From assembly GCA_017551675.1 (NCBI GenBank), contig JAFZLC010000016.1, forward strand, positions 1-64,000: a DNA stretch of 64,000 nt. The letters are read 5' to 3'. Under the pieces are notes generated by a model. That model worked only from the letters and a program-made list of their open reading frames with translations. It was not told the origin of the DNA and made no database searches. Below are positions 1 through 64,000 of this stretch, piece after piece. Every line of letters begins with the position of its first letter. Within the stretch, counting starts at the first letter, position 1. The translations under genes were made by a program, and so were the position numbers. The DNA comes from Paludibacteraceae bacterium. GTDB lineage: Bacteria > Bacteroidota > Bacteroidia > Bacteroidales > Paludibacteraceae.

Positions 1-169
1 TTGATTTTTGAAATTAAAATTGTTTCTTTGCATATAAGAGCGTTTTTATTTGTTTGCTGTTTTTTTTTTGAGTTATAAACTTACAAATTTTAACGCTCTT
101 TTTCTACTTTTTGCTTATTTTTTACAAACATAGGATCTACAGCGGGGCTATGGCCATCTTAACTATTAA

Positions 170-931
170 TTAATTGTTATTCCTGATTGGTAACAAGTAT
201 GCTTTCCATTTGTCTCCCTTCCCATTTCCGAAGACAATGGATAGTCCAAAATTAGTCATTGGACGCGTTATTATTTCTTTCTTGTCGAAGGCTATGAGAT
301 GAGCACCTATTGTGTAGGACCTCATGACGTTGCCAATCGAACCATAATCGACTATTAGGTGCTCTTCCACTTCCATCTTCTTGCCGTTTTCTGCGATAAC
401 CACTATGCTTACGTCATCCTCTTCCTTGAAGGTGGGCCATTCTGTGGAGGAACTTATTTCCACCATGTCGTTGTTGATTTTCAGAAAGAATTTCACCTTG
501 GGTGATAGGATAAGCTTGATTTGCGATAATGGTGCATTGTCAGAGTCGGTGATGGTCATATATGCTTTTTGGTCGGTGGGTCGCACCGCTATATCTATGC
601 TTTTCAGATAGTTTCGATTTCCGTCCAGCCATCCAAGTTTGTAACTTGTGATATTACGGTCTTTGCATATTAGACGGCGACCTTTATATTGTGTGGAGGA
701 GAATTTTAAGACGTTGTCGCTCACCCGTTTGTATAGGATGCCTGAGGTGAAACTATATAGGTCATTGTTTTTACTTAAGTCCACATGGATTGTGTCATTG
801 TTGGGATGAAAGATGTACAAGGAGGTCTTGAACACATTGGAGGACACACTATCTCTCTTTGTCTCTCCCGTTTGTGCTGTTACATGGAGGCATAGTATGA
901 ATGCCGCGATCAGTGATAAGAATCTATTCAT
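170..931 (-). CDS. Secreted hypothetical protein, 253 aa
   Basis: I do not recognise the family. The first ~19 residues form a signal peptide (Met-Asn-Arg, then a hydrophobic stretch ending in VTAQ), so the product is probably exported across the inner membrane. There is no lipobox cysteine. The mature part is rich in beta-prone and charged residues and contains no Cys cluster or catalytic motif I can name. It is transcribed away from the terminator of the aromatic operon on the same strand, so it is probably a separate unit. The start is chosen because it puts the signal peptide at the N-terminus. Function unknown. Confidence 0.7.
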   Translation of the reverse strand: MNRFLSLIAAFILCLHVTAQTGETKRDSVSSNVFKTSLYIFHPNNDTIHVDLSKNNDLYSFTSGILYKRVSDNVLKFSSTQYKGRRLICKDRNITSYKLGWLDGNRNYLKSIDIAVRPTDQKAYMTITDSDNAPLSQIKLILSPKVKFFLKINNDMVEISSSTEWPTFKEEDDVSIVVIAENGKKMEVEEHLIVDYGSIGNVMRSYTIGAHLIAFDKKEIITRPMTNFGLSIVFGNGKGDKWKAYLLPIRNNN

Positions 932-1008
932 GGTATGATATTTTTTATTATAAATCGGCTAAAGATAATAATAAATGCACAAAAATGATAGTGGATGAAA
1001 AAAAATGA

Positions 1009-1046
1009 AAAAAAAACAGGATGTGCCACAATCAGACACACCCTGT
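1009..1046 (-). terminator. Intrinsic terminator of the aromatic operon
   Basis: On the minus strand an ACAGG...CCTGT stem, extended by GTGT/ACAC-type pairs past one mismatch, is followed directly by a run of eight T. It lies about 40 bp past the stop codon of the DAHP synthase/chorismate mutase gene and so closes the pheA operon. Confidence 0.75.
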
Positions 1047-1082
1047 ATGTTATATGTTGGAAAAATCCAACCCAATCGTTTT

Positions 1083-2141
1083 TTACTCCATGATCAACAT
1101 TTGTTGACGAACAGACTCTGAGTGGATTGCCTCGAATACGATCTTCATGAATTCACCATCCATAGAGAGTTCGATGCCTTGTTGTGCACGCTTGTTGATG
1201 ATCTCATCATAACGTGTGGTTTGTAGAATAGGCATCTGATGCTCCTTCTTGTAGGTTCCGATTTCACGAGAGATACGCATTCTCTTCGCCAATGTCTCAA
1301 TCAAGTTGATGTCGATTTCATCAATCTGCTTTCTGAGCTCGGTTAAGTTCTCTGTTGTTTGGTTTGTCTCACGGATAACAAGGTTGTTGAGGATGATGTT
1401 CAATACCTCAGGTGTTACTTGCTGTGAAGCGTCGCTCCATGCATTATCTGGATCAATGTGTGATTCAATGATCAAACCATCGAATTGCAAGTCCATTGAC
1501 TGTTGACATAGTGGTGCGATGAGGTCGCGACGACCAGAGATATGACTTGGGTCGCAGATGATCGGTAAATCAGGAATACGTCTGCGAAGTTCAATAGGAA
1601 TATGCCATTGAGGAAGGTTGCGGTAGAGTTTCTTATCGTATGTGCTGAATCCTCTGTGGATAGCACCAAGACGACGGATGCCGGCATTGTTGAGACGTTG
1701 CAATGCACCAATCCAAAGTTCCAAATCAGGATTGACTGGGTTTTTGATCAATACGGGAACGTCTGTTCCTTGTAGTGTATCAGCAATCTCTTGTACTGCA
1801 AATGGATCTGCGGTTGTACGTGCTCCAATCCATAATAGATCGATACCATATTTTAAAGCCTCTTCTACGTGTTTTGCTGTGGCAACCTCTGTGGCAGTGA
1901 GCATGCCAGTCTCCTTCTTGACTGTTTGCATCCAAGGCAAGGCTTTGATTCCATTACCTTCGAATCCTCCTGGTTTGGTACGTGGTTTCCATATTCCGGC
2001 ACGGAACACTTTCACTCCGTTGCTTGCTAATTGTTTAGCGGTTGCGATTACTTGTTCTTCTGTCTCTGCACTGCATGGACCTGCAATGACCAATGGTCTT
2101 TTTTCTTCTACACCTGTAAGACCTAGTTTTTTTAATTCCAT
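1083..2141 (-). CDS. Bifunctional DAHP synthase / chorismate mutase
   Basis: The enzyme should condense phosphoenolpyruvate with erythrose 4-phosphate (first step of the shikimate pathway) and also convert chorismate to prephenate. The N-terminal ~250 residues carry the DAHP synthase (KDPG-type aldolase) signatures: GPCSAE near residue 21, WKPRTKPGGFEG near 51, and CDPSHISGRR. The C-terminal ~90 residues are an all-helical AroQ chorismate mutase, beginning LTELRKQIDEID and ending with the ESVRQQ helix. This fusion is usual in Bacteroidota. It follows pheA by 37 bp on the same strand and must share its attenuated leader. The mutase product, prephenate, is the substrate of PheA, so the two genes form a short route from central metabolism to phenylpyruvate. 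No tyrA or aminotransferase gene lies beside them. Confidence 0.93.
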   Translation of the reverse strand: MELKKLGLTGVEEKRPLVIAGPCSAETEEQVIATAKQLASNGVKVFRAGIWKPRTKPGGFEGNGIKALPWMQTVKKETGMLTATEVATAKHVEEALKYGIDLLWIGARTTADPFAVQEIADTLQGTDVPVLIKNPVNPDLELWIGALQRLNNAGIRRLGAIHRGFSTYDKKLYRNLPQWHIPIELRRRIPDLPIICDPSHISGRRDLIAPLCQQSMDLQFDGLIIESHIDPDNAWSDASQQVTPEVLNIILNNLVIRETNQTTENLTELRKQIDEIDINLIETLAKRMRISREIGTYKKEHQMPILQTTRYDEIINKRAQQGIELSMDGEFMKIVFEAIHSESVRQQMLIME

Positions 2142-2178
2142 AAGATTTATTATTTATAATGTTTTTTTATTCTCGTGA

Positions 2179-3021
2179 TTATAAGTTTTGATTTGCCTCT
2201 TGGTATTCTCCTAATACTTTCAAGTCCTTTGTCAGAGGCGTGATAGCCGACAACGCTTGTGTGTAACGAACATATTGTGAGAAGGAGAGGTTTACGTAGA
2301 ATTGATATTCCCACTCTCTGCCGATGATAGGGAGAGATTGAATCTTAGTGAGGTTGAGTCCGTAGTAGGATAAGATGGACAATATCATAGCCAAACTACC
2401 TTGCTCATGAGGGAGCGAGAAGACGAGAGAGGCTTTGTTCGGACTCTTTCCTTTGCTTAGCTCGTCGGTCAACCATGAATCCGCTACGATTAGGAAGCGA
2501 GTGAAGTTGTGTTTGTTGGTTTCAATTCCTTTCTCCAATATTTCAAGTCCGTAAATCTCGGCAGCCATCTCGCCACAAATGGCAGCTACTCCCATTTTGC
2601 CCTCTTCAGCCACTCTTTTGGCGCTGGATGCGGTGTCGTCGCTTTCTACGGCTTTGATGTGCTTGTTGCGTTGAAGGAAGTCGCCACATTGCATAAGAGC
2701 GATAGGGTGGGAGTGAACCTCATGAATGTCGGATATCTTCTGTCCGGGGAGAGCTACTAAGTTGTGTTTGATGCGAAGTTTGTATTCTCCTGCGATCTTC
2801 AAACCGCTCTCTTTTAGAAGATTATGGTTTTGTAGCAAACTGCCTGCTATTGTATTCTCTATTGCTACGGCTCCTATGATGGATGAGTCTTTCTTGATGG
2901 TGGCGAATACATCGTTAAATGTCTCGCATGGGATAATCTCTATCTCTTCACCATTGAAATATTCATGAGCGGCGATGTCGTGGAAACATCCTTTAATTCC
3001 TTGTATTGCAACTTTCTTCAT
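2179..3021 (-). CDS. pheA: Prephenate dehydratase with ACT domain
   Basis: Converts prephenate to phenylpyruvate, the committed step to phenylalanine. The 280-residue protein has the catalytic dehydratase domain (about 1-180), including the AIENTIAG strand near 53-60 and the conserved TRF motif at 174-176 with the essential Thr. An ACT regulatory domain follows (about 196-270) with the sequence EQGSLAMILSIL, the place where phenylalanine normally binds as feedback inhibitor. The length is normal for a monofunctional enzyme. It is the first structural gene of the operon. Upstream are two leader peptide/terminator modules on the same strand, so expression is probably set by charged tRNA-Phe and tRNA-Tyr as well as by allostery. 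Confidence 0.93.
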   Translation of the reverse strand: MKKVAIQGIKGCFHDIAAHEYFNGEEIEIIPCETFNDVFATIKKDSSIIGAVAIENTIAGSLLQNHNLLKESGLKIAGEYKLRIKHNLVALPGQKISDIHEVHSHPIALMQCGDFLQRNKHIKAVESDDTASSAKRVAEEGKMGVAAICGEMAAEIYGLEILEKGIETNKHNFTRFLIVADSWLTDELSKGKSPNKASLVFSLPHEQGSLAMILSILSYYGLNLTKIQSLPIIGREWEYQFYVNLSFSQYVRYTQALSAITPLTKDLKVLGEYQEANQNL

Positions 3022-3041
3022 TTTTAAAACATTTTATATAT

Positions 3042-3065
3042 AAAAAAACCCGCTTTTCGGCGGGT
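3042..3065 (-). terminator. Attenuator 2: intrinsic terminator in the pheA leader
   Basis: On the minus strand ACCCGC-CGAAAA-GCGGGT is followed by seven T. It sits between leader peptide 2 and the pheA start, so it can only work as a regulated, premature terminator. Its 5' arm (CCCGCC, plus positions 3059-3064) is exactly complementary to GGCGGG (plus 3090-3095), which begins directly after the stop codon of leader peptide 2. That gives a competing antiterminator, the classical attenuation layout. Confidence 0.85.
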
Positions 3066-3095
3066 CTTGGTTTATCATACAATCTCCTTCCCGCC

Positions 3096-3158
3096 TTATG
3101 AAATAAAGTGGTAAAAGAAGTAAAAAAAGTAACCGTTATGTATCGAAATAATTATCAT
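3096..3158 (-). CDS. Aromatic leader peptide 2 (20 aa)
   Basis: A 20-codon reading frame translating to MIIISIHNGYFFYFFYHFIS and then TAA. It has five Phe and three Tyr codons in the last eleven positions. It lies between the two terminators of the pheA leader. The stop codon abuts the GGCGGG arm of antiterminator 2, so a ribosome that finishes the peptide would mask that arm and let terminator 2 form. A ribosome stalled on uncharged Phe or Tyr codons would leave it free. Composition and position are the evidence; expression is inferred. Confidence 0.8.
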   Translation of the reverse strand: MIIISIHNGYFFYFFYHFIS

Positions 3159-3171
3159 ACTTATTAAAATC

Positions 3172-3197
3172 AAAAAAGTCTCACATTTCTGCGAGAC
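3172..3197 (-). terminator. Attenuator 1: intrinsic terminator in the pheA leader
   Basis: On the minus strand GTCTCGC-AGAAAT-GTGAGAC (seven pairs, one G-U) is followed by six T. It lies ~50 nt past the stop of leader peptide 1. The 5' side (minus GAGTCTCGC, plus 3191-3199) can pair over nine positions with GCGAGATTC (plus 3235-3243), which starts 2 nt after the leader 1 stop codon. This is a mutually exclusive antiterminator. Confidence 0.85.
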
Positions 3198-3245
3198 TCA
3201 TATCTTAAAAAATTTGTTTCAAATTTGGTAATCAGAATCTCGCTC

Positions 3246-3302
3246 TTACTGTTTAAAGTAAAAGTAAAAAAAGAAGTAATATGAATAAACTAAATTTTTC
3301 AT
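3246..3302 (-). CDS. Aromatic leader peptide 1 (18 aa)
   Basis: An 18-codon frame, MKNLVYSYYFFFYFYFKQ then TAA, with five Phe and five Tyr codons between residues 6 and 16. Its ATG is about 12-20 nt downstream of the expected transcription start of the promoter at 3321-3353, so it is the first thing translated on the pheA transcript. The stop codon is 2 nt before the antiterminator arm. An aromatic run this dense, placed exactly here, is very unlikely by chance. Confidence 0.87.
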   Translation of the reverse strand: MKNLVYSYYFFFYFYFKQ

Positions 3303-3320
3303 TGTTTCTGAATTACTGTG

Positions 3321-3353
3321 CAAAGGTATATATAGTTTTTTAGAAAATGCAAA
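3321..3353 (-). promoter_or_regulatory. Promoter of the pheA leader and operon
   Basis: On the minus strand TTTG (plus 3350-3353) is separated by 21 bp from TACCTTTG (plus 3321-3328), matching the Bacteroidota -33/-7 consensus. It precedes leader peptide 1. Confidence 0.8.
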
Positions 3354-3447
3354 TTTTTCTGTAAAAAAAATTTCGAAAGAAAGAATTCTGTTGGTGTTCT
3401 GAAAAAAAAGTTTGTAATTAAATTAAAACAGATTTACCCCGATTCTC

Positions 3448-3455
3448 TATCTTTG
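3448..3455 (+). promoter_or_regulatory. -7 element (TATCTTTG) for the 3504 gene
   Basis: TATCTTTG matches the Bacteroidota -7 box and lies 48 bp before the ATG at 3504. No TTTG is found at the usual 19-21 bp spacing, so the -33 box is weak or absent. Confidence 0.5.
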
Positions 3456-3503
3456 TAAAAGTATATATCAATTTAACGTTTATCTAAAAAACAATTTTTT
3501 TTC

Positions 3504-4283
3504 ATGAAACATTCATTTCACACAACTGCATTATTATTTAATGATACATTGAAAATCTTCTTTCTGATAATTCTTTTTGGCTTTACGTCGTTGGCAAACG
3601 CTAATACTATAGATTATATGTATTATATGGCGGGTAATCCTACAAAAGGAATGAAAACTCTTACTATAGAGAGAGATAATACTACAGAAATTTATTATTT
3701 AAATACTGAGGCTAAGTTTGATTCTGTTCGATTTCGTGGTAGATGGAGAGAAGATTTTATGGCCTTTCAGTACAGGAAAGACACATTAACAATTAACATG
3801 TACGCTAACGGCAAATTAGAAGGGAAAATGCTATGGACAAAAGATTCTGTATGGTCATATGGCTATGAAAAGGATTCTGTCAAATTAATTATGTCTGCGC
3901 AACTTGATGACCATGGGGAAATAAAAAGTCGGTATCGAGATGGAATCGGGACTGACACTTATAAAAGAATATATGACTCGAAAGGTAATTGTACAAGAAA
4001 TGAATACTATGAAAAAGGCGTGAAAAAACAAGTCACTGTTACAAAATACGATGATCGTGGCATTATTATGGAAAAACGCGAGTTCGATGCTCAGGGAAAA
4101 CAGAAATATTGCAATAAATATAACTCCAATGGATTGCTGGTTGAATATGATGAGGATGGGAAAGTGTACTTTAGAACGTATAAATACGATGAAAAGGGCA
4201 ACTGGATTGAGTTTACTGTTGTAGAGAAAAGCAATCCGCAGGCTATTGTTTCTACTGTCAAACGCGTAATTGAATATTATTAA
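3504..4283 (+). CDS. Secreted YD/MORN-like hypothetical protein, 259 aa
   Basis: The N-terminus has a hydrophobic segment (about 16-33) ending in ANA, consistent with a signal peptide. From about residue 155 onwards the sequence has short repeats of the type YDxxGNxxxxxYY, YDDRGIIMEKREF, FDAQGKQKY, YNSNGLLVEYDEDGK and YDEKGNWIEF. These resemble the YD/RHS-like or MORN-like repeats common in small secreted Bacteroidota proteins. No enzyme motif is visible. It is divergent from the pheA operon and followed by two palindromic repeats. Function unknown; a role at the cell surface is only a guess. Confidence 0.7.
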   Translation: MKHSFHTTALLFNDTLKIFFLIILFGFTSLANANTIDYMYYMAGNPTKGMKTLTIERDNTTEIYYLNTEAKFDSVRFRGRWREDFMAFQYRKDTLTINMYANGKLEGKMLWTKDSVWSYGYEKDSVKLIMSAQLDDHGEIKSRYRDGIGTDTYKRIYDSKGNCTRNEYYEKGVKKQVTVTKYDDRGIIMEKREFDAQGKQKYCNKYNSNGLLVEYDEDGKVYFRTYKYDEKGNWIEFTVVEKSNPQAIVSTVKRVIEYY

Positions 4284-4321
4284 TGGGGGGATTTGACCAT
4301 GGGTGAATGAAGGTGTGGAGG

Positions 4322-4410
4322 CATATTCATCATGGGCGAATTGCTATTCGCCCCTACGGGTGGTGTTATTCCACATCATCATGGGCGAATTGCTATTCGC
4401 CCCTACGGGT
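4322..4410. repeat. Two GGGCGAAT palindromes
   Basis: Two copies of GGGCGAATTGCTATTCGCCC (4334-4353 and 4383-4402), each followed by CCTACGGG and each preceded by an ATCATG-type flank. They are 8-bp stems with a 4-nt loop. They lie between the convergent stop codons of the 3504 gene and nnr. The copy at 4322-4358 shares its longer flank (gcatattcatc) with the copy at 54945, about 50 kb away. Confidence 0.9.
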
Positions 4411-4429
4411 TCACCTCCCACGGTTTTTA

Positions 4430-5920
4430 TCATTCCTTGATAATTCTTAATTCCTCAATAATGTCTCGGGCAATCAATCCTGCTTCTGTTCTCTTCTCTG
4501 CGGCATTATCGCCTGCTTTCCCGTGCAACCAGACGCCTAAGATGGCAGACTCTTCGGATGTGTATCCTTGTGCCAATAATGAGGTGATGATACCCGTTAG
4601 CACATCTCCGCTTCCGGCTGTTGCCATACCGGGATTGCCTGTCTGATTGATGTGAAGCGTTCCGTCGGGTAGTGAGATACTGCTATATGCTCCTTTTAGT
4701 ACAATGACGACCTTGTGTTGCTTTGACAATTCAATCTGTTTCATCCAACTGTAGTATCCTTTCGTCTTCTCCCCACTGATGCGTTCGAACTCCTTGGGAT
4801 GTGGGGTTAGAATCGAGCCTTGTGGTAACTTGTCCCACCAAGTCAAATCTTTGGCAAGCAGATTGAGTGCGTCTGCATCTATGACCATCGGACGCTTGTT
4901 CGTTTCCAGTAATCGATGAAATGCATCCAACGTCTCGTTGTCGGTACCTAATCCTGGTCCGATGCCAATTGCATTGTATTTAGTCAGATTGGGTGACTCA
5001 GTAAAGTGCTTTGCACTCTTGTCCAGAGAAACAATGGCTTCGGGCACGGATATCTGCATGATCTCATATCCTTTTTGTGGAATATGTGCTGTTACTAATC
5101 CGCACCCTGTACGGAGGGCTGCCTTGGTGGCTAAGATGGAGGCTCCCATCATACCATACGAACCACTGATTAACAGTGCATGTCCGAAAGTCCCTTTGTG
5201 CGAGAATTTCCCCCTCGGATGAATCATCTTCGCTATTTCACTTTCCTCTGTGAGGTAGAAAGGCGTTTGTGTACGCTCTATGGCTAACGGATGAAGATGA
5301 ATGTCGATCACTTCCCATTCCCCTAAATGCCGTTCGTTCTCTTCAAAGAAGAAACAAGGCTTGGGCGTTTGAAAGGTGAAGGTATGGGTGGCGTTGATGA
5401 TATGCTCATGATTGTTGCTGCTATTGTCTTCTCCAAATAGTCCGGATGGAATATCGATGGAAAACACCTTGCAACCGCTTTGGTTCACACGCTCCACAAT
5501 CTCTGCGTATGTCCCTTCGAGCGGACGATTTAAGCCAGAGCCAAACAATCCGTCGATGACAATGTCTGATGAATGAAGTGCCACATCCTCTGCTGTTTGT
5601 ATTGTTTGTATATTGCAGAGCGACGATAGTTCGTCGTGGGCAGACTGACAGTCGTTAGATAGTTTATTCTTTGGGTTGACGAGATAGACTGTGCAGTTTT
5701 GTCCAATCTGAATCAGTAGCTTGGCGATGACCAATGCGTCGCCTCCGTTGTTGCCACTGCCGGCAAGGATAACGATATGCTCATTTTGATCCAGATGGGT
5801 GATTAGTCTCTCAATGAACAGACGAGAGGCTCGTTTCATCAGTTGAAAAGAGTCGATGGGCTCTTCCTGTATAGTGATGGAATCAATCTCTCGAATCTGA
5901 TGTGTCTGAAATACTTTCAT
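4430..5920 (-). CDS. nnr: Bifunctional NAD(P)HX epimerase / dehydratase
   Basis: Repairs hydrated NADH and NADPH. The N-terminal YjeF_N domain (about 1-215) should epimerise NAD(P)HX and has the GSGNNGGDALVIAKLL loop near residue 55. The C-terminal carbohydrate-kinase-like domain (about 235-495) is the ADP-dependent dehydratase, with SHKGTFGHALLISGSYGMMGA, VIDADALN, LTPHPKEF and the catalytic NPGMATAGSGDVLTGI motif. At 496 residues it is the normal length for the fused form. It starts 3 bp after the stop codon of the GT51 gene, so the two are almost certainly cotranscribed. Confidence 0.93.
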   Translation of the reverse strand: MKVFQTHQIREIDSITIQEEPIDSFQLMKRASRLFIERLITHLDQNEHIVILAGSGNNGGDALVIAKLLIQIGQNCTVYLVNPKNKLSNDCQSAHDELSSLCNIQTIQTAEDVALHSSDIVIDGLFGSGLNRPLEGTYAEIVERVNQSGCKVFSIDIPSGLFGEDNSSNNHEHIINATHTFTFQTPKPCFFFEENERHLGEWEVIDIHLHPLAIERTQTPFYLTEESEIAKMIHPRGKFSHKGTFGHALLISGSYGMMGASILATKAALRTGCGLVTAHIPQKGYEIMQISVPEAIVSLDKSAKHFTESPNLTKYNAIGIGPGLGTDNETLDAFHRLLETNKRPMVIDADALNLLAKDLTWWDKLPQGSILTPHPKEFERISGEKTKGYYSWMKQIELSKQHKVVIVLKGAYSSISLPDGTLHINQTGNPGMATAGSGDVLTGIITSLLAQGYTSEESAILGVWLHGKAGDNAAEKRTEAGLIARDIIEELRIIKE

Positions 5921-5923
5921 CGT

Positions 5924-7948
5924 TTATTTGTTGTTGAGTATGTTCTTGGTTGCCTCCTCGTATTCGGATTCACTTTTCACTTCGTCGTCCTGATCTGGTG
6001 GCACCACCTTCTTCTTGAGGAAACTTTCTGCTCTTCCTGACAGATGCACATTAGGCACCATCTTCTCGAAATCCTCTGCTAAGATGACCTCATGACTGAG
6101 CAGTTTCTCTCCGAGTAGTTTGTAATAATCAGCCAAGAACGGTTTGAGGTTGTGGTCTTGATCGAACGACCACATAAATTTCTTCGGTCTTGGAATGATG
6201 CTCGTCATAAAAATAGCCTCCTCAATGGTTAGGTCGGCTGGCTCTTTTGAGAAGTAGAAGCGAGAGGCCTCTTTGGCTCCATAAACGCTTGGTCCCCACT
6301 CAATGATATTGAGGTAGATCTCAAACATTCGTTCTTTGGTGAGCAATCGCTTGTTTTCTATCAACCAGACAATCATGGCTTCTTCCAATTTCCTGGATAG
6401 GGTCTTCTCTCGACTCAACCATAGGTTTTTAACCAATTGCATGGAGATGGTGCTGCCACCACGTGCAAATCGTCTCTCTTTGATGTCTTTGATAAGGGAG
6501 GACCTTAAGGCACTTTCGTAGAACCCTTTGTGTGCGAAGAAGAAGCCATCTTCTGAGTAGAGTATGGAGTGTCTCAGATAGGTGGAAACCTCGTCTGCTT
6601 TGACGAAGTTAGGATTCTCCTCTCCCACGATGAATGATTCTACCTCCATACCGTTTTCAAAGACATGATAGGTGAAGGGCTTGCTGGCATCACGGAAATC
6701 GGTGGTTCCAAATTTTGTGATGTTGAAATTGTAAGGGGTCAGGGCAGAACTAAACTCCAGACTATCCACCTGACTGGTGTTTAGTTTAAAATGAAACTGG
6801 AAGGAAAGATCGCCTTCTGTCTCTATTCCCTTGAGATGAGAGCAGATGCCGTCCGGTATTGAACTGAATAGTTTCTGTGCCTCGAAACGTTGGTTTTTAA
6901 GATCGAGGGTGATGTCGTGAATCGTGTCCTCTTTTGTCCAAAGGATGTATGGGTTCACTTGAAACTGATTGATTCGGATGATACTGCTACTGTCTATCTC
7001 TATTTTGTTTAAACCAACAAGCGAAGAAAAATCTAAAGCGAAGTTGTTGCATAAGATATGGTTGTTGGCTATTTTTTGATTGTAGAAATCGATGGAGTCA
7101 CATACGATGTTACCTGCAATATGGATCTCTTCTTTCCCTGCTTTCTCTGAGAAGAAGGTGATCCTCGCAGTATCGAAACAGATGGTGGTGTTATATTGCT
7201 TCTCGATGTAAGGGATGACAATAGCATTGTCGCATAGAGAGTAGATTTTCAAGGAACTTGTTTCGCTTGGGTCATTGCCTAGCAATCCCTCTATCATCCA
7301 ATATTTGTTTTGATTATCTTGTAGAACCTCATTGCGTAACGTCTTTTTCAATAGTAGTTGGGTGAAGAGTTTCCTTTCCGTCATTTGGGTCTCTGGCAAA
7401 TAAAGTTGCAAATCGATGGAGTCGGTTTGAATGCCGATGTTTACCTCTTTGGCGGATATGTCTTCGGGAATGTTACGGGTGATTAGACGGTAGATTTTGG
7501 CAAGCTTGTCAGCTTTCTTATGCAAGTTGCTACCACCTTCTTGATTCACCTCTTTCTCTTTTGATTTTTTTAGTAAGAAGGCGTAGTTTTTGTAATCTTT
7601 TGTGTTGATGATGTTTACCTTAACATTGTCGCAAACGGCCTTTTTGATGCCGTTTCTTTCGAAGAAGAATCGGATGGAGTTTCCGTATAACTCGATTGAT
7701 TTAGCAGACAACAATGTGTCTTTTTCGGGCGTGATGATGTGAAGATTGTTTATGGCAAGCGATTTCAGTCCGCTCATAGTGATGTCGTCAAATTCAATCT
7801 TGACACCCATGCGTTTTTCGTAGCTTTCAATTTTCTGGTTGACGATGGACCTGAAAATCTGACCTCTCTTTACATACACACTAATTGCAATCGAAGTGAT
7901 AACTACAAATATGAGTCCGGTGATATATGCTTTTTTCTTCTTGTTCAT
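5924..7948 (-). CDS. Membrane-anchored GT51 peptidoglycan glycosyltransferase with a long N-terminal domain
   Basis: Predicted to polymerise lipid II into glycan strands on the outer face of the inner membrane. One transmembrane helix near residues 6-26 is followed by ~420 residues of beta-rich periplasmic sequence with an AsmA-like flavour. The GT51 domain lies at about 440-620. It has the catalytic motif EDGFFFAHKGF (Glu466), the second motif RGGSTISMQLVKN (496-508), and the RKLEEA and EIYLNIIEWG segments. No penicillin-binding transpeptidase domain follows, so it is monofunctional, but at 674 residues it is far longer than classical MtgA (~240). It is the first gene of the pair with nnr. 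Confidence 0.88.
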   Translation of the reverse strand: MNKKKKAYITGLIFVVITSIAISVYVKRGQIFRSIVNQKIESYEKRMGVKIEFDDITMSGLKSLAINNLHIITPEKDTLLSAKSIELYGNSIRFFFERNGIKKAVCDNVKVNIINTKDYKNYAFLLKKSKEKEVNQEGGSNLHKKADKLAKIYRLITRNIPEDISAKEVNIGIQTDSIDLQLYLPETQMTERKLFTQLLLKKTLRNEVLQDNQNKYWMIEGLLGNDPSETSSLKIYSLCDNAIVIPYIEKQYNTTICFDTARITFFSEKAGKEEIHIAGNIVCDSIDFYNQKIANNHILCNNFALDFSSLVGLNKIEIDSSSIIRINQFQVNPYILWTKEDTIHDITLDLKNQRFEAQKLFSSIPDGICSHLKGIETEGDLSFQFHFKLNTSQVDSLEFSSALTPYNFNITKFGTTDFRDASKPFTYHVFENGMEVESFIVGEENPNFVKADEVSTYLRHSILYSEDGFFFAHKGFYESALRSSLIKDIKERRFARGGSTISMQLVKNLWLSREKTLSRKLEEAMIVWLIENKRLLTKERMFEIYLNIIEWGPSVYGAKEASRFYFSKEPADLTIEEAIFMTSIIPRPKKFMWSFDQDHNLKPFLADYYKLLGEKLLSHEVILAEDFEKMVPNVHLSGRAESFLKKKVVPPDQDDEVKSESEYEEATKNILNNK

Positions 7949-7970
7949 TCGCGTCTCTTCTGGTGCAGTG

Positions 7971-7978
7971 CAAATATA
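7971..7978 (-). promoter_or_regulatory. -7 element (TATATTTG) for the GT51-nnr operon
   Basis: TATATTTG on the minus strand, 22 bp before the start codon of the GT51 gene. No TTTG at the standard upstream spacing was found, so this is a -7 call only. Confidence 0.5.
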
Positions 7979-8050
7979 GTTATAATTTAAAGGGAAGTCC
8001 TATAAAATCCCCAAAATTAACAAAATGAGAATGAGATATTTTGTAATTCG

Positions 8051-8719
8051 TTAGTGTACATCTGTTTCATTGTCAGCCTCTTCCGATTGAGGTTTCAATT
8101 TTTTGTCGAGGTTGTGTATGGTGTACGAGAACTTGTCAAATTTTTTCAATCCTTTCTCTTCCAGTAACTTTATACTCTTTTCAATATCTTCTGGTGTATT
8201 GTAATTGGGAATGAGGGGAACGCGAACCATTATACTCTCTTGTCCAACCTCTTTGACGAGCCATGAGAGATTTTCCAATGCTTGCACGTTGGATTTCCCT
8301 GTGTATTTTTTATAAATCTCATCGTTGGTGTCTTTGATGTCTACAATATAGTTGTTGACACTCGGACACACTTTTTGCAAGTTTTTCAATGGCACGTTGA
8401 GGGAGGTCTCTAACGTGATGTTCCAATCATCTCCGCAAATGGAACGAAACTCATTGATGAAGTCGGGATATAGAAGTGGCTCTCCACCGCCAAATGTGAT
8501 TCCACCACCCGTGGCAAGGAAGTAGAGTTGGTCGATACTGACATTGTTGCAGAGATGCTGAGGGGTGAATGTTTGACATTTCTTTATCTTCCACGATTGT
8601 GGATTGAGACAATATTTGCAGGTCAGCGGACACCCCCAGAATCCCACCAATGTGGTTACACCCTCCCCATCTGTGGTGAGTCGGTGTCGATGTATGCCGA
8701 TGATAGGTGCTTCTGTCAT
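8051..8719 (-). CDS. Radical SAM protein, PflA-like activating enzyme
   Basis: The cysteines C30-x3-C34-x2-C37 (GCPLTCKYC) bind the SAM-cleaving 4Fe-4S cluster. GGGITFGGGEPLL near residue 71 is the SAM-binding GGE motif, and the IVDIKD segment fits the activase family. The sequence resembles glycyl radical enzyme activases of the pyruvate formate-lyase type, but it is short (222 aa) and lacks an inserted ferredoxin domain. No glycyl radical enzyme gene lies beside it, so the target is unknown. It follows the carbonic anhydrase-like gene by 38 bp on the same strand. Annotation as a general radical SAM enzyme is safe; the exact substrate is not. Confidence 0.8.
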   Translation of the reverse strand: MTEAPIIGIHRHRLTTDGEGVTTLVGFWGCPLTCKYCLNPQSWKIKKCQTFTPQHLCNNVSIDQLYFLATGGGITFGGGEPLLYPDFINEFRSICGDDWNITLETSLNVPLKNLQKVCPSVNNYIVDIKDTNDEIYKKYTGKSNVQALENLSWLVKEVGQESIMVRVPLIPNYNTPEDIEKSIKLLEEKGLKKFDKFSYTIHNLDKKLKPQSEEADNETDVH

Positions 8720-8757
8720 TATACTAACTATTGTTTAAATGGCGGGTGTTGAACTCA

Positions 8758-9279
8758 CTATTCTTCTTCCATATACCAACTTGCGTACATCCTATAGTTG
8801 TTGGAGATTTTGTTGATCATCTCCTTGGTCTGCTCAGGCGATACATCCTTGAGCTTTTTGGCAGGAACGCCAGCATATAAACTACCTGCTTCTACAATTG
8901 TATTGGGCGTTATTAGTGCGCCTGCTGCAATGATGGAATTTTCGTTGATTACAGCACCATCCAAAATGGTGGATCCCATGCCCACTAAAACATTGTTCTT
9001 GATGGTTGCTCCATGGATGGTTGCATTGTGACCTACAGATACGTTGTCGCCAATCTCGATGGTCGATTTTTGATACAATGTGTGTAATACACATCCATCC
9101 TGAATGTTGACGTTCTTACCAATCTTGATGCCGTTGACGTCTCCTCTTAAAACGGTGTTAAACCAAATGCTGGAGTCTTCACCTATTTCAACCTCACCAA
9201 TGACGGTTGCATTATCCGCTAAAAATACATTATCTGCTATCTTGGGCGTAAAGCCTCTTACTGATTTTATTAGAGCCAT
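8758..9279 (-). CDS. Gamma carbonic anhydrase family (left-handed beta-helix) protein
   Basis: A 173-residue hexapeptide-repeat protein of the YrdA/PaaY/CaiE group. The repeated I/V-G-x-x-x-x/V-G-x-N pattern runs from about 15 to 145. Three histidines in the expected zinc-ligand positions (His66, His84, His89; motifs LHT and GHNATIHG) are present, so metal binding is likely. Members hydrate CO2 or have unknown hydrolase roles, and activity cannot be decided from sequence. It is upstream of the radical SAM gene and probably cotranscribed. Confidence 0.87.
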   Translation of the reverse strand: MALIKSVRGFTPKIADNVFLADNATVIGEVEIGEDSSIWFNTVLRGDVNGIKIGKNVNIQDGCVLHTLYQKSTIEIGDNVSVGHNATIHGATIKNNVLVGMGSTILDGAVINENSIIAAGALITPNTIVEAGSLYAGVPAKKLKDVSPEQTKEMINKISNNYRMYASWYMEEE

Positions 9280-9324
9280 GTTTTGTCTCGTTAAATTTCT
9301 GTTGTAACTACCTATTAGATGAAT

Positions 9325-9348
9325 AAAGACGGGATTATCCCCGTCTTT
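9325..9348. terminator. Intrinsic terminator hairpin
   Basis: A perfect 9-bp stem AAAGACGGG / CCCGTCTTT with a 6-nt loop lies between two minus-strand genes. It ends transcription from the thioredoxin-like gene. An outer inverted repeat (TATATGGTG at 9351 with CACCATATA at 9392) lies beside it. Confidence 0.75.
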
Positions 9349-9404
9349 ATTATATGGTGGGCTTTGTAATGGTGGGTTTATAAATTCATCTCACCATATA
9401 CAGC

Positions 9405-10838
9405 CTATTTTTTCTTCCGTTTTACCAATTCTTCTTCCAGAATCATGTCCAAAGTCTTCATGTCAATTTTTTTGGCAATGATTTTTCTGTCTTTGTTCAA
9501 AAGATATAATCCTGGAGTGGCAGAAGTGTCATAAGAATCCCAGAACCAGGACTCTCTGTATGGATCCCATACATTCACCCAATCCTCTAGATGATTTTTG
9601 TGGACGAACTCCATCCATTCGTTACGATCTGTTTGGGTATAGCAAGCGAACACTTCAAATCCCTTCTCTTTCCATTTTGTGTAAACTGAGTCGTGAAGAA
9701 CCGGGGTGGTCTTCTTACAGTGTCCACAAGATGGTTCGAAGAAGTAAACCAATACGATTTCATCCTTCATCTCACTTAGTTTAACAGGTCTGTCCATTGA
9801 GTCGCGCATAGCCAATTCCCTTGCCTGCATACCGATGAGGTTGTATCTGATCTTTTTAGCCTCTTTTCTCAATGAGTTCACCCATGCCGTGTCAGCCCAA
9901 GTGGCAACACCGTTGAAATAATATCTCTCCGCGATCTTATACCATAAGGCATCCATACCCATCATCTTGCTGGAGATGCCGTAGTTGATCATCTTGCTGG
10001 TCATCACTTGGAAGGTGAGGGAGTCACCGCGACTCTTTTCAATCAACTCGAAAGCGGTCTCAGCAAGAGTGTCGGGATCTTGAAGGATATGTTTGCTGTA
10101 GAAATTATCCACCATAGAAGGGAAATAAGGTGTTCTTAAGAAGCGAGGATCGCTCAGATCGATGTTGTCAAAGAAGTGATGTTTGAAGTATTGATATCTC
10201 GCACGATTGCGGATAGAGTCTGGCAACTCTTTCATTTCAGGTGTTTCTACAGGAATTGTTCCTTTGATGTAGGCACCAAGGAAGTCTTTAGCGTGAGTAT
10301 CAATGGTTTGCTTTTGATATCCTTCCACCTCTTTCGTCATTTCATCCAATTTGGAATGAAATTTAGTGGAGTCGATCTTTTTGTCTTTGTAGTCTTTCAC
10401 CAAATCAGTTCTCTTTCTGTTCATGCCAGTTAAGAACACGATGTATTTTTGGAAATCTTCACTTTCAGGAGCACCTGTGATGGTGGCATTCTGTAAGTTG
10501 GCCGTATCTACAGAAATCGTGATGTTTTGGTTCTTTCCAATTAAAATATCGAAGTATTTACTTGAGTTGAAATAAATAATATAGATACCTTCGTCGAGTT
10601 TCTTGCCTTTGGAAAAGACACCATGTCCCGACTTGTCAAGTTGAGTAGTGTCGGTGGAGTACGTTTTTCCGTTCATGTAGTAAGCAAGGTAAGCAGAGTC
10701 TTTTTTCGTTTCTGTGCTCTTCATTCCCTTTACGTTCAAATTGATCGTATAACCCTTAGATGAAGGTTTCTTCGCATTGTTTGCCCATGCTCCGAACATG
10801 ACAAATAATGTTGCGAGTGTTATGAAAATCTTTTTCAT
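9405..10838 (-). CDS. Exported thioredoxin-like (TlpA/DUF5106-type) protein
   Basis: The ATG at 10838 is preferred over one 81 bp upstream because it puts a signal peptide (MKKIFITLATLFVMFGAWA) at the N-terminus and avoids overlap with the preceding gene. The N-terminal part (about 30-130) looks like the DUF4369 domain common in Bacteroidota thiol-disulfide proteins. A long helical middle region resembles DUF5106. The C-terminal thioredoxin fold has the redox motif CGHC (about 371-374) and the cis-Pro segment TSATPGLYLL. It probably acts in the periplasm as a disulfide reductase or isomerase. Length 477 aa. Confidence 0.85.
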   Translation of the reverse strand: MKKIFITLATLFVMFGAWANNAKKPSSKGYTINLNVKGMKSTETKKDSAYLAYYMNGKTYSTDTTQLDKSGHGVFSKGKKLDEGIYIIYFNSSKYFDILIGKNQNITISVDTANLQNATITGAPESEDFQKYIVFLTGMNRKRTDLVKDYKDKKIDSTKFHSKLDEMTKEVEGYQKQTIDTHAKDFLGAYIKGTIPVETPEMKELPDSIRNRARYQYFKHHFFDNIDLSDPRFLRTPYFPSMVDNFYSKHILQDPDTLAETAFELIEKSRGDSLTFQVMTSKMINYGISSKMMGMDALWYKIAERYYFNGVATWADTAWVNSLRKEAKKIRYNLIGMQARELAMRDSMDRPVKLSEMKDEIVLVYFFEPSCGHCKKTTPVLHDSVYTKWKEKGFEVFACYTQTDRNEWMEFVHKNHLEDWVNVWDPYRESWFWDSYDTSATPGLYLLNKDRKIIAKKIDMKTLDMILEEELVKRKKK

Positions 10839-10899
10839 GTTATTATGTATTTTCTCTTGTTTCGTTAAATTTTGTGCTAAATTATATAAAACAAACGGA

Positions 10900-12654
10900 T
10901 TATAGCTCTTTTGTAACATTTTTTAACCACATTAACTCTTTCTCATTGGTTAGGTGAGGTGCAATTGCATTGTACACCCTCTGATGATATTGGTTGATCC
11001 AATCCATCTCTTCTTGAGTCAGTAAATCCGTTTGAATGAGTTTCCTTTCGTATGGAAATAGAGTTAATGTCTTGAATTGTAAGAATTTGCCGAACTCCGT
11101 CTCTTTGTATTTCTCAACGGCCACCATGTTTTCTATTCGTATACCATATTGGTTGGTGCGGTAGATGCCCGGTTCGTCAGAGAGTAACATGCCTTCTTCC
11201 AATTTCACACCGCTGAAATGTCGGTTGATTCGCTGTGGACCTTCGTGAACACATAAAAAGAATCCGATTCCATGACCTGTGCCATGACCATAGTCTAATC
11301 CCTCTTGCCACAGGAACTGTCGAGCCAAAGCATCAATGTGTGCGCCTTCCGTTCCGTAGGGGAATCGGCAGGTGGCGATTGCTATGTGTCCTTTTAATAC
11401 GGCGGTGTAATCCCTCTTTTGTTGCTCGGTGGGTTCGCCGAAACAAAATACTCTTGTGATGTCTGTCGTTCCATCCAGATAGTTGGCACCGGAGTCGACC
11501 AACAACAGACTCTCCTTGCCGACAACTGCGTTGTCCCCCTGCTCGGGATTGTAATGAACAATGGCACCGTTGGAACCATATCCAGCGATGGTGGAGAAAC
11601 TCTCGCAGAAGAATCCATCTTGAGCAGACCGATGTTTCAACAAAATGGCGGAGATCTCTCTTTCAGTCGTTTTCTGATGATGTTCCATCCGTTCGGAAAT
11701 CTCGACGAAAGCTCGAGTGAGTGCAATGCCATCTTTCAACTCTGCATTTTCAACGCATTTGATTTCACTGGCACTTTTGATACTTTTAAGCCGTTCGATA
11801 GGCGAATTCTCTCTTGTTAAATGAATCTTCTCCACTTTATTGTATAAGGTGAAGTTCGTCTTCTGTGGGTCAACCGAGATGGTATGATTTTGAGAGACGG
11901 AGGAGACGAATTCGAATATATTCTCGTATGGATGAGTTGTTATATTATTGTCGGATAAGTATTTAGAAGTGTCTGCGTTGAGAGCATTGTTGCATAGGAA
12001 GAGGTGAGACTCACACTTGCCTAAAAGAGCGTATGCAATCGGCATAGGGTTATAATCAATGTCGGAAGCACGCAGGTTGAAGACCCATGCAATCTCGTCC
12101 AAGGCAGCAAGTAGCAGATAGTCGCTGGAACAATGATGAAAGATCAAATCCTTTTTCTCTTGGAAGGATCTTCCTTCATATCTGGTGTCGTGAACGAATA
12201 TGTCGGAGCAGGGGAGAGGTGGCAACTCATTCTCTTCGGGTAATATGAAGTTGGCGTTTAGAGATAAGTGGTTGGATTGACATAAAGACTCAAGTTTCTC
12301 GACATCTTTTTGAGAGAAACAAAGACCGTTCATTCCGATGCGACTGCCTTGAGGAATATTCTTCAACCATGAGAGCCAGGAAGACTCCGTATCTTTGTAC
12401 ATTACAATACCAGTTCCTTCCAATTCTTTTTCAGCCTGGAGGAAGTAGCGGGAGTCGGTCCACAGGCCATTACCATATTTAGATAAGATAAGTAATCCGT
12501 TGGATCCCGTAAAGCCAGAGATTAACTGACGAAGTTTCCAATGCTGTGCGGGGTATTCGCTAAGGTGCGGGTCTTCTGTTGGAATGATTAGAATGTCGAT
12601 GCCCGATGTAGACATTCTCTTCTCTATACCTTTAATAATATTAGTTCTTTCCAT
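10900..12654 (-). CDS. Xaa-Pro aminopeptidase (aminopeptidase P, M24B)
   Basis: A cytosolic metallopeptidase predicted to remove N-terminal residues that precede proline. The 584-residue length fits the three-domain long form: two creatinase-like N-terminal domains and a pita-bread catalytic domain. The metal ligands are all visible: two Asp in VDSGANYLDGTTDITR, His in GTGHGIGFFLCVHEGP, Glu in LSDEPGIY and Glu in IRIENMV. A short C-terminal extension is typical of the family. It is separated by 61 bp from the thioredoxin-like gene downstream on the same strand. Confidence 0.92.
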   Translation of the reverse strand: MERTNIIKGIEKRMSTSGIDILIIPTEDPHLSEYPAQHWKLRQLISGFTGSNGLLILSKYGNGLWTDSRYFLQAEKELEGTGIVMYKDTESSWLSWLKNIPQGSRIGMNGLCFSQKDVEKLESLCQSNHLSLNANFILPEENELPPLPCSDIFVHDTRYEGRSFQEKKDLIFHHCSSDYLLLAALDEIAWVFNLRASDIDYNPMPIAYALLGKCESHLFLCNNALNADTSKYLSDNNITTHPYENIFEFVSSVSQNHTISVDPQKTNFTLYNKVEKIHLTRENSPIERLKSIKSASEIKCVENAELKDGIALTRAFVEISERMEHHQKTTEREISAILLKHRSAQDGFFCESFSTIAGYGSNGAIVHYNPEQGDNAVVGKESLLLVDSGANYLDGTTDITRVFCFGEPTEQQKRDYTAVLKGHIAIATCRFPYGTEGAHIDALARQFLWQEGLDYGHGTGHGIGFFLCVHEGPQRINRHFSGVKLEEGMLLSDEPGIYRTNQYGIRIENMVAVEKYKETEFGKFLQFKTLTLFPYERKLIQTDLLTQEEMDWINQYHQRVYNAIAPHLTNEKELMWLKNVTKEL

Positions 12655-12677
12655 ATTCTAATTATAATAAGGAGGTA

Positions 12678-12685
12678 CAAAGATA
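12678..12685 (-). promoter_or_regulatory. -7 element (TATCTTTG) for aminopeptidase P
   Basis: TATCTTTG on the minus strand, 23 bp before the start codon. A -33 box at the standard spacing is not clear. Confidence 0.5.
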
Positions 12686-12729
12686 AAAAAAATGAAGATA
12701 CGATAATGGGCAGATTCGTTAGGTTGAGT

Positions 12730-13155
12730 TTAATAGAATATTAGTTGGTCGATGTGATAATCCTTGCAAAATTCGATTAGTAGTTTGGTATAGAAAGGAG
12801 CATAACGTTTGCTGATTTCGATAGGAGTTTTGTATCCCGACTGATAATCATAAACATAGATGGAGTAACCCTCATCACCGCTCTTTTGGTAGATGGGGAA
12901 TCCATCGTCGTCCATATTAGTGTAGACGGTACCCGCGAAGAAGTAGATTGCCAATTTGTAGTGGAGGTCGTTACTGAAACCGTAGGCGATGGTGGTTCTA
13001 TCTTCCTGAATGTCGGAGATTTGGGTGTCTTCGCTTTTTACCCCCTGAATGCATGAGATGCCAGCACGTTCCAGCTTCTTTATGTTTTGAGCATAAAGAT
13101 GATTAGAGGTGAAGACGAAGAAAAGAAGTAAGATTGTTTTTAGGACAAAATGCAT
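12730..13155 (-). CDS. Small secreted hypothetical protein, 141 aa
   Basis: A signal peptide (about 1-22, ending LYAQ) precedes ~119 residues with no recognised domain. Aromatic residues are frequent (YGFSNDLHYKLAIYFFAG, YSIYVYDYQSGYK). The protein has two cysteines in the mature part, one near residue 34 and one near 130. A TATTTTTG box (plus 13209-13216) about 55 bp upstream may be its -7 element. Function unknown. Confidence 0.65.
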   Translation of the reverse strand: MHFVLKTILLLFFVFTSNHLYAQNIKKLERAGISCIQGVKSEDTQISDIQEDRTTIAYGFSNDLHYKLAIYFFAGTVYTNMDDDGFPIYQKSGDEGYSIYVYDYQSGYKTPIEISKRYAPFYTKLLIEFCKDYHIDQLIFY

Positions 13156-13466
13156 GATTTGTAAATTTTGAGGTGAAATAATGAATACACCTTATTTATT
13201 CTTTCCGACAAAAATAAAAAAATATTATAAAACCTATCATTGACGAAATCCGAGTCTTTCTCCCTGCACACTTGACACCACATGGACAATAAGCGACCAT
13301 GTTATATAATGTAAATAAAATATTATCTCTGCTGATTTTTAGAAGACAAGTAAAAAGAGAAAGGTTTTGTTGAAAAATAGGGAGGAGGAGAAGTGATGAG
13401 AAAGACGTGAAATAGGATTATTAGCCTGATTGTTAGAAAAAAATAAACAAAAACAAGCAATTAAAT
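13156..13466. other. Long intergenic region between divergent genes
   Basis: About 310 bp before the rpsU promoter without a credible gene. It is AT-rich, with a purine-rich GGGAGGAGGAG stretch near 13380. Apart from the possible -7 box for the gene to the left, I see no hairpin, tRNA or reading frame worth calling. Confidence 0.5.
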
Positions 13467-13498
13467 TTTGGGTATTTCAAAAACAATCATTATTTTTG
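13467..13498 (+). promoter_or_regulatory. Promoter of rpsU
   Basis: TTTG (13467-13470), 20-bp spacer, TATTTTTG (13491-13498). This is an excellent match to the Bacteroidota consensus, giving a leader of about 90 nt before the rpsU ATG. Confidence 0.8.
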
Positions 13499-13592
13499 CG
13501 CTCGCTTTTGCAAAAATATGAAGATAAAGAAGCGAGAGCGATAATGAAGTAATGCAAATTAAAAACAAAAAATAAAACTTTAAAAACTAATT

Positions 13593-13784
13593 ATGATCGT
13601 AGTTCCAGTAAAAGAAGGCGAGAATATTGAAAAAGCCTTGAAGAAATTTAAGAGAAAATTCGAGAAAACAGGTGTTATCAAAGAGTTGAGAAATAGACAA
13701 CAGTTTGAAAAACCTTCAGTTGTAAAACGTCAGCAAAAGATTCATGCTATCTATGTACAGCAATTGAAGAGAACTGAGGAATAA
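13593..13784 (+). CDS. rpsU: 30S ribosomal protein bS21
   Basis: A 63-residue basic protein starting MIVVPVKEGENIEKALKKFKRK, the clear bS21 signature. It binds near the 3' end of 16S rRNA on the small subunit platform. In Flavobacterium ribosomes bS21 helps hide the anti-Shine-Dalgarno sequence, and some relatives carry a strong Shine-Dalgarno on rpsU for autocontrol. Here the 35 bases before the ATG are almost all A and T with no such site. It has its own promoter and terminator. Confidence 0.95.
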   Translation: MIVVPVKEGENIEKALKKFKRKFEKTGVIKELRNRQQFEKPSVVKRQQKIHAIYVQQLKRTEE

Positions 13785-13807
13785 GATTGAGATATAGTTA
13801 TAGGAAG

Positions 13808-13847
13808 AAGCGCAGGAAAGAAAATTTCTGCGCTTTTTTCTTTTTTT
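13808..13847 (+). terminator. Intrinsic terminator after rpsU
   Basis: AAGCGCAG (13808-13815) pairs with CTGCGCTT (13828-13835) and runs into a T-rich tract. It lies 24 bp past the rpsU stop codon. Confidence 0.8.
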
Positions 13848-13867
13848 GAAAAAATCATGTAAATTTT

Positions 13868-13899
13868 TTTGTTTTTATATTCTAAAAGTTTTATATTCG
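13868..13899 (+). promoter_or_regulatory. Promoter of the xer gene
   Basis: TTTG (13868-13871), 20-bp spacer, TATATTCG (13892-13899; one base off the -7 consensus), 26 bp before the ATG. Confidence 0.65.
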
Positions 13900-13925
13900 T
13901 GGTGTGCTTATAGCAATTGATAGAT

Positions 13926-14816
13926 ATGTTGATTGATAAGTTTCTACAATATATTAAGTATGAGAAGTGTTATTCGGAGCATACTTATGAATCGTACAAG
14001 ACTGATTTGTTACAGTTTAAGGATTTTGTAGAGAACGGAGGGTCAAAAGAGTTTGATCCGGTGAAGATTGAAACGAAGGATGTAAGAGAATGGATTGTTT
14101 TTCTGATGAAGCAGAAAGAGAAGGCGAGCAGTGTCGGACGAAAGATTTCGGCGTTGAAGTCTTTTTACAAGTATTTAAGGAAGAGCAGTTATGTGGAGAA
14201 GGATCCTATGCGGCAGGTAGTTATCCCGAAGCGGGAGAAGCGGTTGCCGACTTTTGTAAGAGAATCTGAGATGCATGAGTTGCTAGATGAGTTGGATGAT
14301 GCATTTGGAGATGATTACGAAGGAGTGAGGGACAAGTTGGTGATAGAGACGTTCTATACATTAGGAATTCGATTGTCGGAGTTGATTGGCATGAAGGATG
14401 TAGATGTAGATAAGGGGAACAAGACTGTGAAGGTGACGGGAAAAGGAAACAAGCAAAGGATAATACCCTTTGGTGACCGGTTGCTACAGTCGATGGAAGC
14501 CTATATGCAACTACGGGAAGCGACGACGGGGGTTCGTAACGGATATTTTTTCCAGAAGGAAGATGGAAGTGCGATGTATCCCGTGTTGGTTTATCGAATT
14601 GTCCATAAGTACTTAGAGAGAGTCAGTTCGCAAAAGAAGAAGAGCCCGCACGTATTGCGACACACGTTTGCGACAGCAATGTTAAACAACGGAGCGGAGA
14701 TAAACGCGGTGAAGGAGTTGTTAGGGCATGCGAATTTGGCAGCGACGGAGGTTTATACGCATACGACCTTCGAGCAATTACAAAAAATTTATAAACAAGC
14801 TCATCCTCGAGCATAA
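13926..14816 (+). CDS. XerC/XerD-type tyrosine recombinase
   Basis: Likely a chromosome-dimer-resolving recombinase. The 296-residue protein has the SAM-like core-binding N-terminal domain (about 1-90) and the catalytic domain with the full set of active-site residues: Arg149 (LGIRLSE), Lys173 (TGKGNK), His242 and Arg245 (HVLRHTF), His268 (LLGHANL) and Tyr277 (TEVYTH). An in-frame TTG at 13917 could add three residues; the ATG at 13926 is the better start. Its position between rpsU and hpf is a conserved Bacteroidota arrangement, which argues for a housekeeping Xer rather than a phage integrase. XerC versus XerD cannot be decided here. Confidence 0.9.
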   Translation: MLIDKFLQYIKYEKCYSEHTYESYKTDLLQFKDFVENGGSKEFDPVKIETKDVREWIVFLMKQKEKASSVGRKISALKSFYKYLRKSSYVEKDPMRQVVIPKREKRLPTFVRESEMHELLDELDDAFGDDYEGVRDKLVIETFYTLGIRLSELIGMKDVDVDKGNKTVKVTGKGNKQRIIPFGDRLLQSMEAYMQLREATTGVRNGYFFQKEDGSAMYPVLVYRIVHKYLERVSSQKKKSPHVLRHTFATAMLNNGAEINAVKELLGHANLAATEVYTHTTFEQLQKIYKQAHPRA

Positions 14817-14836
14817 AAATTATGGAGGGAAAGATT

Positions 14837-15142
14837 ATGAATGTAACAGTTAAGGCTATTCATTTTGATGCAAAAGCAAGTTTGGAGGAGTTTATTCAAA
14901 AGAAGATTACAAAATTGGAACAATATTCTGATAAGATTACGAGTGCGGATGTAACGTTACAAGTAGTAAAACCAGAGGTTTCAGATAATAAGGAAGTGAT
15001 GTTGAAAGTATTGATGCCGAATAATGAGTTGGTAGTAACCAAGACTGCAGATTCTTTCGAGGAGGCATTTGACAATGCGATGGATGCGATGATACGTTCC
15101 ATAAAAAAGGCAAAGGAAAAAGCAAACGAGTTAAAAAAATAA
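14837..15142 (+). CDS. hpf: Ribosome hibernation-promoting factor (short HPF/YfiA type)
   Basis: A 101-residue protein with the beta-alpha-beta-beta-beta-alpha fold of HPF/RaiA: VTVKAIHFDAKASLEEFIQKKITKLEQY, a central SADVTLQVV strand and an acidic-to-basic C-terminal helix. It binds the decoding centre of idle 30S subunits and promotes inactive ribosomes in stationary phase. It lacks the C-terminal dimerisation domain of the long form. The ATG at 14837 is chosen over one at 14822 because family members begin at this point, and the GGAGGG between the two can act as a ribosome-binding site. It is 20 bp past xer, probably cotranscribed. Confidence 0.88.
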   Translation: MNVTVKAIHFDAKASLEEFIQKKITKLEQYSDKITSADVTLQVVKPEVSDNKEVMLKVLMPNNELVVTKTADSFEEAFDNAMDAMIRSIKKAKEKANELKK

Positions 15143-15151
15143 TAGAAAATA

Positions 15152-15183
15152 TTTGTAGGTTAGAAAAATTATGTCTACATTTG
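15152..15183 (+). promoter_or_regulatory. Promoter of the tRNA-tuf operon
   Basis: TTTG (15152-15155), 20-bp spacer, TACATTTG (15176-15183), a full consensus match ~40 bp before the first tRNA. A long hairpin (AAGCCG...CGGCTT with an inner CGAAAA/TTTTCG stem, 15185-15217) sits at the expected transcript 5' end. Confidence 0.78.
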
Positions 15184-15225
15184 CAAGCCGTTTCGAAAAA
15201 GCATTTTCGGAGCGGCTTTTAAAAC

Positions 15226-15299
15226 GCCTCTTTAGCTCAGTTGGCCAGAGCACGTGATTTGTAATCTCGGGGTCGTTGGTTCGAATCCGACAAGAGGCT
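15226..15299 (+). tRNA. tRNA-Thr (TGT)
   Basis: Complete cloverleaf: acceptor GCCTCTT/AAGAGGC, D-arm TAGCTCAGTTGG, anticodon loop TTTGTAA with TGT, T-arm GGTTCGAATCC. The CCA end is not encoded. It is the first of four tRNAs before tuf. Confidence 0.95.
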
Positions 15300-15331
15300 C
15301 AAAAGAGAAAAGATCTTTGATTTTAAAAGTT

Positions 15332-15414
15332 GGGTAGTTACCAGAGTGGCCAAATGGGGCAGACTGTAAATCTGCTGGCTCTTGCCTTCGGTGGTTCGAA
15401 TCCATCACTACCCA
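15332..15414 (+). tRNA. tRNA-Tyr (GTA)
   Basis: Class II tRNA with a long variable arm (CTGGCTCTTGCCTTCGG). Acceptor GGGTAGT/ACTACCC, anticodon GTA in ACTGTAAATC, T-arm GGTTCGAATCC. Confidence 0.95.
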
Positions 15415-15430
15415 CTCTATTCTCTATCAC

Positions 15431-15503
15431 GCGGAAGTAGCTCAGTTGGTAGAGCATCAGCCTTCCAAGCTGAGGGTCGCGGGTTCGAACCCCGTTTTCC
15501 GCT
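15431..15503 (+). tRNA. tRNA-Gly (TCC)
   Basis: Acceptor GCGGAAG pairs with TTTCCGC (one G-U); anticodon stem TCAGC/GCTGA with loop CTTCCAA gives TCC. T-arm GGTTCGAACCC. Confidence 0.95.
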
Positions 15504-15508
15504 CTATT

Positions 15509-15580
<72 letters not shown>

Positions 15581-15628
15581 CATGTAAATTGAAAAAATAT
15601 TAATTAATTAAATAAAATATTAGAAATT

Positions 15629-16816
15629 ATGGCAAAAGAACAATTCGACCGTTCCAAACCGCACGTAAATATCGGTACTATTGGTCACGTAGACCACGGT
15701 AAAACTACTTTGACTGCTGCTATCACAACAGTATTGGCAAAGAAAGGTCTTTCTGAACAAAAATCATTCGATCAAATCGATAACGCACCAGAAGAGAAAG
15801 AACGTGGTATCACAATCAATACTTCTCACGTAGAGTATCAAACAGCAAATCGTCACTATGCACACGTTGACTGTCCAGGTCACGCCGACTATGTAAAGAA
15901 CATGGTAACTGGTGCTGCTCAGATGGATGGTGCAATCATCGTAGTTGCTGCAACTGATGGACCAATGCCTCAAACTCGTGAGCACATCCTTTTGGCTCGT
16001 CAGGTAAACGTACCACGTTTGGTTGTATTCATGAACAAATGTGATATGGTTGATGATGCTGAGATGTTGGATTTGGTTGAAATGGAAATGCGCGAATTGT
16101 TAGGTTTCTATGAGTTTGACGCTGATAACACTCCATTCATCCGTGGATCTGCTCTAGGTGCATTGAACGGTGAACCTCAATGGGAAGAGAAAATCATGGA
16201 ATTGATGGATGCAGTTGATAACTGGATCGAGCTTCCTAAGCGTGATATTGATAAACCATTCTTGATGCCAGTTGAGGACGTATTCTCTATCACTGGTCGT
16301 GGTACTGTTGCAACAGGACGTATTGAGACTGGTATCATCAAAGTTGGTGATGAGGTTGAAATCATCGGTTTGGGTGCAGAGAAGATGAAATCTACTGTAA
16401 CTGGTGTTGAGATGTTCCGTAAATTGTTGGATCAAGGAGAGGCTGGTGATAACGTAGGTTTGTTGCTTCGTGGTATCGACAAAGATCAAATCAAACGTGG
16501 TATGGTTCTTTGTAAACCAGGTCAAGTAACTCCTCACACTGAGTTCAAGGCTTCTGTTTATATCTTGAAGAAAGAAGAAGGTGGACGTCACACTCCATTC
16601 CACAACCACTATCGTCCTCAATTCTACATCCGTACTTTGGATGTAACTGGTGAAATCTCTTTGCCAGAAGGAACTGAAATGGTTATGCCAGGTGATAACT
16701 TGGAGATCCAAGTTAAATTGATTTACCCAGTAGCTTGCAGCGAAGGTCTTCGTTTCGCTATCCGTGAGGGTGGTAGAACAGTAGGTTCTGGACAAATCAC
16801 TAAGATCATTGACTAA
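15629..16816 (+). CDS. tuf: Elongation factor Tu
   Basis: The GTPase that brings aminoacyl-tRNA to the ribosome. The 395-residue length is normal. G1 is GHVDHGKTT (about residues 19-27), then the switch region [15 protein letters not shown]3 DCPGHADY and G4 NKCD. Domains 2 and 3 follow with [13 protein letters not shown] and the C-terminal [13 protein letters not shown]. It is 48 bp past the tRNA-Thr gene and is likely transcribed with the tRNAs. GTPases and tRNAs in one transcript couple their supply. Confidence 0.98.
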
Positions 16817-16838
16817 TACTTTGTATTATTGATATGAT

Positions 16839-16866
16839 GATTCCCTGAGCTTATGCTTGGGGAATC
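16839..16866 (+). terminator. Hairpin between tuf and tRNA-Trp
   Basis: GATTCCC (16839-16845) pairs with GGGAATC (16860-16866), with further AGC/GCT pairing inside. Only a short GTTT follows, so it is a weak terminator or a processing site before tRNA-Trp. Confidence 0.5.
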
Positions 16867-16870
16867 GTTT

Positions 16871-16943
16871 ACGGGAGTAGCTCAGTTGGTAGAGCACTGG
16901 TCTCCAAAACCAGGTGTCGGGAGTTCGAGCCTCTCCTTCCGTG
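16871..16943 (+). tRNA. tRNA-Trp (CCA)
   Basis: Acceptor ACGGGAG/CTTCCGT (one G-U), D-arm TAGCTCAGTTGG, anticodon loop TCTCCAAAA with CCA, T-arm AGTTCGAGCCT. Discriminator G at 16943. It lies between tuf and secE, the usual place in Bacteroidota. Confidence 0.94.
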
Positions 16944-16958
16944 CTAACATTTACAATC

Positions 16959-17153
16959 ATGAGTAAGGTAGTAAATTACATAAAAGATTCGTACGACGAA
17001 CTTGTAAACAAAGTGTCTTGGCCCTCTGCAAGGGATTTAGCAAACAGCGCAGTTGTTGTTCTTGTAGCTTCCCTTCTAATTGCGTTGGTCATTTTTGCGA
17101 TGGACAAGGCTATCCGAGTTGTTATGGAGTTTATCTATAGTTTGTTGCGGTAA
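16959..17153 (+). CDS. secE: Preprotein translocase subunit SecE
   Basis: A 64-residue single-span form of SecE, the small essential partner of SecY. Amphipathic N-terminal helix VVNYIKDSYDELVNKVSWP with the conserved W-P, then one transmembrane helix (about 30-52, VVVLVASLLIALVIFAMD). The ATG at 16959 is 15 bp past tRNA-Trp; a longer frame reading back into the tRNA is rejected. nusG starts 14 bp downstream. Confidence 0.93.
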   Translation: MSKVVNYIKDSYDELVNKVSWPSARDLANSAVVVLVASLLIALVIFAMDKAIRVVMEFIYSLLR

Positions 17154-17167
17154 AAGAAAGGGAAAGC

Positions 17168-17725
17168 ATGGCAGAGACTGGTAAAAAATGGTACGTGTTA
17201 CGTGCCATTAGTGGAAAAGAGAACAAGGTTCGTGAGTATGTCGAAAATGAGATGAATACTACGGATCTTGGACAGTATGTTTCTCAAGTGTTAATTCCAA
17301 CTGAGAGAGTTTATCAAATTAGCAAATCTGGAAAAAAGATTTCTAAAGAAAGAACTTACCTCCCTGGATATGTTTTGGTGGAGGCTAATTTGGTTGGCGA
17401 GGTTCAACATCGCCTTTCAGAAATGCCTAATGTAATTGGATTTTTAGGAGATGGCTCCAAAAAGTCCAACGAACCTGTTCCTTTACGTCAAAGTGAAGTG
17501 ATGCGTATCTTGGGTAAGGTGGAAGAGTTGCAAGATCCAGAAGGAAATGTTGCAATCTCCTTCTCTGTTGGAGAGACTGTTAAGGTCACTTTTGGACCAT
17601 TCAGCGGTTTCAGAGGAATTGTTGAAGAGGTCAACGACGAACGTAAGAAACTCAAGGTAAAGGTGAAGATCTTCGGAAGAGAAACACCTTTGGAACTAGG
17701 ATTTTTACAAGTGGAAAAGGAATGA
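17168..17725 (+). CDS. nusG: Transcription termination/antitermination factor NusG
   Basis: The general NusG that binds RNA polymerase and couples it to Rho or ribosomes. The 185-residue protein has the NGN domain (about 6-115: KKWYVLRAISGKENKVREYVE, then RTYLPGYVLVEA) and the C-terminal KOW domain (GETVKVTFGPFSGFRGIVEEV...). It lies in the standard secE-nusG-rplK order. UpxY at 57611 is its specialised paralogue. Confidence 0.96.
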   Translation: MAETGKKWYVLRAISGKENKVREYVENEMNTTDLGQYVSQVLIPTERVYQISKSGKKISKERTYLPGYVLVEANLVGEVQHRLSEMPNVIGFLGDGSKKSNEPVPLRQSEVMRILGKVEELQDPEGNVAISFSVGETVKVTFGPFSGFRGIVEEVNDERKKLKVKVKIFGRETPLELGFLQVEKE

Positions 17726-17776
17726 TCCTTCGGGTCTTTTTTTCGTGTATAATAATTATTTTTAATCAAAAACAAA

Positions 17777-18220
17777 ATGGCTAAAGAAGTTGCTGGATTT
17801 ATCAAATTGCAGATAAAGGGAGGCGCTGCTAATCCATCACCTCCAGTAGGACCTGCATTAGGTTCTAAGGGAATCAACATCATGGATTTTTGCAAGCAGT
17901 TTAATGCCAGAACCCAAGATAAGGCTGGAAAAGTATTACCAGTTGTTATCACTTTTTATGCAGATAAGTCTTTTGATTTTGTCGTTAAGACTCCTCCAGT
18001 TGCCGTTCAATTGCTAGAGATTTCTAAGCAAAAGAGTGGTTCTGCAGAGCCTAATCGTAAAAAAGTTGCTGAAATTACTTGGGATCAAGTTAAGACCATC
18101 GCTCAAGACAAAATGCAAGATTTGAATTGCTTTACTATTGAGTCGGCTATGACTATGGTTGCTGGTACAGCAAGAAGTATGGGTATCACTGTTAAAGGGG
18201 AATTCCCTAAAAATAATTAA
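17777..18220 (+). CDS. rplK: 50S ribosomal protein uL11
   Basis: Binds the GTPase-associated centre of 23S rRNA. The N-terminal motif [20 protein letters not shown], with the proline helix that contacts release factors, is intact, and so is the C-terminal rRNA-binding half (GTARSMGI). Length 147, slightly above the E. coli protein. It is 51 bp past nusG, with a weak stem (AAGGA/TCCTT) and T-run between the two. Confidence 0.97.
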
Positions 18221-18237
18221 TTAACACTTCAATTGAA

Positions 18238-18930
18238 ATGAGTAAACTTACAAAAAATCAAAAGTTAGCTTTAGAGAAGATTGAAGCAGGGAAATCTTAC
18301 TCTTTAAAAGAGGCTTCAGCTTTGGTTAAGGAATTAACTACAACTAAGTTTGACGCTTCTGTTGATGTTGATGTCCGTCTAGGTGTTGATCCTCGTAAGG
18401 CAAACCAAATGGTACGTGGCGTTGTTTCTTTGCCTAATGGTACAGGAAAGACTGTTCGCGTTTTGGCTTTGTGTACTCCAGATGCTGAGGCTGATGCTAA
18501 GGCAGCAGGAGCTGACTACGTTGGTCTTGATGAATACATCGAAAAGATCAAAGGTGGTTGGACAGACGTGGATGTAATTATTACTATGCCTTCTATCATG
18601 GGTAAAATCGGTGCTTTGGGTCGTGTATTAGGTCCTCGTGGTTTGATGCCAAACCCTAAGAGTGGTACTGTTACTAATGAAGTTGGAAAAGCTGTTCGTG
18701 AAGTTAAGCAAGGTAAAATCGATTTCAAAGTTGATAAGTTTGGTATCGTTCACACATCTATCGGTAAAGTTTCTTTCACCGCTGATGCAATCTGTGAAAA
18801 TGCAAAAACTTTCATCGATACTTTGATTAAGTTGAAACCTACTACTTCTAAAGGTGAGTATGTGAAGAGTATTTATCTTTCAAGTACTATGAGTCCGGGT
18901 ATTAAAGTTGACCCTAAACAAGTAGATTAA
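18238..18930 (+). CDS. rplA: 50S ribosomal protein uL1
   Basis: L1-stalk protein, 230 residues, with the signatures [25 protein letters not shown] and GTVTNEV. In other bacteria L1 also represses translation of its own rplKA message. I did not identify a clear copy of that binding site before rplK. It is 17 bp past rplK. Confidence 0.97.
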
Positions 18931-18948
18931 TTTAATATTTAGAGAAAC

Positions 18949-19455
18949 ATGAAAAAGGAAGATAAAAGTGTTATCATAGATCAGATACTCGCCGGCTTGA
19001 ATGATTATAGTCATTTCTATATCGCTGATGCTGCTGGATTGACTGCAGACCTAACAAGTGATATCAGACGTGCTTGCTTCAAAAAAGATATTAAGCTGGT
19101 GGTAGTTAAGAACACTTTGTTGAAAAAAGCCCTAGATAAGAAAGACGGCGATTTTTCACAACTCTACAGTGCTCTTGAGGGTCCAACCGCTCTAATGTTG
19201 TCTAATACAGGAAACGCTCCTGCTAAACTTATCAAAGAGTTCAGCAAGGGAAACAAATTGGGAAAACCAACTTTGAAAGCTGCTTACGTTGAAGAAGGTT
19301 TCTATGTTGGAGCTGACCAACTTGATGTATTAGCAAGCATTAAAAGCAAAAATGAGCTTATTGGCGACATTATTGCTTTGTTACAGTCTCCTATGAGAAA
19401 TATTATTTCCGGTCTTCAAGCTAAAGCAGAAAAAGAAGCGGAATCAAACGATTAA
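18949..19455 (+). CDS. rplJ: 50S ribosomal protein uL10
   Basis: The base of the L7/L12 stalk. The 168-residue protein has the N-terminal rRNA-binding globular domain (KKEDKSVIIDQILAGLNDY..., VKNTLLKKAL) and the C-terminal helix that docks L7/L12 dimers (QSPMRNIISGLQAKAEKE). It sits 18 bp past rplA and 33 bp before rplL. Confidence 0.95.
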   Translation: MKKEDKSVIIDQILAGLNDYSHFYIADAAGLTADLTSDIRRACFKKDIKLVVVKNTLLKKALDKKDGDFSQLYSALEGPTALMLSNTGNAPAKLIKEFSKGNKLGKPTLKAAYVEEGFYVGADQLDVLASIKSKNELIGDIIALLQSPMRNIISGLQAKAEKEAESND

Positions 19456-19488
19456 TTAACAGATTATAAACATTAAAGCAAAAATAAA

Positions 19489-19857
19489 ATGGCAGATTTA
19501 AAAGCTTTCGCAGAACAATTAGTTAACTTGACTGTTAAAGAAGTTAATGAACTTGCTGATATTTTAAAGAACGAGTATGGTATTGAGCCTGCTGCTGTGG
19601 CTGTAGCTGTTGCTGCAGGTCCTGCTGCAGCTGCTGCAGAGGAGAAAACTAGTTTCGACGTAGTTTTGAAATCCCCTGGAGGAGCTAAGCTCGCTATCGT
19701 TAAATTAGTAAAAGAATTGACTGGTCTTGGCTTGAAAGAAGCTAAAGATATGGTTGACGGAGCTCCAAGTACAATTAAGGAAGGTGTTGACAAGGCAACT
19801 GCTGAGGACTTGAAGAAGCAACTTGAAGATGCTGGAGCAGAAGTTGAACTTAAATAG
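19489..19857 (+). CDS. rplL: 50S ribosomal protein bL12 (L7/L12)
   Basis: The mobile stalk protein that recruits translational GTPases. The N-terminal dimerisation helices are joined by an Ala/Val-rich hinge ([18 protein letters not shown]) to the C-terminal domain with [27 protein letters not shown]. 122 residues, normal length. A strong hairpin separates it from rpoB. Confidence 0.96.
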
Positions 19858-19889
19858 TACTGTACAGTTCTGAGTTATTCAGAAACTTT

Positions 19890-19924
19890 GGTTTAGAACC
19901 TATGTGTAGGTTCTAAACCTTTTT
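19890..19924 (+). terminator. Strong hairpin between rplL and rpoB (partial terminator)
   Basis: A perfect 13-bp stem, GGTTTAGAACCTA / TAGGTTCTAAACC, with a TGTG loop (19890-19919) followed by five T. It lies inside the ribosomal protein-RNA polymerase operon. No promoter consensus is seen in the 44 bp before rpoB, so it probably acts as an attenuator that lowers rpoBC transcription relative to rplJL. Confidence 0.75.
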
Positions 19925-19968
19925 GTGTCTGTTATCTTTTTTAAGTTCTTAATAATATTCTTAGATAA

Positions 19969-22900
19969 ATGTCTTCTATTAATAAAAACCAAAGAGTAAC
20001 TTTTGCATCTGTCAGAAATCAGATGGAATATCCTGATTTCCTAGAGGTGCAGTTAAAGTCTTTTAGAGATTTTTTCCAACTCGATACGCCACCAGAGCAA
20101 CGTAAGAATGATGGCATGTTTAAAGTGTTCGCGGAAAACTTTCCAATTGCGGATACTCGTAATAATTTCGTCCTTGAGTTCTTAGATTACTATATCGACC
20201 CTTCTAAGTACACCATTGATGAGTGTATTGAAAGAGGCTTGACATATAGTGTTCCTCTGAAGGCTAAATTAAAATTATATTGTACTGATCCTGACCATGA
20301 GGATTTTGAGACAATTATCCAAGATGTCTATTTGGGTACTATCCCTTATATGACGGATAAAGGAACTTTCGTTATTAACGGTGCAGAACGCGTTGTCGTT
20401 TCTCAGTTGCATAGATCTCCGGGCGTTTTCTTCGGTCAGAGTATGCACGCTAACGGTACTAAATTGTATTCTGCTCGTATTATTCCTTTTAAAGGTTCTT
20501 GGATCGAGTTTGCTACTGATATCAGTAATGTCATGTATGCTTACATCGATCGTAAAAAGAAATTACCGGTAACTACCTTGCTACGTGCTATCGGTTTTGA
20601 AAGCGATAAAGATATTCTTGAAATTTTTGGTCTTTCCGAAGAGGTGAAAGTAACCAAAACTGGATTGAAAAAAGTTGAAGGTCGTAAATTAGCCGCTCGT
20701 GTTTTGAAAACTTGGGTGGAGGATTTCGTCGACGAAGATACTGGTGAAGTTGTTTCTATCGAACGTACTGAGGTCATCATCGACCGTGAAACAGTGTTGG
20801 ATAAAGACAACATTCAAGATGTTTTGGATTCTGGAGTACAGACTATCCTTCTTCATAAAGAGGATCCTAACCTTTCTGATTATAGTATCATCTATAACAC
20901 TTTGCAAAAGGACCCTACTAACTCTGAAAAGGAGGCTGTATATTATATATATCGTCAAATGCGTAGCGCTGAGCCTGCTGATGAAAATGCAGCTCGCGAA
21001 ATCATTTCTGGTCTTTTCTTCTCTGAAAAACGTTATGATTTAGGTGATGTGGGTCGTTACAGAATCAACAAAAAGTTGAATCTGTCTACCGACATGGACG
21101 TTCGCGTTTTGACCAAGGAAGATATTATCGAAATCATCAAGTACTTGATCGAATTGATCAACTCTAAAGCTGATGTTGATGATATCGACCACTTAAGCAA
21201 TCGTCGTGTTCGTACAGTGGGTGAGCAACTTTACAACCAATTCGGTGTCGGATTGGCTCGTATGGCTCGTACAATCCGCGAACGTATGAACATCCGCGAT
21301 AATGAAGTGTTCTCTCCAACTGAATTGATCAATGCGAAGACTATCTCTTCTGTTATCAACTCATTCTTTGGAACGAACGCTCTTTCTCAGTTCATGGATC
21401 AAACAAACCCATTGGCTGAAATTACTCATAAACGTCGTTTGTCTGCCCTTGGTCCTGGTGGTCTTTCTCGTGAGAGAGCCGGATTTGAGGTGCGTGACGT
21501 TCACTATACTCACTACGGACGTCTTTGTCCAATTGAGACACCAGAAGGTCCTAACATCGGTTTGATATCTTCTTTGTGTGTCTATGCTAAGATCAATGAT
21601 CTCGGATTTATCGAAACTCCTTATCGTATCGTTAAAGATGGTAAGGTGGATGTCTCTGAGAACGGTATCAAGTATATGACTGCTGAAGAGGAAGAGGGTA
21701 AGACCATCGCTCAAGGTAACGCTCCTTTGGACGAACAAGGAAACTTCTTGGTAGACAAGGTTAAATGTCGTAAGGAAGCCGACTTCCCTATCTTGGATCC
21801 TAAAGAGTTGGATTTGATGGATGTGGCTCCTCAACAGATTGCTTCTATCGCTGCTTCCTTGATTCCTTTCTTGGAGCATGACGATGCTAACCGTGCATTG
21901 ATGGGATCTAACATGATGCGCCAGGCAGTTCCATTGTTGCGTTGTGAGTCTCCTATCGTTGGTACGGGTATCGAACGTCAGTTGGTTCGCGACTCTCGTA
22001 CTCAAATCGCTGCTGAAGGCGACGGTGTTGTTGAATTTGTTGATGCAAGCGTTATCAAAATTAGATATGACAGAACTGAGGATGAGGAGTTCGTAAGCTT
22101 CGAACCTTCTTTGAAGGAATACATCATCCCTAAGTTCAGAAAAACAAACCAAAGCACTACCATCGACCTTCGCCCTATCGTGGTTTGTGGTCAGAGAGTA
22201 ACAAAAGGTCAGATCATGACAGAAGGTTACTCTACTCAAGATGGTGAGTTGGCAATCGGTAAGAACTTGTTGGTAGCATTCATGCCTTGGAAGGGTTACA
22301 ACTACGAGGATGCTATCGTTATCAATGAGAAAGTTTGTAAATATGATATCTTTACTTCTGTACACGTTGACGAATACCAATTGGAGGTTCGTGAAACAAA
22401 ACGTGGTATGGAGGAGTTGACTTCTGATATTCCTAATGTCAGTGAGGATGCAACGAGAAACTTGGACGAGAACGGTGTTATTCGTGTAGGTGCGTTCGTT
22501 GAGTCTGGTGACATCTTGATTGGTAAGATCACTCCTAAGGGTGAATCTGACCCTTCTCCAGAAGAGAAGTTGTTGAGAGCTATCTTTGGTGATAAGGCAG
22601 GAGATGTGAAGGATGCTTCTTTGAAGGCTAATCCATCTTTGCGTGGTGTTGTTGTTGATAAGAAGTTGTTCTCAAAAGCAATGAAGACCCGCAAGTCTCG
22701 TATGTCAGACAAGTTGGTTCTTGAAAAATTGGATGCTGAGTTCGAAGAGAAAGAGATGGCATTGAAAGCTATCTTGATCGATAAGTTGATGACTCTTACC
22801 AATGGCAAGACTTCTCAAGGTGTAAAGGATTTCTTAGGTGCTGACATCATCGCTAAGGGTGCTAAGTTCACTAAGAAGGCTTTGGAAGAGATCAACTACA

Positions 22901-23781
22901 TGGAAGTACAGTTGACAAAGTGGACATCAGATGCTTATAAGAATGGTTTGATTCATGACTTGATCATGAATTACATCAGAAAATATAAAGAGTACGATGC
23001 AGAATTGAAGAGAAAGAAGTTTAACATCACAATTGGTGATGAGCTTCCTTCTGGAATCGTTCAATTGGTGAAAGTCTATATCGCTAAAAAGCGTAAGATT
23101 CGTGTGGGTGATAAGATGGCAGGTCGTCACGGTAACAAGGGTATTGTCTCTCGTATCGTTCGTCAAGAGGATATGCCATTCTTGGAAGATGGAACACCAG
23201 TTGATATCGTTTTGAATCCGTTGGGTGTGCCTTCTCGTATGAACTTGGGACAGATCTTCGAGACTGTACTTGGACATGCAGGAATGAAGTTGGGTGTTAA
23301 ATTTGCTACACCAATCTTCGATGGTGCATCATTGGATGATTTGAATGAGTGGACAGATAAGGCAGGTCTTCCTCGTTATGGTAAGACATATTTGTTCGAT
23401 GGTGGAACAGGAGAGCGCTTCGACCAACCAGCAACAGTGGGTGTTATCTATATGTTGAAGTTGGGTCACATGGTTGACGATAAGATGCACGCTCGTTCTA
23501 TCGGACCTTACTCTTTGATTACACAACAACCATTGGGTGGTAAGGCTCAGTTTGGTGGTCAACGTTTCGGAGAGATGGAGGTATGGGCATTGGAAGCATT
23601 CGGTGCATCTCATATTCTTCAAGAGATTTTGACTGTTAAGTCTGATGATGTTATGGGTCGTGCTCGTGCATACGAGGCTATTGTTAAGGGCGAACCAATG
23701 CCGCCTGCTGGTATTCCTGAATCTTTGAATGTGTTGTTACACGAGTTGAGAGGTTTAGGTTTAAGTGTTAAACTCGATTAA
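19969..23781 (+). CDS. rpoB: RNA polymerase subunit beta
   Basis: Catalytic beta subunit, 1270 residues, typical for Bacteroidota. The rifampicin pocket ([28 protein letters not shown], in two overlapping parts) carries the usual sensitive residues. Other anchors: [18 protein letters not shown], the switch region [24 protein letters not shown] and the C-terminal [21 protein letters not shown] that contacts beta-prime. It is 25 bp upstream of rpoC. Confidence 0.98.
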
Positions 23782-23805
23782 TGTTCATTTTTATTTAGTA
23801 CAAAA

Positions 23806-26800
23806 ATGGGTTTTAGAAACGATAATAAAGTAAAGAGCGCCTTCACGAAGATCTCTATAGGTTTGGCTTCTCCAGAAGAGATTTTGTCAATGTCTAGAGG
23901 AGAGGTTTTGAAACCAGAAACCATCAATTATAGAACGTATAAACCAGAACGTGACGGTTTGTTCTGTGAGCGTGTCTTTGGTCCGGTAAAAGATTATGAG
24001 TGCCATTGCGGTAAGTACAAACGTATCCGTTACAAGAACATCGTGTGCGACCGTTGTGGTGTTGAGGTGACTGAGAAAAAGGTACGTCGTGAACGTATGG
24101 GTCACATTCAATTGGTTGTGCCAGTTGCTCATATTTGGTATTTCCGTTCTTTGCCTAATAAGATAGGTTACCTTTTGGGTATGCCAACTAAGAAGTTGGA
24201 TGCTGTTATCTACTATGAGAGATACGTTGTTATCCAACCAGGTATCAAAGAGGCTGATGGTATTCAAGAGCAAGATTTGTTGACTGAGGAAGAATACTTG
24301 GATATTATTGATTCTCTTCCAAAGGAGAATCAAAACTTGGACGATAGCGATCCAAACAAGTTTATCGCTAAGATGGGTGCTGAGGCTGTTTATGACATGC
24401 TTCAGAGAATCGACTTAGACTCATTGTCATACGATCTTCGTAACAAGGCTGGTCAAGAGTCTTCTCAACAACGTAAGACAGAGGCTTTGAAACGTCTTCA
24501 AGTAGTAGAGGCTTTCAGAGCATCTAACGGAAAGAATAAACCTGAATGGATGATCGTTAAGGTCGTTCCAGTTATTCCTCCTGAATTACGTCCGTTGGTA
24601 CCATTGGATGGTGGTCGTTTCGCCACTTCCGACTTGAATGATTTGTATCGTCGTGTTATTATCCGTAATAACCGTTTGAAACGATTGATCGAGATAAAAG
24701 CGCCTGAAGTTATCTTACGTAATGAGAAACGTATGTTGCAAGAGGCTGTTGACTCATTGTTCGACAACTCTCGTAAGTCAAGCGCCGTTAAGACGGATGC
24801 TAACCGTCCGTTGAAGTCTTTGTCAGACTCCTTGAAAGGTAAGCAAGGACGTTTCCGTCAGAACTTGTTAGGTAAACGTGTTGACTATTCTGCACGTTCC
24901 GTAATCGTCGTTGGTCCTGAATTGAAGATGCACGAGTGTGGTCTTCCTAAGGATATGGCGGCAGAGCTTTACAAACCATTTGTTATCCGTAAGTTGATTG
25001 AACGTGGTATTGTAAAGACTGTTAAGTCTGCAAAGAAAATCGTTGACCGTAAAGATCCTGTAGTTTGGGATATCTTGGAATATGTGATGAAAGGACACCC
25101 AGTCCTCTTGAACCGTGCCCCTACGTTGCACCGTTTGGGTATCCAAGCATTCCAACCAAAGATGATAGAAGGAAAAGCTATTCAACTTCACCCATTGGCT
25201 TGTACGGCGTTCAATGCCGACTTCGATGGTGACCAGATGGCTGTTCACTTGCCATTAGGTAACGAGGCTGTATTGGAGGCTCAAATGTTGATGTTGGCTT
25301 CTCATAACATCCTTAACCCTGCTAATGGTTCTCCTATCACAGTGCCTTCTCAGGATATGGTGCTTGGTCTTTACTACATCACTAAACCTCGTAAAGGTGC
25401 ACTCGGTGAAGGTTTGATTTTCTACGGTGTTGAAGAGGCTGAGATCGCTTACAACGAAGGTAAGGTTGCTTTACACGCTCCTATCAAGGTGATTGTAAAA
25501 GATTTGAATGATAAAGGTGAATTGGTTGATACGATGGTTGAAACAACGGTTGGTCGTTTGAAATTCAACCAAAACGTACCACAAGAAGTTGGTTATGTGA
25601 ATACATTGATTACGAAGAAGTCTCTTCGTGAAATCATCAGCAACGTAATCAAAGTGTGTGGTGTGGCTCGTACAGCTCAGTTCTTGGATGATATTAAGAA
25701 CTTAGGATACTACATGGCATTCAAGGGATGCTTGTCATTTAACTTGGAGAATGTGATTATCCCTAAGGAGAAAGAGGAATTGGTACAAAGAGGTTATGCA
25801 GAAGTTGAAGAGGTGATGAACAACTATAACATGGGATTCATTACTTATAACGAACGTTATAACCAGATTATCGATATTTGGACGCACATCAACGCTGATT
25901 TGGCGAATATCTTGATGAAGACTATTTCTTCGGATGACCAAGGATTTAACTCAGTATACATGATGTTGGATTCTGGAGCCCGTGGATCTAAAGAGCAGAT
26001 TCGTCAGTTGTCTGGTATGCGTGGTTTGATGGCAAAACCTCAAAAGTCTGGTGCTGAAGGTGGTCAGATTATTGAAAACCCAATCTTGTCTAACTTTAAG
26101 GAGGGATTGTCAGTGTTGGAGTACTTCATCTCTACGCACGGTGCTCGTAAAGGTTTGGCCGATACCGCTTTGAAGACTGCCGATGCAGGTTACTTGACTC
26201 GTCGTTTGGTTGACGTATCTCACGATGTGATCATCAACGAGGAAGACTGTGGTACACTTCGTGGTTTGGTTTGTACAGAGTTGAAGAACAACGAAGAGGT
26301 AGTTGCTTCTTTGTACGAAAGAATCTTAGGTCGTGTTTCTGTACATGATATACAACATCCATTGACAGGTGAGATCATCGTTCGCTCTGGTGAAGAGATT
26401 CGTGAGGATGCTGCTCAAATCATCCAAGATTCTCCTATCGAGCGTGTTGAGATCCGTTCTGTATTGACTTGTGAGTCTAAGAAGGGTGTATGTGCTAAAT
26501 GTTATGGACGTAACTTGGCTACTGGACGTTTGGTTCAGAAAGGTGAGGCTGTCGGTGTCATCGCTGCTCAGTCAATCGGTGAGCCAGGTACTCAGTTGAC
26601 ATTGCGTACGTTCCACGTCGGTGGTGTTGCCGGAAATATCGCTGCTAATTCAGGTATTACTTCTAAATATGAAGGTATCGTTGAAATCGATGAGTTGCGT
26701 ACAATCGATTCAGTAGACGAAGATAACAAACCAGTTCAGGTTGTTGTAGGTCGTTTGGCTGAGTTGAAGATCATCGATCCTAATACTAAGATTACATTGA

Positions 26801-28080
26801 CCAATGCGAATATTCCTTATGGTGCTAAATTGTTCGTTGAGAATGGTTCTACTGTTAAGAAGGGTGATCGTATTTGTGAATGGGACCCATTCAACGCAGT
26901 TATCGTAATCGAGGTTCAAGGTAAGATTAAGTTTGAAAATGTTATTGAAAACGTAACATATAAAACTGAATCGGATGAGACGACAGGTTTGCGTGAAAAG
27001 ATTATCATTGAGTCTAAGGATAAGACCAAGGTTCCAGAAGCGCATATCGTTGACAAACACGGTAACATCATTAAGACTTACAGCTTGCCTGTGGGTGCTC
27101 ACGTTACAGTGGATGATGATGAAGATGTTCGTCCTGGTCAGTTGTTGGTTAAGATCCCTCGTGCTGTTGGTAGTGCGGGAGATATCACGGGAGGTCTTCC
27201 TCGTGTTACCGAGTTGTTCGAGGCACGTAACCCTTCCAACCCAGCAGTTGTTTCTGAAATCGATGGTGAGGTTACATTCGGTAAAGTAAAACGTGGTAAC
27301 CGTGAAATCGTCATCACTTCTAAAACAGGCGACGAAAAGAAATATTTGGTTCCATTGTCAAAACAAATATTGGTACAGGAGAACGACTACGTTCGTGCTG
27401 GTACACCGCTTTCTGATGGTGCAATCACTCCTTCTGATATCTTGGCTATCATGGGTCCAACCGCTGTTCAAGAATATATCGTAAACGAAGTACAAGATGT
27501 CTATCGTCTTCAGGGTGTGAAGATCAATGATAAACACTTCGAGGTAATTGTACGTCAGATGATGCGTAAGGTTGAAATCGAGGATGCAGGTGATACACAC
27601 TTCTTGGAGAAAGAGATGGTCGACAAGTTAGAGTTTATGGAAGAGAATGACCGTATCTTCGGTAAGAAGGTCGTTATCGATGCTGGTGACTCTGAAGTGT
27701 TGAAACCAGGTCAGATTGTAACTGCTCGTAAGTTGCGTGATGAGAACAGTGCTTTGAAACGTAAGGATTTGAAGTTGGTTGAAACAAGAGACGCTGTCCC
27801 TGCTATTTCTTCTCAGATTTTGCAAGGTATCACACGTGCTGCATTGCAGACAACAAGCTTCATGTCGGCTGCCTCATTCCAGGAAACTACAAAAGTGTTG
27901 AATGATGCTGCTATTAGAGCGAAAGTAGATAATTTGGAAGGTATGAAGGAGAATGTGATCTGTGGTCACTTGATCCCTGCAGGTACTGGACAAAGAGAAT
28001 TCGATCGCCTAATTGTTGGTTCAAAGGAAGAGATGGAGGGCTTGATCAATACCCCTCGTAGAGGTAACGTCGAAGAGTAA
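23806..28080 (+). CDS. rpoC: RNA polymerase subunit beta-prime
   Basis: Catalytic beta-prime subunit, 1424 residues, full length. Zinc-binding Cys cluster near the N-terminus ([22 protein letters not shown]), the magnesium-binding [15 protein letters not shown] motif, the second zinc site ([13 protein letters not shown]), and the trigger loop region beginning [13 protein letters not shown]. The C-terminal end (PRRGNVEE) is intact. Confidence 0.98.
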
Positions 28081-28107
28081 TTGAATTTTTTAATTAAGTT
28101 AAATAGA

Positions 28108-28143
28108 GACAAAGGAAATCGACGTTGGTCGGTTTCCTTTGTC
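28108..28143 (+). terminator. Hairpin after rpoC
   Basis: GACAAAGGAAA pairs with TTTCCTTTGTC, extended by CGAC/GTCG inside: a long stem 28 bp past the rpoC stop. No strong T-run follows, so it may be a leaky terminator or RNA 3'-end stabiliser before the DUF3467 gene. Confidence 0.6.
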
Positions 28144-28162
28144 GTTTAAACCGACAAAGATT

Positions 28163-28492
28163 ATGCAAGATAACGAAGAAAAAAATGTGAAAAAAAACCA
28201 AATCAGTGTAGAGTTGACTGAAGAGGTGGCTGAGGGCATCTATTCCAATATGGCCATTATCTCTCATTCTCCATCTGAATTTGTGTTGGATTTCCTTCGC
28301 ATCATGCCAAACTCTAATAAGGCAAAGGTGAAGTCTAGAATCATCCTTACTCCAGAACATGCAAAACGCTTGTTACATGCGTTGGAGGAAAATATGGATA
28401 AGTTTGAAAACCAATTTGGTACAGTGAAACGTTCTGACATGAACTTTAATCCTCCGTTCCCTATCAATTTGTCTGGATCGGGAGAAGCTTAA
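28163..28492 (+). CDS. DUF3467 family protein, 109 aa
   Basis: A small conserved cytoplasmic protein of unknown function. The core VELTEEVAEGIYSNMAIISHSPSEFVLDFLRIMP and SRIILTPEHAKRLLHALEENMDKFE is the DUF3467 signature. The ATG at 28163 is chosen because a start 24 bp earlier lies inside the hairpin. It commonly follows rpoC in Bacteroidota, which suggests a role tied to transcription or translation, but no function is established here. Confidence 0.82.
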   Translation: MQDNEEKNVKKNQISVELTEEVAEGIYSNMAIISHSPSEFVLDFLRIMPNSNKAKVKSRIILTPEHAKRLLHALEENMDKFENQFGTVKRSDMNFNPPFPINLSGSGEA

Positions 28493-28509
28493 TGCTTTGA
28501 ATCATACTA

Positions 28510-28544
28510 AAAAAAGAGACGATGTTCGGCATCGTCTCTTTTTT
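28510..28544. terminator. Bidirectional intrinsic terminator
   Basis: AAAAAAGAGACGATG / CATCGTCTCTTTTTT, a perfect 15-bp stem with a 5-nt loop, T-run on both strands. It separates the convergent DUF3467 and FKBP genes. Confidence 0.88.
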
Positions 28545-28597
28545 GTTATAATCGAATGAATAAACTGTAATACAAAAATGTAAAGTTAATTTATGAG

Positions 28598-28996
28598 TTA
28601 ACAGACGGATATCAGTTCAATCTCAAATATCAATGTAGAATTGGCGGGAATGTCGCCAGCCTTCATGGCTCCATATCCTTTGTCTGCAGGAATGTATACC
28701 AACCAATGATCTCCTATGTGCATGTTCACCAATGCAATCTGAAAACCACTGATTAAACTATTTACACGAAAGGCCTCCGGACACTTCCTCGCATACGAAT
28801 TATCAAACACCCTTCCATTGATTAGGGAACCTTTGTAATGACAAGTCACCACACTTCGAGGATTTACTTCACCCTCGCCACTCCCTTCTTCAATAACTTT
28901 ATACAAGATACCACCTCGTAACTCCTTTACATCCCCAGACGTGCGGAGGTTTTCTATGTACTGCTCGTTCTGTAATTTATAATCCTGTTTACTCAT
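28598..28996 (-). CDS. FKBP-type peptidyl-prolyl isomerase
   Basis: A 132-residue protein without signal peptide. A short helical N-terminal part is followed by an FKBP fold (about 30-130): VVTCHYKGSLINGRVFDNSY, then HWLVYIPADKGYGAMKAGDIPANSTLIFEIELI. The hydrophobic pocket residues (Tyr, Phe-Asp, Ile, Tyr-Gly) are mostly kept, though the strand usually written GWQ..L reads SGFQIALVNM. Probably a cytoplasmic or periplasm-independent isomerase. A single gene with its own terminator. Confidence 0.85.
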   Translation of the reverse strand: MSKQDYKLQNEQYIENLRTSGDVKELRGGILYKVIEEGSGEGEVNPRSVVTCHYKGSLINGRVFDNSYARKCPEAFRVNSLISGFQIALVNMHIGDHWLVYIPADKGYGAMKAGDIPANSTLIFEIELISVC

Positions 28997-29037
28997 AATT
29001 ACATGTCAATCAAAATATCCCTTGCGAAAAAGGAAAA

Positions 29038-30015
29038 TTATTTCTTTGTAATTTTAATTTCAGTGACGACATTAACATCGTTGTTTTCTGCCTTTCCGCT
29101 GATTGTACTGGTTCCACTCAATGAATTTAGCCATTTGGAAGAGCTATCAAGTGCATAGTTGAATGTGTCGGTGATATTCAAATCAAAGGATTCCTTATAT
29201 TTTTTCTCAAATTCATCTCGTTGTTGCTGAATTATAGTATTCATGTCCACTTTTTCTTTATCTTCTTCGTTTTGAAACAAAGCTGAAAGATTATTCATCA
29301 TACTTGATGCTATTTGAATTCCAAAGTCTATGAATGCAGGCATTATATCTTCATTCGTCAAATTGGATGAACATTTCACATTAGCGATAGTTCCTTTTGC
29401 GGATTCAAGTGTGTAGTTATACGAAGCAGGAATGTTGAATCCAAATGAGGTGGATATTTCTTTTTTTACCTCAACAGTTTTGTTAGGCTCTAGAGTTATG
29501 CCATTCAGTGAATGAATAAGAGCAATTTCATCCAACAAACCAGTTAAATAGATATCCTGCGCACCTCCTCCCATAAGTCCAAGTCCAAGAGAAACCATAG
29601 GATCGTCTTTTGAAATCTTTTTATATATTTCCTTCATAACGGCAATCACCTTGGCGGAGTCTGCCAAACCGATCAATTTACCTGTCGCATCCAGTTTGTA
29701 GTCGAATGTGATTTCATCGTATATTTTGAATAGAGCGGCAGCCATCTTGTCCGAACCACTCTGTTTCGGATTTGCGAAAGATGCATTCAGCGTATAACCA
29801 TTAGCATCTTTGTTCACCACCGTTAGATTTATTACAAGCGAAGCTGTAATAATCGATTTTTCATCACCTGATTTTTTTGTTTCTTTCTTTTCGTAATTGA
29901 AGGAAACTTTATCACCCTTTTTCCAATTAGGCACGAAAGAAACTGTTTGTGCAGAAATGGTCATGCACAGCATCATACTCAAGCAAGAGAGTATCAGACT
30001 TTTCATCTTATTCAT
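29038..30015 (-). CDS. Secreted hypothetical protein, DUF6263-like, copy 2
   Basis: Signal peptide MNKMKSLILSCLSMMLCMTISAQ, then TVSFVPNWKKGDKVSFNYEKKETKKSGDE and a beta-rich body with the repeated phrase YTLNASF and LDATGKLIGLADS. It is a paralogue of the next upstream gene: the first ~30 residues are nearly identical and the rest is clearly alignable. No catalytic residues can be named. 325 aa. It is 126 bp past the paralogue and has no promoter consensus of its own, so it is probably cotranscribed. Confidence 0.7.
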   Translation of the reverse strand: MNKMKSLILSCLSMMLCMTISAQTVSFVPNWKKGDKVSFNYEKKETKKSGDEKSIITASLVINLTVVNKDANGYTLNASFANPKQSGSDKMAAALFKIYDEITFDYKLDATGKLIGLADSAKVIAVMKEIYKKISKDDPMVSLGLGLMGGGAQDIYLTGLLDEIALIHSLNGITLEPNKTVEVKKEISTSFGFNIPASYNYTLESAKGTIANVKCSSNLTNEDIMPAFIDFGIQIASSMMNNLSALFQNEEDKEKVDMNTIIQQQRDEFEKKYKESFDLNITDTFNYALDSSSKWLNSLSGTSTISGKAENNDVNVVTEIKITKK

Positions 30016-30141
30016 TTTTTTCTTTTAAAATTTTAAGTAGAGTTCAATATAATCTTTTTCTATAATTGGCAGAACTCCAACAGCCAATAAAGAAGAGTTG
30101 TTTTGAAATAAAAAATAAATATTTCTTACGAAAAAGGAATA

Positions 30142-31080
30142 TTATTTCTTTGTAATCGTAATTTCAGTGACGTTATCAACAGTGTTGCCTCCTTTCTTTC
30201 CTTTAGCCGTATAGGTTCCACTCATCGAGTTTAACCATTTGGAAGAATTATCAAATGAGTAGTGGTAGATTTCGGTGATCTTCAAATCAAAGAATTCTTT
30301 AAATTCTTTCTCAAATCCATCTTGTAGTTCCTGAATGCTCATAACGATCATCTCTGGGCTATTCTCAAACAAAGAGTATAATTTTTGAACTCCATATTCA
30401 ATGTATGCTGGCATTATATCTTCATTGTTCAAAATGGATGAACATTTCACATTAACGATATTCCCTTTTACAGATTCAAGTGTGTATTTATGCGTTGCAG
30501 GAACGAAAAATTCATCTGTAATAAAGGTCTTATTTCCTTTTGTCTCAATAGTTTTATTAGACTTCAGTGTCATGCCATTCAGTGAATGAATATAGGAAAC
30601 ATTCTTCAACAAACTAGATAAATAGATATCCGATAACTTCTCTTCCATAGGTTCATATACAAGAGCGAACGTTGAGTCATACTTAGCAATCTCTTTATGA
30701 AGTGCCTTTATATCTGCAAGCACCTTGGTGGAGTCGGCAAGTCCGATTAATTTACCCGTTGCATCCAGTTTGTAGTCAAATGTAATATTGTATTTTTTCA
30801 ATAGTGTGTCATTCCTCTCGCCCGATCTATTAAAATTGACAAAAGATGCATTCAATGTATAACCATTCTCGTCTTTGCTCACCACCTTTAGATTTATTAC
30901 AGCCGAAGTTGTATCATTGAATGTAACACCACCTGATTCTGTTGAAAACCTATATTCATAATAGAAGGAAGCCGTGTCACCTATTTCCCAATTAGGCACA
31001 AAAGAAACTGTTTGTGCAGAAATGGTCATGCACAGCATCATACTCAAGCATGAGAGTATCAGACTTTTCATCTTATTCAT
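30142..31080 (-). CDS. Secreted hypothetical protein, DUF6263-like, copy 1
   Basis: The ATG at 31080 is chosen because it gives the same signal peptide as the downstream paralogue; a frame extending to 31152 reads through the leader. Mature protein of ~290 residues with the same phrases (VSFVPNWEIGDTASFYYE, NGYTLNASF, LDATGKLIGLADSTKV, NSSKWLNSMSGTY) as its neighbour. The 5' flanks (TCTTTTTCTATAATTGGCAG) and the 3' ends of the two genes are also alike, so the whole unit was duplicated in tandem. Confidence 0.7.
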   Translation of the reverse strand: MNKMKSLILSCLSMMLCMTISAQTVSFVPNWEIGDTASFYYEYRFSTESGGVTFNDTTSAVINLKVVSKDENGYTLNASFVNFNRSGERNDTLLKKYNITFDYKLDATGKLIGLADSTKVLADIKALHKEIAKYDSTFALVYEPMEEKLSDIYLSSLLKNVSYIHSLNGMTLKSNKTIETKGNKTFITDEFFVPATHKYTLESVKGNIVNVKCSSILNNEDIMPAYIEYGVQKLYSLFENSPEMIVMSIQELQDGFEKEFKEFFDLKITEIYHYSFDNSSKWLNSMSGTYTAKGKKGGNTVDNVTEITITKK

Positions 31081-31193
31081 CTTTTCCTTTTTGAAATTAA
31101 AGGAGAGTTCTATATCATCTTTTTCTATAATTGGCAGAACCCTAACCACCAATAAAGAAAAGTCATTTCAGGAGGGTCCCATAAAATGACCTT

Positions 31194-31225
31194 CAAAGTT
31201 AGCAGAAACCCCTTGAAAAAGCAAA
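31194..31225 (-). promoter_or_regulatory. Promoter of the duplicated secreted-protein genes
   Basis: Minus-strand TTTG (plus 31222-31225), 20-bp spacer, TAACTTTG (plus 31194-31201). Leader of about 105 nt. Confidence 0.72.
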
Positions 31226-31396
31226 TGCTTATATAAAATTCTATTCCTTCTCGTGTTTCATGATTGCAGCCAATTAACTATTGCTTTTGTGGATGTCCGC
31301 CATTTGTATGATATGCGTAATGCGTTATATACTAGATGGTTGGATGTGATATTCATATTTGTAAGTATAATTCAGATGCTTTCTTAAATATAAAAT

Positions 31397-31499
31397 CGGT
31401 TGGTCTGATAAACGATTTTTGTAAAATATTGGTTAGTACAATAACCTTTTTGTGTTAAATTTTGGTTATTACGATAAACGATTTTATATTTGCAATAAA
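31397..31499 (+). repeat. Three imperfect 33-bp direct repeats before the AAA ATPase gene
   Basis: Units built on GATAAACGATTTT at 31407 and 31473, with a degenerate middle unit (AATAACC-TTTTT) at 31440. All are in step at 33 bp, and each is followed or preceded by TTGGTTA-TAC. The third unit overlaps the promoter. Roughly three helical turns apart, so a protein binding each unit would sit on the same DNA face. A candidate operator array. Confidence 0.6.
31461..31492 (+). promoter_or_regulatory. Promoter of the AAA ATPase gene
   Basis: TTTG (31461-31464), 20-bp spacer, TATATTTG (31485-31492), giving a transcript start only about 10 nt before the ATG. Nearly leaderless. Confidence 0.75.
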
Positions 31500-31509
31500 T
31501 TAGAGGCCT

Positions 31510-32706
31510 ATGGAAACGCTTTTTAAGAAACATAAGATGTTCATTTCGCAAACACAAATGAAGTTAGTTCGCGACATGATAAACAAGGTTAGTTGGTCAA
31601 AACAATTAGTGGCCATCAAGGGCTCTCGTGGAGTGGGGAAAACAACGTTAATTCGACAATATATACGCAAGACTTATGGTGAGAATGCAGGTGAGGCATT
31701 GTATTGTGTTATGGATAGTCTCTACTTTTCCGAGCATTCGCTTCTTGGTCTTGCGGAAAAGTTTCATTTGATGGGAGGCAAGCATCTTTTTTTGGATGAA
31801 GTGCACAAATATCCAACATGGAGTCAGGAGATTAAAGAGATTATTGACCTTTATCCTGACATGAAGATTACATTTTCTGGCTCGTCTTTAATTCAGATTT
31901 TGAATGCGGATGCTGATTTGTCGCGTCGCGTCCTGTCGTATACGATGGAAGGCCTTTCGTTTCGCGAGTTCCTTCATTTTTATAAAGGTTTAGAGTTCCC
32001 TATTTACACATTAGACGATGTGCTTACAAATGCAGACGATATATGTGACAAGATTAATTCTGTCTGTCGTCCACAGCAAATGTTTGAGGAATATCTGCGA
32101 GTAGGGTATTATCCTTTCTATGACGGAAATGAAACAGAATATTATAGTAGGATTGAGAATGTTATTAACTTCATCATTGAGCAGGAACTGGTACAGTTCT
32201 GCCAAGTAGACGCTGCATATGTACGAAAGATTAAGGCGATGTTGCTGTTCTTGGCGGGCAATGTTCCTTATGAAGTGAATATTGCCAAACTGTCATCGTA
32301 TCTTGAGTTAAACAAGGTAACTGTTCTTAGTTATTTGAACAGTATGCAGAAGTCGGAACTCATCCATCTTCTCTATACGGATAATAAGTCTGTTACTAAA
32401 ATGCAAAAGCCGGATAAGATTTATATACATAATCCGAATATGCTTAATTCAATGGGTGTGAATTGCCCTATTGGTACACTTCGTGAATGCTTTGTGGTGA
32501 ATCAACTTAGTGTGGATCATGTTGTCGAATACGGACATTCCACGGGTGATTTTAAGATTGATGGGAAGATTATTTTAGAAGTGGGTGGCGAAGGAAAATC
32601 TTTTCATCAAATAGCGGATATCCCCGATTCCTATATTCTTGCCGATTCTTTGGAATTTCCAATAGGTAAGAAATTGCCTGTGTGGATCGTAGGAATGACT
32701 TATTAA
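31510..32706 (+). CDS. AAA-type ATPase with DUF4143
   Basis: A 398-residue ATPase of the AAA_14/DUF4143 class, common in Bacteroidota and archaea, of unknown cellular role. Walker A GSRGVGKTT (38-46), Walker B LFLDEVHK (93-100), sensor ITFSGSS near 125. The C-terminal half is the DUF4143 region, with a helix-turn-helix-like part (YLELNKVTVLSYLNSMQKSELI) and a PD-(D/E)XK-like end (GDFKIDGKIILEVGG). It is alone in its transcription unit, has a repeat-loaded promoter and flanks other accessory genes, so it is probably variable between strains. Confidence 0.85.
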   Translation: METLFKKHKMFISQTQMKLVRDMINKVSWSKQLVAIKGSRGVGKTTLIRQYIRKTYGENAGEALYCVMDSLYFSEHSLLGLAEKFHLMGGKHLFLDEVHKYPTWSQEIKEIIDLYPDMKITFSGSSLIQILNADADLSRRVLSYTMEGLSFREFLHFYKGLEFPIYTLDDVLTNADDICDKINSVCRPQQMFEEYLRVGYYPFYDGNETEYYSRIENVINFIIEQELVQFCQVDAAYVRKIKAMLLFLAGNVPYEVNIAKLSSYLELNKVTVLSYLNSMQKSELIHLLYTDNKSVTKMQKPDKIYIHNPNMLNSMGVNCPIGTLRECFVVNQLSVDHVVEYGHSTGDFKIDGKIILEVGGEGKSFHQIADIPDSYILADSLEFPIGKKLPVWIVGMTY

Positions 32707-32740
32707 ATGAAAAGATTTTGATACATTTTGTATTAAAATG

Positions 32741-32770
32741 TTGGTTGCATGAAAAAAATAGTTATATTTG
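32741..32770 (+). promoter_or_regulatory. Promoter of the DUF4377-like gene
   Basis: TTG (32741-32743), 19-bp spacer, TATATTTG (32763-32770), 28 bp before the ATG at 32798. Confidence 0.6.
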
Positions 32771-32797
32771 CAGACTAGAACGTTAAAAAACGAAAAA

Positions 32798-33166
32798 ATG
32801 AAAAAAATATTATTAGCTTTATTTTTAGTTGCGCTCGCTTTCGATGTGACTCCTAATGAGTACATGAAAGTTTCTCCAGAACGCCCTGTCGTTGATGGAC
32901 AGAGAGTTTATATGGTTCGTAAGGGCTATTCTCGTCGTGACAAAATCGATTGGGTTCCTTTCAAAGGAGAATTCACTAACTTCTATTATGAGCAAGGATA
33001 TGAGTACACTATCTATGTTAAGGAGTATAATACTTCATTAGATTCTATCGAGGTAGTTAAGACTATTGCTCGTGATAATAGTGAGGCTTATATGAAGCAA
33101 TTGGAACTAAAGAAGAAAAGAGAGGCAAGAGCTGCAGCTAAGGCAGCAGAGGCTGGCAAGAAATAA
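32798..33166 (+). CDS. Small exported protein, DUF4377-like
   Basis: Signal peptide MKKILLALFLVALAFDV, then a single small domain with WVPFKGEFTNFYYEQGYEYTIYVKEYN, which resembles DUF4377. The C-terminus is a highly charged helix (LELKKKREARAAAKAAEAGKK). The ATG at 32798 is preferred over an upstream one that would sit inside the promoter. 122 aa. rpe starts 3 bp downstream, so they are cotranscribed. Function unknown. Confidence 0.68.
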   Translation: MKKILLALFLVALAFDVTPNEYMKVSPERPVVDGQRVYMVRKGYSRRDKIDWVPFKGEFTNFYYEQGYEYTIYVKEYNTSLDSIEVVKTIARDNSEAYMKQLELKKKREARAAAKAAEAGKK

Positions 33167-33169
33167 TTT

Positions 33170-33820
33170 ATGAGTCATTTAGTTGCTCCTTCTATGTTAT
33201 CTGCAGATTTCGCTAATTTGCAGAGAGATATAGAAATGGTCAATAATAGTAAGGCAGATTGGTTTCATTTAGACATCATGGATGGTGTCTTCGTTCCTAA
33301 TCTGTCTTTTGGTGTGCCCGTTGTTGAAGCAATCCATAAACATGCAAAGAAACCATTGGATGTCCATTTGATGATTGTTGAACCCAACAAATATGTTGAT
33401 GCTTTTTACAAAGCTGGTGCTCAACTCATCAACGTGCATTATGAAGCATGCTTGCATTTGCATTCAACCATTCAAAAAATTAAGTCTTTGGGAATCATGG
33501 CGGGTGTGACGTTGAATCCTCATACGCCAGTCTCCGTATTGGAGGAGATTATCAAGGATGTGGATCTGGTCATGCTGATGTCGGTCAACCCTGGGTTCGG
33601 TGGACAGAAGTTTATTGAGAACACGGTGGATAAGACTCGCAGACTGAAAGAACTGATTCAGAAATCTTCCTCAAAGGCTTTGATCGAGATTGATGGTGGT
33701 GTCAATTATGAAACAGGCAAACGGTTGCTGGATGCCGGCGCTGATGTTTTGGTGGCTGGCAGTTTCGTATTTGGAGCCCAAAACCCTACGGAAACAATCG
33801 CCAATCTGAAAGCATTGTAG
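33170..33820 (+). CDS. rpe: Ribulose-phosphate 3-epimerase
   Basis: Interconverts ribulose 5-phosphate and xylulose 5-phosphate in the pentose phosphate pathway. A 216-residue TIM barrel with the metal and catalytic motifs WFHLDIMDGVFVPNLSFG, LDVHLMIV, LMSVNPGFGGQKF and LIEIDGGVN. Normal length. Confidence 0.96.
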   Translation: MSHLVAPSMLSADFANLQRDIEMVNNSKADWFHLDIMDGVFVPNLSFGVPVVEAIHKHAKKPLDVHLMIVEPNKYVDAFYKAGAQLINVHYEACLHLHSTIQKIKSLGIMAGVTLNPHTPVSVLEEIIKDVDLVMLMSVNPGFGGQKFIENTVDKTRRLKELIQKSSSKALIEIDGGVNYETGKRLLDAGADVLVAGSFVFGAQNPTETIANLKAL

Positions 33821-33837
33821 TAGTACAAGATACAGAA

Positions 33838-33870
33838 GAGAAACGTCATTGCGATGTTTCTCTTTTTTTT
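33838..33870 (+). terminator. Intrinsic terminator after rpe
   Basis: GAGAAAC pairs with GTTTCTC (extended by a G-U, T-A and C-G), followed by eight T. It closes the unit that ends with rpe. Confidence 0.8.
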
Positions 33871-33967
33871 ACCTGATTTGCGTACTGCAATTTGTGATAA
33901 AGTCTATTTTGAATAACATCTAATTCCTCGATGGGAATGGATGGAACCGCTTTAAATTCTACCCTGC

Positions 33968-35536
33968 ATGAAAGATTTATGTCGAATGCCTTTTGCTCGT
34001 TTGTTGCTACCCTTGGTTGTGGGGATTCTGCTGCAAAAATACCTCCCGTGCGAATTGCCATTGTCTCTTTTCTTGTTGCCACTTCTCTTCATTGCACTGC
34101 ATTGGTTGCTGAAAAAGAGATATTCATACGAATCCAGATTTCTGTTTGGCATAAGTCTCTGTATCTTCTTCATGGGGATTGCCTATCAGAGGAGTGCATG
34201 GCAAGAGAGACAGCTTCTGACGGATGCGTCTACGCTTCAGGACCACGTCTTGGTGAAGCTGATTGATGTTCCCGTTGAGAAAGAGAGGTCGATAAGACTT
34301 TTGGTGCGTATGGCCTCCGATTCGTTGCATAACGGTGTGAAATGGCAAATTCATGTAAAAAAAGATTCTGTGAGTAGTCGTCTGCAAGAGGGTGACTGGA
34401 TTTGTTTCCATTCGAGCATGATAAGGAGAAGAGACGGGGAGAACTCTTCGTTTGACTATGAATCCTTTCTGAGAAACAAGGGTATTTCGGGCTCTTTTTA
34501 TCTCCCGACAGGCGGTTGGACGTTTGTGGAGCATTCTCACGCTTTCTCATTTTACAGATGGTCTCATTCCATTCAAAAAAAGTTGGTGGATGTGTTTCGA
34601 AATCAAGGTATTGGAGGTGATGAGCTGGGTGTCTTGTCGGCTCTTTCGATAGGTGATAAGACGTTGCTAGACAAGGATTTGAAGAATAGTTACTCCTCAA
34701 CGGGAGCGAGTCATATTTTGGCGGTAAGTGGGTTGCATGTTGGGGTGGTCTTTTGGGTGTTCACACAATTGTTGTCGCAAGTTTTCAGAGGCGAGAAACG
34801 ACGGAAGATGCGTGTGGTGCTCTCTTTGTCTGCACTGTGGGTTTATACGTTTGTGACGGGTTTGTCTCCGTCCGTTATTCGAGCCTCCATTATGTTGTCG
34901 ATGGTTTCCGTAGCCTTGTTGTTGAATCGACGGGCGATGGTGTTCAATACCGTCTTTGCCTCTGCCTTTATGATGTTGTTGTATTCTCCCAACTACTTGT
35001 TTGATGTGGGCTTTCAGTTGAGTTATGTGGCAGTGCTTTCCATTTTGGTCTTTCAGAAGCCTATTTATCAGGCTTTTGTGTTTCGCGCGAAGGCGTTGGA
35101 TAAGATGTGGTCGTTGCTGTCGGTTTCCTTTGCGGCACAGTTGGGGACGATGCCGTTGACGCTCTATTATTTCCATCAGATAAGTAATGTCTTTTGGTTG
35201 TCTGGTTTTATTGTGATACCCTTGTCGACCGTGATAATTTATTTGTCTATTTTTCTGTGGACGATTCACTGGGTTCCCTATGTGAGTGGGTTGACAGCCT
35301 TCTTGGTGGAGAAGAGTGTGATATGCATGAATTTTTCAATATCGAAGATGGAGTCGTTTCACGGAATTGTCTGTTCCAACGTAAGGTTTGAAATGGTTGA
35401 TTTGGTGCTTGTAGGCACGTTATTATGCCTGTTAGCTATGTATGTTCAGAAGAAAACATTTTTGCGAGTATTTTCATTCTTGATTGTTGTGTTTGTTTAC
35501 TCCGTATATCAGTCGATATACAAAATTTTTTTGTAA
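33968..35536 (+). CDS. ComEC/Rec2-like membrane protein
   Basis: Predicted inner-membrane DNA uptake channel, 522 residues. N-terminal hydrophobic segments (about 8-65), a DUF4131-like soluble part (about 85-185), then the Competence domain with SSTGASHILAVSGLHVGVVFWVF and a series of helices to the end. The metallo-beta-lactamase domain that follows in Bacillus ComEC is absent, as in many Bacteroidota homologues. It starts about 150 bp after rpe with a terminator between. Whether the organism is competent is not shown. Confidence 0.87.
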   Translation: MKDLCRMPFARLLLPLVVGILLQKYLPCELPLSLFLLPLLFIALHWLLKKRYSYESRFLFGISLCIFFMGIAYQRSAWQERQLLTDASTLQDHVLVKLIDVPVEKERSIRLLVRMASDSLHNGVKWQIHVKKDSVSSRLQEGDWICFHSSMIRRRDGENSSFDYESFLRNKGISGSFYLPTGGWTFVEHSHAFSFYRWSHSIQKKLVDVFRNQGIGGDELGVLSALSIGDKTLLDKDLKNSYSSTGASHILAVSGLHVGVVFWVFTQLLSQVFRGEKRRKMRVVLSLSALWVYTFVTGLSPSVIRASIMLSMVSVALLLNRRAMVFNTVFASAFMMLLYSPNYLFDVGFQLSYVAVLSILVFQKPIYQAFVFRAKALDKMWSLLSVSFAAQLGTMPLTLYYFHQISNVFWLSGFIVIPLSTVIIYLSIFLWTIHWVPYVSGLTAFLVEKSVICMNFSISKMESFHGIVCSNVRFEMVDLVLVGTLLCLLAMYVQKKTFLRVFSFLIVVFVYSVYQSIYKIFL

Positions 35537-35564
35537 CTTTACGGCCTAAATATAGAAGAAGAGT

Positions 35565-36617
35565 ATGATATCAAAGATTATCAAAGAAGAATTGATCCAA
35601 GCAGCGAAAGATGAGATAGATTCTGCGAATGACATCGTGATTGTTTCTCATATCTCTCCAGATGGTGACGCTATTGGTTCATCATTGGCATTTGCCAATT
35701 TTCTAGGAACATTAGACAAGAGGGTAAAGGTCATTGTCCCTACGGCATATCCTGATTATTTTGGATGGATGCCAGGAGCTAAGGACATCCTTGTTTACGC
35801 TGAAAACAAAGAGGAGGCGGATGAAATTATTAAGAAAACCGAATTAATCGTTGCACTAGACTTTAATGTGTTGAAGAGAATAGGGGATATGGCTTTAGTT
35901 GTAGCAGATGCCCCTGCTCGAAAGGTGTTGGTGGATCATCACATTGATCCAGGTAGTTTTGCCGACATTGTGATTTCCTATCCGGAGATGACGTCGACAG
36001 CTGAAATGGTTTTCCGTTTAATTTGCCGAATGGGTTATTTCACGGATATGACGAAGGAGTGTGCCGAGTGTATATTCGTAGGATTGATGACCGATACTGG
36101 TTCTTTCTCCTTCAATTCAAATCAATCGGAGATCTATTCCATTGTCTCTGAGTTGATCAAGAAGGGTGTGGATAAGGATGAGATACACCGTCGTGTGTAC
36201 GACAACTATTCAGAGAGCAGATTTCGTTTGATGGGTTATATGCTGACCAATAAGATGAAGATCTATCCTGAGTATGGTGCTGCTCTGATGTGTCTGACAA
36301 AGGAGGAACTGGATCGATACAACTATAAACCAGGCGATGCAGAGGGATTTGTCAATATGCCATTGTCTATCAAAGGCGTTATCTTCACTGCATTGTTTAA
36401 GGAAGATGAGGAGAAGATCCGCATGTCTTTCCGTTCGCAAGGTGATGTGCCAGTGAATGAGTTTGCTGCAGAGTATTTCACGGGCGGTGGACATAAGAAT
36501 GCAGCGGGCGGACAGTTGTATGTCTCAATGGACGAGGCTGTTCGTATTTTTGAAGAGAAGTTGCCTACATTGGCTGAGTGTATGATTGCAGAGAGAGATC
36601 GTCAGTTGAGTATATGA
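35565..36617 (+). CDS. nrnA: Bifunctional oligoribonuclease / PAP phosphatase (DHH-DHHA1)
   Basis: Degrades very short RNAs and 3'-phosphoadenosine 5'-phosphate. DHH motifs: SPDGDAIGSS (31-40), ALDFN (97-101), VDHH (123-126), MTDTGSFSF. The C-terminal DHHA1 substrate-binding motif is FTGGGHKNAAGG. 350 residues, normal. It overlaps the next lipoprotein gene by 4 bp (ATGA), so translation is probably coupled. Confidence 0.93.
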   Translation: MISKIIKEELIQAAKDEIDSANDIVIVSHISPDGDAIGSSLAFANFLGTLDKRVKVIVPTAYPDYFGWMPGAKDILVYAENKEEADEIIKKTELIVALDFNVLKRIGDMALVVADAPARKVLVDHHIDPGSFADIVISYPEMTSTAEMVFRLICRMGYFTDMTKECAECIFVGLMTDTGSFSFNSNQSEIYSIVSELIKKGVDKDEIHRRVYDNYSESRFRLMGYMLTNKMKIYPEYGAALMCLTKEELDRYNYKPGDAEGFVNMPLSIKGVIFTALFKEDEEKIRMSFRSQGDVPVNEFAAEYFTGGGHKNAAGGQLYVSMDEAVRIFEEKLPTLAECMIAERDRQLSI

Positions 36618-37150
36618 TAAACAAATTGAACTATATACTGAGTGTGTGTCTGGTCTTGTTGATGGCTTGTCAAGATCCAGCTCCGCAGGTTCCTTACAAC
36701 AAAATACCAAAAGAGAACCCGACAGAGAGTCTGATTGAGATGAACAAGGAGTTTGCCGCCATCGAAGACAGTTTGATTCGTGCTTATATAGATTCTTTGT
36801 CCCTCCCGTTCACAACAACGAAGAGTGGATTGCGTTATTATATTACCAATCAAGGAGAAGGTGATACCATCTCTTTGGCAGATCAGGTGACATTCCGCTA
36901 TTCTGTTAAACTATTGGATGGAAGTACATGTGATAAGCTGACAGATGTGGTTAAGACAGAGAACTTGGGACATTGTGATATGGAACGAGGCTACAGAGAG
37001 GCGTTGCTACTGATGAAACAATCGAGTAGTGGCGTTTTTGTGATGCCTTCTTTCCTTGCTTATGGAGTGATTGGCGTACCTAAGTGCATTCCTGCATGGA
37101 CCCCGGTTGAGTGTACAATCACCGTTATAGAAGTAAAAAGAGATAGATGA
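36614..37150 (+). CDS. GldI-like FKBP lipoprotein
   Basis: A 178-residue lipoprotein: the signal peptide ends in the lipobox LLMAC (Cys near residue 19). The FKBP-type domain (about 65-175) has FTTTKSGLRYYITNQGEGD, VTFRYSVKLLDGSTCD, then FVMPSFLAYGVIGVPKCIPAWTPVECTITVIEV. In Flavobacterium GldI is an essential gliding/T9SS-linked peptidyl-prolyl isomerase; naming by that link is inference. The start overlaps nrnA by 4 bp and is preferred to an earlier one within nrnA. The next gene also overlaps by 4 bp. Confidence 0.82.
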   Translation: MINKLNYILSVCLVLLMACQDPAPQVPYNKIPKENPTESLIEMNKEFAAIEDSLIRAYIDSLSLPFTTTKSGLRYYITNQGEGDTISLADQVTFRYSVKLLDGSTCDKLTDVVKTENLGHCDMERGYREALLLMKQSSSGVFVMPSFLAYGVIGVPKCIPAWTPVECTITVIEVKRDR

Positions 37151-37761
37151 TTATGATAAAGAAAATGAATCGTTTTAATGAAGTGAAAAGAGGATTGTTG
37201 ATCCTTGCATGTGTATTATCACTCTTTTCTTGTAAAGACTCAGGGAAAACATATTCCGAATGGTTGGAGGAAGAGGAAGATGCTATTGAGGCTTTTATCA
37301 AAGGAAAAAACATATCCGTCACCACCTCCATGCCTACGGGTACGTCGGAGTGGATGGATGGTCAAAAAAGACTCTTTTATAAGTACGAGTCCGGTGATCT
37401 CTCTGGTCTGTACTATCATCAAGTGGAGTTGGGTACGGGTAGAGAGCCTGAAACCAATTGGAAAGCTTATGTAAGATATAAGGGCTATACGTTGGATGGA
37501 ACTTTGGTTTATGACTGCACGTCAGCTACATCACCTGATCCTCTTTCATTCACCTTGGTGCAGAAAGCATCCAATGGATATAGTTACGGAATCGCATTCC
37601 AAAATGCAGTACGCAACCTTCGGGTGGGCGGACATTGTCAGATAATCATTCCATTCAATCTTGCAAACGGTTCGTTGACAACGGTCAAGGGCGGAAAACG
37701 CTCGGACTCGGAAGAACACAGACCGATGTATTATGAAATATGGTTGGTTGGATTGGAGTAG
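37147..37761 (+). CDS. DUF4827-like lipoprotein
   Basis: Lipobox near residue 29 (LSLFSC), then an acidic helix (YSEWLEEEEDAIEAF) and an FKBP-like domain with GYTLDGTLVYDCT and FQNAVRNLRVGGHCQIIIPFNLANG. It lacks several of the usual FKBP pocket residues, so isomerase activity is uncertain. Any of three in-frame ATGs (37147, 37153, 37165) could be the start; the first overlaps the preceding stop. It is cotranscribed with the GldI-like gene, which suggests a shared role in folding outer-envelope proteins (inference). Confidence 0.72.
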   Translation: MIMIKKMNRFNEVKRGLLILACVLSLFSCKDSGKTYSEWLEEEEDAIEAFIKGKNISVTTSMPTGTSEWMDGQKRLFYKYESGDLSGLYYHQVELGTGREPETNWKAYVRYKGYTLDGTLVYDCTSATSPDPLSFTLVQKASNGYSYGIAFQNAVRNLRVGGHCQIIIPFNLANGSLTTVKGGKRSDSEEHRPMYYEIWLVGLE

Positions 37762-37764
37762 AAG

Positions 37765-38526
37765 ATGGAAGCGTTGAGTAAGAACACAATAAAACTGATC
37801 ACCTCTCTGAACAGAAAAAAGGAGAGAGATGAGGCTGGTTTGTTCTTCGCGGAAGGTCCTAAATTGGTGGACGACCTACTCAACACATTTCATTGCACAC
37901 TGCTAATCGCTACGTCAGATTATTTATCTGCACATAAAAACATCAAAGCTGATGCTGTTCAGGAGGTCACGAAAGAGGGACTAAAGAAGGTTTCTGCTTT
38001 GTGTGCGCCACAATCGGTAGTGGCTCTTTTTAAAAAGCCTACCTATCAATTGGATTATAAATCCTTGGGTAGTCAGTTGTCCTTGATGCTGGATACGGTT
38101 CAGGACCCTGGAAATCTGGGCACGATTATCCGTATAGCCGATTGGTTTGGCATAGAAAATGTTATTTGTTCAAAAGAGACGGTGGATGTCTATAATCCTA
38201 AGGTGGTGCAAGCAACGATGGGCGCCTTGTCCAGAGTGCGAGTTCATTATCTTGATTTGGAGAAGATGTTGCAAGATTTAAAAGGCGTCCCTGTTTTTGG
38301 AACTTTCTTGGAAGGAGATGATATTTATGAGGAGACCTTACCCCCTTCGGGCATTATCGTGATGGGAAATGAGGGGAATGGCATCTCTTCGAATGTAAAA
38401 AAATATGTCGATCGGAAATTATACATACCTAATTTCCCTCAGAGTAGAGATACGTCAGAATCGCTGAATGTTGCTGTGGCAACAGCTATCGTTTGCTCTG
38501 AGTTTAGACGTAGAATAAATAGATAA
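37765..38526 (+). CDS. TrmH/SpoU-family RNA 2'-O-methyltransferase
   Basis: Predicted to methylate ribose 2'-OH groups in tRNA or rRNA. N-terminal substrate-binding domain (about 1-100), then the knotted SPOUT domain: motif 1 DTVQDPGNLGTIIRIADWFG, motif 2 IVMGNEGNGIS, motif 3 SLNVAVATAIV. 253 residues. The exact target nucleotide cannot be told. It follows the preceding gene by 3 bp and precedes the LytM-like gene by 2 bp. Confidence 0.9.
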   Translation: MEALSKNTIKLITSLNRKKERDEAGLFFAEGPKLVDDLLNTFHCTLLIATSDYLSAHKNIKADAVQEVTKEGLKKVSALCAPQSVVALFKKPTYQLDYKSLGSQLSLMLDTVQDPGNLGTIIRIADWFGIENVICSKETVDVYNPKVVQATMGALSRVRVHYLDLEKMLQDLKGVPVFGTFLEGDDIYEETLPPSGIIVMGNEGNGISSNVKKYVDRKLYIPNFPQSRDTSESLNVAVATAIVCSEFRRRINR

Positions 38527-38528
38527 GC

Positions 38529-39383
38529 ATGGGAAATTTGTCAAATTTGAAGTCCTTTATACAAAGGTTGCGGTTTAAATATAAACTGGCAATCCTAAAT
38601 GAAAATACGCTAGAGGAGATTTGGAGAATCAGACTGTCGAAATTGTCTGTTATCGCCGTCGGTTTTATGGTGGCTGTTCTCTATTTCTTCTTGATTGCTC
38701 TTTTAATCATCAAGACACCATTGAGAGGCTTCTTGCCTGGATATACGGAGAATGTCAATCTGAGAAAACAGTTGACACTTAATTCATTGGTGGTGGATTC
38801 CATTTCTGAACAAGTAAATTTGCAAACAAAATATGTGACTGCTTTGCGCTCCATCGTGGCAGGCGAAATCCCTGTGGATTCTGTTGTGAGTGTCGACTCA
38901 TTGCGTATTGTGGCAAAGAGCCAGCTTTCTGGTCCGTCAGAACGTGAATTGGCCTTCCGCGACTCATTCGAGGCGGAAGAGATTATCTCCTCTGCTATTG
39001 GTATGCATACGCAACAGGAGTCTATCAACCACCTGATGCAACAACCTGCAAAAGGACGCGTCTTGGAGTCTTATAACCCGCATATGAAGATCTATGGCGT
39101 CACCATGATGGCGGAACACAACTCCAATGTGGTTTCCATCCTGGATGGCGTTGTCATCGCTTGCGAATATTCTCTGAATAACATTTACATTATGACCATC
39201 CAACATCCGGATAATATCATATCAGTCTATAAAACCCGTCAGCCATATATGTTGACTGTCGGTGAAAAGGTGCATGCGGGACAGGTACTCACCACGTTCC
39301 GTTCTAACGATGATTGTTATTTTGAATTCCAGTTGTGGAAGGATGGTATGTCGATGGATCCGCAAGTGTTCATCATGTTTTAG
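38529..39383 (+). CDS. LytM/M23-like membrane protein with a degenerate active site
   Basis: One transmembrane helix (about 38-62), a periplasmic helical part, then a LytM-like fold (about 175-284): GRVLESYNPHMKIYGVTMMAEHNSNVVSILDGVVI, LNNIYIMTIQHPDNIISVYK, GEKVHAGQVLTTF, CYFEFQLWKDG. The zinc ligands of true M23 peptidases (HxxxD and the HxH before FEL) are absent: FEFQLW is preceded by CY, not by LH. It is therefore probably a non-catalytic regulator or scaffold, by analogy with EnvC/NlpD-type activators (inference). Confidence 0.78.
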   Translation: MGNLSNLKSFIQRLRFKYKLAILNENTLEEIWRIRLSKLSVIAVGFMVAVLYFFLIALLIIKTPLRGFLPGYTENVNLRKQLTLNSLVVDSISEQVNLQTKYVTALRSIVAGEIPVDSVVSVDSLRIVAKSQLSGPSERELAFRDSFEAEEIISSAIGMHTQQESINHLMQQPAKGRVLESYNPHMKIYGVTMMAEHNSNVVSILDGVVIACEYSLNNIYIMTIQHPDNIISVYKTRQPYMLTVGEKVHAGQVLTTFRSNDDCYFEFQLWKDGMSMDPQVFIMF

Positions 39384-39432
39384 TCGCTTTGTCAGAACTT
39401 TGGTATAATTGGGTTCTTTGTTGTTGAAGAAT

Positions 39433-40602
39433 ATGAAGAAAAAACAGATTGCTATATTGGGTTCCACGGGTTCTATAGGAACTCAAGCTCTTGAGGTGAT
39501 AGAGGAAAATCCTTCCTTGTTCGAGGTCTATGCTCTCACTGCTAATAATAACGCGACCTTGTTGATTGAACAGGCTCGCAAGTTCCAACCAGAAATGGTG
39601 GTGGTGGCGAATGAGACGAAGTATCAGGAGGTGAAGGAGGCGTTGGCTGATTTGCCTATCAAGGTCTATGCTGGCTCTCAGTCGATAGCAGATGTTGTGG
39701 AGTCGGAACCTATTGATATCGTTTTGACGGCAATGGTTGGTTATGCAGGATTGTATCCTACCATAAAAGCGATAAAAGCGCACAAAACCATCGCGTTGGC
39801 TAATAAGGAGACGTTGGTGGTGGCAGGTGATTTAATCTGCCGTTTGGCTACTGAAAATAAAGTGGCGATCCTTCCTGTCGATTCGGAACACTCTGCAGTT
39901 TTCCAATGCTTGGCAGGCGAGTTGTCGCCCATCGAGAAGATATTATTGACCGCCTCTGGAGGACCATTCCGAGGCAAAGACCGTGCCTTCTTGGAGCACG
40001 TCACACCAGCGGATGCTTTGAAACATCCGAATTGGTCGATGGGTGCCAAAATCACCATCGATTCGGCCTCTATGATGAATAAAGGATTTGAGGTGATAGA
40101 GGCAAAGTGGTTGTTCAACGTAAAGGCATCTCAGATCGAGGCTGTGGTTCACCCTCAGTCATTGATTCACTCAATGGTTCAGTTCCAAGATGGCTCCATC
40201 AAAGCTCAGTTGGGATTGCCAGATATGAAGTTGCCTATCCAATATGCGTTTGGCTATCCACAGAGATTGCAAAACAACTATCCGCGTCTCGATTTCTTTA
40301 CCCATCAGACGATGACTTTCGAGAAGCCCGATTTGGAGGTCTTTCGTAACCTTGCCTTTGCTTATGCTGCCATGGATAAGGGTGGTAATATGCCATGTAT
40401 CTTGAATGCTGCCAATGAGGTGGCTGTGGCTAAATTTTTGCATGAGGAATTAGGTTTCTTGCAGATGTCGGATGTGATTGAGGAGACGATGGCTTCGGTT
40501 CCCTTCATAGCTAAACCAACCTACGAGGATTATGTCAAAACAGATGACTTAGCTCGTCGTAAGGCTGTTGAGGCTTCATTAAAATACAAGGTGAATTTGT
40601 AA
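39433..40602 (+). CDS. dxr: 1-deoxy-D-xylulose 5-phosphate reductoisomerase
   Basis: Second step of the MEP isoprenoid pathway. NADPH-binding ILGSTGSIGTQALEVI at the N-terminus, catalytic segments LPVDSEHSAVFQCL, LTASGGPFRG, MGAKITIDSASMMNKGFEVIEA. 389 residues, normal. The start at 39433 is chosen because the upstream extension has no family match. An inverted repeat spans its stop codon. Confidence 0.95.
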   Translation: MKKKQIAILGSTGSIGTQALEVIEENPSLFEVYALTANNNATLLIEQARKFQPEMVVVANETKYQEVKEALADLPIKVYAGSQSIADVVESEPIDIVLTAMVGYAGLYPTIKAIKAHKTIALANKETLVVAGDLICRLATENKVAILPVDSEHSAVFQCLAGELSPIEKILLTASGGPFRGKDRAFLEHVTPADALKHPNWSMGAKITIDSASMMNKGFEVIEAKWLFNVKASQIEAVVHPQSLIHSMVQFQDGSIKAQLGLPDMKLPIQYAFGYPQRLQNNYPRLDFFTHQTMTFEKPDLEVFRNLAFAYAAMDKGGNMPCILNAANEVAVAKFLHEELGFLQMSDVIEETMASVPFIAKPTYEDYVKTDDLARRKAVEASLKYKVNL

Positions 40603-40612
40603 ATTCACCTTG
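40587..40612. repeat. Perfect palindrome across the dxr stop codon
   Basis: CAAGGTGAATTT / AAATTCACCTTG with a 2-nt centre. The dxr TAA (40600-40602) lies in the middle. It could form an 11-bp RNA hairpin 57 bp before rseP; there is no T-run, so it is not an ordinary terminator. Confidence 0.65.
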
Positions 40613-40668
40613 CGAAAAATTCCACAAAATGAATTTGTAGAATCCATCTAATAAATAGCGCAATATAT

Positions 40669-41997
40669 ATGTCAACGTTGGTTGTTATCCTTCAGTTTTT
40701 CTTGAGTCTGACCATTTTGGTAGTGTTCCATGAATTTGGACATTTTTTGATGGCAAAACTATTCAAGGTGAGAGTCGAGAAGTTTTATTTGTTCTTTAAT
40801 CCAGTATTTTCTCTCTTTAAATATAAATCGAAGAAGAGTGATACGGAGTATGGCATCGGATGGTTGCCATTGGGTGGTTATGTGAAGTTGGCGGGCATGA
40901 TTGATGAGTCGCTCGACCAAGAACAGATGAAGAAAGATCCACAACCATGGGAGTTTAGAACGAAACCAGCATGGCAACGCCTCTTGATTATGGTTATGGG
41001 TGTTGTCTTTAATTTCATCTTGGCTCTGTTTATCTATACCATGATTGCGTTCCATTATGGTGATTCCTTTATTCCGTTGAAAAACATGACGGAAGGAATG
41101 GCATTCAATGAATATGCGCAGAAAGTTGGTTTCCGAAATGGAGATATTCTTTTACGGGCCGATTCGGAAGAGTTGATTCGGTTGGATGACAAGACAATTC
41201 ACCTCATGATGGAAGCCAAGACCGTCTGGGTGTTGCGTGATGGCAAAGAGGTGGCGATTAACATGCCAGAAGATTTTGCCGAGAAAATTATCGAGGGGAA
41301 AAGTATGTTTCTTGATGTCAATTATCCATATGTGATAGATAGCGTCATGCCTGAGTCTCGTGCCATGAGAGCTGGATTGATGAGAGGAGACAGCATTGTC
41401 TCTTATATCGATGCATCATGCGTAGATTCTGTTAAAAAGGCAGATGTTTTCAGCATGGTTTCCATGTACGACAAGTGTAGAAACATCCCTATACCTATTA
41501 TAGTGAGTCGAAACGACACGCTGACTCGACTCTTGCTTACACCGAATGAGAAAGGTAAGATTGGTGTCTCAATGAAGGGGCCAGCTGCTTTTTATAAAAT
41601 TGAAAAGGTTAACTATGGTTTGTTGGAGTCTGTTTCTGTGGGAGTGAAGAGGGGATTTGGCAGATTGTTCAGTTACGTGGGGGATATGAAATATGTCTTC
41701 TCTGCTGCTGGAGCCAAGAGTGTAGGAGGTTTTGTGTCGATAGGCAGTTTGTTCCCATATCCGTTTAACGCCCGTATATTTTGGGAGATAACAGCATTCC
41801 TGTCGGTTATTTTGGCCTTTATGAATATTCTCCCTATTCCAGCGTTGGATGGAGGTCATGTGATGTTCTTGGTTTACGAAGTGATTACGAAGAAGAAACC
41901 AAGTCAGAATGTGATGGTGAAGGCTCAAATTATTGGTATGATTCTCTTGTTTGCCTTGATGTTGTATGCCAATCTGAATGACTTCCGAGGACTCTGA
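40669..41997 (+). CDS. rseP: RIP metalloprotease RseP (site-2 protease)
   Basis: Intramembrane zinc protease that cleaves anti-sigma factors and signal-peptide remnants. HEFGH zinc motif (21-25) in the first membrane helix, two PDZ-like regions in the middle (about 130-310), LDGGH motif in the C-terminal membrane part (NILPIPALDGGHVMF). 442 residues. It follows dxr, a frequent bacterial pairing. Confidence 0.93.
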   Translation: MSTLVVILQFFLSLTILVVFHEFGHFLMAKLFKVRVEKFYLFFNPVFSLFKYKSKKSDTEYGIGWLPLGGYVKLAGMIDESLDQEQMKKDPQPWEFRTKPAWQRLLIMVMGVVFNFILALFIYTMIAFHYGDSFIPLKNMTEGMAFNEYAQKVGFRNGDILLRADSEELIRLDDKTIHLMMEAKTVWVLRDGKEVAINMPEDFAEKIIEGKSMFLDVNYPYVIDSVMPESRAMRAGLMRGDSIVSYIDASCVDSVKKADVFSMVSMYDKCRNIPIPIIVSRNDTLTRLLLTPNEKGKIGVSMKGPAAFYKIEKVNYGLLESVSVGVKRGFGRLFSYVGDMKYVFSAAGAKSVGGFVSIGSLFPYPFNARIFWEITAFLSVILAFMNILPIPALDGGHVMFLVYEVITKKKPSQNVMVKAQIIGMILLFALMLYANLNDFRGL

Positions 41998-42023
41998 TAG
42001 TGATCGTGCGCGGTGATGTGCCG

Positions 42024-42752
42024 TTAGGAGGTGATGGCGACGATCCCGCTAATAATCATGTAAACATAGACGATTTTTCGTAGTGTCTCGGCAGATATCT
42101 TATCGAAGATAAATTTGCCCAGTATGCTTCCGATGAGGACGCCGATAAGGGCGTATAACCAGCTGATGCGTACTGTGTGGGTTAAAAAATCATGATGCGC
42201 ACGGAAAATGGTCATGACAACATTACCGATGAGGAAGTAGGTCTGTGCCATGGCTAAATACTCGTCTTTTCCTTTTTCAGAGGCTAGGAAATAGAGTACG
42301 GCAGGAGGTCCTTGCATACCAAACAAACCACCCATCACACCACTGATGCTACCCATGGAGATTTGCAGTTTCAATGTCGGTTTTACATGAATGTGTCCGT
42401 TAATGAAAAGGAAATAGATCCCCATGAGAATGAGTATGATGCCTAGTAATAGTTTCAAGTGTGATTCCGACGCACTTGCTACGTATTCAATGGCAAAGAA
42501 AGAGACAATCAGAAAGGTGATGGTGATGGGAATGAGTCGCTTCCAGTTAATGTATTTGTAATGCGTGAATAAAATATAGACGGATTGGGTGGCTGACAGC
42601 ATACCGGAAAGAGTGGTCGACTCACCATAGCTAGGCATAAGATAGGGAAGCATGGTCATGATGAATATCCCGAAACCAAAACCACAAACGCGCTGCACGA
42701 AACTAGCGCCTGTACAAAAAATGATAAGTAATATTATGGTGGTTGTGTCCAC
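42024..42752 (-). CDS. TauE/SafE-family membrane transporter
   Basis: About eight hydrophobic segments in 242 residues, with the repeated GASFVQRVCGFGFGIF and SGVMGGLFGMQGPPAVLYF motifs of the TauE/SafE (DUF81) family, whose members export sulfite, sulfoacetate or similar anions. The substrate is not predictable. It is convergent with rseP and alone. Confidence 0.88.
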   Translation of the reverse strand: MDTTTIILLIIFCTGASFVQRVCGFGFGIFIMTMLPYLMPSYGESTTLSGMLSATQSVYILFTHYKYINWKRLIPITITFLIVSFFAIEYVASASESHLKLLLGIILILMGIYFLFINGHIHVKPTLKLQISMGSISGVMGGLFGMQGPPAVLYFLASEKGKDEYLAMAQTYFLIGNVVMTIFRAHHDFLTHTVRISWLYALIGVLIGSILGKFIFDKISAETLRKIVYVYMIISGIVAITS

Positions 42753-42820
42753 TTCCTCTGTCAGTTAAATTCAGTATGCAAAATTAATGATTGTGTATGA
42801 AATAAAACCTCATTTTTTCT

Positions 42821-42851
42821 TTTGTTTTCATAAAAAATAGTCTTACTTTTA
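42821..42851 (+). promoter_or_regulatory. Probable promoter of the 42882 gene
   Basis: TTTG (42821-42824), 19-bp spacer, TACTTTTA (42844-42851; one base off the -7 consensus), 30 bp before the ATG. Confidence 0.5.
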
Positions 42852-42881
42852 CCGACAAATTTAGCACTAATTGGAATAGAC

Positions 42882-43184
42882 ATGGAGAAGAATACAAAAA
42901 ACGATGCTTCTGTTATTAAGAACGTTGAGATGTTGATTCGTAGTGTACAGTCTACGTATGATTGCTTGTCGTTTGACGCGAAACGCATTAAACCATGTGT
43001 GGAGTTGTTGCAGAGCATGCCTATCTCTGAGACTCCCAATGCTGTTGTTGCGACAAAAGATTTAGTAAGTCGACTGACAGTGGCTGATGAGAAGTTGGCC
43101 GAGGCTATGTGTTTGATTCAAGACGCTCTATCTTCTGTCTCTATTGGAGGTAAGAATTATAAGGATTCTATCAAGAAGGGTTAG
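42882..43184 (+). CDS. Small cytoplasmic hypothetical protein, 100 aa
   Basis: Mostly helical and hydrophilic, without signal or motif I can name (begins MEKNTKNDASVIKNVEML). Its last codons overlap the end of the convergent CNNM gene by 14 bp. Supported by a promoter and a frame with good codon use. Function unknown. Confidence 0.6.
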   Translation: MEKNTKNDASVIKNVEMLIRSVQSTYDCLSFDAKRIKPCVELLQSMPISETPNAVVATKDLVSRLTVADEKLAEAMCLIQDALSSVSIGGKNYKDSIKKG

Positions 43185-44238
43185 TCTCCTTCTCTTCGTC
43201 AACCTCTGCATAGTCTAATTGTGCAGCTCTCTTCTGCCATAAGGCTTTAGCAAAGGCTTGCATATCTGTTTGATTGTCTGATTCATCTGTTATTTCTAAC
43301 CCAAGGATTGTCTCTATCACATCTTCCAATGTGATGATACCATCCATTCCGCCATATTCATCGATGACGAGGGCGATTTGCTCCTTCCGAGCCACCATCA
43401 GGTCGTAGAACTTCGTGATGGAGGTGTTTTCATAGCACACCATGATATCTCTTTTGATCTCCTTCAGTTTGATCTGGTCCTCTCCATTGGCGAGGTGAAA
43501 CAAAATATCTGTTTTCAGCACGAAACCTGTGATGTCGTCAAAATCATTTGTGTAAATCGGAATTCTGGAGTAGGTGAGAAACTTCTTATCGCGGAAGAAC
43601 TCTGCCAGTGTCATATCCTCTTGTGCTGCCAGTACGACGGTGCGTGGAGTCATGATGGAGTGTACCTTTACCTTTTCCATCTTGACAAGGTTGTTGATGA
43701 TGATGCTTTCGTTCTTTTTAAAGACACCCTCTCGTTCACCTATGTTGGTGAGTGCTGCCACCTCTTCGCGACTGACGGTTTGCGCCTGTTTGCGAGTGAA
43801 TAGGTGAGTGAGGAAGCGAGACATGACCACCAATGGGTAGCATAGGTAGTAGATGCCTCGGATGATATAGCCTGCAGGAATGCATAGTTCTCTCCAGTAG
43901 GAGGAGCCGATAGTCTTAGGTATGATTTCCGAACAGATAAGAACCAAGATGGTCAGGATGGCAGAACATAAACCGAAATAGGCGTTGCCGAACACTTCCA
44001 TGGTTTGCGCACCAACGGCGGCTGCTCCAGCTGTGTTGGCAATGGTGTTGAGGGAGAGTATGGCGGCAATAGCCTTCTCGATATTGGTCTTCAAATCTTT
44101 GAGATTAGCCACACCTTTTTGCTCTTCTGGCAACGACTCGATGTAGGAGGATGTGGTTGAATAAAGGGTAGCCTCCAGCAATGAACATAGAAAGGAGATC
44201 CCTAATGTGGCGATTAACGCTATGATAAGTAGTGTCAT
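43171..44238 (-). CDS. CNNM/CBS-domain membrane protein (hemolysin C / CorC-like family)
   Basis: N-terminal CNNM (DUF21) transmembrane domain (about 1-180) with SLLEATLYSTTSSYIESL and NTIANTAGAAAVG, followed by a CBS pair (about 195-320: VKVHSIMTPRTVVLAA, and VIDEYGGMDGIITLEDVIETILG). The usual C-terminal CorC_HlyC domain is missing; the protein ends in an acidic tail. Related proteins mediate or regulate Mg/Co efflux, and a divergent member is GldE of gliding bacteria. The ATG at 44238 is preferred over a longer frame reading into the tRNA spacer. 355 aa. Confidence 0.87.
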   Translation of the reverse strand: MTLLIIALIATLGISFLCSLLEATLYSTTSSYIESLPEEQKGVANLKDLKTNIEKAIAAILSLNTIANTAGAAAVGAQTMEVFGNAYFGLCSAILTILVLICSEIIPKTIGSSYWRELCIPAGYIIRGIYYLCYPLVVMSRFLTHLFTRKQAQTVSREEVAALTNIGEREGVFKKNESIIINNLVKMEKVKVHSIMTPRTVVLAAQEDMTLAEFFRDKKFLTYSRIPIYTNDFDDITGFVLKTDILFHLANGEDQIKLKEIKRDIMVCYENTSITKFYDLMVARKEQIALVIDEYGGMDGIITLEDVIETILGLEITDESDNQTDMQAFAKALWQKRAAQLDYAEVDEEKETNPS

Positions 44239-44341
44239 GTCTGTAAAAGTTTTGAAATGGGTTTTACTGCATGAAGGTGTGACAGTTACACCGCTGCGAA
44301 TGGTGGTGCATAGAGTCAGTCTTATCCTCTTCGCATTAACT

Positions 44342-44371
44342 AAAAAAGCGGCCAAGTTTCCTTGGTCGCTT
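44342..44371 (-). terminator. Terminator after tRNA-Lys
   Basis: Minus strand AAGCG-A-CCAAG-GAAA-CTTGG-C-CGCTT followed by four or more T. It is just past the 3' end of tRNA-Lys. Confidence 0.78.
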
Positions 44372-44374
44372 CTG

Positions 44375-44447
44375 TGAGCCAGTTGGGGCTCGAACCCAAG
44401 ACCCCATCCTTAAAAGGGATGTGCTCTACCTGCTGAGCTACTAGCTC
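44375..44447 (-). tRNA. tRNA-Lys (TTT)
   Basis: Acceptor GAGCTAG/CTGGCTC (one G-U), D-arm TAGCTCAGCAGG, anticodon loop CTTTTAA with TTT, T-arm GGGTTCGAGCCCC. CCA not encoded. It has its own promoter and terminator. Confidence 0.95.
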
Positions 44448-44479
44448 TCCCTTGGTTGCTTTATTTCTCAAAAGCGTTG

Positions 44480-44510
44480 CAAAGGTACGCAATATTTCGA
44501 TATAACCAAA
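44480..44510 (-). promoter_or_regulatory. Promoter of tRNA-Lys
   Basis: Minus-strand TTTG (plus 44507-44510), 19-bp spacer, TACCTTTG (plus 44480-44487), about 30 bp before the tRNA. Confidence 0.78.
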
Positions 44511-44540
44511 ACTTTTCGGATTAAAAATTATAAAATTTTT

Positions 44541-44548
44541 TATCTTTG
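44541..44548 (+). promoter_or_regulatory. -7 element (TATCTTTG) of the chromate transporter pair
   Basis: TATCTTTG 20 bp before the ATG at 44569, divergent from the tRNA-Lys promoter. The -33 region (CTTTTCGG) is poor. Confidence 0.55.
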
Positions 44549-44568
44549 CATTATTGATAATTACAGAT

Positions 44569-45120
44569 ATGGTTCGTTTAATCGAGTTATTCAAAATTTT
44601 TTTTCAGATAGGAGCCTTCACGTTGGGTGGTGGCTATGCTATGCTTTCGATGGTGGAGATAGCCATTGTCGATAAGCGTAAGTATATGTCGAAGGAGGAA
44701 TTTTGGGATTTGATTGCTGTGGTACAGTCCTTGCCTGGCGTCTTTGCCATCAATACGGCTTTGTATGTGGGGTATAAGTTGCGGGGGAAAAAGGGAGCCA
44801 TCTTTTCGGCGTTGGGTGCCGCACTGCCATCGTTTGTTGCGATTTTGTTGATTGCCATGTTTTTTACGGAGATAAAGGATAATGAGGTGGTTGAACGTAT
44901 CTTCAAGGGCATCCGTCCTTGTGTGGTGGCGTTGATATTGGCTCCGGCTGTTCGTCTGATCAAGCAGAACAGCATGGGGTGGAAGAAGATATGGATTCCG
45001 TTGGTTTCTGCCATCCTGATTTGGCGGTTTAAGGTCTCTCCGATTCTGGTGATATTGGTGGTCTGTGTGGGTGCCGTGTTGTATGGTATCTATATGTATC
45101 GTAAAATGAATAAAGTGTAA
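44569..45120 (+). CDS. Chromate transporter, short CHR subunit 1
   Basis: One of a pair of half-length CHR proteins that probably assemble into one transporter. 183 residues, about six membrane segments, with FKIFFQIGAFTLGGGYAML and SLPGVFAINTALYVGYKLRG, the CHR signatures. The ATG at 44569 is chosen over an upstream TTG because the -7 box at 44541 leaves little leader. It is 3 bp before the second CHR gene. Chromate is the family label; the natural substrate may be another oxyanion. Confidence 0.87.
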   Translation: MVRLIELFKIFFQIGAFTLGGGYAMLSMVEIAIVDKRKYMSKEEFWDLIAVVQSLPGVFAINTALYVGYKLRGKKGAIFSALGAALPSFVAILLIAMFFTEIKDNEVVERIFKGIRPCVVALILAPAVRLIKQNSMGWKKIWIPLVSAILIWRFKVSPILVILVVCVGAVLYGIYMYRKMNKV

Positions 45121-45123
45121 CGT

Positions 45124-45663
45124 ATGGTTTTCCTTCAGTTGTTATATGTCTTCTTTAAAATCGGACTCTTGGGGTTCGGTGGTGGATATGCCATGCTTTC
45201 ACTGATTCAGTTTGAGGTGGTGGACCATTTTAATTGGATGACCGTCAAAGAGTTTTCTGATATGTTGGCCATCTCGCAGATGACGCCCGGACCGGTCTCC
45301 ATCAATACTGCTACATACGTGGGTTACACGGTGGCTGGTATACCTGGGGCTATTGTAGCGACAGGCTCACTTTGTTTGCCTTCTCTTTTTTTGATGTATC
45401 TGGTGATTCGTTTTTTATTGAAAAACAAGGATAATCGTTATGTGCAATACATCATGTCGGGCTTGCGTCCTGTGTTGGGTGGCTTGATTTTAGCGGCTGC
45501 ACTGATGTTGTTGAACAAAGAAAACTTCTCTGATTTTGGTTTGGAAGAACGTAACCTATCCGTTCTGATCTTTATTGCCTCTTTTGTCGCCTTGCACTAT
45601 TTCAAGGTAAACCCGATGTGGTTGATTGCGGTGTCGGGGGTTCTTGGGGTATTGTTTATGTAA
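45124..45663 (+). CDS. Chromate transporter, short CHR subunit 2
   Basis: Partner of the preceding gene: FKIGLLGFGGGYAMLSLIQFEVV and SQMTPGPVSINTATYVGYTVAG. 179 residues. The two differ enough to suggest opposite membrane orientations, as for known short-CHR pairs. Confidence 0.87.
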   Translation: MVFLQLLYVFFKIGLLGFGGGYAMLSLIQFEVVDHFNWMTVKEFSDMLAISQMTPGPVSINTATYVGYTVAGIPGAIVATGSLCLPSLFLMYLVIRFLLKNKDNRYVQYIMSGLRPVLGGLILAAALMLLNKENFSDFGLEERNLSVLIFIASFVALHYFKVNPMWLIAVSGVLGVLFM

Positions 45664-45708
45664 TATAAAATTGTATTGGGGGGAAATGAATATTCGAAAA
45701 GTGAAAAA

Positions 45709-45745
45709 CGAGGGGGCACCAAGATCAAATCTTGATGCCCCCTCG
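45709..45745. terminator. Bidirectional terminator between chr and PorP genes
   Basis: CGAGGGGGCA pairs with TGCCCCCTCG, with AAGAT/ATCTT stacked inside: a very stable hairpin between convergent genes. Confidence 0.75.
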
Positions 45746-45764
45746 ATTATTGGTTATTGTCCTT

Positions 45765-46673
45765 TTAGAACTGTACCGAAAGCATTATCTCATGTGTGTT
45801 GGATGGCAAATTGTTGAACTTGCCTAAGTTGAGGTTGTAGGTGTAACCCACACGAAACATATCATTCCATTCGATTCCTAAGGTGATTGCCATCATCGAC
45901 ATCTCTGTTGGGTTGGACAAGTCTGGTTGCCAAGTGACACCACCCCAGATGAAGCGGTTGTAGAATGCCATGGCGTTGATCTCCAACACGTTCACCTTCT
46001 TCTTGTGCATGTAGGCGAGGGCAGGTGCTACGTCGAAGTGCTCTGATACAGGGATGAATCCACGTCCGTATACATAGAAGTGGCGACCTGCTTTGAAGGT
46101 GGTGGAACTATCGTTCAACAAGTGTGTGCAAGAAGCACCCACCATCCAATGCTTGGAGGTGAACTCGAAACCGAAGTTTAGATCGGGTTTCACCTCAGTG
46201 GTCTTCTCTTGTACGTAAGTGTCAGGGTCGGAGTATTCTGTTTCGTCGCGCAAGATATTGTTTTGTGGGTTGAAATAACCGAAGTTAACACCACCAGAGA
46301 GACCTAGTGAGAGAATGTATTTCTCTGTGATATCCAAGTGATAGGAGTAAACAGCTTGCACGTTGGTGGTGCTGTGTCCGATACCTAGATGGTCGTGAAA
46401 GAGGGTGAGACCTGCACTGGATTTGAATCGTTCGCTGTAGGCGGTAAAGTTCATCAGACCAACCTTTGGTCCGTTGTCCACGCCGATCCATTGGAATCTA
46501 CCCAAGACGAATAAATCGAACTTCTCGTTGTTACCCGTACCAGCAGGGTTCACATTGATACGAGAGAACAATTGTTGGGAAAGCAGCAAGTCCTGCTGGG
46601 CTTGCGTTGTGTTGAGGCACATGAGTGTGCAACATAACACTGCTACTAATTTGAATATGCTCTTATTTTTCAT
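45765..46673 (-). CDS. PorP/SprF-family T9SS outer-membrane protein
   Basis: Signal peptide (MKNKSIFKLVAVLCCTLMCLNTTQAQ in two parts), then the family opening QQDLLLSQQLFSRINVNPAGTG and a beta-barrel-like pattern ending in LSVQF with a terminal Phe. About 302 residues. PorP/SprF proteins in the outer membrane bind type B CTD cargo and help anchor or display it. It is the last gene of the three-gene T9SS group: 26 bp past the OmpA-like gene. A start 12 bp earlier (46685) is possible. Confidence 0.9.
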   Translation of the reverse strand: MKNKSIFKLVAVLCCTLMCLNTTQAQQDLLLSQQLFSRINVNPAGTGNNEKFDLFVLGRFQWIGVDNGPKVGLMNFTAYSERFKSSAGLTLFHDHLGIGHSTTNVQAVYSYHLDITEKYILSLGLSGGVNFGYFNPQNNILRDETEYSDPDTYVQEKTTEVKPDLNFGFEFTSKHWMVGASCTHLLNDSSTTFKAGRHFYVYGRGFIPVSEHFDVAPALAYMHKKKVNVLEINAMAFYNRFIWGGVTWQPDLSNPTEMSMMAITLGIEWNDMFRVGYTYNLNLGKFNNLPSNTHEIMLSVQF

Positions 46674-46699
46674 TGCTCTAATCATACTCTAATCAAATC

Positions 46700-48139
46700 T
46701 TAGTTCAATTTGTATATTTCCACACGACGGTTCTTCTGATGATCTTCTTCCGTCTTGGCATTTTTGATAATTGGATGATGCTCTCCATCTGCACGCATTT
46801 GCAAGCGTTCTGGCTTAACTCCTTTTAAGAGTAGGTTGAAGTAGACCCACTCAGCTCTTTTCTGTGAAAGGGCGTCGTTGTACTCGATGGTTCCACGCTC
46901 GTCCGTGTGACCCACCAATAGGAATTTACTGTCTGGATAAGCATTGATGAAATCCAATACAATCTCCAAATCTTCTTTGTAGGTACCATTTGGTATACCC
47001 TTGTCAAATTCGAAATAGAAGATACGCATCTCGTGTGTTCCAAGCACATTTTTAGAAATCTTAATCACTGTGTCTGGATGCTCTTCCAACTTCTGATTCA
47101 CATCGCGTGTAGGCTCGATAAAGTCGGTTGATGAAAAGACAACGGGTTGACTTAATGCCTTCTCAATCTTACGGTTCATCTCTTCCTTCTTCTCCTCGGC
47201 TGGAGCAACTACCTTTTCTGGTTGCTCTGCTACGGATGAATTAGCAGGCTCTGGATTGTTCTGTGCAATCTCCTTGTTGGCTGGTGTCGTAGCGGATGAT
47301 ACTCCGTCTACCTCCTTCGCAAGGGTGCTGTCCTGCTTTGGTTGAACTGGTTCTGTTACAGCGGGAACCTCCACCTTTTTCGTCTCGAGTACCAGCAACT
47401 CTGGTTTCTTGTCTTTCTTAGGATCGATTGTGAAGATGTTGTATTTTCCACTGTCGGGTGCTGCATTGCCCACTTTGCGGTTGGAGGCGAAGGTGATGTT
47501 GCCATCTTCTGTTACGAATGGATAGTTTTCATCACTTTCTGAATTAACGTTTGTACCCAGTCTTTGTGGATTTCCCCAGACGTTGTCGGTTAGCTTCTCC
47601 ACCTTCCAGATATCGAGTCCCTTCTTGCTTCTCAAGTTGGATGCGAAGTACATCACTGTCTCGTCTTCGTTCAATGCAGGATTGAGGATGACGATAGAAT
47701 CCTCTGGCATGTAGCGCCAGTTGGCATAAGCCAAAACGGAACCTCTGTACTTGTCACGTTTCACATTGAAACCGGGGATTTCGATGTATTTATCTTCTAC
47801 CCACTGACCGTTCTTCTTCTGCTTGGCAGTGAAGAGTTTGCCAGATTGTGTGTAGTAGAGCGAACCGGTCTTGGATCCATACGATACCTGACCGTCTGTT
47901 ACAATTTTCTTAAACTCATCTGTATAGGTGAGATTCTGAATTTGACCATAATCATCTATCTCGGCAATGAAGGTGCTGTCATTTCTGACAAGGAGCACTT
48001 TGCCGTCCTTGTATTTTGAAATTAGTTCCTTTTCACCCACATTTTTCGTGGCCGTAAAATTGGTTGTTTGGCGGCAATATCCATTCAAGGAATTGAAGAT
48101 TGCCCCTAGGGCAAATAAGGTGAATAATAAGTTTTTCAT
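46700..48139 (-). CDS. OmpA-family protein with PD40 beta-propeller segment
   Basis: Signal peptide (about 1-22), a beta-propeller-like region with PD40/WD40-type repeats (about 140-240: LNPALNEDETVMYFASNLRS, SDENYPFVTEDGNITFASNR), a long Pro/Glu/Ala-rich linker (about 245-340), and a C-terminal OmpA peptidoglycan-binding domain (about 370-479) with LVGHTDERGT, SQKRAEWV and the NRRVEIY end. Related to the PorE/SprE-neighbouring OmpA proteins of the T9SS. It links outer-membrane machinery to the cell wall. 19 bp after the type B cargo gene. Confidence 0.88.
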   Translation of the reverse strand: MKNLLFTLFALGAIFNSLNGYCRQTTNFTATKNVGEKELISKYKDGKVLLVRNDSTFIAEIDDYGQIQNLTYTDEFKKIVTDGQVSYGSKTGSLYYTQSGKLFTAKQKKNGQWVEDKYIEIPGFNVKRDKYRGSVLAYANWRYMPEDSIVILNPALNEDETVMYFASNLRSKKGLDIWKVEKLTDNVWGNPQRLGTNVNSESDENYPFVTEDGNITFASNRKVGNAAPDSGKYNIFTIDPKKDKKPELLVLETKKVEVPAVTEPVQPKQDSTLAKEVDGVSSATTPANKEIAQNNPEPANSSVAEQPEKVVAPAEEKKEEMNRKIEKALSQPVVFSSTDFIEPTRDVNQKLEEHPDTVIKISKNVLGTHEMRIFYFEFDKGIPNGTYKEDLEIVLDFINAYPDSKFLLVGHTDERGTIEYNDALSQKRAEWVYFNLLLKGVKPERLQMRADGEHHPIIKNAKTEEDHQKNRRVEIYKLN

Positions 48140-48158
48140 TATCGTAATCCCTTCTTAA

Positions 48159-51100
48159 TTATTTTCTGAATATTTCAATTGTACCTTTCAACACTCGTTC
48201 GTCTTTTAATGTTAAGACGTAGATGTAGACGCCCGGATCGGCAAGCGCTCCTTTGTAGTATCCGTCCCAACCGTCATTGGAGTTACATACGATGTCTCCG
48301 TAGCGGTCGTAGATGATTACTTTGTAGCCTGGCATGAAGTCGTCGTTCTCGCCATCCACTGTGTATGGTGTGAAGACGGTTGGTATCACGATGTTGTCTA
48401 CCAATGCTACCTTTATGGAGTTACTTTCGATTTGTGGACATGCGCCATTCTCTGCCTCGATCTGATAGGTGACGTCTCCGTTTGGCATGTTAGCCAAGTT
48501 CAATTCGTCACTGATCGTAATCAAATGCTTGTCTCCTTCTGCATCGATATAGTACCATGAGTATGGACCTCTGACAACAGAAGAGGTGTCGGCAACCAAA
48601 TTGATGTCTGAACCATATTCAAATACCTTGTTGGTAGATGATAATTGGATGGTTGCAGGCTTGGACACTGTGATGCTGATGGAGTCTTTTTCAGAATCAG
48701 GACATACGTTGTCTGAAATATAAACCCATGCTTCCATGTCGGTTTGTGGCTTGAAGGTACGCTCATTCTCGGTGGTCTTCTTTCCGTCCCACCAGATGTA
48801 AGATTCAGCTTTGCCCGAGAGGGTCTCTGCGGTAACCGTGATGGAGTCGGCTCCTTCCTGACAGATGTCATCCTTGTCTGTGCTGATGGTGACAGCGAGT
48901 GGTTGACGTACTTGGTACGAAATCTCTTTTGTCACGGATGGACATTTGTTGAAGATAGACTGAACGGTTGCAGTGTGTGAGCCATTCTCTTTTGGTGTCA
49001 CATGGAGGGTGTCGGCTGATGTGCTGTCATCCCATGCGATAAGACCCAATTCTACGCTTGATTGGATAGAGAGTGTGATACCATTGCTGTCGCTTGCGCA
49101 AATCACCTCTTTGTCTTGTGTTAACTCAAAGTCGATTGGCTCGTCAATGGTCAACTGTATGGTGTCGGTCTTAGCCGTACACAAGCCATAGCGTGGCTCC
49201 AAACGAACGGAGTAGCGCTCTGCATCGACTTGAACGGTAATGGCAGTGTCTGTCATTCCGTTGCTCCAAATGTACTTGCCAGGTTCGCCTGTAAGTTGAG
49301 TGGCAGTCAATGTCACCTCATCGTTGCGACACACAGTGTCTTTACTTGATTTGAGTGTAAAGCTTGGATCTTCCTCCACGAAGAGTGTTCCTTCGAAAGC
49401 CAAAGCAACGGTGTCACCTTTTTGAAGGGATGCCTTAACGCTCATGTTTGGCTTGGCATCGATGGTGATGGAGTCTGCTCCGTCGAAATCAAGATGAGTA
49501 TAGTCTGCATCGTCGGCAAGTTTAGATGACCATACCAATTTGTAACCATCGGCGATGGTTCCGATCTTCTCCTTGTTGATGGAGTAGGTCACCTCTTTCT
49601 GTGTAGAGCAGATAGAGTCAGGCCATTGGTTAGGAATCAATTTGTTCAATCTCAATGAAAGGAGATTGGTGATGATATTGCTTCCACAGTCTGTTGAATC
49701 GCTTTTTGCAAATTGCTCTGCGTCCTCCACAGAGTTAGCCACAAGTGCTCTGAAGTACATGTCAGATTTGAATGTGCTGGCATTGATGATAGCTACCGTG
49801 TCTTCTGTTGGACCGTATAGGTTGCTCCACTTGATGGAGTCGGCAGATGCTTGATAGATGTATACGTGCGTGAAGTCGTCTACGCCCTCAGCTGTGATGT
49901 ATAGTTTCACAGTGTCGCCAACCAGAGGGATATCTGTGTCGGTGGTGTTGACGTAGTGTAGCTTCTGCTCAGGACCGCAGTTACCATTACCCACGAAGAA
50001 TTTTCTTGTCACCTTTGTACCGCTTCCGTCCTTACTTGTAGCAGTGACAGCGATGAATCCATCTTTCTCCACGTCGTGTGTAACCAAGACGCCTTCGCTG
50101 GTGACGTGTGCGATGATTTCATTGTCGATCGACCATTCAATCTCTTTCAACGTAGCATCAGCAGGTGTGAAGTTGACGCGAAGAGGTATGGAGTCGTTGT
50201 GAGTCATACATGCACATCCTAAGATGTCCATTGATTCGATTTTAACCGGATCTTTTATGTAAAGATAGATGGTAGTGTCATTCTTGAGGTAATAAGAACC
50301 ATTGTATCCTTCGTTGTAATGCAAGAAGTATGCGTAGTTACCCTCCTCACAGAAGATCTCTACCTTACCGTCTTGGTCGGTATATGTGGTGTTGTAGAAT
50401 TGATCATCTTTGGTGACATCCAATAGAAGATTGTCAGCAGGCTTTCTGCTGGTTTCATACATAACGATGTATTTCACATCGTACATCTTAGTTCCAGAGA
50501 TGATTTCAAAGCTCAAATCATAATCTTTCACGATGAAGTCTCTGACGATATCCAAGATTCTAAGTTGGTAGCGACCAGGAACAAGGTGGTCGATGATTTT
50601 ACCATCAGAATTGGTTCTTAATCCCGCGTGAGAATCATTGTCGTAATCGGTTGAAGTGAGTAGTACACCATTCTCATCATATTTGTAGATGTTTCCGAAC
50701 ACACCCGTCACTAAGTCGAGGTTGGCATCTTTGATAGTGATGTTTACCGAACGTTTGACAGGCACTACGATGTAGATGATTGTGTCTGGATTGAGAGATG
50801 GTGATATGTTAAAGTTAAGTTGGAATGTACCATCGTAGAGGTAATCTTTCAAGACATATTCAACGTAGTAGTCATTAGGCTCGCAGATGGTTGGTTCGTC
50901 GAAGACCCATACGTTATTATTGCCGTTGTACTCCTCATAAAAGTGAGAGACGGTCTTAGAGTATGGTTTGCCTTCGCTTGTATAGACATCCATATTCATG
51001 ATTTGTGGATAGACAAGCTTTCCATCATGTAGGAATTGGAATTTCACCTTTTGTGAGATGAGAGCCTTAGGATGGAAGTAGAGTATGGTGTCGCTTGTGA

Positions 51101-52784
51101 GAGTGATCCTTTGCGTATCTTCAAATGCGATGAACGTATAGTCACCCGTGATATGACGACCCGTATAGAATCCTAAGCTATCGGTTACCAGTTTGGATTT
51201 ATATCCGAACTGAATCACCTCAATGTATTGTCTTGATTCAAAATTGTATCCATTGATGTCTTTCATCACAATGTTAAGTGTGTAGAAAGGTTGTAGGATG
51301 GTCTTGTTGTGAATAGCCGTGTCTTTGGCCCTTACGGAGAAGTCGTTGATGAAACTTCTGTGGTAATCCTTCTCGTTCATGTATAGTGAGTAGGCGTACC
51401 TGTTATGAGGAAGGACAATCGGTTTGTCGTATTTGAAGTAATAAACACTATCCTCGTCCGACCACACTCTCTCTCCTGTTAGGGTGAAGTTACGGCCTTC
51501 GTCTTGGCTAACCCAGATAAGGATCTCCTCGACGGAAACTGGGTCGAACTTCTTGTCACCCAAATAAAAATCGAAATAGACCTTAGTCATGTTCGATGGG
51601 TCTACATAGACGTAGATGGTGGTATCTTGGGTGATGATTACGTTTTTAACCGTATCGTTTATGACAGCGATGTCGAATGTATCGGCACCTACAAACCATA
51701 CAACGTAACCTGAGTCGTTGGTGAATTGGTAGTCAGACTCTTTGGTATAGTCGTTCGACAAACGTAGGTTGGCCATTGCATTTTCGATAGGTGTCACACG
51801 GTCATCTTTCTGTATAGCATACACTTTTAGTTTGTATGGAGTAGCAGGAGTGAGTGTGTCTGGAATTATCAATTGGAATGAACCTTCACCTCCACCTCCA
51901 CCTCCATTTGTTGTGTCAGGTAGGGTAGGTAAGACGATGTAGACGATGTTATTGGTGAGTGGGTCATTGTCGTCGACCACGAAAGTGTCTACGATCGTAC
52001 CATAATCTTGTGTTTCTACGGAGCAGGTGTAGGTTCCTGCAGGACAAGAGACATGCGATTCCGTTGTGTTATATAGGTAGTATCCATGCGAGATGGTGGA
52101 ACTGTGCGCATCCACAGAACCGAACATGTAGATACTGTCAGGTGCGATGTGTGTCACCAAAATGTCTTTAGCGAAGACGGTGAGATTCTCCTTCTTATCA
52201 TTGATGAAGCAGAAGTGAGTCTGGTGGGTGATCTCTCCACTGGTGACATCTACCGTTGTGTTGATGTTCTCATCTTGTACTTGTTGGTAGCCCGTTCCTT
52301 TGAAAGTGGAGTATTTGTAGTTGCCTTCAGGAACAAGGAATTCTGCGGTTCCTGCCTCGTCCGACATCTTTTCACTAATCAGTGTTTCAGTACCATCATC
52401 CGCTACTGTGTAGATGGATGCTTTCTCGCCGACCAATGGTTTTCCCTCATCATCTTTGAAGGAGAACGTCCAAGTTCTGTAATCGAGGTTGATCCATGAG
52501 TAATCACCATCTTTTACTGAGAATGAGCCCTGACTTAAATCACCGAAAGAGAATGAGTAGTTGTAGTCGCCCGCAGGTATGAAAGGATCAACCAAACGAC
52601 CACTCGCATCGGTGGTGTACGTTTTGTATGGCGTGCCATTTTGCGAGATTTCTATCTGAAGATCGGCGACAGGTTTGTTCTGTGCATCCGATATCTCAAA
52701 AATTAGAACGCCTTCTGAATGCGCATTTATCCAAATGCATAAGAATCCTAATAACGAAAGGAGTCGTAATTTGAGTCTTGTCAT
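48159..52784 (-). CDS. Large T9SS-exported surface protein with type B CTD
   Basis: A 1541-residue protein. Signal peptide about 1-23 (ending NAHS). Residues ~25-850 contain many prealbumin/CarboxypepD-regulatory-like beta modules (DAQNKPVADLQIEI, DDEGKPLVGEKASIY, DANLDLVTGVFGNIY). A bacterial Ig-like (BIG2) segment is near 855-935, and at least four Ig/SprB-like repeats lie at about 1140-1460 (SSKDTVCRNDEVTLTA, TDKDDICQEGADSITVTA). The C-terminal ~75 residues (IPTVFTPYTVDGENDDFMPG ... DRYGDIVC) are the type B gliding-motility-associated sorting domain. It should be secreted by the T9SS and held by PorP/SprF. Ligand or function unknown; adhesion is inferred. Confidence 0.88.
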   Translation of the reverse strand: MTRLKLRLLSLLGFLCIWINAHSEGVLIFEISDAQNKPVADLQIEISQNGTPYKTYTTDASGRLVDPFIPAGDYNYSFSFGDLSQGSFSVKDGDYSWINLDYRTWTFSFKDDEGKPLVGEKASIYTVADDGTETLISEKMSDEAGTAEFLVPEGNYKYSTFKGTGYQQVQDENINTTVDVTSGEITHQTHFCFINDKKENLTVFAKDILVTHIAPDSIYMFGSVDAHSSTISHGYYLYNTTESHVSCPAGTYTCSVETQDYGTIVDTFVVDDNDPLTNNIVYIVLPTLPDTTNGGGGGGEGSFQLIIPDTLTPATPYKLKVYAIQKDDRVTPIENAMANLRLSNDYTKESDYQFTNDSGYVVWFVGADTFDIAVINDTVKNVIITQDTTIYVYVDPSNMTKVYFDFYLGDKKFDPVSVEEILIWVSQDEGRNFTLTGERVWSDEDSVYYFKYDKPIVLPHNRYAYSLYMNEKDYHRSFINDFSVRAKDTAIHNKTILQPFYTLNIVMKDINGYNFESRQYIEVIQFGYKSKLVTDSLGFYTGRHITGDYTFIAFEDTQRITLTSDTILYFHPKALISQKVKFQFLHDGKLVYPQIMNMDVYTSEGKPYSKTVSHFYEEYNGNNNVWVFDEPTICEPNDYYVEYVLKDYLYDGTFQLNFNISPSLNPDTIIYIVVPVKRSVNITIKDANLDLVTGVFGNIYKYDENGVLLTSTDYDNDSHAGLRTNSDGKIIDHLVPGRYQLRILDIVRDFIVKDYDLSFEIISGTKMYDVKYIVMYETSRKPADNLLLDVTKDDQFYNTTYTDQDGKVEIFCEEGNYAYFLHYNEGYNGSYYLKNDTTIYLYIKDPVKIESMDILGCACMTHNDSIPLRVNFTPADATLKEIEWSIDNEIIAHVTSEGVLVTHDVEKDGFIAVTATSKDGSGTKVTRKFFVGNGNCGPEQKLHYVNTTDTDIPLVGDTVKLYITAEGVDDFTHVYIYQASADSIKWSNLYGPTEDTVAIINASTFKSDMYFRALVANSVEDAEQFAKSDSTDCGSNIITNLLSLRLNKLIPNQWPDSICSTQKEVTYSINKEKIGTIADGYKLVWSSKLADDADYTHLDFDGADSITIDAKPNMSVKASLQKGDTVALAFEGTLFVEEDPSFTLKSSKDTVCRNDEVTLTATQLTGEPGKYIWSNGMTDTAITVQVDAERYSVRLEPRYGLCTAKTDTIQLTIDEPIDFELTQDKEVICASDSNGITLSIQSSVELGLIAWDDSTSADTLHVTPKENGSHTATVQSIFNKCPSVTKEISYQVRQPLAVTISTDKDDICQEGADSITVTAETLSGKAESYIWWDGKKTTENERTFKPQTDMEAWVYISDNVCPDSEKDSISITVSKPATIQLSSTNKVFEYGSDINLVADTSSVVRGPYSWYYIDAEGDKHLITISDELNLANMPNGDVTYQIEAENGACPQIESNSIKVALVDNIVIPTVFTPYTVDGENDDFMPGYKVIIYDRYGDIVCNSNDGWDGYYKGALADPGVYIYVLTLKDERVLKGTIEIFRK

Positions 52785-52830
52785 GATTGAATTAAAGTCA
52801 AATAATAATGTGTGTTTCAGAAATGGATAT

Positions 52831-52854
52831 GGTGGGCTCTAAAAAGAACCCACC
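52831..52854. terminator. Hairpin between lipoprotein gene and T9SS group
   Basis: GGTGGG pairs with CCCACC, with TC/GA and an A/T-rich loop. It lies past the stop of the lipoprotein gene and upstream of the large surface protein, so it may partly end the queA transcript. Confidence 0.5.
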
Positions 52855-52897
52855 TTATGTTTATGAATGTACGAAAGTTGTCTAATGACAGATGTTA

Positions 52898-53419
52898 CTA
52901 TTTGGATTGTACGTAATGTATTCTTACTACCCCTTTAGGAGCATAGTTTGCACCAAGATCAAGATGCAAATCATACATGGTGTAGATATCATCATCTTCG
53001 ATCTTTATCTTAGCTTGCTTAGGAGTAGCCCAGTAAGTTTGAGTGCCATCTGCAACGTTGTATGAGTTAGTTGAAGCATAGTGGTATCTGTATACCTTAC
53101 CTGTGCTAGTTGTCTCTGTGATGTCAATTTTCCAATCACTGTCGTTCAAAAGATTGTAGTCAACACCATAAGCCACTGGATCTCCTGATTTAGTCATTGT
53201 CAATTCTACTGCTCCTGTAGAAATCAATTTAAGTTTTGTCTTAGGATAACTAGAACATTCTGCGCGATCAATCGTATAGCTTTTGCCATCGATTATGATT
53301 GAATTGGTATAGATGTCCTGATCATCACCCTCGCCGTCACCCTCAAATGTGCAACTTGTCATGAATGGAATGATCAACAAACATGACAATAAAAATTGTA
53401 AAGCCTTTTTTGTATTCAT
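52898..53419 (-). CDS. Lipoprotein of unknown function, 173 aa
   Basis: Signal peptide with lipobox FMTSC (Cys near residue 23), then an acidic stretch (FEGDGEGDDQD), the usual outer-surface export signal of Bacteroidota lipoproteins. The rest is beta-rich (SIIIDGKSYTIDRAECSSY, KIKIEDDDIYTMYDLHLDLGAN). No family recognised. It lies between queA (25 bp upstream) and the T9SS cargo, so surface exposure is likely. Confidence 0.72.
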   Translation of the reverse strand: MNTKKALQFLLSCLLIIPFMTSCTFEGDGEGDDQDIYTNSIIIDGKSYTIDRAECSSYPKTKLKLISTGAVELTMTKSGDPVAYGVDYNLLNDSDWKIDITETTSTGKVYRYHYASTNSYNVADGTQTYWATPKQAKIKIEDDDIYTMYDLHLDLGANYAPKGVVRIHYVQSK

Positions 53420-53444
53420 ACTGCTAAATTATTAAGTGTTAATA

Positions 53445-54662
53445 TTATTTTTTTAATAAAGAACTATCTCCGTAACTTAGAAAACGAAAATCGTTGTTCA
53501 TGGCATACTCATATATGCGTTTCCAATCGTCGCCCACGAATGCCGAGATGAGCAGTAGCAGTGTGCTTTGCGGTTGGTGAAAATTGGTGATGATAGCCTT
53601 GACGAGGTGAAACTGGTATCCCGGCACGATGATGATCTGTGTGTTGGCCGAGATGGTTTCCAAGTGGTTGTGCTCCATATATCGTAGGATGCTGTCGAGC
53701 GACTCCTCTGTAGTGAGGTGATACGCTTTTTCGTAAGGCATCCATTGTGTCACCGTTAACTCCCGTTCCTCTAATTGGTTGTTCTCTGCCAACTGACAGC
53801 CAATGTAATAGAGACTCTCCAGCGTGCGTACGGAGGTGGTTCCGACGGCCACTACCTGACCTGCTTTCCGAATCTTCTCGATCACTGATCGGCGTACGCA
53901 GATCCATTCGGAGTGCATCTGATGTCCGCCAATCGTCTCTGACTTGACAGGCTGGAACGTACCTGCTCCCACGTGTAGTGTCACCTCTTCGCAGTCGATA
54001 CCCTTTTTGTGTAGGGAGTCGAACACTTCAGGTGTGAAGTGAAGACCTGCCGTAGGTGCGGCCACCGAGCCTTTGATTTTGGAGTAGACGGTTTGGTAGG
54101 TCACCTTGTCTCGCTCCACCGTTTCCCGATGCAGATAGGGTGGTATGGGTAACACACCGAAAGCGTCGAGTATGGAGGCGAAGTTCACACGCTCGTCATC
54201 CCAAAAGAAGCGGACGTGGTAGGCGTTGCCCACTGTTTCTCCTCGTTCAGCTTTGAAAATGATCTCTTTGCCGTTCACCATCACTTTTTTCTCCAAGATG
54301 GTGTTGGACTTCCACTTGCTGGCGTTCCCAATCATACATTTCCACGTACATTCGCGGTTTGCCTGAAAGGTTAACACATAGTCATGTGGTTGGATGGGCT
54401 CTAAACAAAAGACCTCAATATGAGCCCCCGTCTCTTTCTGGAACAGAAGACGAGCTTGAATCACCTTTGTGTTGTTGCATATCAACAAATCACCCTCATT
54501 CAATTGTTGAGCCAAGTTCTTAAAAACGGTATGCGCAATAGTGCCCTTATCGTAGAGTAACAACTTGGATTCGTCTCTTTTTTCTATTGGGAATTTCGCT
54601 ATTCGCTCATCTGGAAGTTCATATGAGAAATCATCAATAGAAATATCCTTTGGTCTTTGCAT
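53445..54662 (-). CDS. queA: S-adenosylmethionine:tRNA ribosyltransferase-isomerase
   Basis: Transfers and isomerises the ribosyl group of SAM onto preQ1-tRNA to make epoxyqueuosine. Signatures: FSYELPDERIAKFP at the N-terminus, GDLLICNNTKVIQARL, SVAAPTAGLHFTPE, VTLHVGAGTFQPV and VAVGTTSVRTLES. It has the insertion typical of Bacteroidota; 405 residues. First gene of the minus-strand run leading to the T9SS genes. Confidence 0.95.
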   Translation of the reverse strand: MQRPKDISIDDFSYELPDERIAKFPIEKRDESKLLLYDKGTIAHTVFKNLAQQLNEGDLLICNNTKVIQARLLFQKETGAHIEVFCLEPIQPHDYVLTFQANRECTWKCMIGNASKWKSNTILEKKVMVNGKEIIFKAERGETVGNAYHVRFFWDDERVNFASILDAFGVLPIPPYLHRETVERDKVTYQTVYSKIKGSVAAPTAGLHFTPEVFDSLHKKGIDCEEVTLHVGAGTFQPVKSETIGGHQMHSEWICVRRSVIEKIRKAGQVVAVGTTSVRTLESLYYIGCQLAENNQLEERELTVTQWMPYEKAYHLTTEESLDSILRYMEHNHLETISANTQIIIVPGYQFHLVKAIITNFHQPQSTLLLLISAFVGDDWKRIYEYAMNNDFRFLSYGDSSLLKK

Positions 54663-54685
54663 GTTGTTAATCCTTAATTACATTG

Positions 54686-54693
54686 CAAAGATA
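54686..54693 (-). promoter_or_regulatory. -7 element (TATCTTTG) for queA
   Basis: TATCTTTG on the minus strand 23 bp before the queA start. No TTTG at standard spacing, only a CAA-complement a little far upstream. Confidence 0.5.
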
Positions 54694-54799
54694 TAAAAAA
54701 GAATCTGAATCATTGCGCAATTATAGATGGAAGGATGGATTTTATATGCAAAATGGGGGAATCCTTATCCGAGGGGGGATGCATCAAACGTTGGAAGCC

Positions 54800-54967
54800 T
54801 CATCACCATGGGCGAATTGCTATTCGCCCATACAACCGTATGGATGCATATTCACCAAGGGCGAATTGCCATTCGCCCGTACAAAATGCGCATCCTACGA
54901 TGGGAATCCCCTCCCGTAGGGGCGAATGGATGCATATTCATCATGGGCGAATTGCCATTCGCCCCTA
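54800..54967. repeat. Three GGGCGAAT palindromes between queA and the DUF2027 gene
   Basis: Hairpins at 54810-54829, 54859-54878 and 54945-54964, plus a half-copy GGGGCGAAT at 54919. They are separated by ~30-65 bp of related spacer (catattca, atgcgcatcctacgatggg). The block fills the 361-bp gap between divergent genes. Flank CCTCATCACCATGGG matches the inverted end of the 105-bp composite copies near 62 kb. Frames translated through the block ([16 protein letters not shown]) are artefacts of the repeat. Confidence 0.9.
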
Positions 54968-54997
54968 CATTTAATTCTTATTTCTTAAGTTTTTCTG

Positions 54998-55005
54998 TAT
55001 TTTTG
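54998..55005 (+). promoter_or_regulatory. -7 element (TATTTTTG) for the DUF2027 gene
   Basis: TATTTTTG 18 bp before the ATG at 55024. It lies just beyond the repeat block; no -33 TTTG at standard spacing. Confidence 0.45.
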
Positions 55006-55023
55006 TGCAAAATTTGAATTGCT

Positions 55024-56073
55024 ATGGTAAAAGTAGGTGATAGAGTGCGTTTCTTAAACGCAACGGGTGGTGGCACGGTGACGAAGATTATCAACCGTGA
55101 ATTGGTCTTGGTGACCGATGAGGATGGCTTTGATGTGCCAACCCTTGCTCGTGAATGTGTTATCGTGGAGACGGAGACAACCGTTCATACACAAACCAAA
55201 GAAAAGGAAAAAGAGATTCAGACCTTGGATGATTTCGTTGAGAAGGAGAAACAAGAAGATGCTTCATACGTGCCGCAGGAGGAGACTCCTGAAGGGGAGT
55301 CGATGAACCTCCTCTTGGCCTTCTTGCCTCAGAATGAGAAGATGCTTTCGTCCACTAATTTCGATGCCTTCTTGGTTAATGATAGCAACTACTATCTGGC
55401 TTATAATATTGCTGTTATGGTGGGTACGAAGTTCGTCAGCAAGGCGGTGGGCTTTATTCAGCCTAACACCAAGATCCTCCTTCAAGAGGTGGAGCGCAAC
55501 GACCTGAACGACTGGGAGCAACTGCGTGTCCAAGCATTGGCTTTGAAACAGAAACGTACCTACACGCTGAAACCTGCCTACGATGTGCAAATCAAACTGA
55601 ATGCCGTGAAGTTCTACAAACTGCATAGCTTCGTCGAGAATGATTACTTCGACGAACTGGCTTTGATCTGTCCCGTTGTTCAAAATGATATGCCAGTCAA
55701 TGCCGTAGCCACTGAGGATGAGTTGGAACACCTCCTTCAACAGAAAGAGACCTCCTTCCCTGCTAAAATCTCTAAAAAACAGAAACAACCAGAGATCATC
55801 GTGAAGGACCTTCATATCAACCAACTGTTGGATAATACCAATGGTATGGCTCCTGCTGATATGCTTCAGTATCAGCTGGATGTCTTCAACCGTGTGATGG
55901 CTGAGAATGCAAAAAGCAAAGGTCAGAAGATTGTCTTTATTCATGGAAAAGGCAACGGTGTCTTGCGTAAGGAGATTTTGAAACAACTGAAAATCAAATA
56001 CTCCTCTTGCTACGTGCAGGATGCCTCGTTCCAAGAGTATGGTTATGGGGCCACTATGGTCACCATCAGATGA
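55024..56073 (+). CDS. DUF2027 protein with C-terminal Smr domain
   Basis: 349 residues. N-terminal KOW-like segment (VKVGDRVRFLNATGGGTVTKI), an acidic low-complexity linker (about 55-95), the central DUF2027 beta domain (about 100-225) and a C-terminal Smr domain (about 265-349) with LHINQLLD and FIHGKGNGVLRKEI. Smr domains are DNA or RNA endonucleases related to MutS2; the HGKG motif is intact. A nuclease or ribosome-quality role is possible but unproven in this architecture. Confidence 0.87.
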   Translation: MVKVGDRVRFLNATGGGTVTKIINRELVLVTDEDGFDVPTLARECVIVETETTVHTQTKEKEKEIQTLDDFVEKEKQEDASYVPQEETPEGESMNLLLAFLPQNEKMLSSTNFDAFLVNDSNYYLAYNIAVMVGTKFVSKAVGFIQPNTKILLQEVERNDLNDWEQLRVQALALKQKRTYTLKPAYDVQIKLNAVKFYKLHSFVENDYFDELALICPVVQNDMPVNAVATEDELEHLLQQKETSFPAKISKKQKQPEIIVKDLHINQLLDNTNGMAPADMLQYQLDVFNRVMAENAKSKGQKIVFIHGKGNGVLRKEILKQLKIKYSSCYVQDASFQEYGYGATMVTIR

Positions 56074-56080
56074 GAAAGCT

Positions 56081-56218
56081 ATGGCAGACAACTATTTGGA
56101 GAGACGTCAGGAGACGTACGAAGCGAAGAAAAAGAAGTGGGAGGCGCAGAAACGCATCCGTGAGATACGTCAGCTACGTGCCAAACTGAAGGGCAATGGC
56201 GATAAGCCACAACCATAG
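56081..56218 (+). CDS. Small basic conserved protein, 45 aa
   Basis: Starts MADNYLERRQETYEAKKK, highly charged and predicted to be one long helix. It begins 7 bp after the DUF2027-Smr stop codon in a different frame and ends 42 bp before fcl. I have the impression that short proteins starting MADNYLE recur in this order, but that needs a search. Function unknown. Confidence 0.6.
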   Translation: MADNYLERRQETYEAKKKKWEAQKRIREIRQLRAKLKGNGDKPQP

Positions 56219-56260
56219 TTTAGTCACTAATAACAAGAAAACGAAAAAAGAATTGATAAT

Positions 56261-57202
56261 ATGGAGAAGAACAGTAAGATTTATGTGGCTGGTCACCGTG
56301 GCATGGTGGGTTCGGCCATCGTACGCGAATTGCAGCGTCAGGGGTATACTAATATCATCACCCGTACTCACAAGGAGTTGGATCTGATTCGTCAGGATCA
56401 GGTGGAGGCTTTCTTTGCGGCAGAGAAACCGGAGTATGTCTTTTTAGCAGCTGCCAAGGTGGGTGGTATCATTGCAAACCAGTCGGCATTGGCCGATTTC
56501 ATGTACGACAACATGATGTTGGAGATGAATGTGATTCATGCAGCATGGAAGAATGGTTGCAAGAAGTTGGAGTTCTTAGGTTCCTCCTGTATCTATCCGC
56601 GCATGGCACCTCAGCCTATGCCAGAATCTTGCTTGCTCACCTCTGCCCTGGAGAAGACCAACGAAGCGTATGCCTTGGCTAAGATCAGTGGCTTGAAATA
56701 TTGTGAGTTCCTCAATCGCCAGTATGGTACTGATTATATCTCAGTGATGCCGACCAACCTCTATGGTCCGAACGACAACTACCATCCAGAGCACAGTCAC
56801 GTGCTCCCAGCCTTGATCCGTCGCTTCCACGAAGCTAAGGAGGCAGGTGTTGCGGAGGTGACCTGCTGGGGTGATGGCTCTCCATTACGTGAGTTTTTGT
56901 ATGTCGACGATTTGGCCAATCTCTGTGTTTTCTTAATGAACAACTATAGTGGCAATGAAACCGTCAATGCAGGTACGGGAAAAGAGTTGACCATCAAAGA
57001 GTTGACTGAGTTGGTGGCTGATGTGGTAGGTTACAAGGGAGCTATCAAGTGGGATACCTCCCGTCCTAATGGTACGCCACGAAAACTGTTGGATGTATCC
57101 AAGGCTGAGAAACTGGGCTGGAAATACAAAGTGGAGTTGAAGGATGGTATCCGTTTGGCTTACAAGGATTTCCTTGAGAATCCTATGCGAGCTGAGAGAT
57201 AA
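56261..57202 (+). CDS. fcl: GDP-L-fucose synthase
   Basis: Second enzyme of GDP-L-fucose synthesis, acting on the product of Gmd. Extended SDR: NADP-binding [11 protein letters not shown] (10-20), catalytic Tyr137 and Lys141 (YALAK), Ser108-Ser109-Cys110 region, [26 protein letters not shown]. 313 residues, normal length. gmd lies 2 kb downstream with upxY and a phosphatase gene between. Confidence 0.94.
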
Positions 57203-57610
57203 AAATCGCTTCTCGACTTGAATTGTTGAAACACCCTTCGCAAAGAAATTAAATTAAGTTTGGAAGTGTTGGAAATGAAATTATTAAGAGTTTGATTTAC
57301 AAAATGATAGAGAGATAGTGAAACACTCTTGAAATTTTTGTTTTCTTCGTTGGATTTTTTTGATTTATTATATATCTTTGCGACGATTGGATGGTGAGGT
57401 TCCTAACTGATCAGAGTTGAAGGGTTGAAGTATGCGTGGTCGTGTATTTTCCGATGATTCGAGGTGTTATCTTGATTGAGGTGTCAGAATAATATAGACG
57501 AACAGACTCTATGTGCTTTGTGCCGAGACTGCAACAGTTTTAGGACATGAGGGAGTGAGAGACTTGTTTCTCAGTGAAAGTGGTGAATTTATTAAAATCA
57601 CCTAGGTGTA
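57203..57610 (+). other. 408-bp region with the upxY promoter and leader
   Basis: The first ~145 bp are AT-rich with nothing recognisable. The promoter at 57350-57380 follows, then ~225 nt of untranslated leader. In Bacteroides fragilis such leaders are where UpxY loads on RNA polymerase. I see no flanking inverted repeats that would make the promoter invertible. Confidence 0.6.
57350..57380 (+). promoter_or_regulatory. Promoter of the upxY transcript
   Basis: TTG (57350-57352), 20-bp spacer, TATCTTTG (57373-57380). Transcript would start ~225 nt before the upxY ATG. Confidence 0.68.
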
Positions 57611-58162
57611 ATGATTGTAAAACAGAAAGGAATGGTTGACGTAAATAGAGAGTTTTGGTACGCTGTAAAGGTCTTTTATGATAGAGTACCTGCGATGATC
57701 CCTTTCTTGTCGAACGACGGCATACAATATTACATTCCGATGCACGTGACTGAGACGACCAAGGATGGTCTTCCAACCTATTCTGAACGTCCACTTATCC
57801 CTTCTTTGATATTTATTCGTTGTGCTGTACCCTATTTTAGCACGTTGAAATCCACCTTTGGTGATAAATTTCAAGTGTATTCGCATATAGAGACAAAACA
57901 ACCACAACCGATTCCGGAGCATGAAATGAACACCTTTATGTTGGTTACATCAGCCAAGGATAAAGGACTTGAATTGCTCGATCCTTCATTCGATTATCGC
58001 ATTGGCGATCGTGTTCGGGTGATCGACGGAATGTTCAAAGGCGCCGAAGGATATGTGCGTCGCATTAAAGGACGCAAGCGACTGATTGTCGCTGTCGAAG
58101 GCGTGGCGGTGGTGGTTACATCTTATATTCCGCAGGCGTTTCTGGAAAAATGTTGGGGATGA
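57611..58162 (+). CDS. upxY: UpxY-family NusG-like transcription antiterminator
   Basis: Specialised NusG paralogue that lets polymerase read through its own polysaccharide operon. 183 residues: NGN-like domain (about 14-110: FWYAVKVFYDRV, YYIPMHVTE, LIPSLIFIRC) and KOW domain (about 128-175: DYRIGDRVRVIDGMFKGAEGYVRRIKGRKRL, in parts). A long leader precedes it. In Bacteroides these are first genes of capsule operons, which matches the gmd, flippase and Fe-S polysaccharide genes that follow. A start at residue 8 (57632) is possible. Confidence 0.9.
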   Translation: MIVKQKGMVDVNREFWYAVKVFYDRVPAMIPFLSNDGIQYYIPMHVTETTKDGLPTYSERPLIPSLIFIRCAVPYFSTLKSTFGDKFQVYSHIETKQPQPIPEHEMNTFMLVTSAKDKGLELLDPSFDYRIGDRVRVIDGMFKGAEGYVRRIKGRKRLIVAVEGVAVVVTSYIPQAFLEKCWG

Positions 58163-58170
58163 TAGCGTGT

Positions 58171-58354
58171 TCCGCAGGGGCGAATATTTTTTCGCCCCTA
58201 GGAATACGTGAAACGCTGGCGCATCCCATTCCCCCCCCCATGCACGAACGGCGGCATGGAAACCACATCACCATGGGCGAATTGCCATTCGCCCCTACGG
58301 GAACGATTCCTAACGTAGGATGTGCATTTGTAAGGGCGAATGGCAATTCGCCCC
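58171..58354. repeat. Three palindromes between upxY and the phosphatase gene
   Basis: A variant GGGGCGAA-TATTTT-TTCGCCCC (58177-58198) and standard copies at 58275-58294 and 58334-58353. The last two with their spacer (CCTAACGTAGGATG, TTGTAAGGGCG) match the layout of the 105-bp composite near 62 kb, diverged. The block is 25 bp before the phosphatase ATG. Confidence 0.9.
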
Positions 58355-58378
58355 ATCTTGATAAAATCACCTTACCCT

Positions 58379-59065
58379 ATGTTCCTTGATGCATTTAAAA
58401 AAATCCCCTTATGGAGTTCCCAACAATTGGAGGGAAGCACCGATTATCACTCGCATATATTGCCGGGTGTGGATGACGGAGTGAGGGAGCTGAAGGTATC
58501 ATTGTCTATACTTAGCTCGTTTGAGCGGATGGGGGTCAGCGATTTATGGTGCACCCCTCATATCATGGAGGATATGCCCAACACAACTGAAGATTTACGA
58601 CGTCGGTTCGACGAGTTGCAGGCGGCATATCAAGGTTCCGTGTGTCTACACCTGTCGGCTGAGTATATGATGGATACGCTCTTCGTCACCCGTTTGGAGG
58701 CGAATGATTTACTGCCTTTGGGCGAGGCGGGTGATCAGTTGCTGGTCGAGACCTCCTATTTCAATCCGCCTAGTGATTTTGAGCAGTTGTTGGAGGAGAT
58801 ACAGAGCAAGGGTTACTTCCCGGTGTTGGCACATCCGGAGCGCTACACCTATATGGACGAGAAAGATTATAAAGAGCTGAAAAACAAAGGTATCCGTTTC
58901 CAGTTGAATCTCGGTTCGCTGGTGGATGTGTATGGCAAGACGGCACGTAAGAAGGCGGAGTGGATGTTGAAGATGGGCTTTTATGATATGCATGGAAGTG
59001 ATATCCATTCACCCAGAATGTTGTCATCGGAGGCGAAGATTGCCAAGAACCTGAAAATAGTGTAA
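58379..59065 (+). CDS. PHP-type tyrosine-protein phosphatase (CpsB/YwqE family)
   Basis: Metal-dependent phosphatase that controls polysaccharide assembly by removing phosphate from tyrosine kinases of the Wzc type. TDYHSHILPGVDDG (His24, His26, Asp32), CTPHIMEDMP, LSAEYMMD, LAHPERY and HGSDIHSP supply the PHP metal ligands. 228 residues. The ATG at 58379 is used; an upstream extension reads through the palindromic repeat. Confidence 0.88.
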   Translation: MFLDAFKKIPLWSSQQLEGSTDYHSHILPGVDDGVRELKVSLSILSSFERMGVSDLWCTPHIMEDMPNTTEDLRRRFDELQAAYQGSVCLHLSAEYMMDTLFVTRLEANDLLPLGEAGDQLLVETSYFNPPSDFEQLLEEIQSKGYFPVLAHPERYTYMDEKDYKELKNKGIRFQLNLGSLVDVYGKTARKKAEWMLKMGFYDMHGSDIHSPRMLSSEAKIAKNLKIV

Positions 59066-59090
59066 TGGTGGGTTTTCAGAATTCACCATT
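59064..59090 (+). terminator. Small hairpin after the phosphatase gene
   Basis: AATGGTG pairs with CACCATT with a 13-nt loop, overlapping the stop codon. No clear T-run, so termination is doubtful. Confidence 0.35.
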
Positions 59091-59190
59091 CAAATTTTAT
59101 AAAGCCCCGTCTTTGGATTGAAAGACGCAAGTGGGGGAGTATAACAAGAGAAAAAAATAACGAAAAAAAATATTATAGGATTAAGCGTAT

Positions 59191-60327
59191 ATGTCAAAAA
59201 ACATTGCACTCATCACTGGGGTAACCGGTCAGGATGGAAGTTTCCTGTCAGAATTTTTATTAGCGAAAGGATATGAAGTACACGGTGTGATTCGCCGTAG
59301 TTCTGTAGATTACAGAGAGAGAATCGCTCATTTGGAGGGAACGCCCTGTTTCCACCTGCATTATGCAGATATGACCGATTCGATGTCGATGGTAAAATTG
59401 GTGGGTAAGGTAAAGCCCACAGAGATATATAACTTAGCTGCGCAGAGTCATGTGCAGGTGTCGTTCGACTCGCCTGAGTTCACCGCCGATGTAGATGCCG
59501 TGGGTGTCTTGAGGGTGTTGGAGGCTGTCAGAGCCTGTGGTTTGGAGCATACCTGTCGCATCTATCAAGCCTCCACGTCAGAGTTGTATGGTAAGGTGGA
59601 GGAGGTGCCACAGAATGAGAAGACGCCATTCCATCCCTATTCCCCTTATGCGGTGGCCAAGCTCTATGGCTATTGGATAGTGAAGGAGTATCGCGAGGCC
59701 TACAATATGTATTGTTGTTCAGGTATCCTGTTCAATCATGAGAGTGAGCGACGAGGCGAGACCTTTGTGACGCGCAAGATCACCTTAGCGGCAGCACGTA
59801 TAGCGCAGGGAAAGCAAGATAAACTCTTCTTGGGTAATATGTCCTCGTTGCGAGATTGGGGCTATGCCAAGGATTATGTAGAGTGCATGTGGTTGATTTT
59901 GCAGCAGGAGAAACCCGAGGATTTTGTGATTGCGACGGGTGTTCAGCACTCCGTACGAGAGTTTGCCTATCAAGCCTTCAAAGCAGCCGGTATTGAGTTG
60001 AAGTTTGAGGGCGAGGGACTCTATGAGAAGGGAGTCTGTGTAGCGGTGACGCAACCCGTGATAGGCGTGAAGCCATCGGAGACGTTGGTAGGTAAGGTGT
60101 TGATAGAGGTGTCGGAAGACTTCTATCGTCCGACGGATGTTGTGAATCTATGGGGAGACCCAACGAAGGCGAAGACCAAGTTAGGATGGAATCCGCAGAC
60201 CACCACGTTCGACCAGTTGGTAGAGATCATGGTGAAGTATGATATGCAGAAGGTAGCCGCCGATAGTGTAGCCTCTACGGTTCGTACGAATTTGGCGGAA
60301 TATTTGGAGAAAGGGGTGGTGCTTTAG
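59191..60327 (+). CDS. gmd: GDP-mannose 4,6-dehydratase
   Basis: First enzyme of GDP-L-fucose synthesis. NADP-binding [17 protein letters not shown] (8-24), catalytic Thr129, Glu131, Tyr153 and Lys157 ([20 protein letters not shown]), [15 protein letters not shown] substrate segment. 378 residues, normal. It completes the fcl pair within the polysaccharide region and is followed by palindromic repeats. Confidence 0.95.
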
Positions 60328-60328
60328 T

Positions 60329-60443
60329 AGGGGCGAATTGCTATTCGCCCGTACGTAGGGGCGAATGACAATTCGCCCATGGTGATGAGGCCTTCGACGT
60401 TTGGTTCTTTTTTCAACATGGGGCGAATTGCTATTCGCCCGTA
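60329..60443. repeat. Three palindromes after gmd
   Basis: Hairpins at 60331-60350, 60359-60378 (central GACA) and 60421-60440, starting 3 bp past the gmd stop codon. The first two are only 8 bp apart. Flanks CCCGTACG and CATGGTGATG match other copies. Confidence 0.9.
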
Positions 60444-60596
60444 CGAGGCCTCCATGCCGTCATTCCCCCATCCACATGAGACATTGCAGAAAGTCTTAAA
60501 CAGATATAGCCCAGAACATATGTTATTTCAATATTGAGAATGGGAAAGAAAAAGATTATACCTATTTAGCAGTGGAATAAATAAAACAGAAAAAAT

Positions 60597-61967
60597 ATGC
60601 TACCCGTAAAAGAGGATTTAAGGACAGAGTTTAAACAGTCGTTTACTGACGATGTGATAGTTGCGCTTGTGGCGTTTGCAAACGCTAAAGGTGGCAAGGT
60701 CTATGTTGGTGTGTGTGACGATGCTTCTGCGTGCGGCGTGACAATTGGCAAAGAAACGGTTCAAAAATGGTTGAATGACATAAAGCAAAAGACAGAGCCT
60801 TCGATAATTCCCGATGTTGAAATTGTTGAAATCCAACAAAAGGAGATTGCGGTTTTGTCGGTTCAAGAATATCCAGTAAAGCCTGTCGCAATGAAAGGTA
60901 GGTTTTATATAAGATATAACAATTCTAATCATTTGCTGTCAGCCACCGAAATATCAGACTTGATACTACAAACCCGAAACATTTCGTGGGATTCGTATCC
61001 GGCGACGAATGTTACGTTGGACGACCTGTCGGAAGAGACAATCCAAAAATTCTTGAATCGCGTGAAAGAGTCGGGACGTTTTTCGTTGGACGGGCGCGAT
61101 TGGAAAGAAAACCTTCGCAAGATACGCCTTCTTGATGGAGATACGCCCACAAATGCCGCATATTTGTTGTTTGGAAAAGGCAATGTCGGTTGCAACGTTC
61201 ATATAGGTCGTTTCAAAACTGCATCCATAATCATTGACGACAAGATGCTGAACTGCAATTTGTTTGAAGCGGTAGAGCAAACTATCAAATTCATCACTTC
61301 GTGGCTAAAAGTAGCTTTTGAAATAACTGGCGAATCCACTCAGCGCACGGAGATTTTTGAATATCCCCGCACTGCCATAAGGGAGCTTGTTTTGAATACT
61401 GTGATACATCGTGACTATATGAGTCCAATGGACGTTCAAATCAAAATCTTTGACCAAAAGATAACATTTTTCAGTCCTGGCGAGTTATATGGAAATCAAA
61501 CCGTTGCTGCTCTCAAGACAGATGATTACCAGGCATATACACGCAATAAACTCATTGCGGAGGCATTTTATCTGACGGCTGACATCGAAAAATATGGAAC
61601 GGGGTTCGCCCGCATACGCAAGGCAATTGCGGAGTATCCGACGATGAAGTTTTCATTTGAGGAGATGCCGAAGGCGTTTTTGGTGTCATTAAGTTACGAC
61701 AAGCAGTTACAAAATACAAAAACTGCCGTGAATGACCTAGAAAATGTTATAGAAAATGTTACAGAAAATGTTACAGAAAATGTTACAGAAAGAGCAAGTT
61801 TATTATTGATAGAGATAAAAAACAATCCCTTTATAACAACATCAGAATTAGCTGAAAAATTAAATATAACAAGGATGACGGTTCATAGGGATTTGGGAAA
61901 ACTAAAAAAATCAGGTGTAATAGTTCGCATCGGTCCTGATAAAGGCGGACACTGGGAGGTCAAGTAG
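60597..61967 (+). CDS. AlbA_2-type putative regulator with GHKL-like ATPase and winged helix
   Basis: 456 residues. N-terminal AlbA_2/Schlafen-like DNA-binding domain (about 1-125: TEFKQSFTDDVIVALVAFANAKGG), a middle part, an HATPase_c_4 domain (about 255-365: RELVLNTVIHRDY, then FYLTADIEKYGTGFARI) and a C-terminal winged helix (about 400-456: ITTSELAEKLNITRMTVHRDLGKLKKSG). Between ATPase and winged helix is a tetrapeptide array NVTE. Such genes are accessory and often near mobile or defence DNA. It sits among polysaccharide genes but does not look part of the pathway. The region is richer in A+T than its neighbours. Confidence 0.85.
   Translation: MLPVKEDLRTEFKQSFTDDVIVALVAFANAKGGKVYVGVCDDASACGVTIGKETVQKWLNDIKQKTEPSIIPDVEIVEIQQKEIAVLSVQEYPVKPVAMKGRFYIRYNNSNHLLSATEISDLILQTRNISWDSYPATNVTLDDLSEETIQKFLNRVKESGRFSLDGRDWKENLRKIRLLDGDTPTNAAYLLFGKGNVGCNVHIGRFKTASIIIDDKMLNCNLFEAVEQTIKFITSWLKVAFEITGESTQRTEIFEYPRTAIRELVLNTVIHRDYMSPMDVQIKIFDQKITFFSPGELYGNQTVAALKTDDYQAYTRNKLIAEAFYLTADIEKYGTGFARIRKAIAEYPTMKFSFEEMPKAFLVSLSYDKQLQNTKTAVNDLENVIENVTENVTENVTERASLLLIEIKNNPFITTSELAEKLNITRMTVHRDLGKLKKSGVIVRIGPDKGGHWEVK
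61740..61787 (+). repeat. Four 12-bp tandem repeats coding NVTE
   Basis: GAAAATGTTACA four times (first unit ends ATA), in frame, inside the regulator gene. Copy-number change would lengthen or shorten the linker by four residues without frameshift. Confidence 0.9.
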
Positions 61968-62000
61968 ACGCACGACTGTGCAGTGAACCCCTGGTTGTGG

Positions 62001-62105
62001 GGGGCGAATTGCTATTCGCCCGTACGTACTGGAATGGCACCCTAACGTATGATGCGCACATTGTATGGGCGAATGGCTATTCGCCCATGGTGATGTGGCC
62101 TCCAT
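62001..62105 (+). repeat. 105-bp composite repeat, copy 1
   Basis: Two palindromes (62002-62021 and 62067-62086) joined by GGAATGGCACCCTAACGTA and an ATGCGCACATTGTAT spacer, ending CATGGTGATGTGGCCTCCAT. Differs from copy 2 (62575-62679) at only three positions. It starts 33 bp after the regulator gene and abuts the remnant gene on its right. Confidence 0.92.
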
Positions 62106-62561
62106 ACACGTCCAAGGAATAAAAATATTGCAACAGTCTTTTATCAGGCTGGCTTTATAGAGTCGTGGGGACGCGGGTTCGACAAGATTCGTAATGGATT
62201 TGCAGCCGCAAATTTACCAATGCCTTTGTTTGAAAGCAAGTTTGGTGGATTACAGGTTACTATTCAACGTCCTGACCAAAATACAAACAGTACAAGTAAC
62301 AGTACAAGTAATAGTACAAGTAACAGTACAAGTAAACAAGTGCTCAGGTTGTTGAATATTTTAACAGAGGATATGTCAATACAAAGAATGATGAAGGTTC
62401 TTAAATTGTCTAGTCGCCCGATGTTCATTTCCAATTACCTGAATCCAGCAACATCAGCTGGTTTAGTGGAGATGACACAGCCAGATTCTCCCAAAAGTCC
62501 GACTCAAAAATATCGTTTGACGATAAGGGGAAAAATGGTGTTGGAATCAAATACAAATTGA
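62106..62561 (+). pseudogene. 5'-truncated AlbA_2/HATPase_c_4 regulator gene
   Basis: The frame starts right at the end of composite repeat copy 1 and reads RPRNKNIATVFYQAGFIESW, then GRGFDKI, which aligns with TRNKLIAEAFYLTADIEKYG-TGFARI of the intact gene at 60597. A tetrapeptide linker (NSTS four times) and a C-terminal winged-helix-like part (VLRLLNILTED ... YRLTIRGKMVLESN) follow. The AlbA domain and most of the ATPase domain are missing. A short frame from the ATG at 62220 could still be translated. Probably a dead fragment of a related but not identical gene. Confidence 0.78.
62286..62333 (+). repeat. Four 12-bp tandem repeats coding NSTS
   Basis: AACAGTACAAGT four times (third unit has one change). 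Same place in the protein as the NVTE array of the intact relative, but a different unit. Confidence 0.9.
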
Positions 62562-62574
62562 TGGAATGGCACTG

Positions 62575-62679
62575 GGGGCGAATTGCTATTCGCCCGTACG
62601 TATGGGAATGGCACCCTAACGTATGATGCGCACATTGTATGGGCGAATGGCAATTCGCCCATGGTGATGTGGCCTCCAT
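62575..62679 (+). repeat. 105-bp composite repeat, copy 2
   Basis: Palindromes at 62576-62595 and 62641-62660 with the same spacer and right end as copy 1. It lies 13 bp after the stop of the remnant gene, so the remnant is bracketed by direct repeats. Confidence 0.92.
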
Positions 62680-62771
62680 GCCTTCATACGCGCATGGACG
62701 TGACAATGTTCCGCAACGTGATGGTGCATGCCACAGTTGAAAGACATATATAACCCTAAAACTTTATTGAT

Positions 62772-62860
62772 AGCCCTGTAAGGGCGCCATATCATAGACA
62801 GGGGTGTGAACCCCTGGTAGAATGACGAGGGTGACCGAAGCCCTGTAGGGGCGAAACAAT
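62772..62860 (+). repeat. Second repeat family (AGCCCTGTA-GGGCG)
   Basis: AGCCCTGTAAGGGCG (62772) and AGCCCTGTAGGGGCG (62839) flank a hairpin CAGGGGT-GTGA-ACCCCTG (62799-62816). A fragment GTGAACCCCTGGT also occurs at 61983, before composite copy 1. I think similar sequences occur between genes in other Bacteroidota, but cannot check. The rest of the 320-bp gap before the flippase fragment has nothing else I can name. Confidence 0.75.
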
Positions 62861-62881
62861 AATAATTAAATCAAAAACCAG

Positions 62882-63055
62882 ATGTCCTCATCTACTTCGC
62901 GTATAGCGAAAAACACACTATTCCTATACTTCCGCATGCTCCTAACGATGGGAGTGACGCTATATACAAGCCGCGTCATATTGAATGCCCTTGGTGTGGA
63001 AGATTATGGAATCTACAATGTGGTTGGTGGGGGAGTAACGGCAATCGGAATATAA
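62882..63055 (+). pseudogene. Truncated polysaccharide flippase (Wzx-like) fragment
   Basis: 57 codons then TAA. RIAKNTLFLYFRMLLTMGVT and LYTSRVILNALGVEDYGIYN are the N-terminal signature of Wzx-like oligosaccharide flippases, which normally have ~450-500 residues and 12-14 helices. The frame loses similarity at NVVGGGVTAIGI and stops. The rest of the gene is not found in the next 60 bp, where another gene begins. A deletion remnant in the polysaccharide locus. Confidence 0.8.
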
Positions 63056-63114
63056 ATAATTTCGGCTGTTCATTACATAGTGGTTGCATTAAATAATGGA
63101 TAATAATATACCAA

Positions 63115-64000
63115 ATGATTTCTATTAAAGACAAAACCGATTGTTGTGGCTGTAATGCCTGTGGCGATGTCTGCAACAAAAATGCTATAACTTTCAAGAT
63201 AGATATCGAAGGCTTTTGGTATCCTGAGGTCGATAAGGATAAATGTAACAATTGCGGATTGTGTGAGAAGGTGTGTCCTATTATCAATATTAAGGAACTA
63301 AAAAAGAATGATTCCGATAAACCCTTACATACTATTGCCGCTATAAATAAAAATATGAAGGTGCGTTGGGATAGTACGTCTGGTGGCGCTTTTTCTGCAC
63401 TTTCAGAGGTGATGTATGCACAAGGAGGCTATGTTTCAGGAGCATTGTACAATGAAGATTTTAGTGTCAGAAATTTTGTGAGCAACAATCACGAGGATTT
63501 GGAAAAACTTAGAAGTTCAAAGTACTTACAAAGTAATGCCGAAGGACTTTATTCTGAGATAAGGATGTTGTTGAAAAATGGAGAAAAAGTGCTTGCCTGT
63601 GGAACTCCATGCCAAATGGCTGCATTAAGAAGTTTTCTGCAAAAAGAGTATGATAATCTTATAATCGTTGATTTTATTTGTCGTGGTGTCAATTCTCCAA
63701 AAGTTTACCGAGCATATCTTGATTCACTGGAAAAGAAATACAATAGCAAAGTCGTTTATGTCAAGGCAAAAAATAAAGAATTAGGATGGCGAAATCTAAC
63801 TCGTAAGGTAACTTTTGCCAACGGACAATCGTATTACGGCGTATATATGGATGACGATTTTCGTCGGGGCTATCATACAAATGTATTTTGTAGACCTTCC
63901 TGCTATGATTGCAAGTTCAAAGGATTTCCGCGTATTGCAGATATTACGATAGCTGATTATTGGGGAATAGAAAAAGTTGACAAAAATCTCGACAATAATA
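63115..64000 (+). CDS. F420H2-dehydrogenase/hydrogenase beta-subunit-like Fe-S protein, partial
   Basis: Begins at ATG 63115 and runs off the window after 295 codons. N-terminal ferredoxin domain with two 4Fe-4S sets (CCGCNACGDVC and CNNCGLCEKVCP), then the FrhB N- and C-terminal domains (STSGGAFSALSEVMYAQGG, LACGTPCQMAALRSFL, FICRGVNSPKVYRAYL, CYDCKFKGFPRIADITIADY). In Bacteroidota polysaccharide loci such genes often stand beside polysaccharide pyruvyl transferase genes; that partner may lie just outside. Substrate unknown. Confidence 0.87.
   Translation, partial: MISIKDKTDCCGCNACGDVCNKNAITFKIDIEGFWYPEVDKDKCNNCGLCEKVCPIINIKELKKNDSDKPLHTIAAINKNMKVRWDSTSGGAFSALSEVMYAQGGYVSGALYNEDFSVRNFVSNNHEDLEKLRSSKYLQSNAEGLYSEIRMLLKNGEKVLACGTPCQMAALRSFLQKEYDNLIIVDFICRGVNSPKVYRAYLDSLEKKYNSKVVYVKAKNKELGWRNLTRKVTFANGQSYYGVYMDDDFRRGYHTNVFCRPSCYDCKFKGFPRIADITIADYWGIEKVDKNLDNN

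Follow-up and report, generated by a model that had tools for sequence, protein, structure and literature searches.

Attenuators of the E. coli pheL-pheA type are single, ribosome-mediated devices in which a leader frame rich in codons for the product is followed by a choice between antiterminator and terminator, the biosynthetic operon lying downstream. In Bacteroidota, a structured element has been described at the 5′-end of pheA in Flavobacterium psychrophilum, and leader-peptide attenuation has been suspected for amino acid operons (PMC9723704); transcriptomic work on B. thetaiotaomicron has noted short frames reminiscent of leader peptides (PMC7366714). The uORFC-13-1 motif, located before aroF in Acholeplasma, includes a leader frame with at least one Phe residue beside a terminator (PMC8632094). 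Serial arrangements are also on record. The mgtCBR leader of Salmonella bears tandem attenuators that respond additively to ATP and proline, and which were presented as a singular example for different signals in PMC3641672, where attenuation of the E. coli trp operon is also summarised. Pseudo-cooperative tandem riboswitches, such as the tandem TPP riboswitches, are said to steepen the response (PMC9481103). In the open-licence literature, mgtCBR was the only case of tandem leader-peptide attenuators recognised, and no report was recognised of an amino acid leader-peptide attenuator in serial form for the same signal; the single Bacteroidetes form, and even a double one, may have been described earlier.

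The window analysed here is the whole stretch of 64,000 nt of Paludibacteraceae DNA. It was originally predicted to carry, on the minus strand, a promoter, two leader peptides, two antiterminator arms and two terminators ahead of pheA, and all of these were confirmed to the base (Table 1). The promoter resembles the Bacteroidota-type consensus (TAnnTTTG / TTTG) quoted in PMC7366714, and is the sole occurrence of TAnnTTTG from –420 to the start of pheA. The two predicted frames, which would be translated in the mechanism proposed below, contain 10 (leader 1) and 8 (leader 2) Phe or Tyr codons. Arm 1 begins 2 nt beyond the stop codon of leader 1, and its nine-position pairing (one G-U) is formed with GAGTCTCGC at 3191-3199. 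The leader RNA was more stable than all of 100 dinucleotide-preserving shuffles (z –4.87). When both strands of the 64-kb window were searched with a module scorer that requires a short F/Y-dense frame, an arm and a terminator, three modules were returned, the two of the pheA leader and one at 28267; none was found in 40 simulated windows of equal dinucleotide frequencies. The element at 28267, on the minus strand, combines a frame of 57 aa, F/Y-rich in part, with a terminator-like hairpin; it passes the scorer and was judged spurious. Against a chance origin of the pheA leader, the retention of its design in relatives is a stronger argument than these window statistics. The ORFs beside the operon lie at 3504-4283 (plus strand; a sub-threshold RHS-repeat match only) and 170-931 (minus strand; no match). 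At 62772-62817 (minus strand), the window also contains an above-threshold match (42 bits versus 37) to the Rfam Acido-Lenti-1 RNA, a family named for other phyla.

Table 1. Coordinates of the pheA leader and operon within the window
Feature	Position	Strand	Evidence
Promoter: TTTG (–33 like) and TACCTTTG (–7 like)	3321..3353	minus	Sequence read
Segment 1, GTAATTCAGAA, 5′ of the start codon of leader 1; one-bulge complement of 3228-3237	3306..3316	minus	MFE fold, class-level covariation
Predicted leader peptide 1, MKNLVYSYYFFFYFYFKQ, 18 aa, 5 F and 5 Y	3246..3302	minus	Sequence read, relatives
Segment 2: antiterminator arm 1, GCGAGATTC (3235-3243), overlapping the segment-1 partner TTCTGATTAC (3228-3237)	3228..3243	minus	Sequence, covariation
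Terminator 1 (segments 3 and 4) with U-run	about 3172..3199	minus	–14.1 kcal/mol, covariation
Predicted leader peptide 2, MIIISIHNGYFFYFFYHFIS, 20 aa, 5 F and 3 Y	3096..3158	minus	Sequence read, relatives
Antiterminator arm 2, GGCGGG, adjoining the leader 2 stop codon	3090..3095	minus	Exact match to CCCGCC 3059-3064 (six positions)
Terminator 2 with U-run; 5′ arm CCCGCC 3059-3064	3042..3065	minus	–12.8 kcal/mol
pheA, prephenate dehydratase	2179..3021	minus	PF00800, E 1.9e-56
Second operon gene, aroF/CM: fusion of DAHP synthase and chorismate mutase type II	1083..2141	minus	PF00793 and PF01817
Probable operon terminator, inverted repeat and T-run	1015..1047	minus	By eye

The genome from which the window comes consists of 58 contigs and was compared with 15 congeners, many of the compared genomes being metagenome assemblies. 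Its close relatives are metagenome-assembled Paludibacteraceae or Bacteroidales, the sources of which include goat omasum, horse faeces and yak caecum; the organism itself is a gut-type bacterium. An identical leader is present in three assemblies treated as separate species (G000, G003 and G014). In all 14 same-genus relatives with enough contig (L112-L125), aroF/CM is found immediately 3′ of pheA. The order in Bacteroides is pheA, aminotransferase, aroF, tyrA, and that in the window's genus and a few kin is pheA then aroF. The original prediction had envisaged an operon for the common pathway which, through mixed Phe/Tyr codons, would sense both end products; the mixed codons are present, but the operon consists of pheA and aroF/chorismate mutase, with no tyrA. 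The one PF02153 (tyrA) match of the genome lies on a different contig, and a search upstream of it found no Phe/Tyr leader; regulation of tyrA within the window operon was thus dropped as a candidate. The same kind of scan revealed no leader-terminator element upstream of ilvD or trpE. Upstream of hisG (G000, contig C7, L261), a single His attenuator was seen, MFNMKHHHNHHHYQR, with an arm after the stop codon (by eye) and a terminator, GGCTTGCCG-AAAAA-CGGTGAGCC, followed by a T-run. With its single his and double phe attenuators, G000 would therefore contain both forms.

To place the leader among its relatives, 209 rows of sequence upstream of pheA were scored, the loci being the best matches to the window's pheA and some genomes being entered twice; 153 contained one module, 19 two and 37 none. 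Within the family, a pheA match was obtained for 139 of 358 genomes, and the upstream stretch was examined for 123 of the 139. Six of the 37 module-less rows had <170 nt upstream. Of the other 31, 28 contain an aromatic-dense frame and 25 come from loci named Bacteroides; the scorer thus probably overlooked their terminators. A frame with at least six F/Y within 12 codons was present in 200 of the 203 rows having at least 170 nt upstream, and no aromatic-dense frame was found in the upstreams (≥170 nt) of L069, L206 and L216. A covariance model of the module, run on 295 Bacteroidales genomes of ≥90% completeness, gave a match at E ≤0.001 (E-values being rough) in 103 of them; the other 192 were counted as lacking a match irrespective of the presence of pheA. 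Scanning 16 genomes for a pattern of seven F/Y codons proved uninformative, as many matches fell outside pheA and a reversed control was equally frequent in many genomes. The single module is the common pheA leader of Bacteroidales. Comparison with relatives had been suggested at the outset as a check on the design, stems retained without aromatic frames being the outcome that would speak against it; the stems, arms and aromatic frames turned out to be retained together, in favour of the original prediction.

Covariation was analysed in 56 diverse modules, chosen by dissimilarity and length from 149 unique ones and aligned with MAFFT. In the antiterminator helix, 86.6% of cells were paired and 6 of 8 pairs showed two-sided changes; its covariation score (0.262 versus 0.156 in shuffles) was reached by none of 500 shuffles, and fell when the partner was slid by 1 to 3 columns. 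The outer two pairs of this helix were frequently unpaired (19/56 and 27/56). The terminator helix was paired in 99.1% of cells and had changed on both sides in 7 of 8 pairs; its score was 0.377 versus 0.231 in shuffles, again reached by 0/500. Both helices use the 5′ half of the terminator and are therefore mutually exclusive. A minimum pairing score was required for a module to be included in these sets, a bias toward pairing that is answered by a permutation test, since in such a test own partners are compared with swapped ones: own arm-terminator partners scored 21.3 and permuted partners 16.8 (149 unique modules). Because kinship inflates permutation tests, the set was also thinned by pheA identity; the values of z were then about 11.7 (65 module clusters) and 8.6 (34 clusters). 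Calculated fold energies favoured the antiterminator over the terminator in module 1 (–17.3 versus –14.1 kcal/mol). In module 2, in which the arm forms six pairs only, the antiterminator was no more stable than the terminator (–11.6 versus –12.8).

A further, third pairing was detected between the leader start region (the 5′ untranslated stretch and first codons) and the stretch just beyond the arm. Complementarity scored 15.6, versus 13.8 for permuted partners, the highest of 1000 permutations being 14.35 and two controls being flat (149 modules); upon thinning by kinship, z was about 5.9 and 5.1, with a control at about –1. The signal stems from part of the set, own partners exceeding the row median in 94 of 149 modules. 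This pairing is weaker than the antiterminator and terminator helices, yet it covaries: differing letters are found at the same place in CATCAAAAT/ATTTTGATG, AAAATAGAAG/CTTCTATTTT and AAAATCGAAG/CTTCGATTTT, and in AGCGATGACGAAC/GTTCGTTATTGTT it spans the start codon itself. In the window, it occurs with one bulge in module 1 (MFE fold) and in a weak version, seen by eye, in module 2. As a candidate for a 1:2 (anti-antiterminator) stem it offers a covarying pairing beside the arm, but its 5′ partner is the leader start region. Since it crosses the antiterminator along the RNA, a pseudoknot of the two is possible. From its place, the third pairing is probably the default fold of the untranslated leader and, once the first ribosome has passed, it may shut off the leader start.

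To calculate where a ribosome would sit relative to the arm, the distance between the first base of the P-site codon and the ribosome's front edge was assumed to be 15 nt (PMC3641672 cites 12-15 nt, counted from the P site). With this assumed 15-nt edge, a ribosome whose A site holds the final aromatic codon of the run would leave the arm free in 140 of the 149 modules, and one whose A site holds the stop codon would cover at least 4 nt of the arm in all 149; for 47 of these the latter is trivial, since their frame extends past the arm. In tandem second modules the same assumed edge would leave the arm free in 4 of 9 only.

Taken as a whole, the locus very probably comprises two ribosome-mediated transcription attenuators of one kind, placed in series on one transcript. 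In each module, the ribosome translating the leader would report the supply of Phe-tRNA and Tyr-tRNA. If both were plentiful it would arrive at the stop codon and cover the arm, letting the terminator form; if it stalled on an aromatic codon, the arm would be free to pair with the terminator's 5′ half, allowing RNA polymerase to continue. RNA extending past module 1 would face the same test at module 2 before pheA-aroF/CM was reached. Since transcripts would have to pass both modules, read-through should be roughly the product of two probabilities, so that leak would be reduced and the response to the one signal steepened. The ‘AND-type response’ foreseen in the original prediction holds insofar as two tests stand in series, but a two-input gate is not what the leaders suggest: both modules carry the same codon types, and one signal would thus be tested twice, with a multiplicative, steeper outcome. 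Very low basal transcription and a response to Phe and Tyr, which were also foreseen, are what we infer from this design.

The Tyr codons of the leaders appear to follow the gene content of the operon. Among the 70 leader rows with tyrA downstream (some loci appearing twice), none has fewer than two Tyr codons in the aromatic run. Tyr-less aromatic runs were seen in four genomes only (G054, G385, G267 and G269), and no tyrA was found downstream in those operons. In G054 and G385, aminotransferase, aroF and tyrA genes were looked for after pheA and none was found; in G267 and G269, pheA is followed by aminotransferase and aroF genes and no tyrA was found, the contig of G269 ending soon after aroF. 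Two Tyr codons are present near the end of the G385 frame, outside the aromatic run. A separate operon of G054 (L271, C6), containing a prephenate dehydrogenase gene (tyrA) and a DAHP synthase/chorismate mutase gene, has its own Tyr-rich module, MNNTFGYYAFYYYFFYNN, and a separate aminotransferase-aroF operon of G385 (L273, C15) has its own module, MIKNISVFAYFYYYFYFSKK. Tyr codons are kept in 35 rows in which aroF alone lies downstream, and are missing from the aromatic runs of G267 and G269, which also carry aroF; such retention with aroF alone goes against a strict rule, yet suits a gene serving both products. In module 2 of L010, L013, L015-L018, L031 and L134, one Trp codon is found before or within the aromatic run (WCFYYYY, FYYWFYF). 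Since these second leaders carry it, a Trp input is conceivable.

That the tandem form might be confined to the window's genome was considered and rejected. One of the 19 double rows (L061) was set aside as spurious, its extra module having a weak frame. The remaining 18 represent 13 distinct genomes. A pheA match was obtained in 15 genomes of the window's genus, of which 11 carry two modules and four only one; the other two tandem genomes are from g6, and are the only g6 genomes that gave a match. The covariance model yielded two serial matches in eight genomes: the window's own, matched by construction, and seven from four other families, none of which had been used in model building and all of which have pheA following. 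The scorer confirmed both modules in G540, G456, G549 and G613; the second module of G440 and G525, and the first of G581, come from the model and sequence reading. The tandem form was thus found in 13 genomes of the window's family and seven of four other families. On the pheA tree its label changes six times, at least five of these changes being forced by supported branches, and tandem loci occupy at least four separate places.

A single recent duplication in the window's genome was also rejected, the mean identity of modules 1 and 2 within a locus (0.61) being lower than that across clades for first (mean 0.77) or second modules (0.65). In most comparisons, the single modules of outgroups are closer to first modules than to second ones. 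The second modules of f1, f58 and f84 have a common CATAAGG-type arm (by eye), which fits an old shared origin with losses; those of f100 and f110 have other arms. The similarity of second modules across clades cannot settle between one and several origins, since 0.65 hardly exceeds the value for modules 1 and 2 between loci (0.63). Two genomes of the window's genus, G007 and G008, contain a module-2 type only (identity of 0.81-0.85 to the second kind); they fall in a polytomy within a well-supported clade with tandem loci in the pheA tree, and are sister in the pheA-AroF tree. Loss of module 1 is the simpler explanation, since what they retain is a module of the second kind.

Might only one module be functional, the other being a decaying or fortuitous copy? 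Relatives with a module-1 type only (G005, G012 and g4), together with G007 and G008, would be in line with this, as would the greater divergence of second modules across clades, which could reflect a weaker constraint, and the poor U-run (by eye) of the first terminator of G581. In the window, however, both modules retain the start codon, aromatic run, stop codon, arm, arm-terminator match and U-run. Moreover, the arms of second modules and the terminators that they match have changed together (GGCGGG/CCCGCC, GGTGAGAT/GTCTCACC, GGTGGGA/TCCCACC), and tandem pairs recur across the pheA tree. We thus consider such a copy unlikely.

It is more improbable still that the modules lie behind different promoters and act in parallel rather than in series. 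The family has 13 tandem loci, of which 11 were tested, the near copies of G000 (G003 and G014) being excluded; in all 11, TAnnTTTG occurs no more than 60 nt ahead of leader 1. It was found between terminator 1 and leader 2 in none of the 11, the inter-module stretch measuring 29-59 nt including part of terminator 1, and in none of the seven tandem loci of other families; a second promoter motif is thus absent between the modules of 18 tandem loci, although promoters of other types would be invisible to TAnnTTTG. The chances seem slimmest for hairpins read by a protein or a ligand (a riboswitch, a T-box or an RNA-binding protein), with incidental frames. Helices that exclude each other are found in every system of this type, but the window leader gave no Rfam family at threshold, T-box and known riboswitches included, and a permissive search gave sub-threshold matches only, the best amino acid leader being Phe_leader (RF01859; 20.8 and 17.5 bits versus a threshold of 55). 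The near-universal dense F/Y frame in the rows scored, and a Tyr content that tracks the operon genes, also argue against incidental frames.

The preferred reading, two serial ribosome-mediated attenuators, can be tentatively extended. Serial same-signal leader attenuators might form a recurrent Bacteroidales class, matching tandem riboswitches of the pseudo-cooperative type but read by ribosomes, and repeatedly gained or lost to tune steepness and leak, and each module might in addition possess a start-region lock, in which the RNA beside the arm pairs onto the leader initiation region. The leader would then be read about once per transcript or, alternatively, a pseudoknot of lock and antiterminator would commit RNA polymerase to read-through. 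We regard this joint reading as possible, with the balance somewhat against it.

Several consequences follow for the study of attenuation. The textbook scheme is extended to a serial, same-signal form, and the natural sets of leaders before homologous operons (module-1 type only, module-2 type only, or both) make the effect of doubling on leak and steepness directly measurable. Bacteroidales, a main gut order, gains a widespread pheA RNA element whose instance in the window is below Rfam thresholds, and whose codon content seems to track operon content.

Like E. coli trp and pheL-pheA, the leader combines a codon-rich short frame, an antiterminator/terminator choice and a biosynthetic operon on its 3′ side. 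Unlike them, it has two such elements in series for one signal, with mixed Phe and Tyr codons, and the upstream partner of its 1:2-like stem is the leader start region rather than the codon run. The pheA element of F. psychrophilum precedes the same gene in the same phylum, the portion of PMC9723704 that concerns it giving no peptide sequence, mechanism or tandem form. The Acholeplasma motif likewise joins a Phe-codon frame, a terminator and an aromatic-pathway gene, but is single and belongs to another phylum (PMC8632094). The mgtCBR leader RNA likewise contains two leader frames, both of them coupled to transcription, but these serve different signals and its stem-loops are unlike intrinsic terminators (PMC3641672), whereas the present modules have the same codon types and intrinsic terminators. 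As in tandem TPP riboswitches, two full, independent switches for one ligand or signal are found in series; the reader there is a ligand-binding RNA (PMC9481103), while here it would be a translating ribosome. Leader-peptide attenuation is known, and single pheA leader elements have been noticed in Bacteroidota; what appears new, against the open-licence literature, is the serial same-signal form, recurrent and presumably read by the ribosome.
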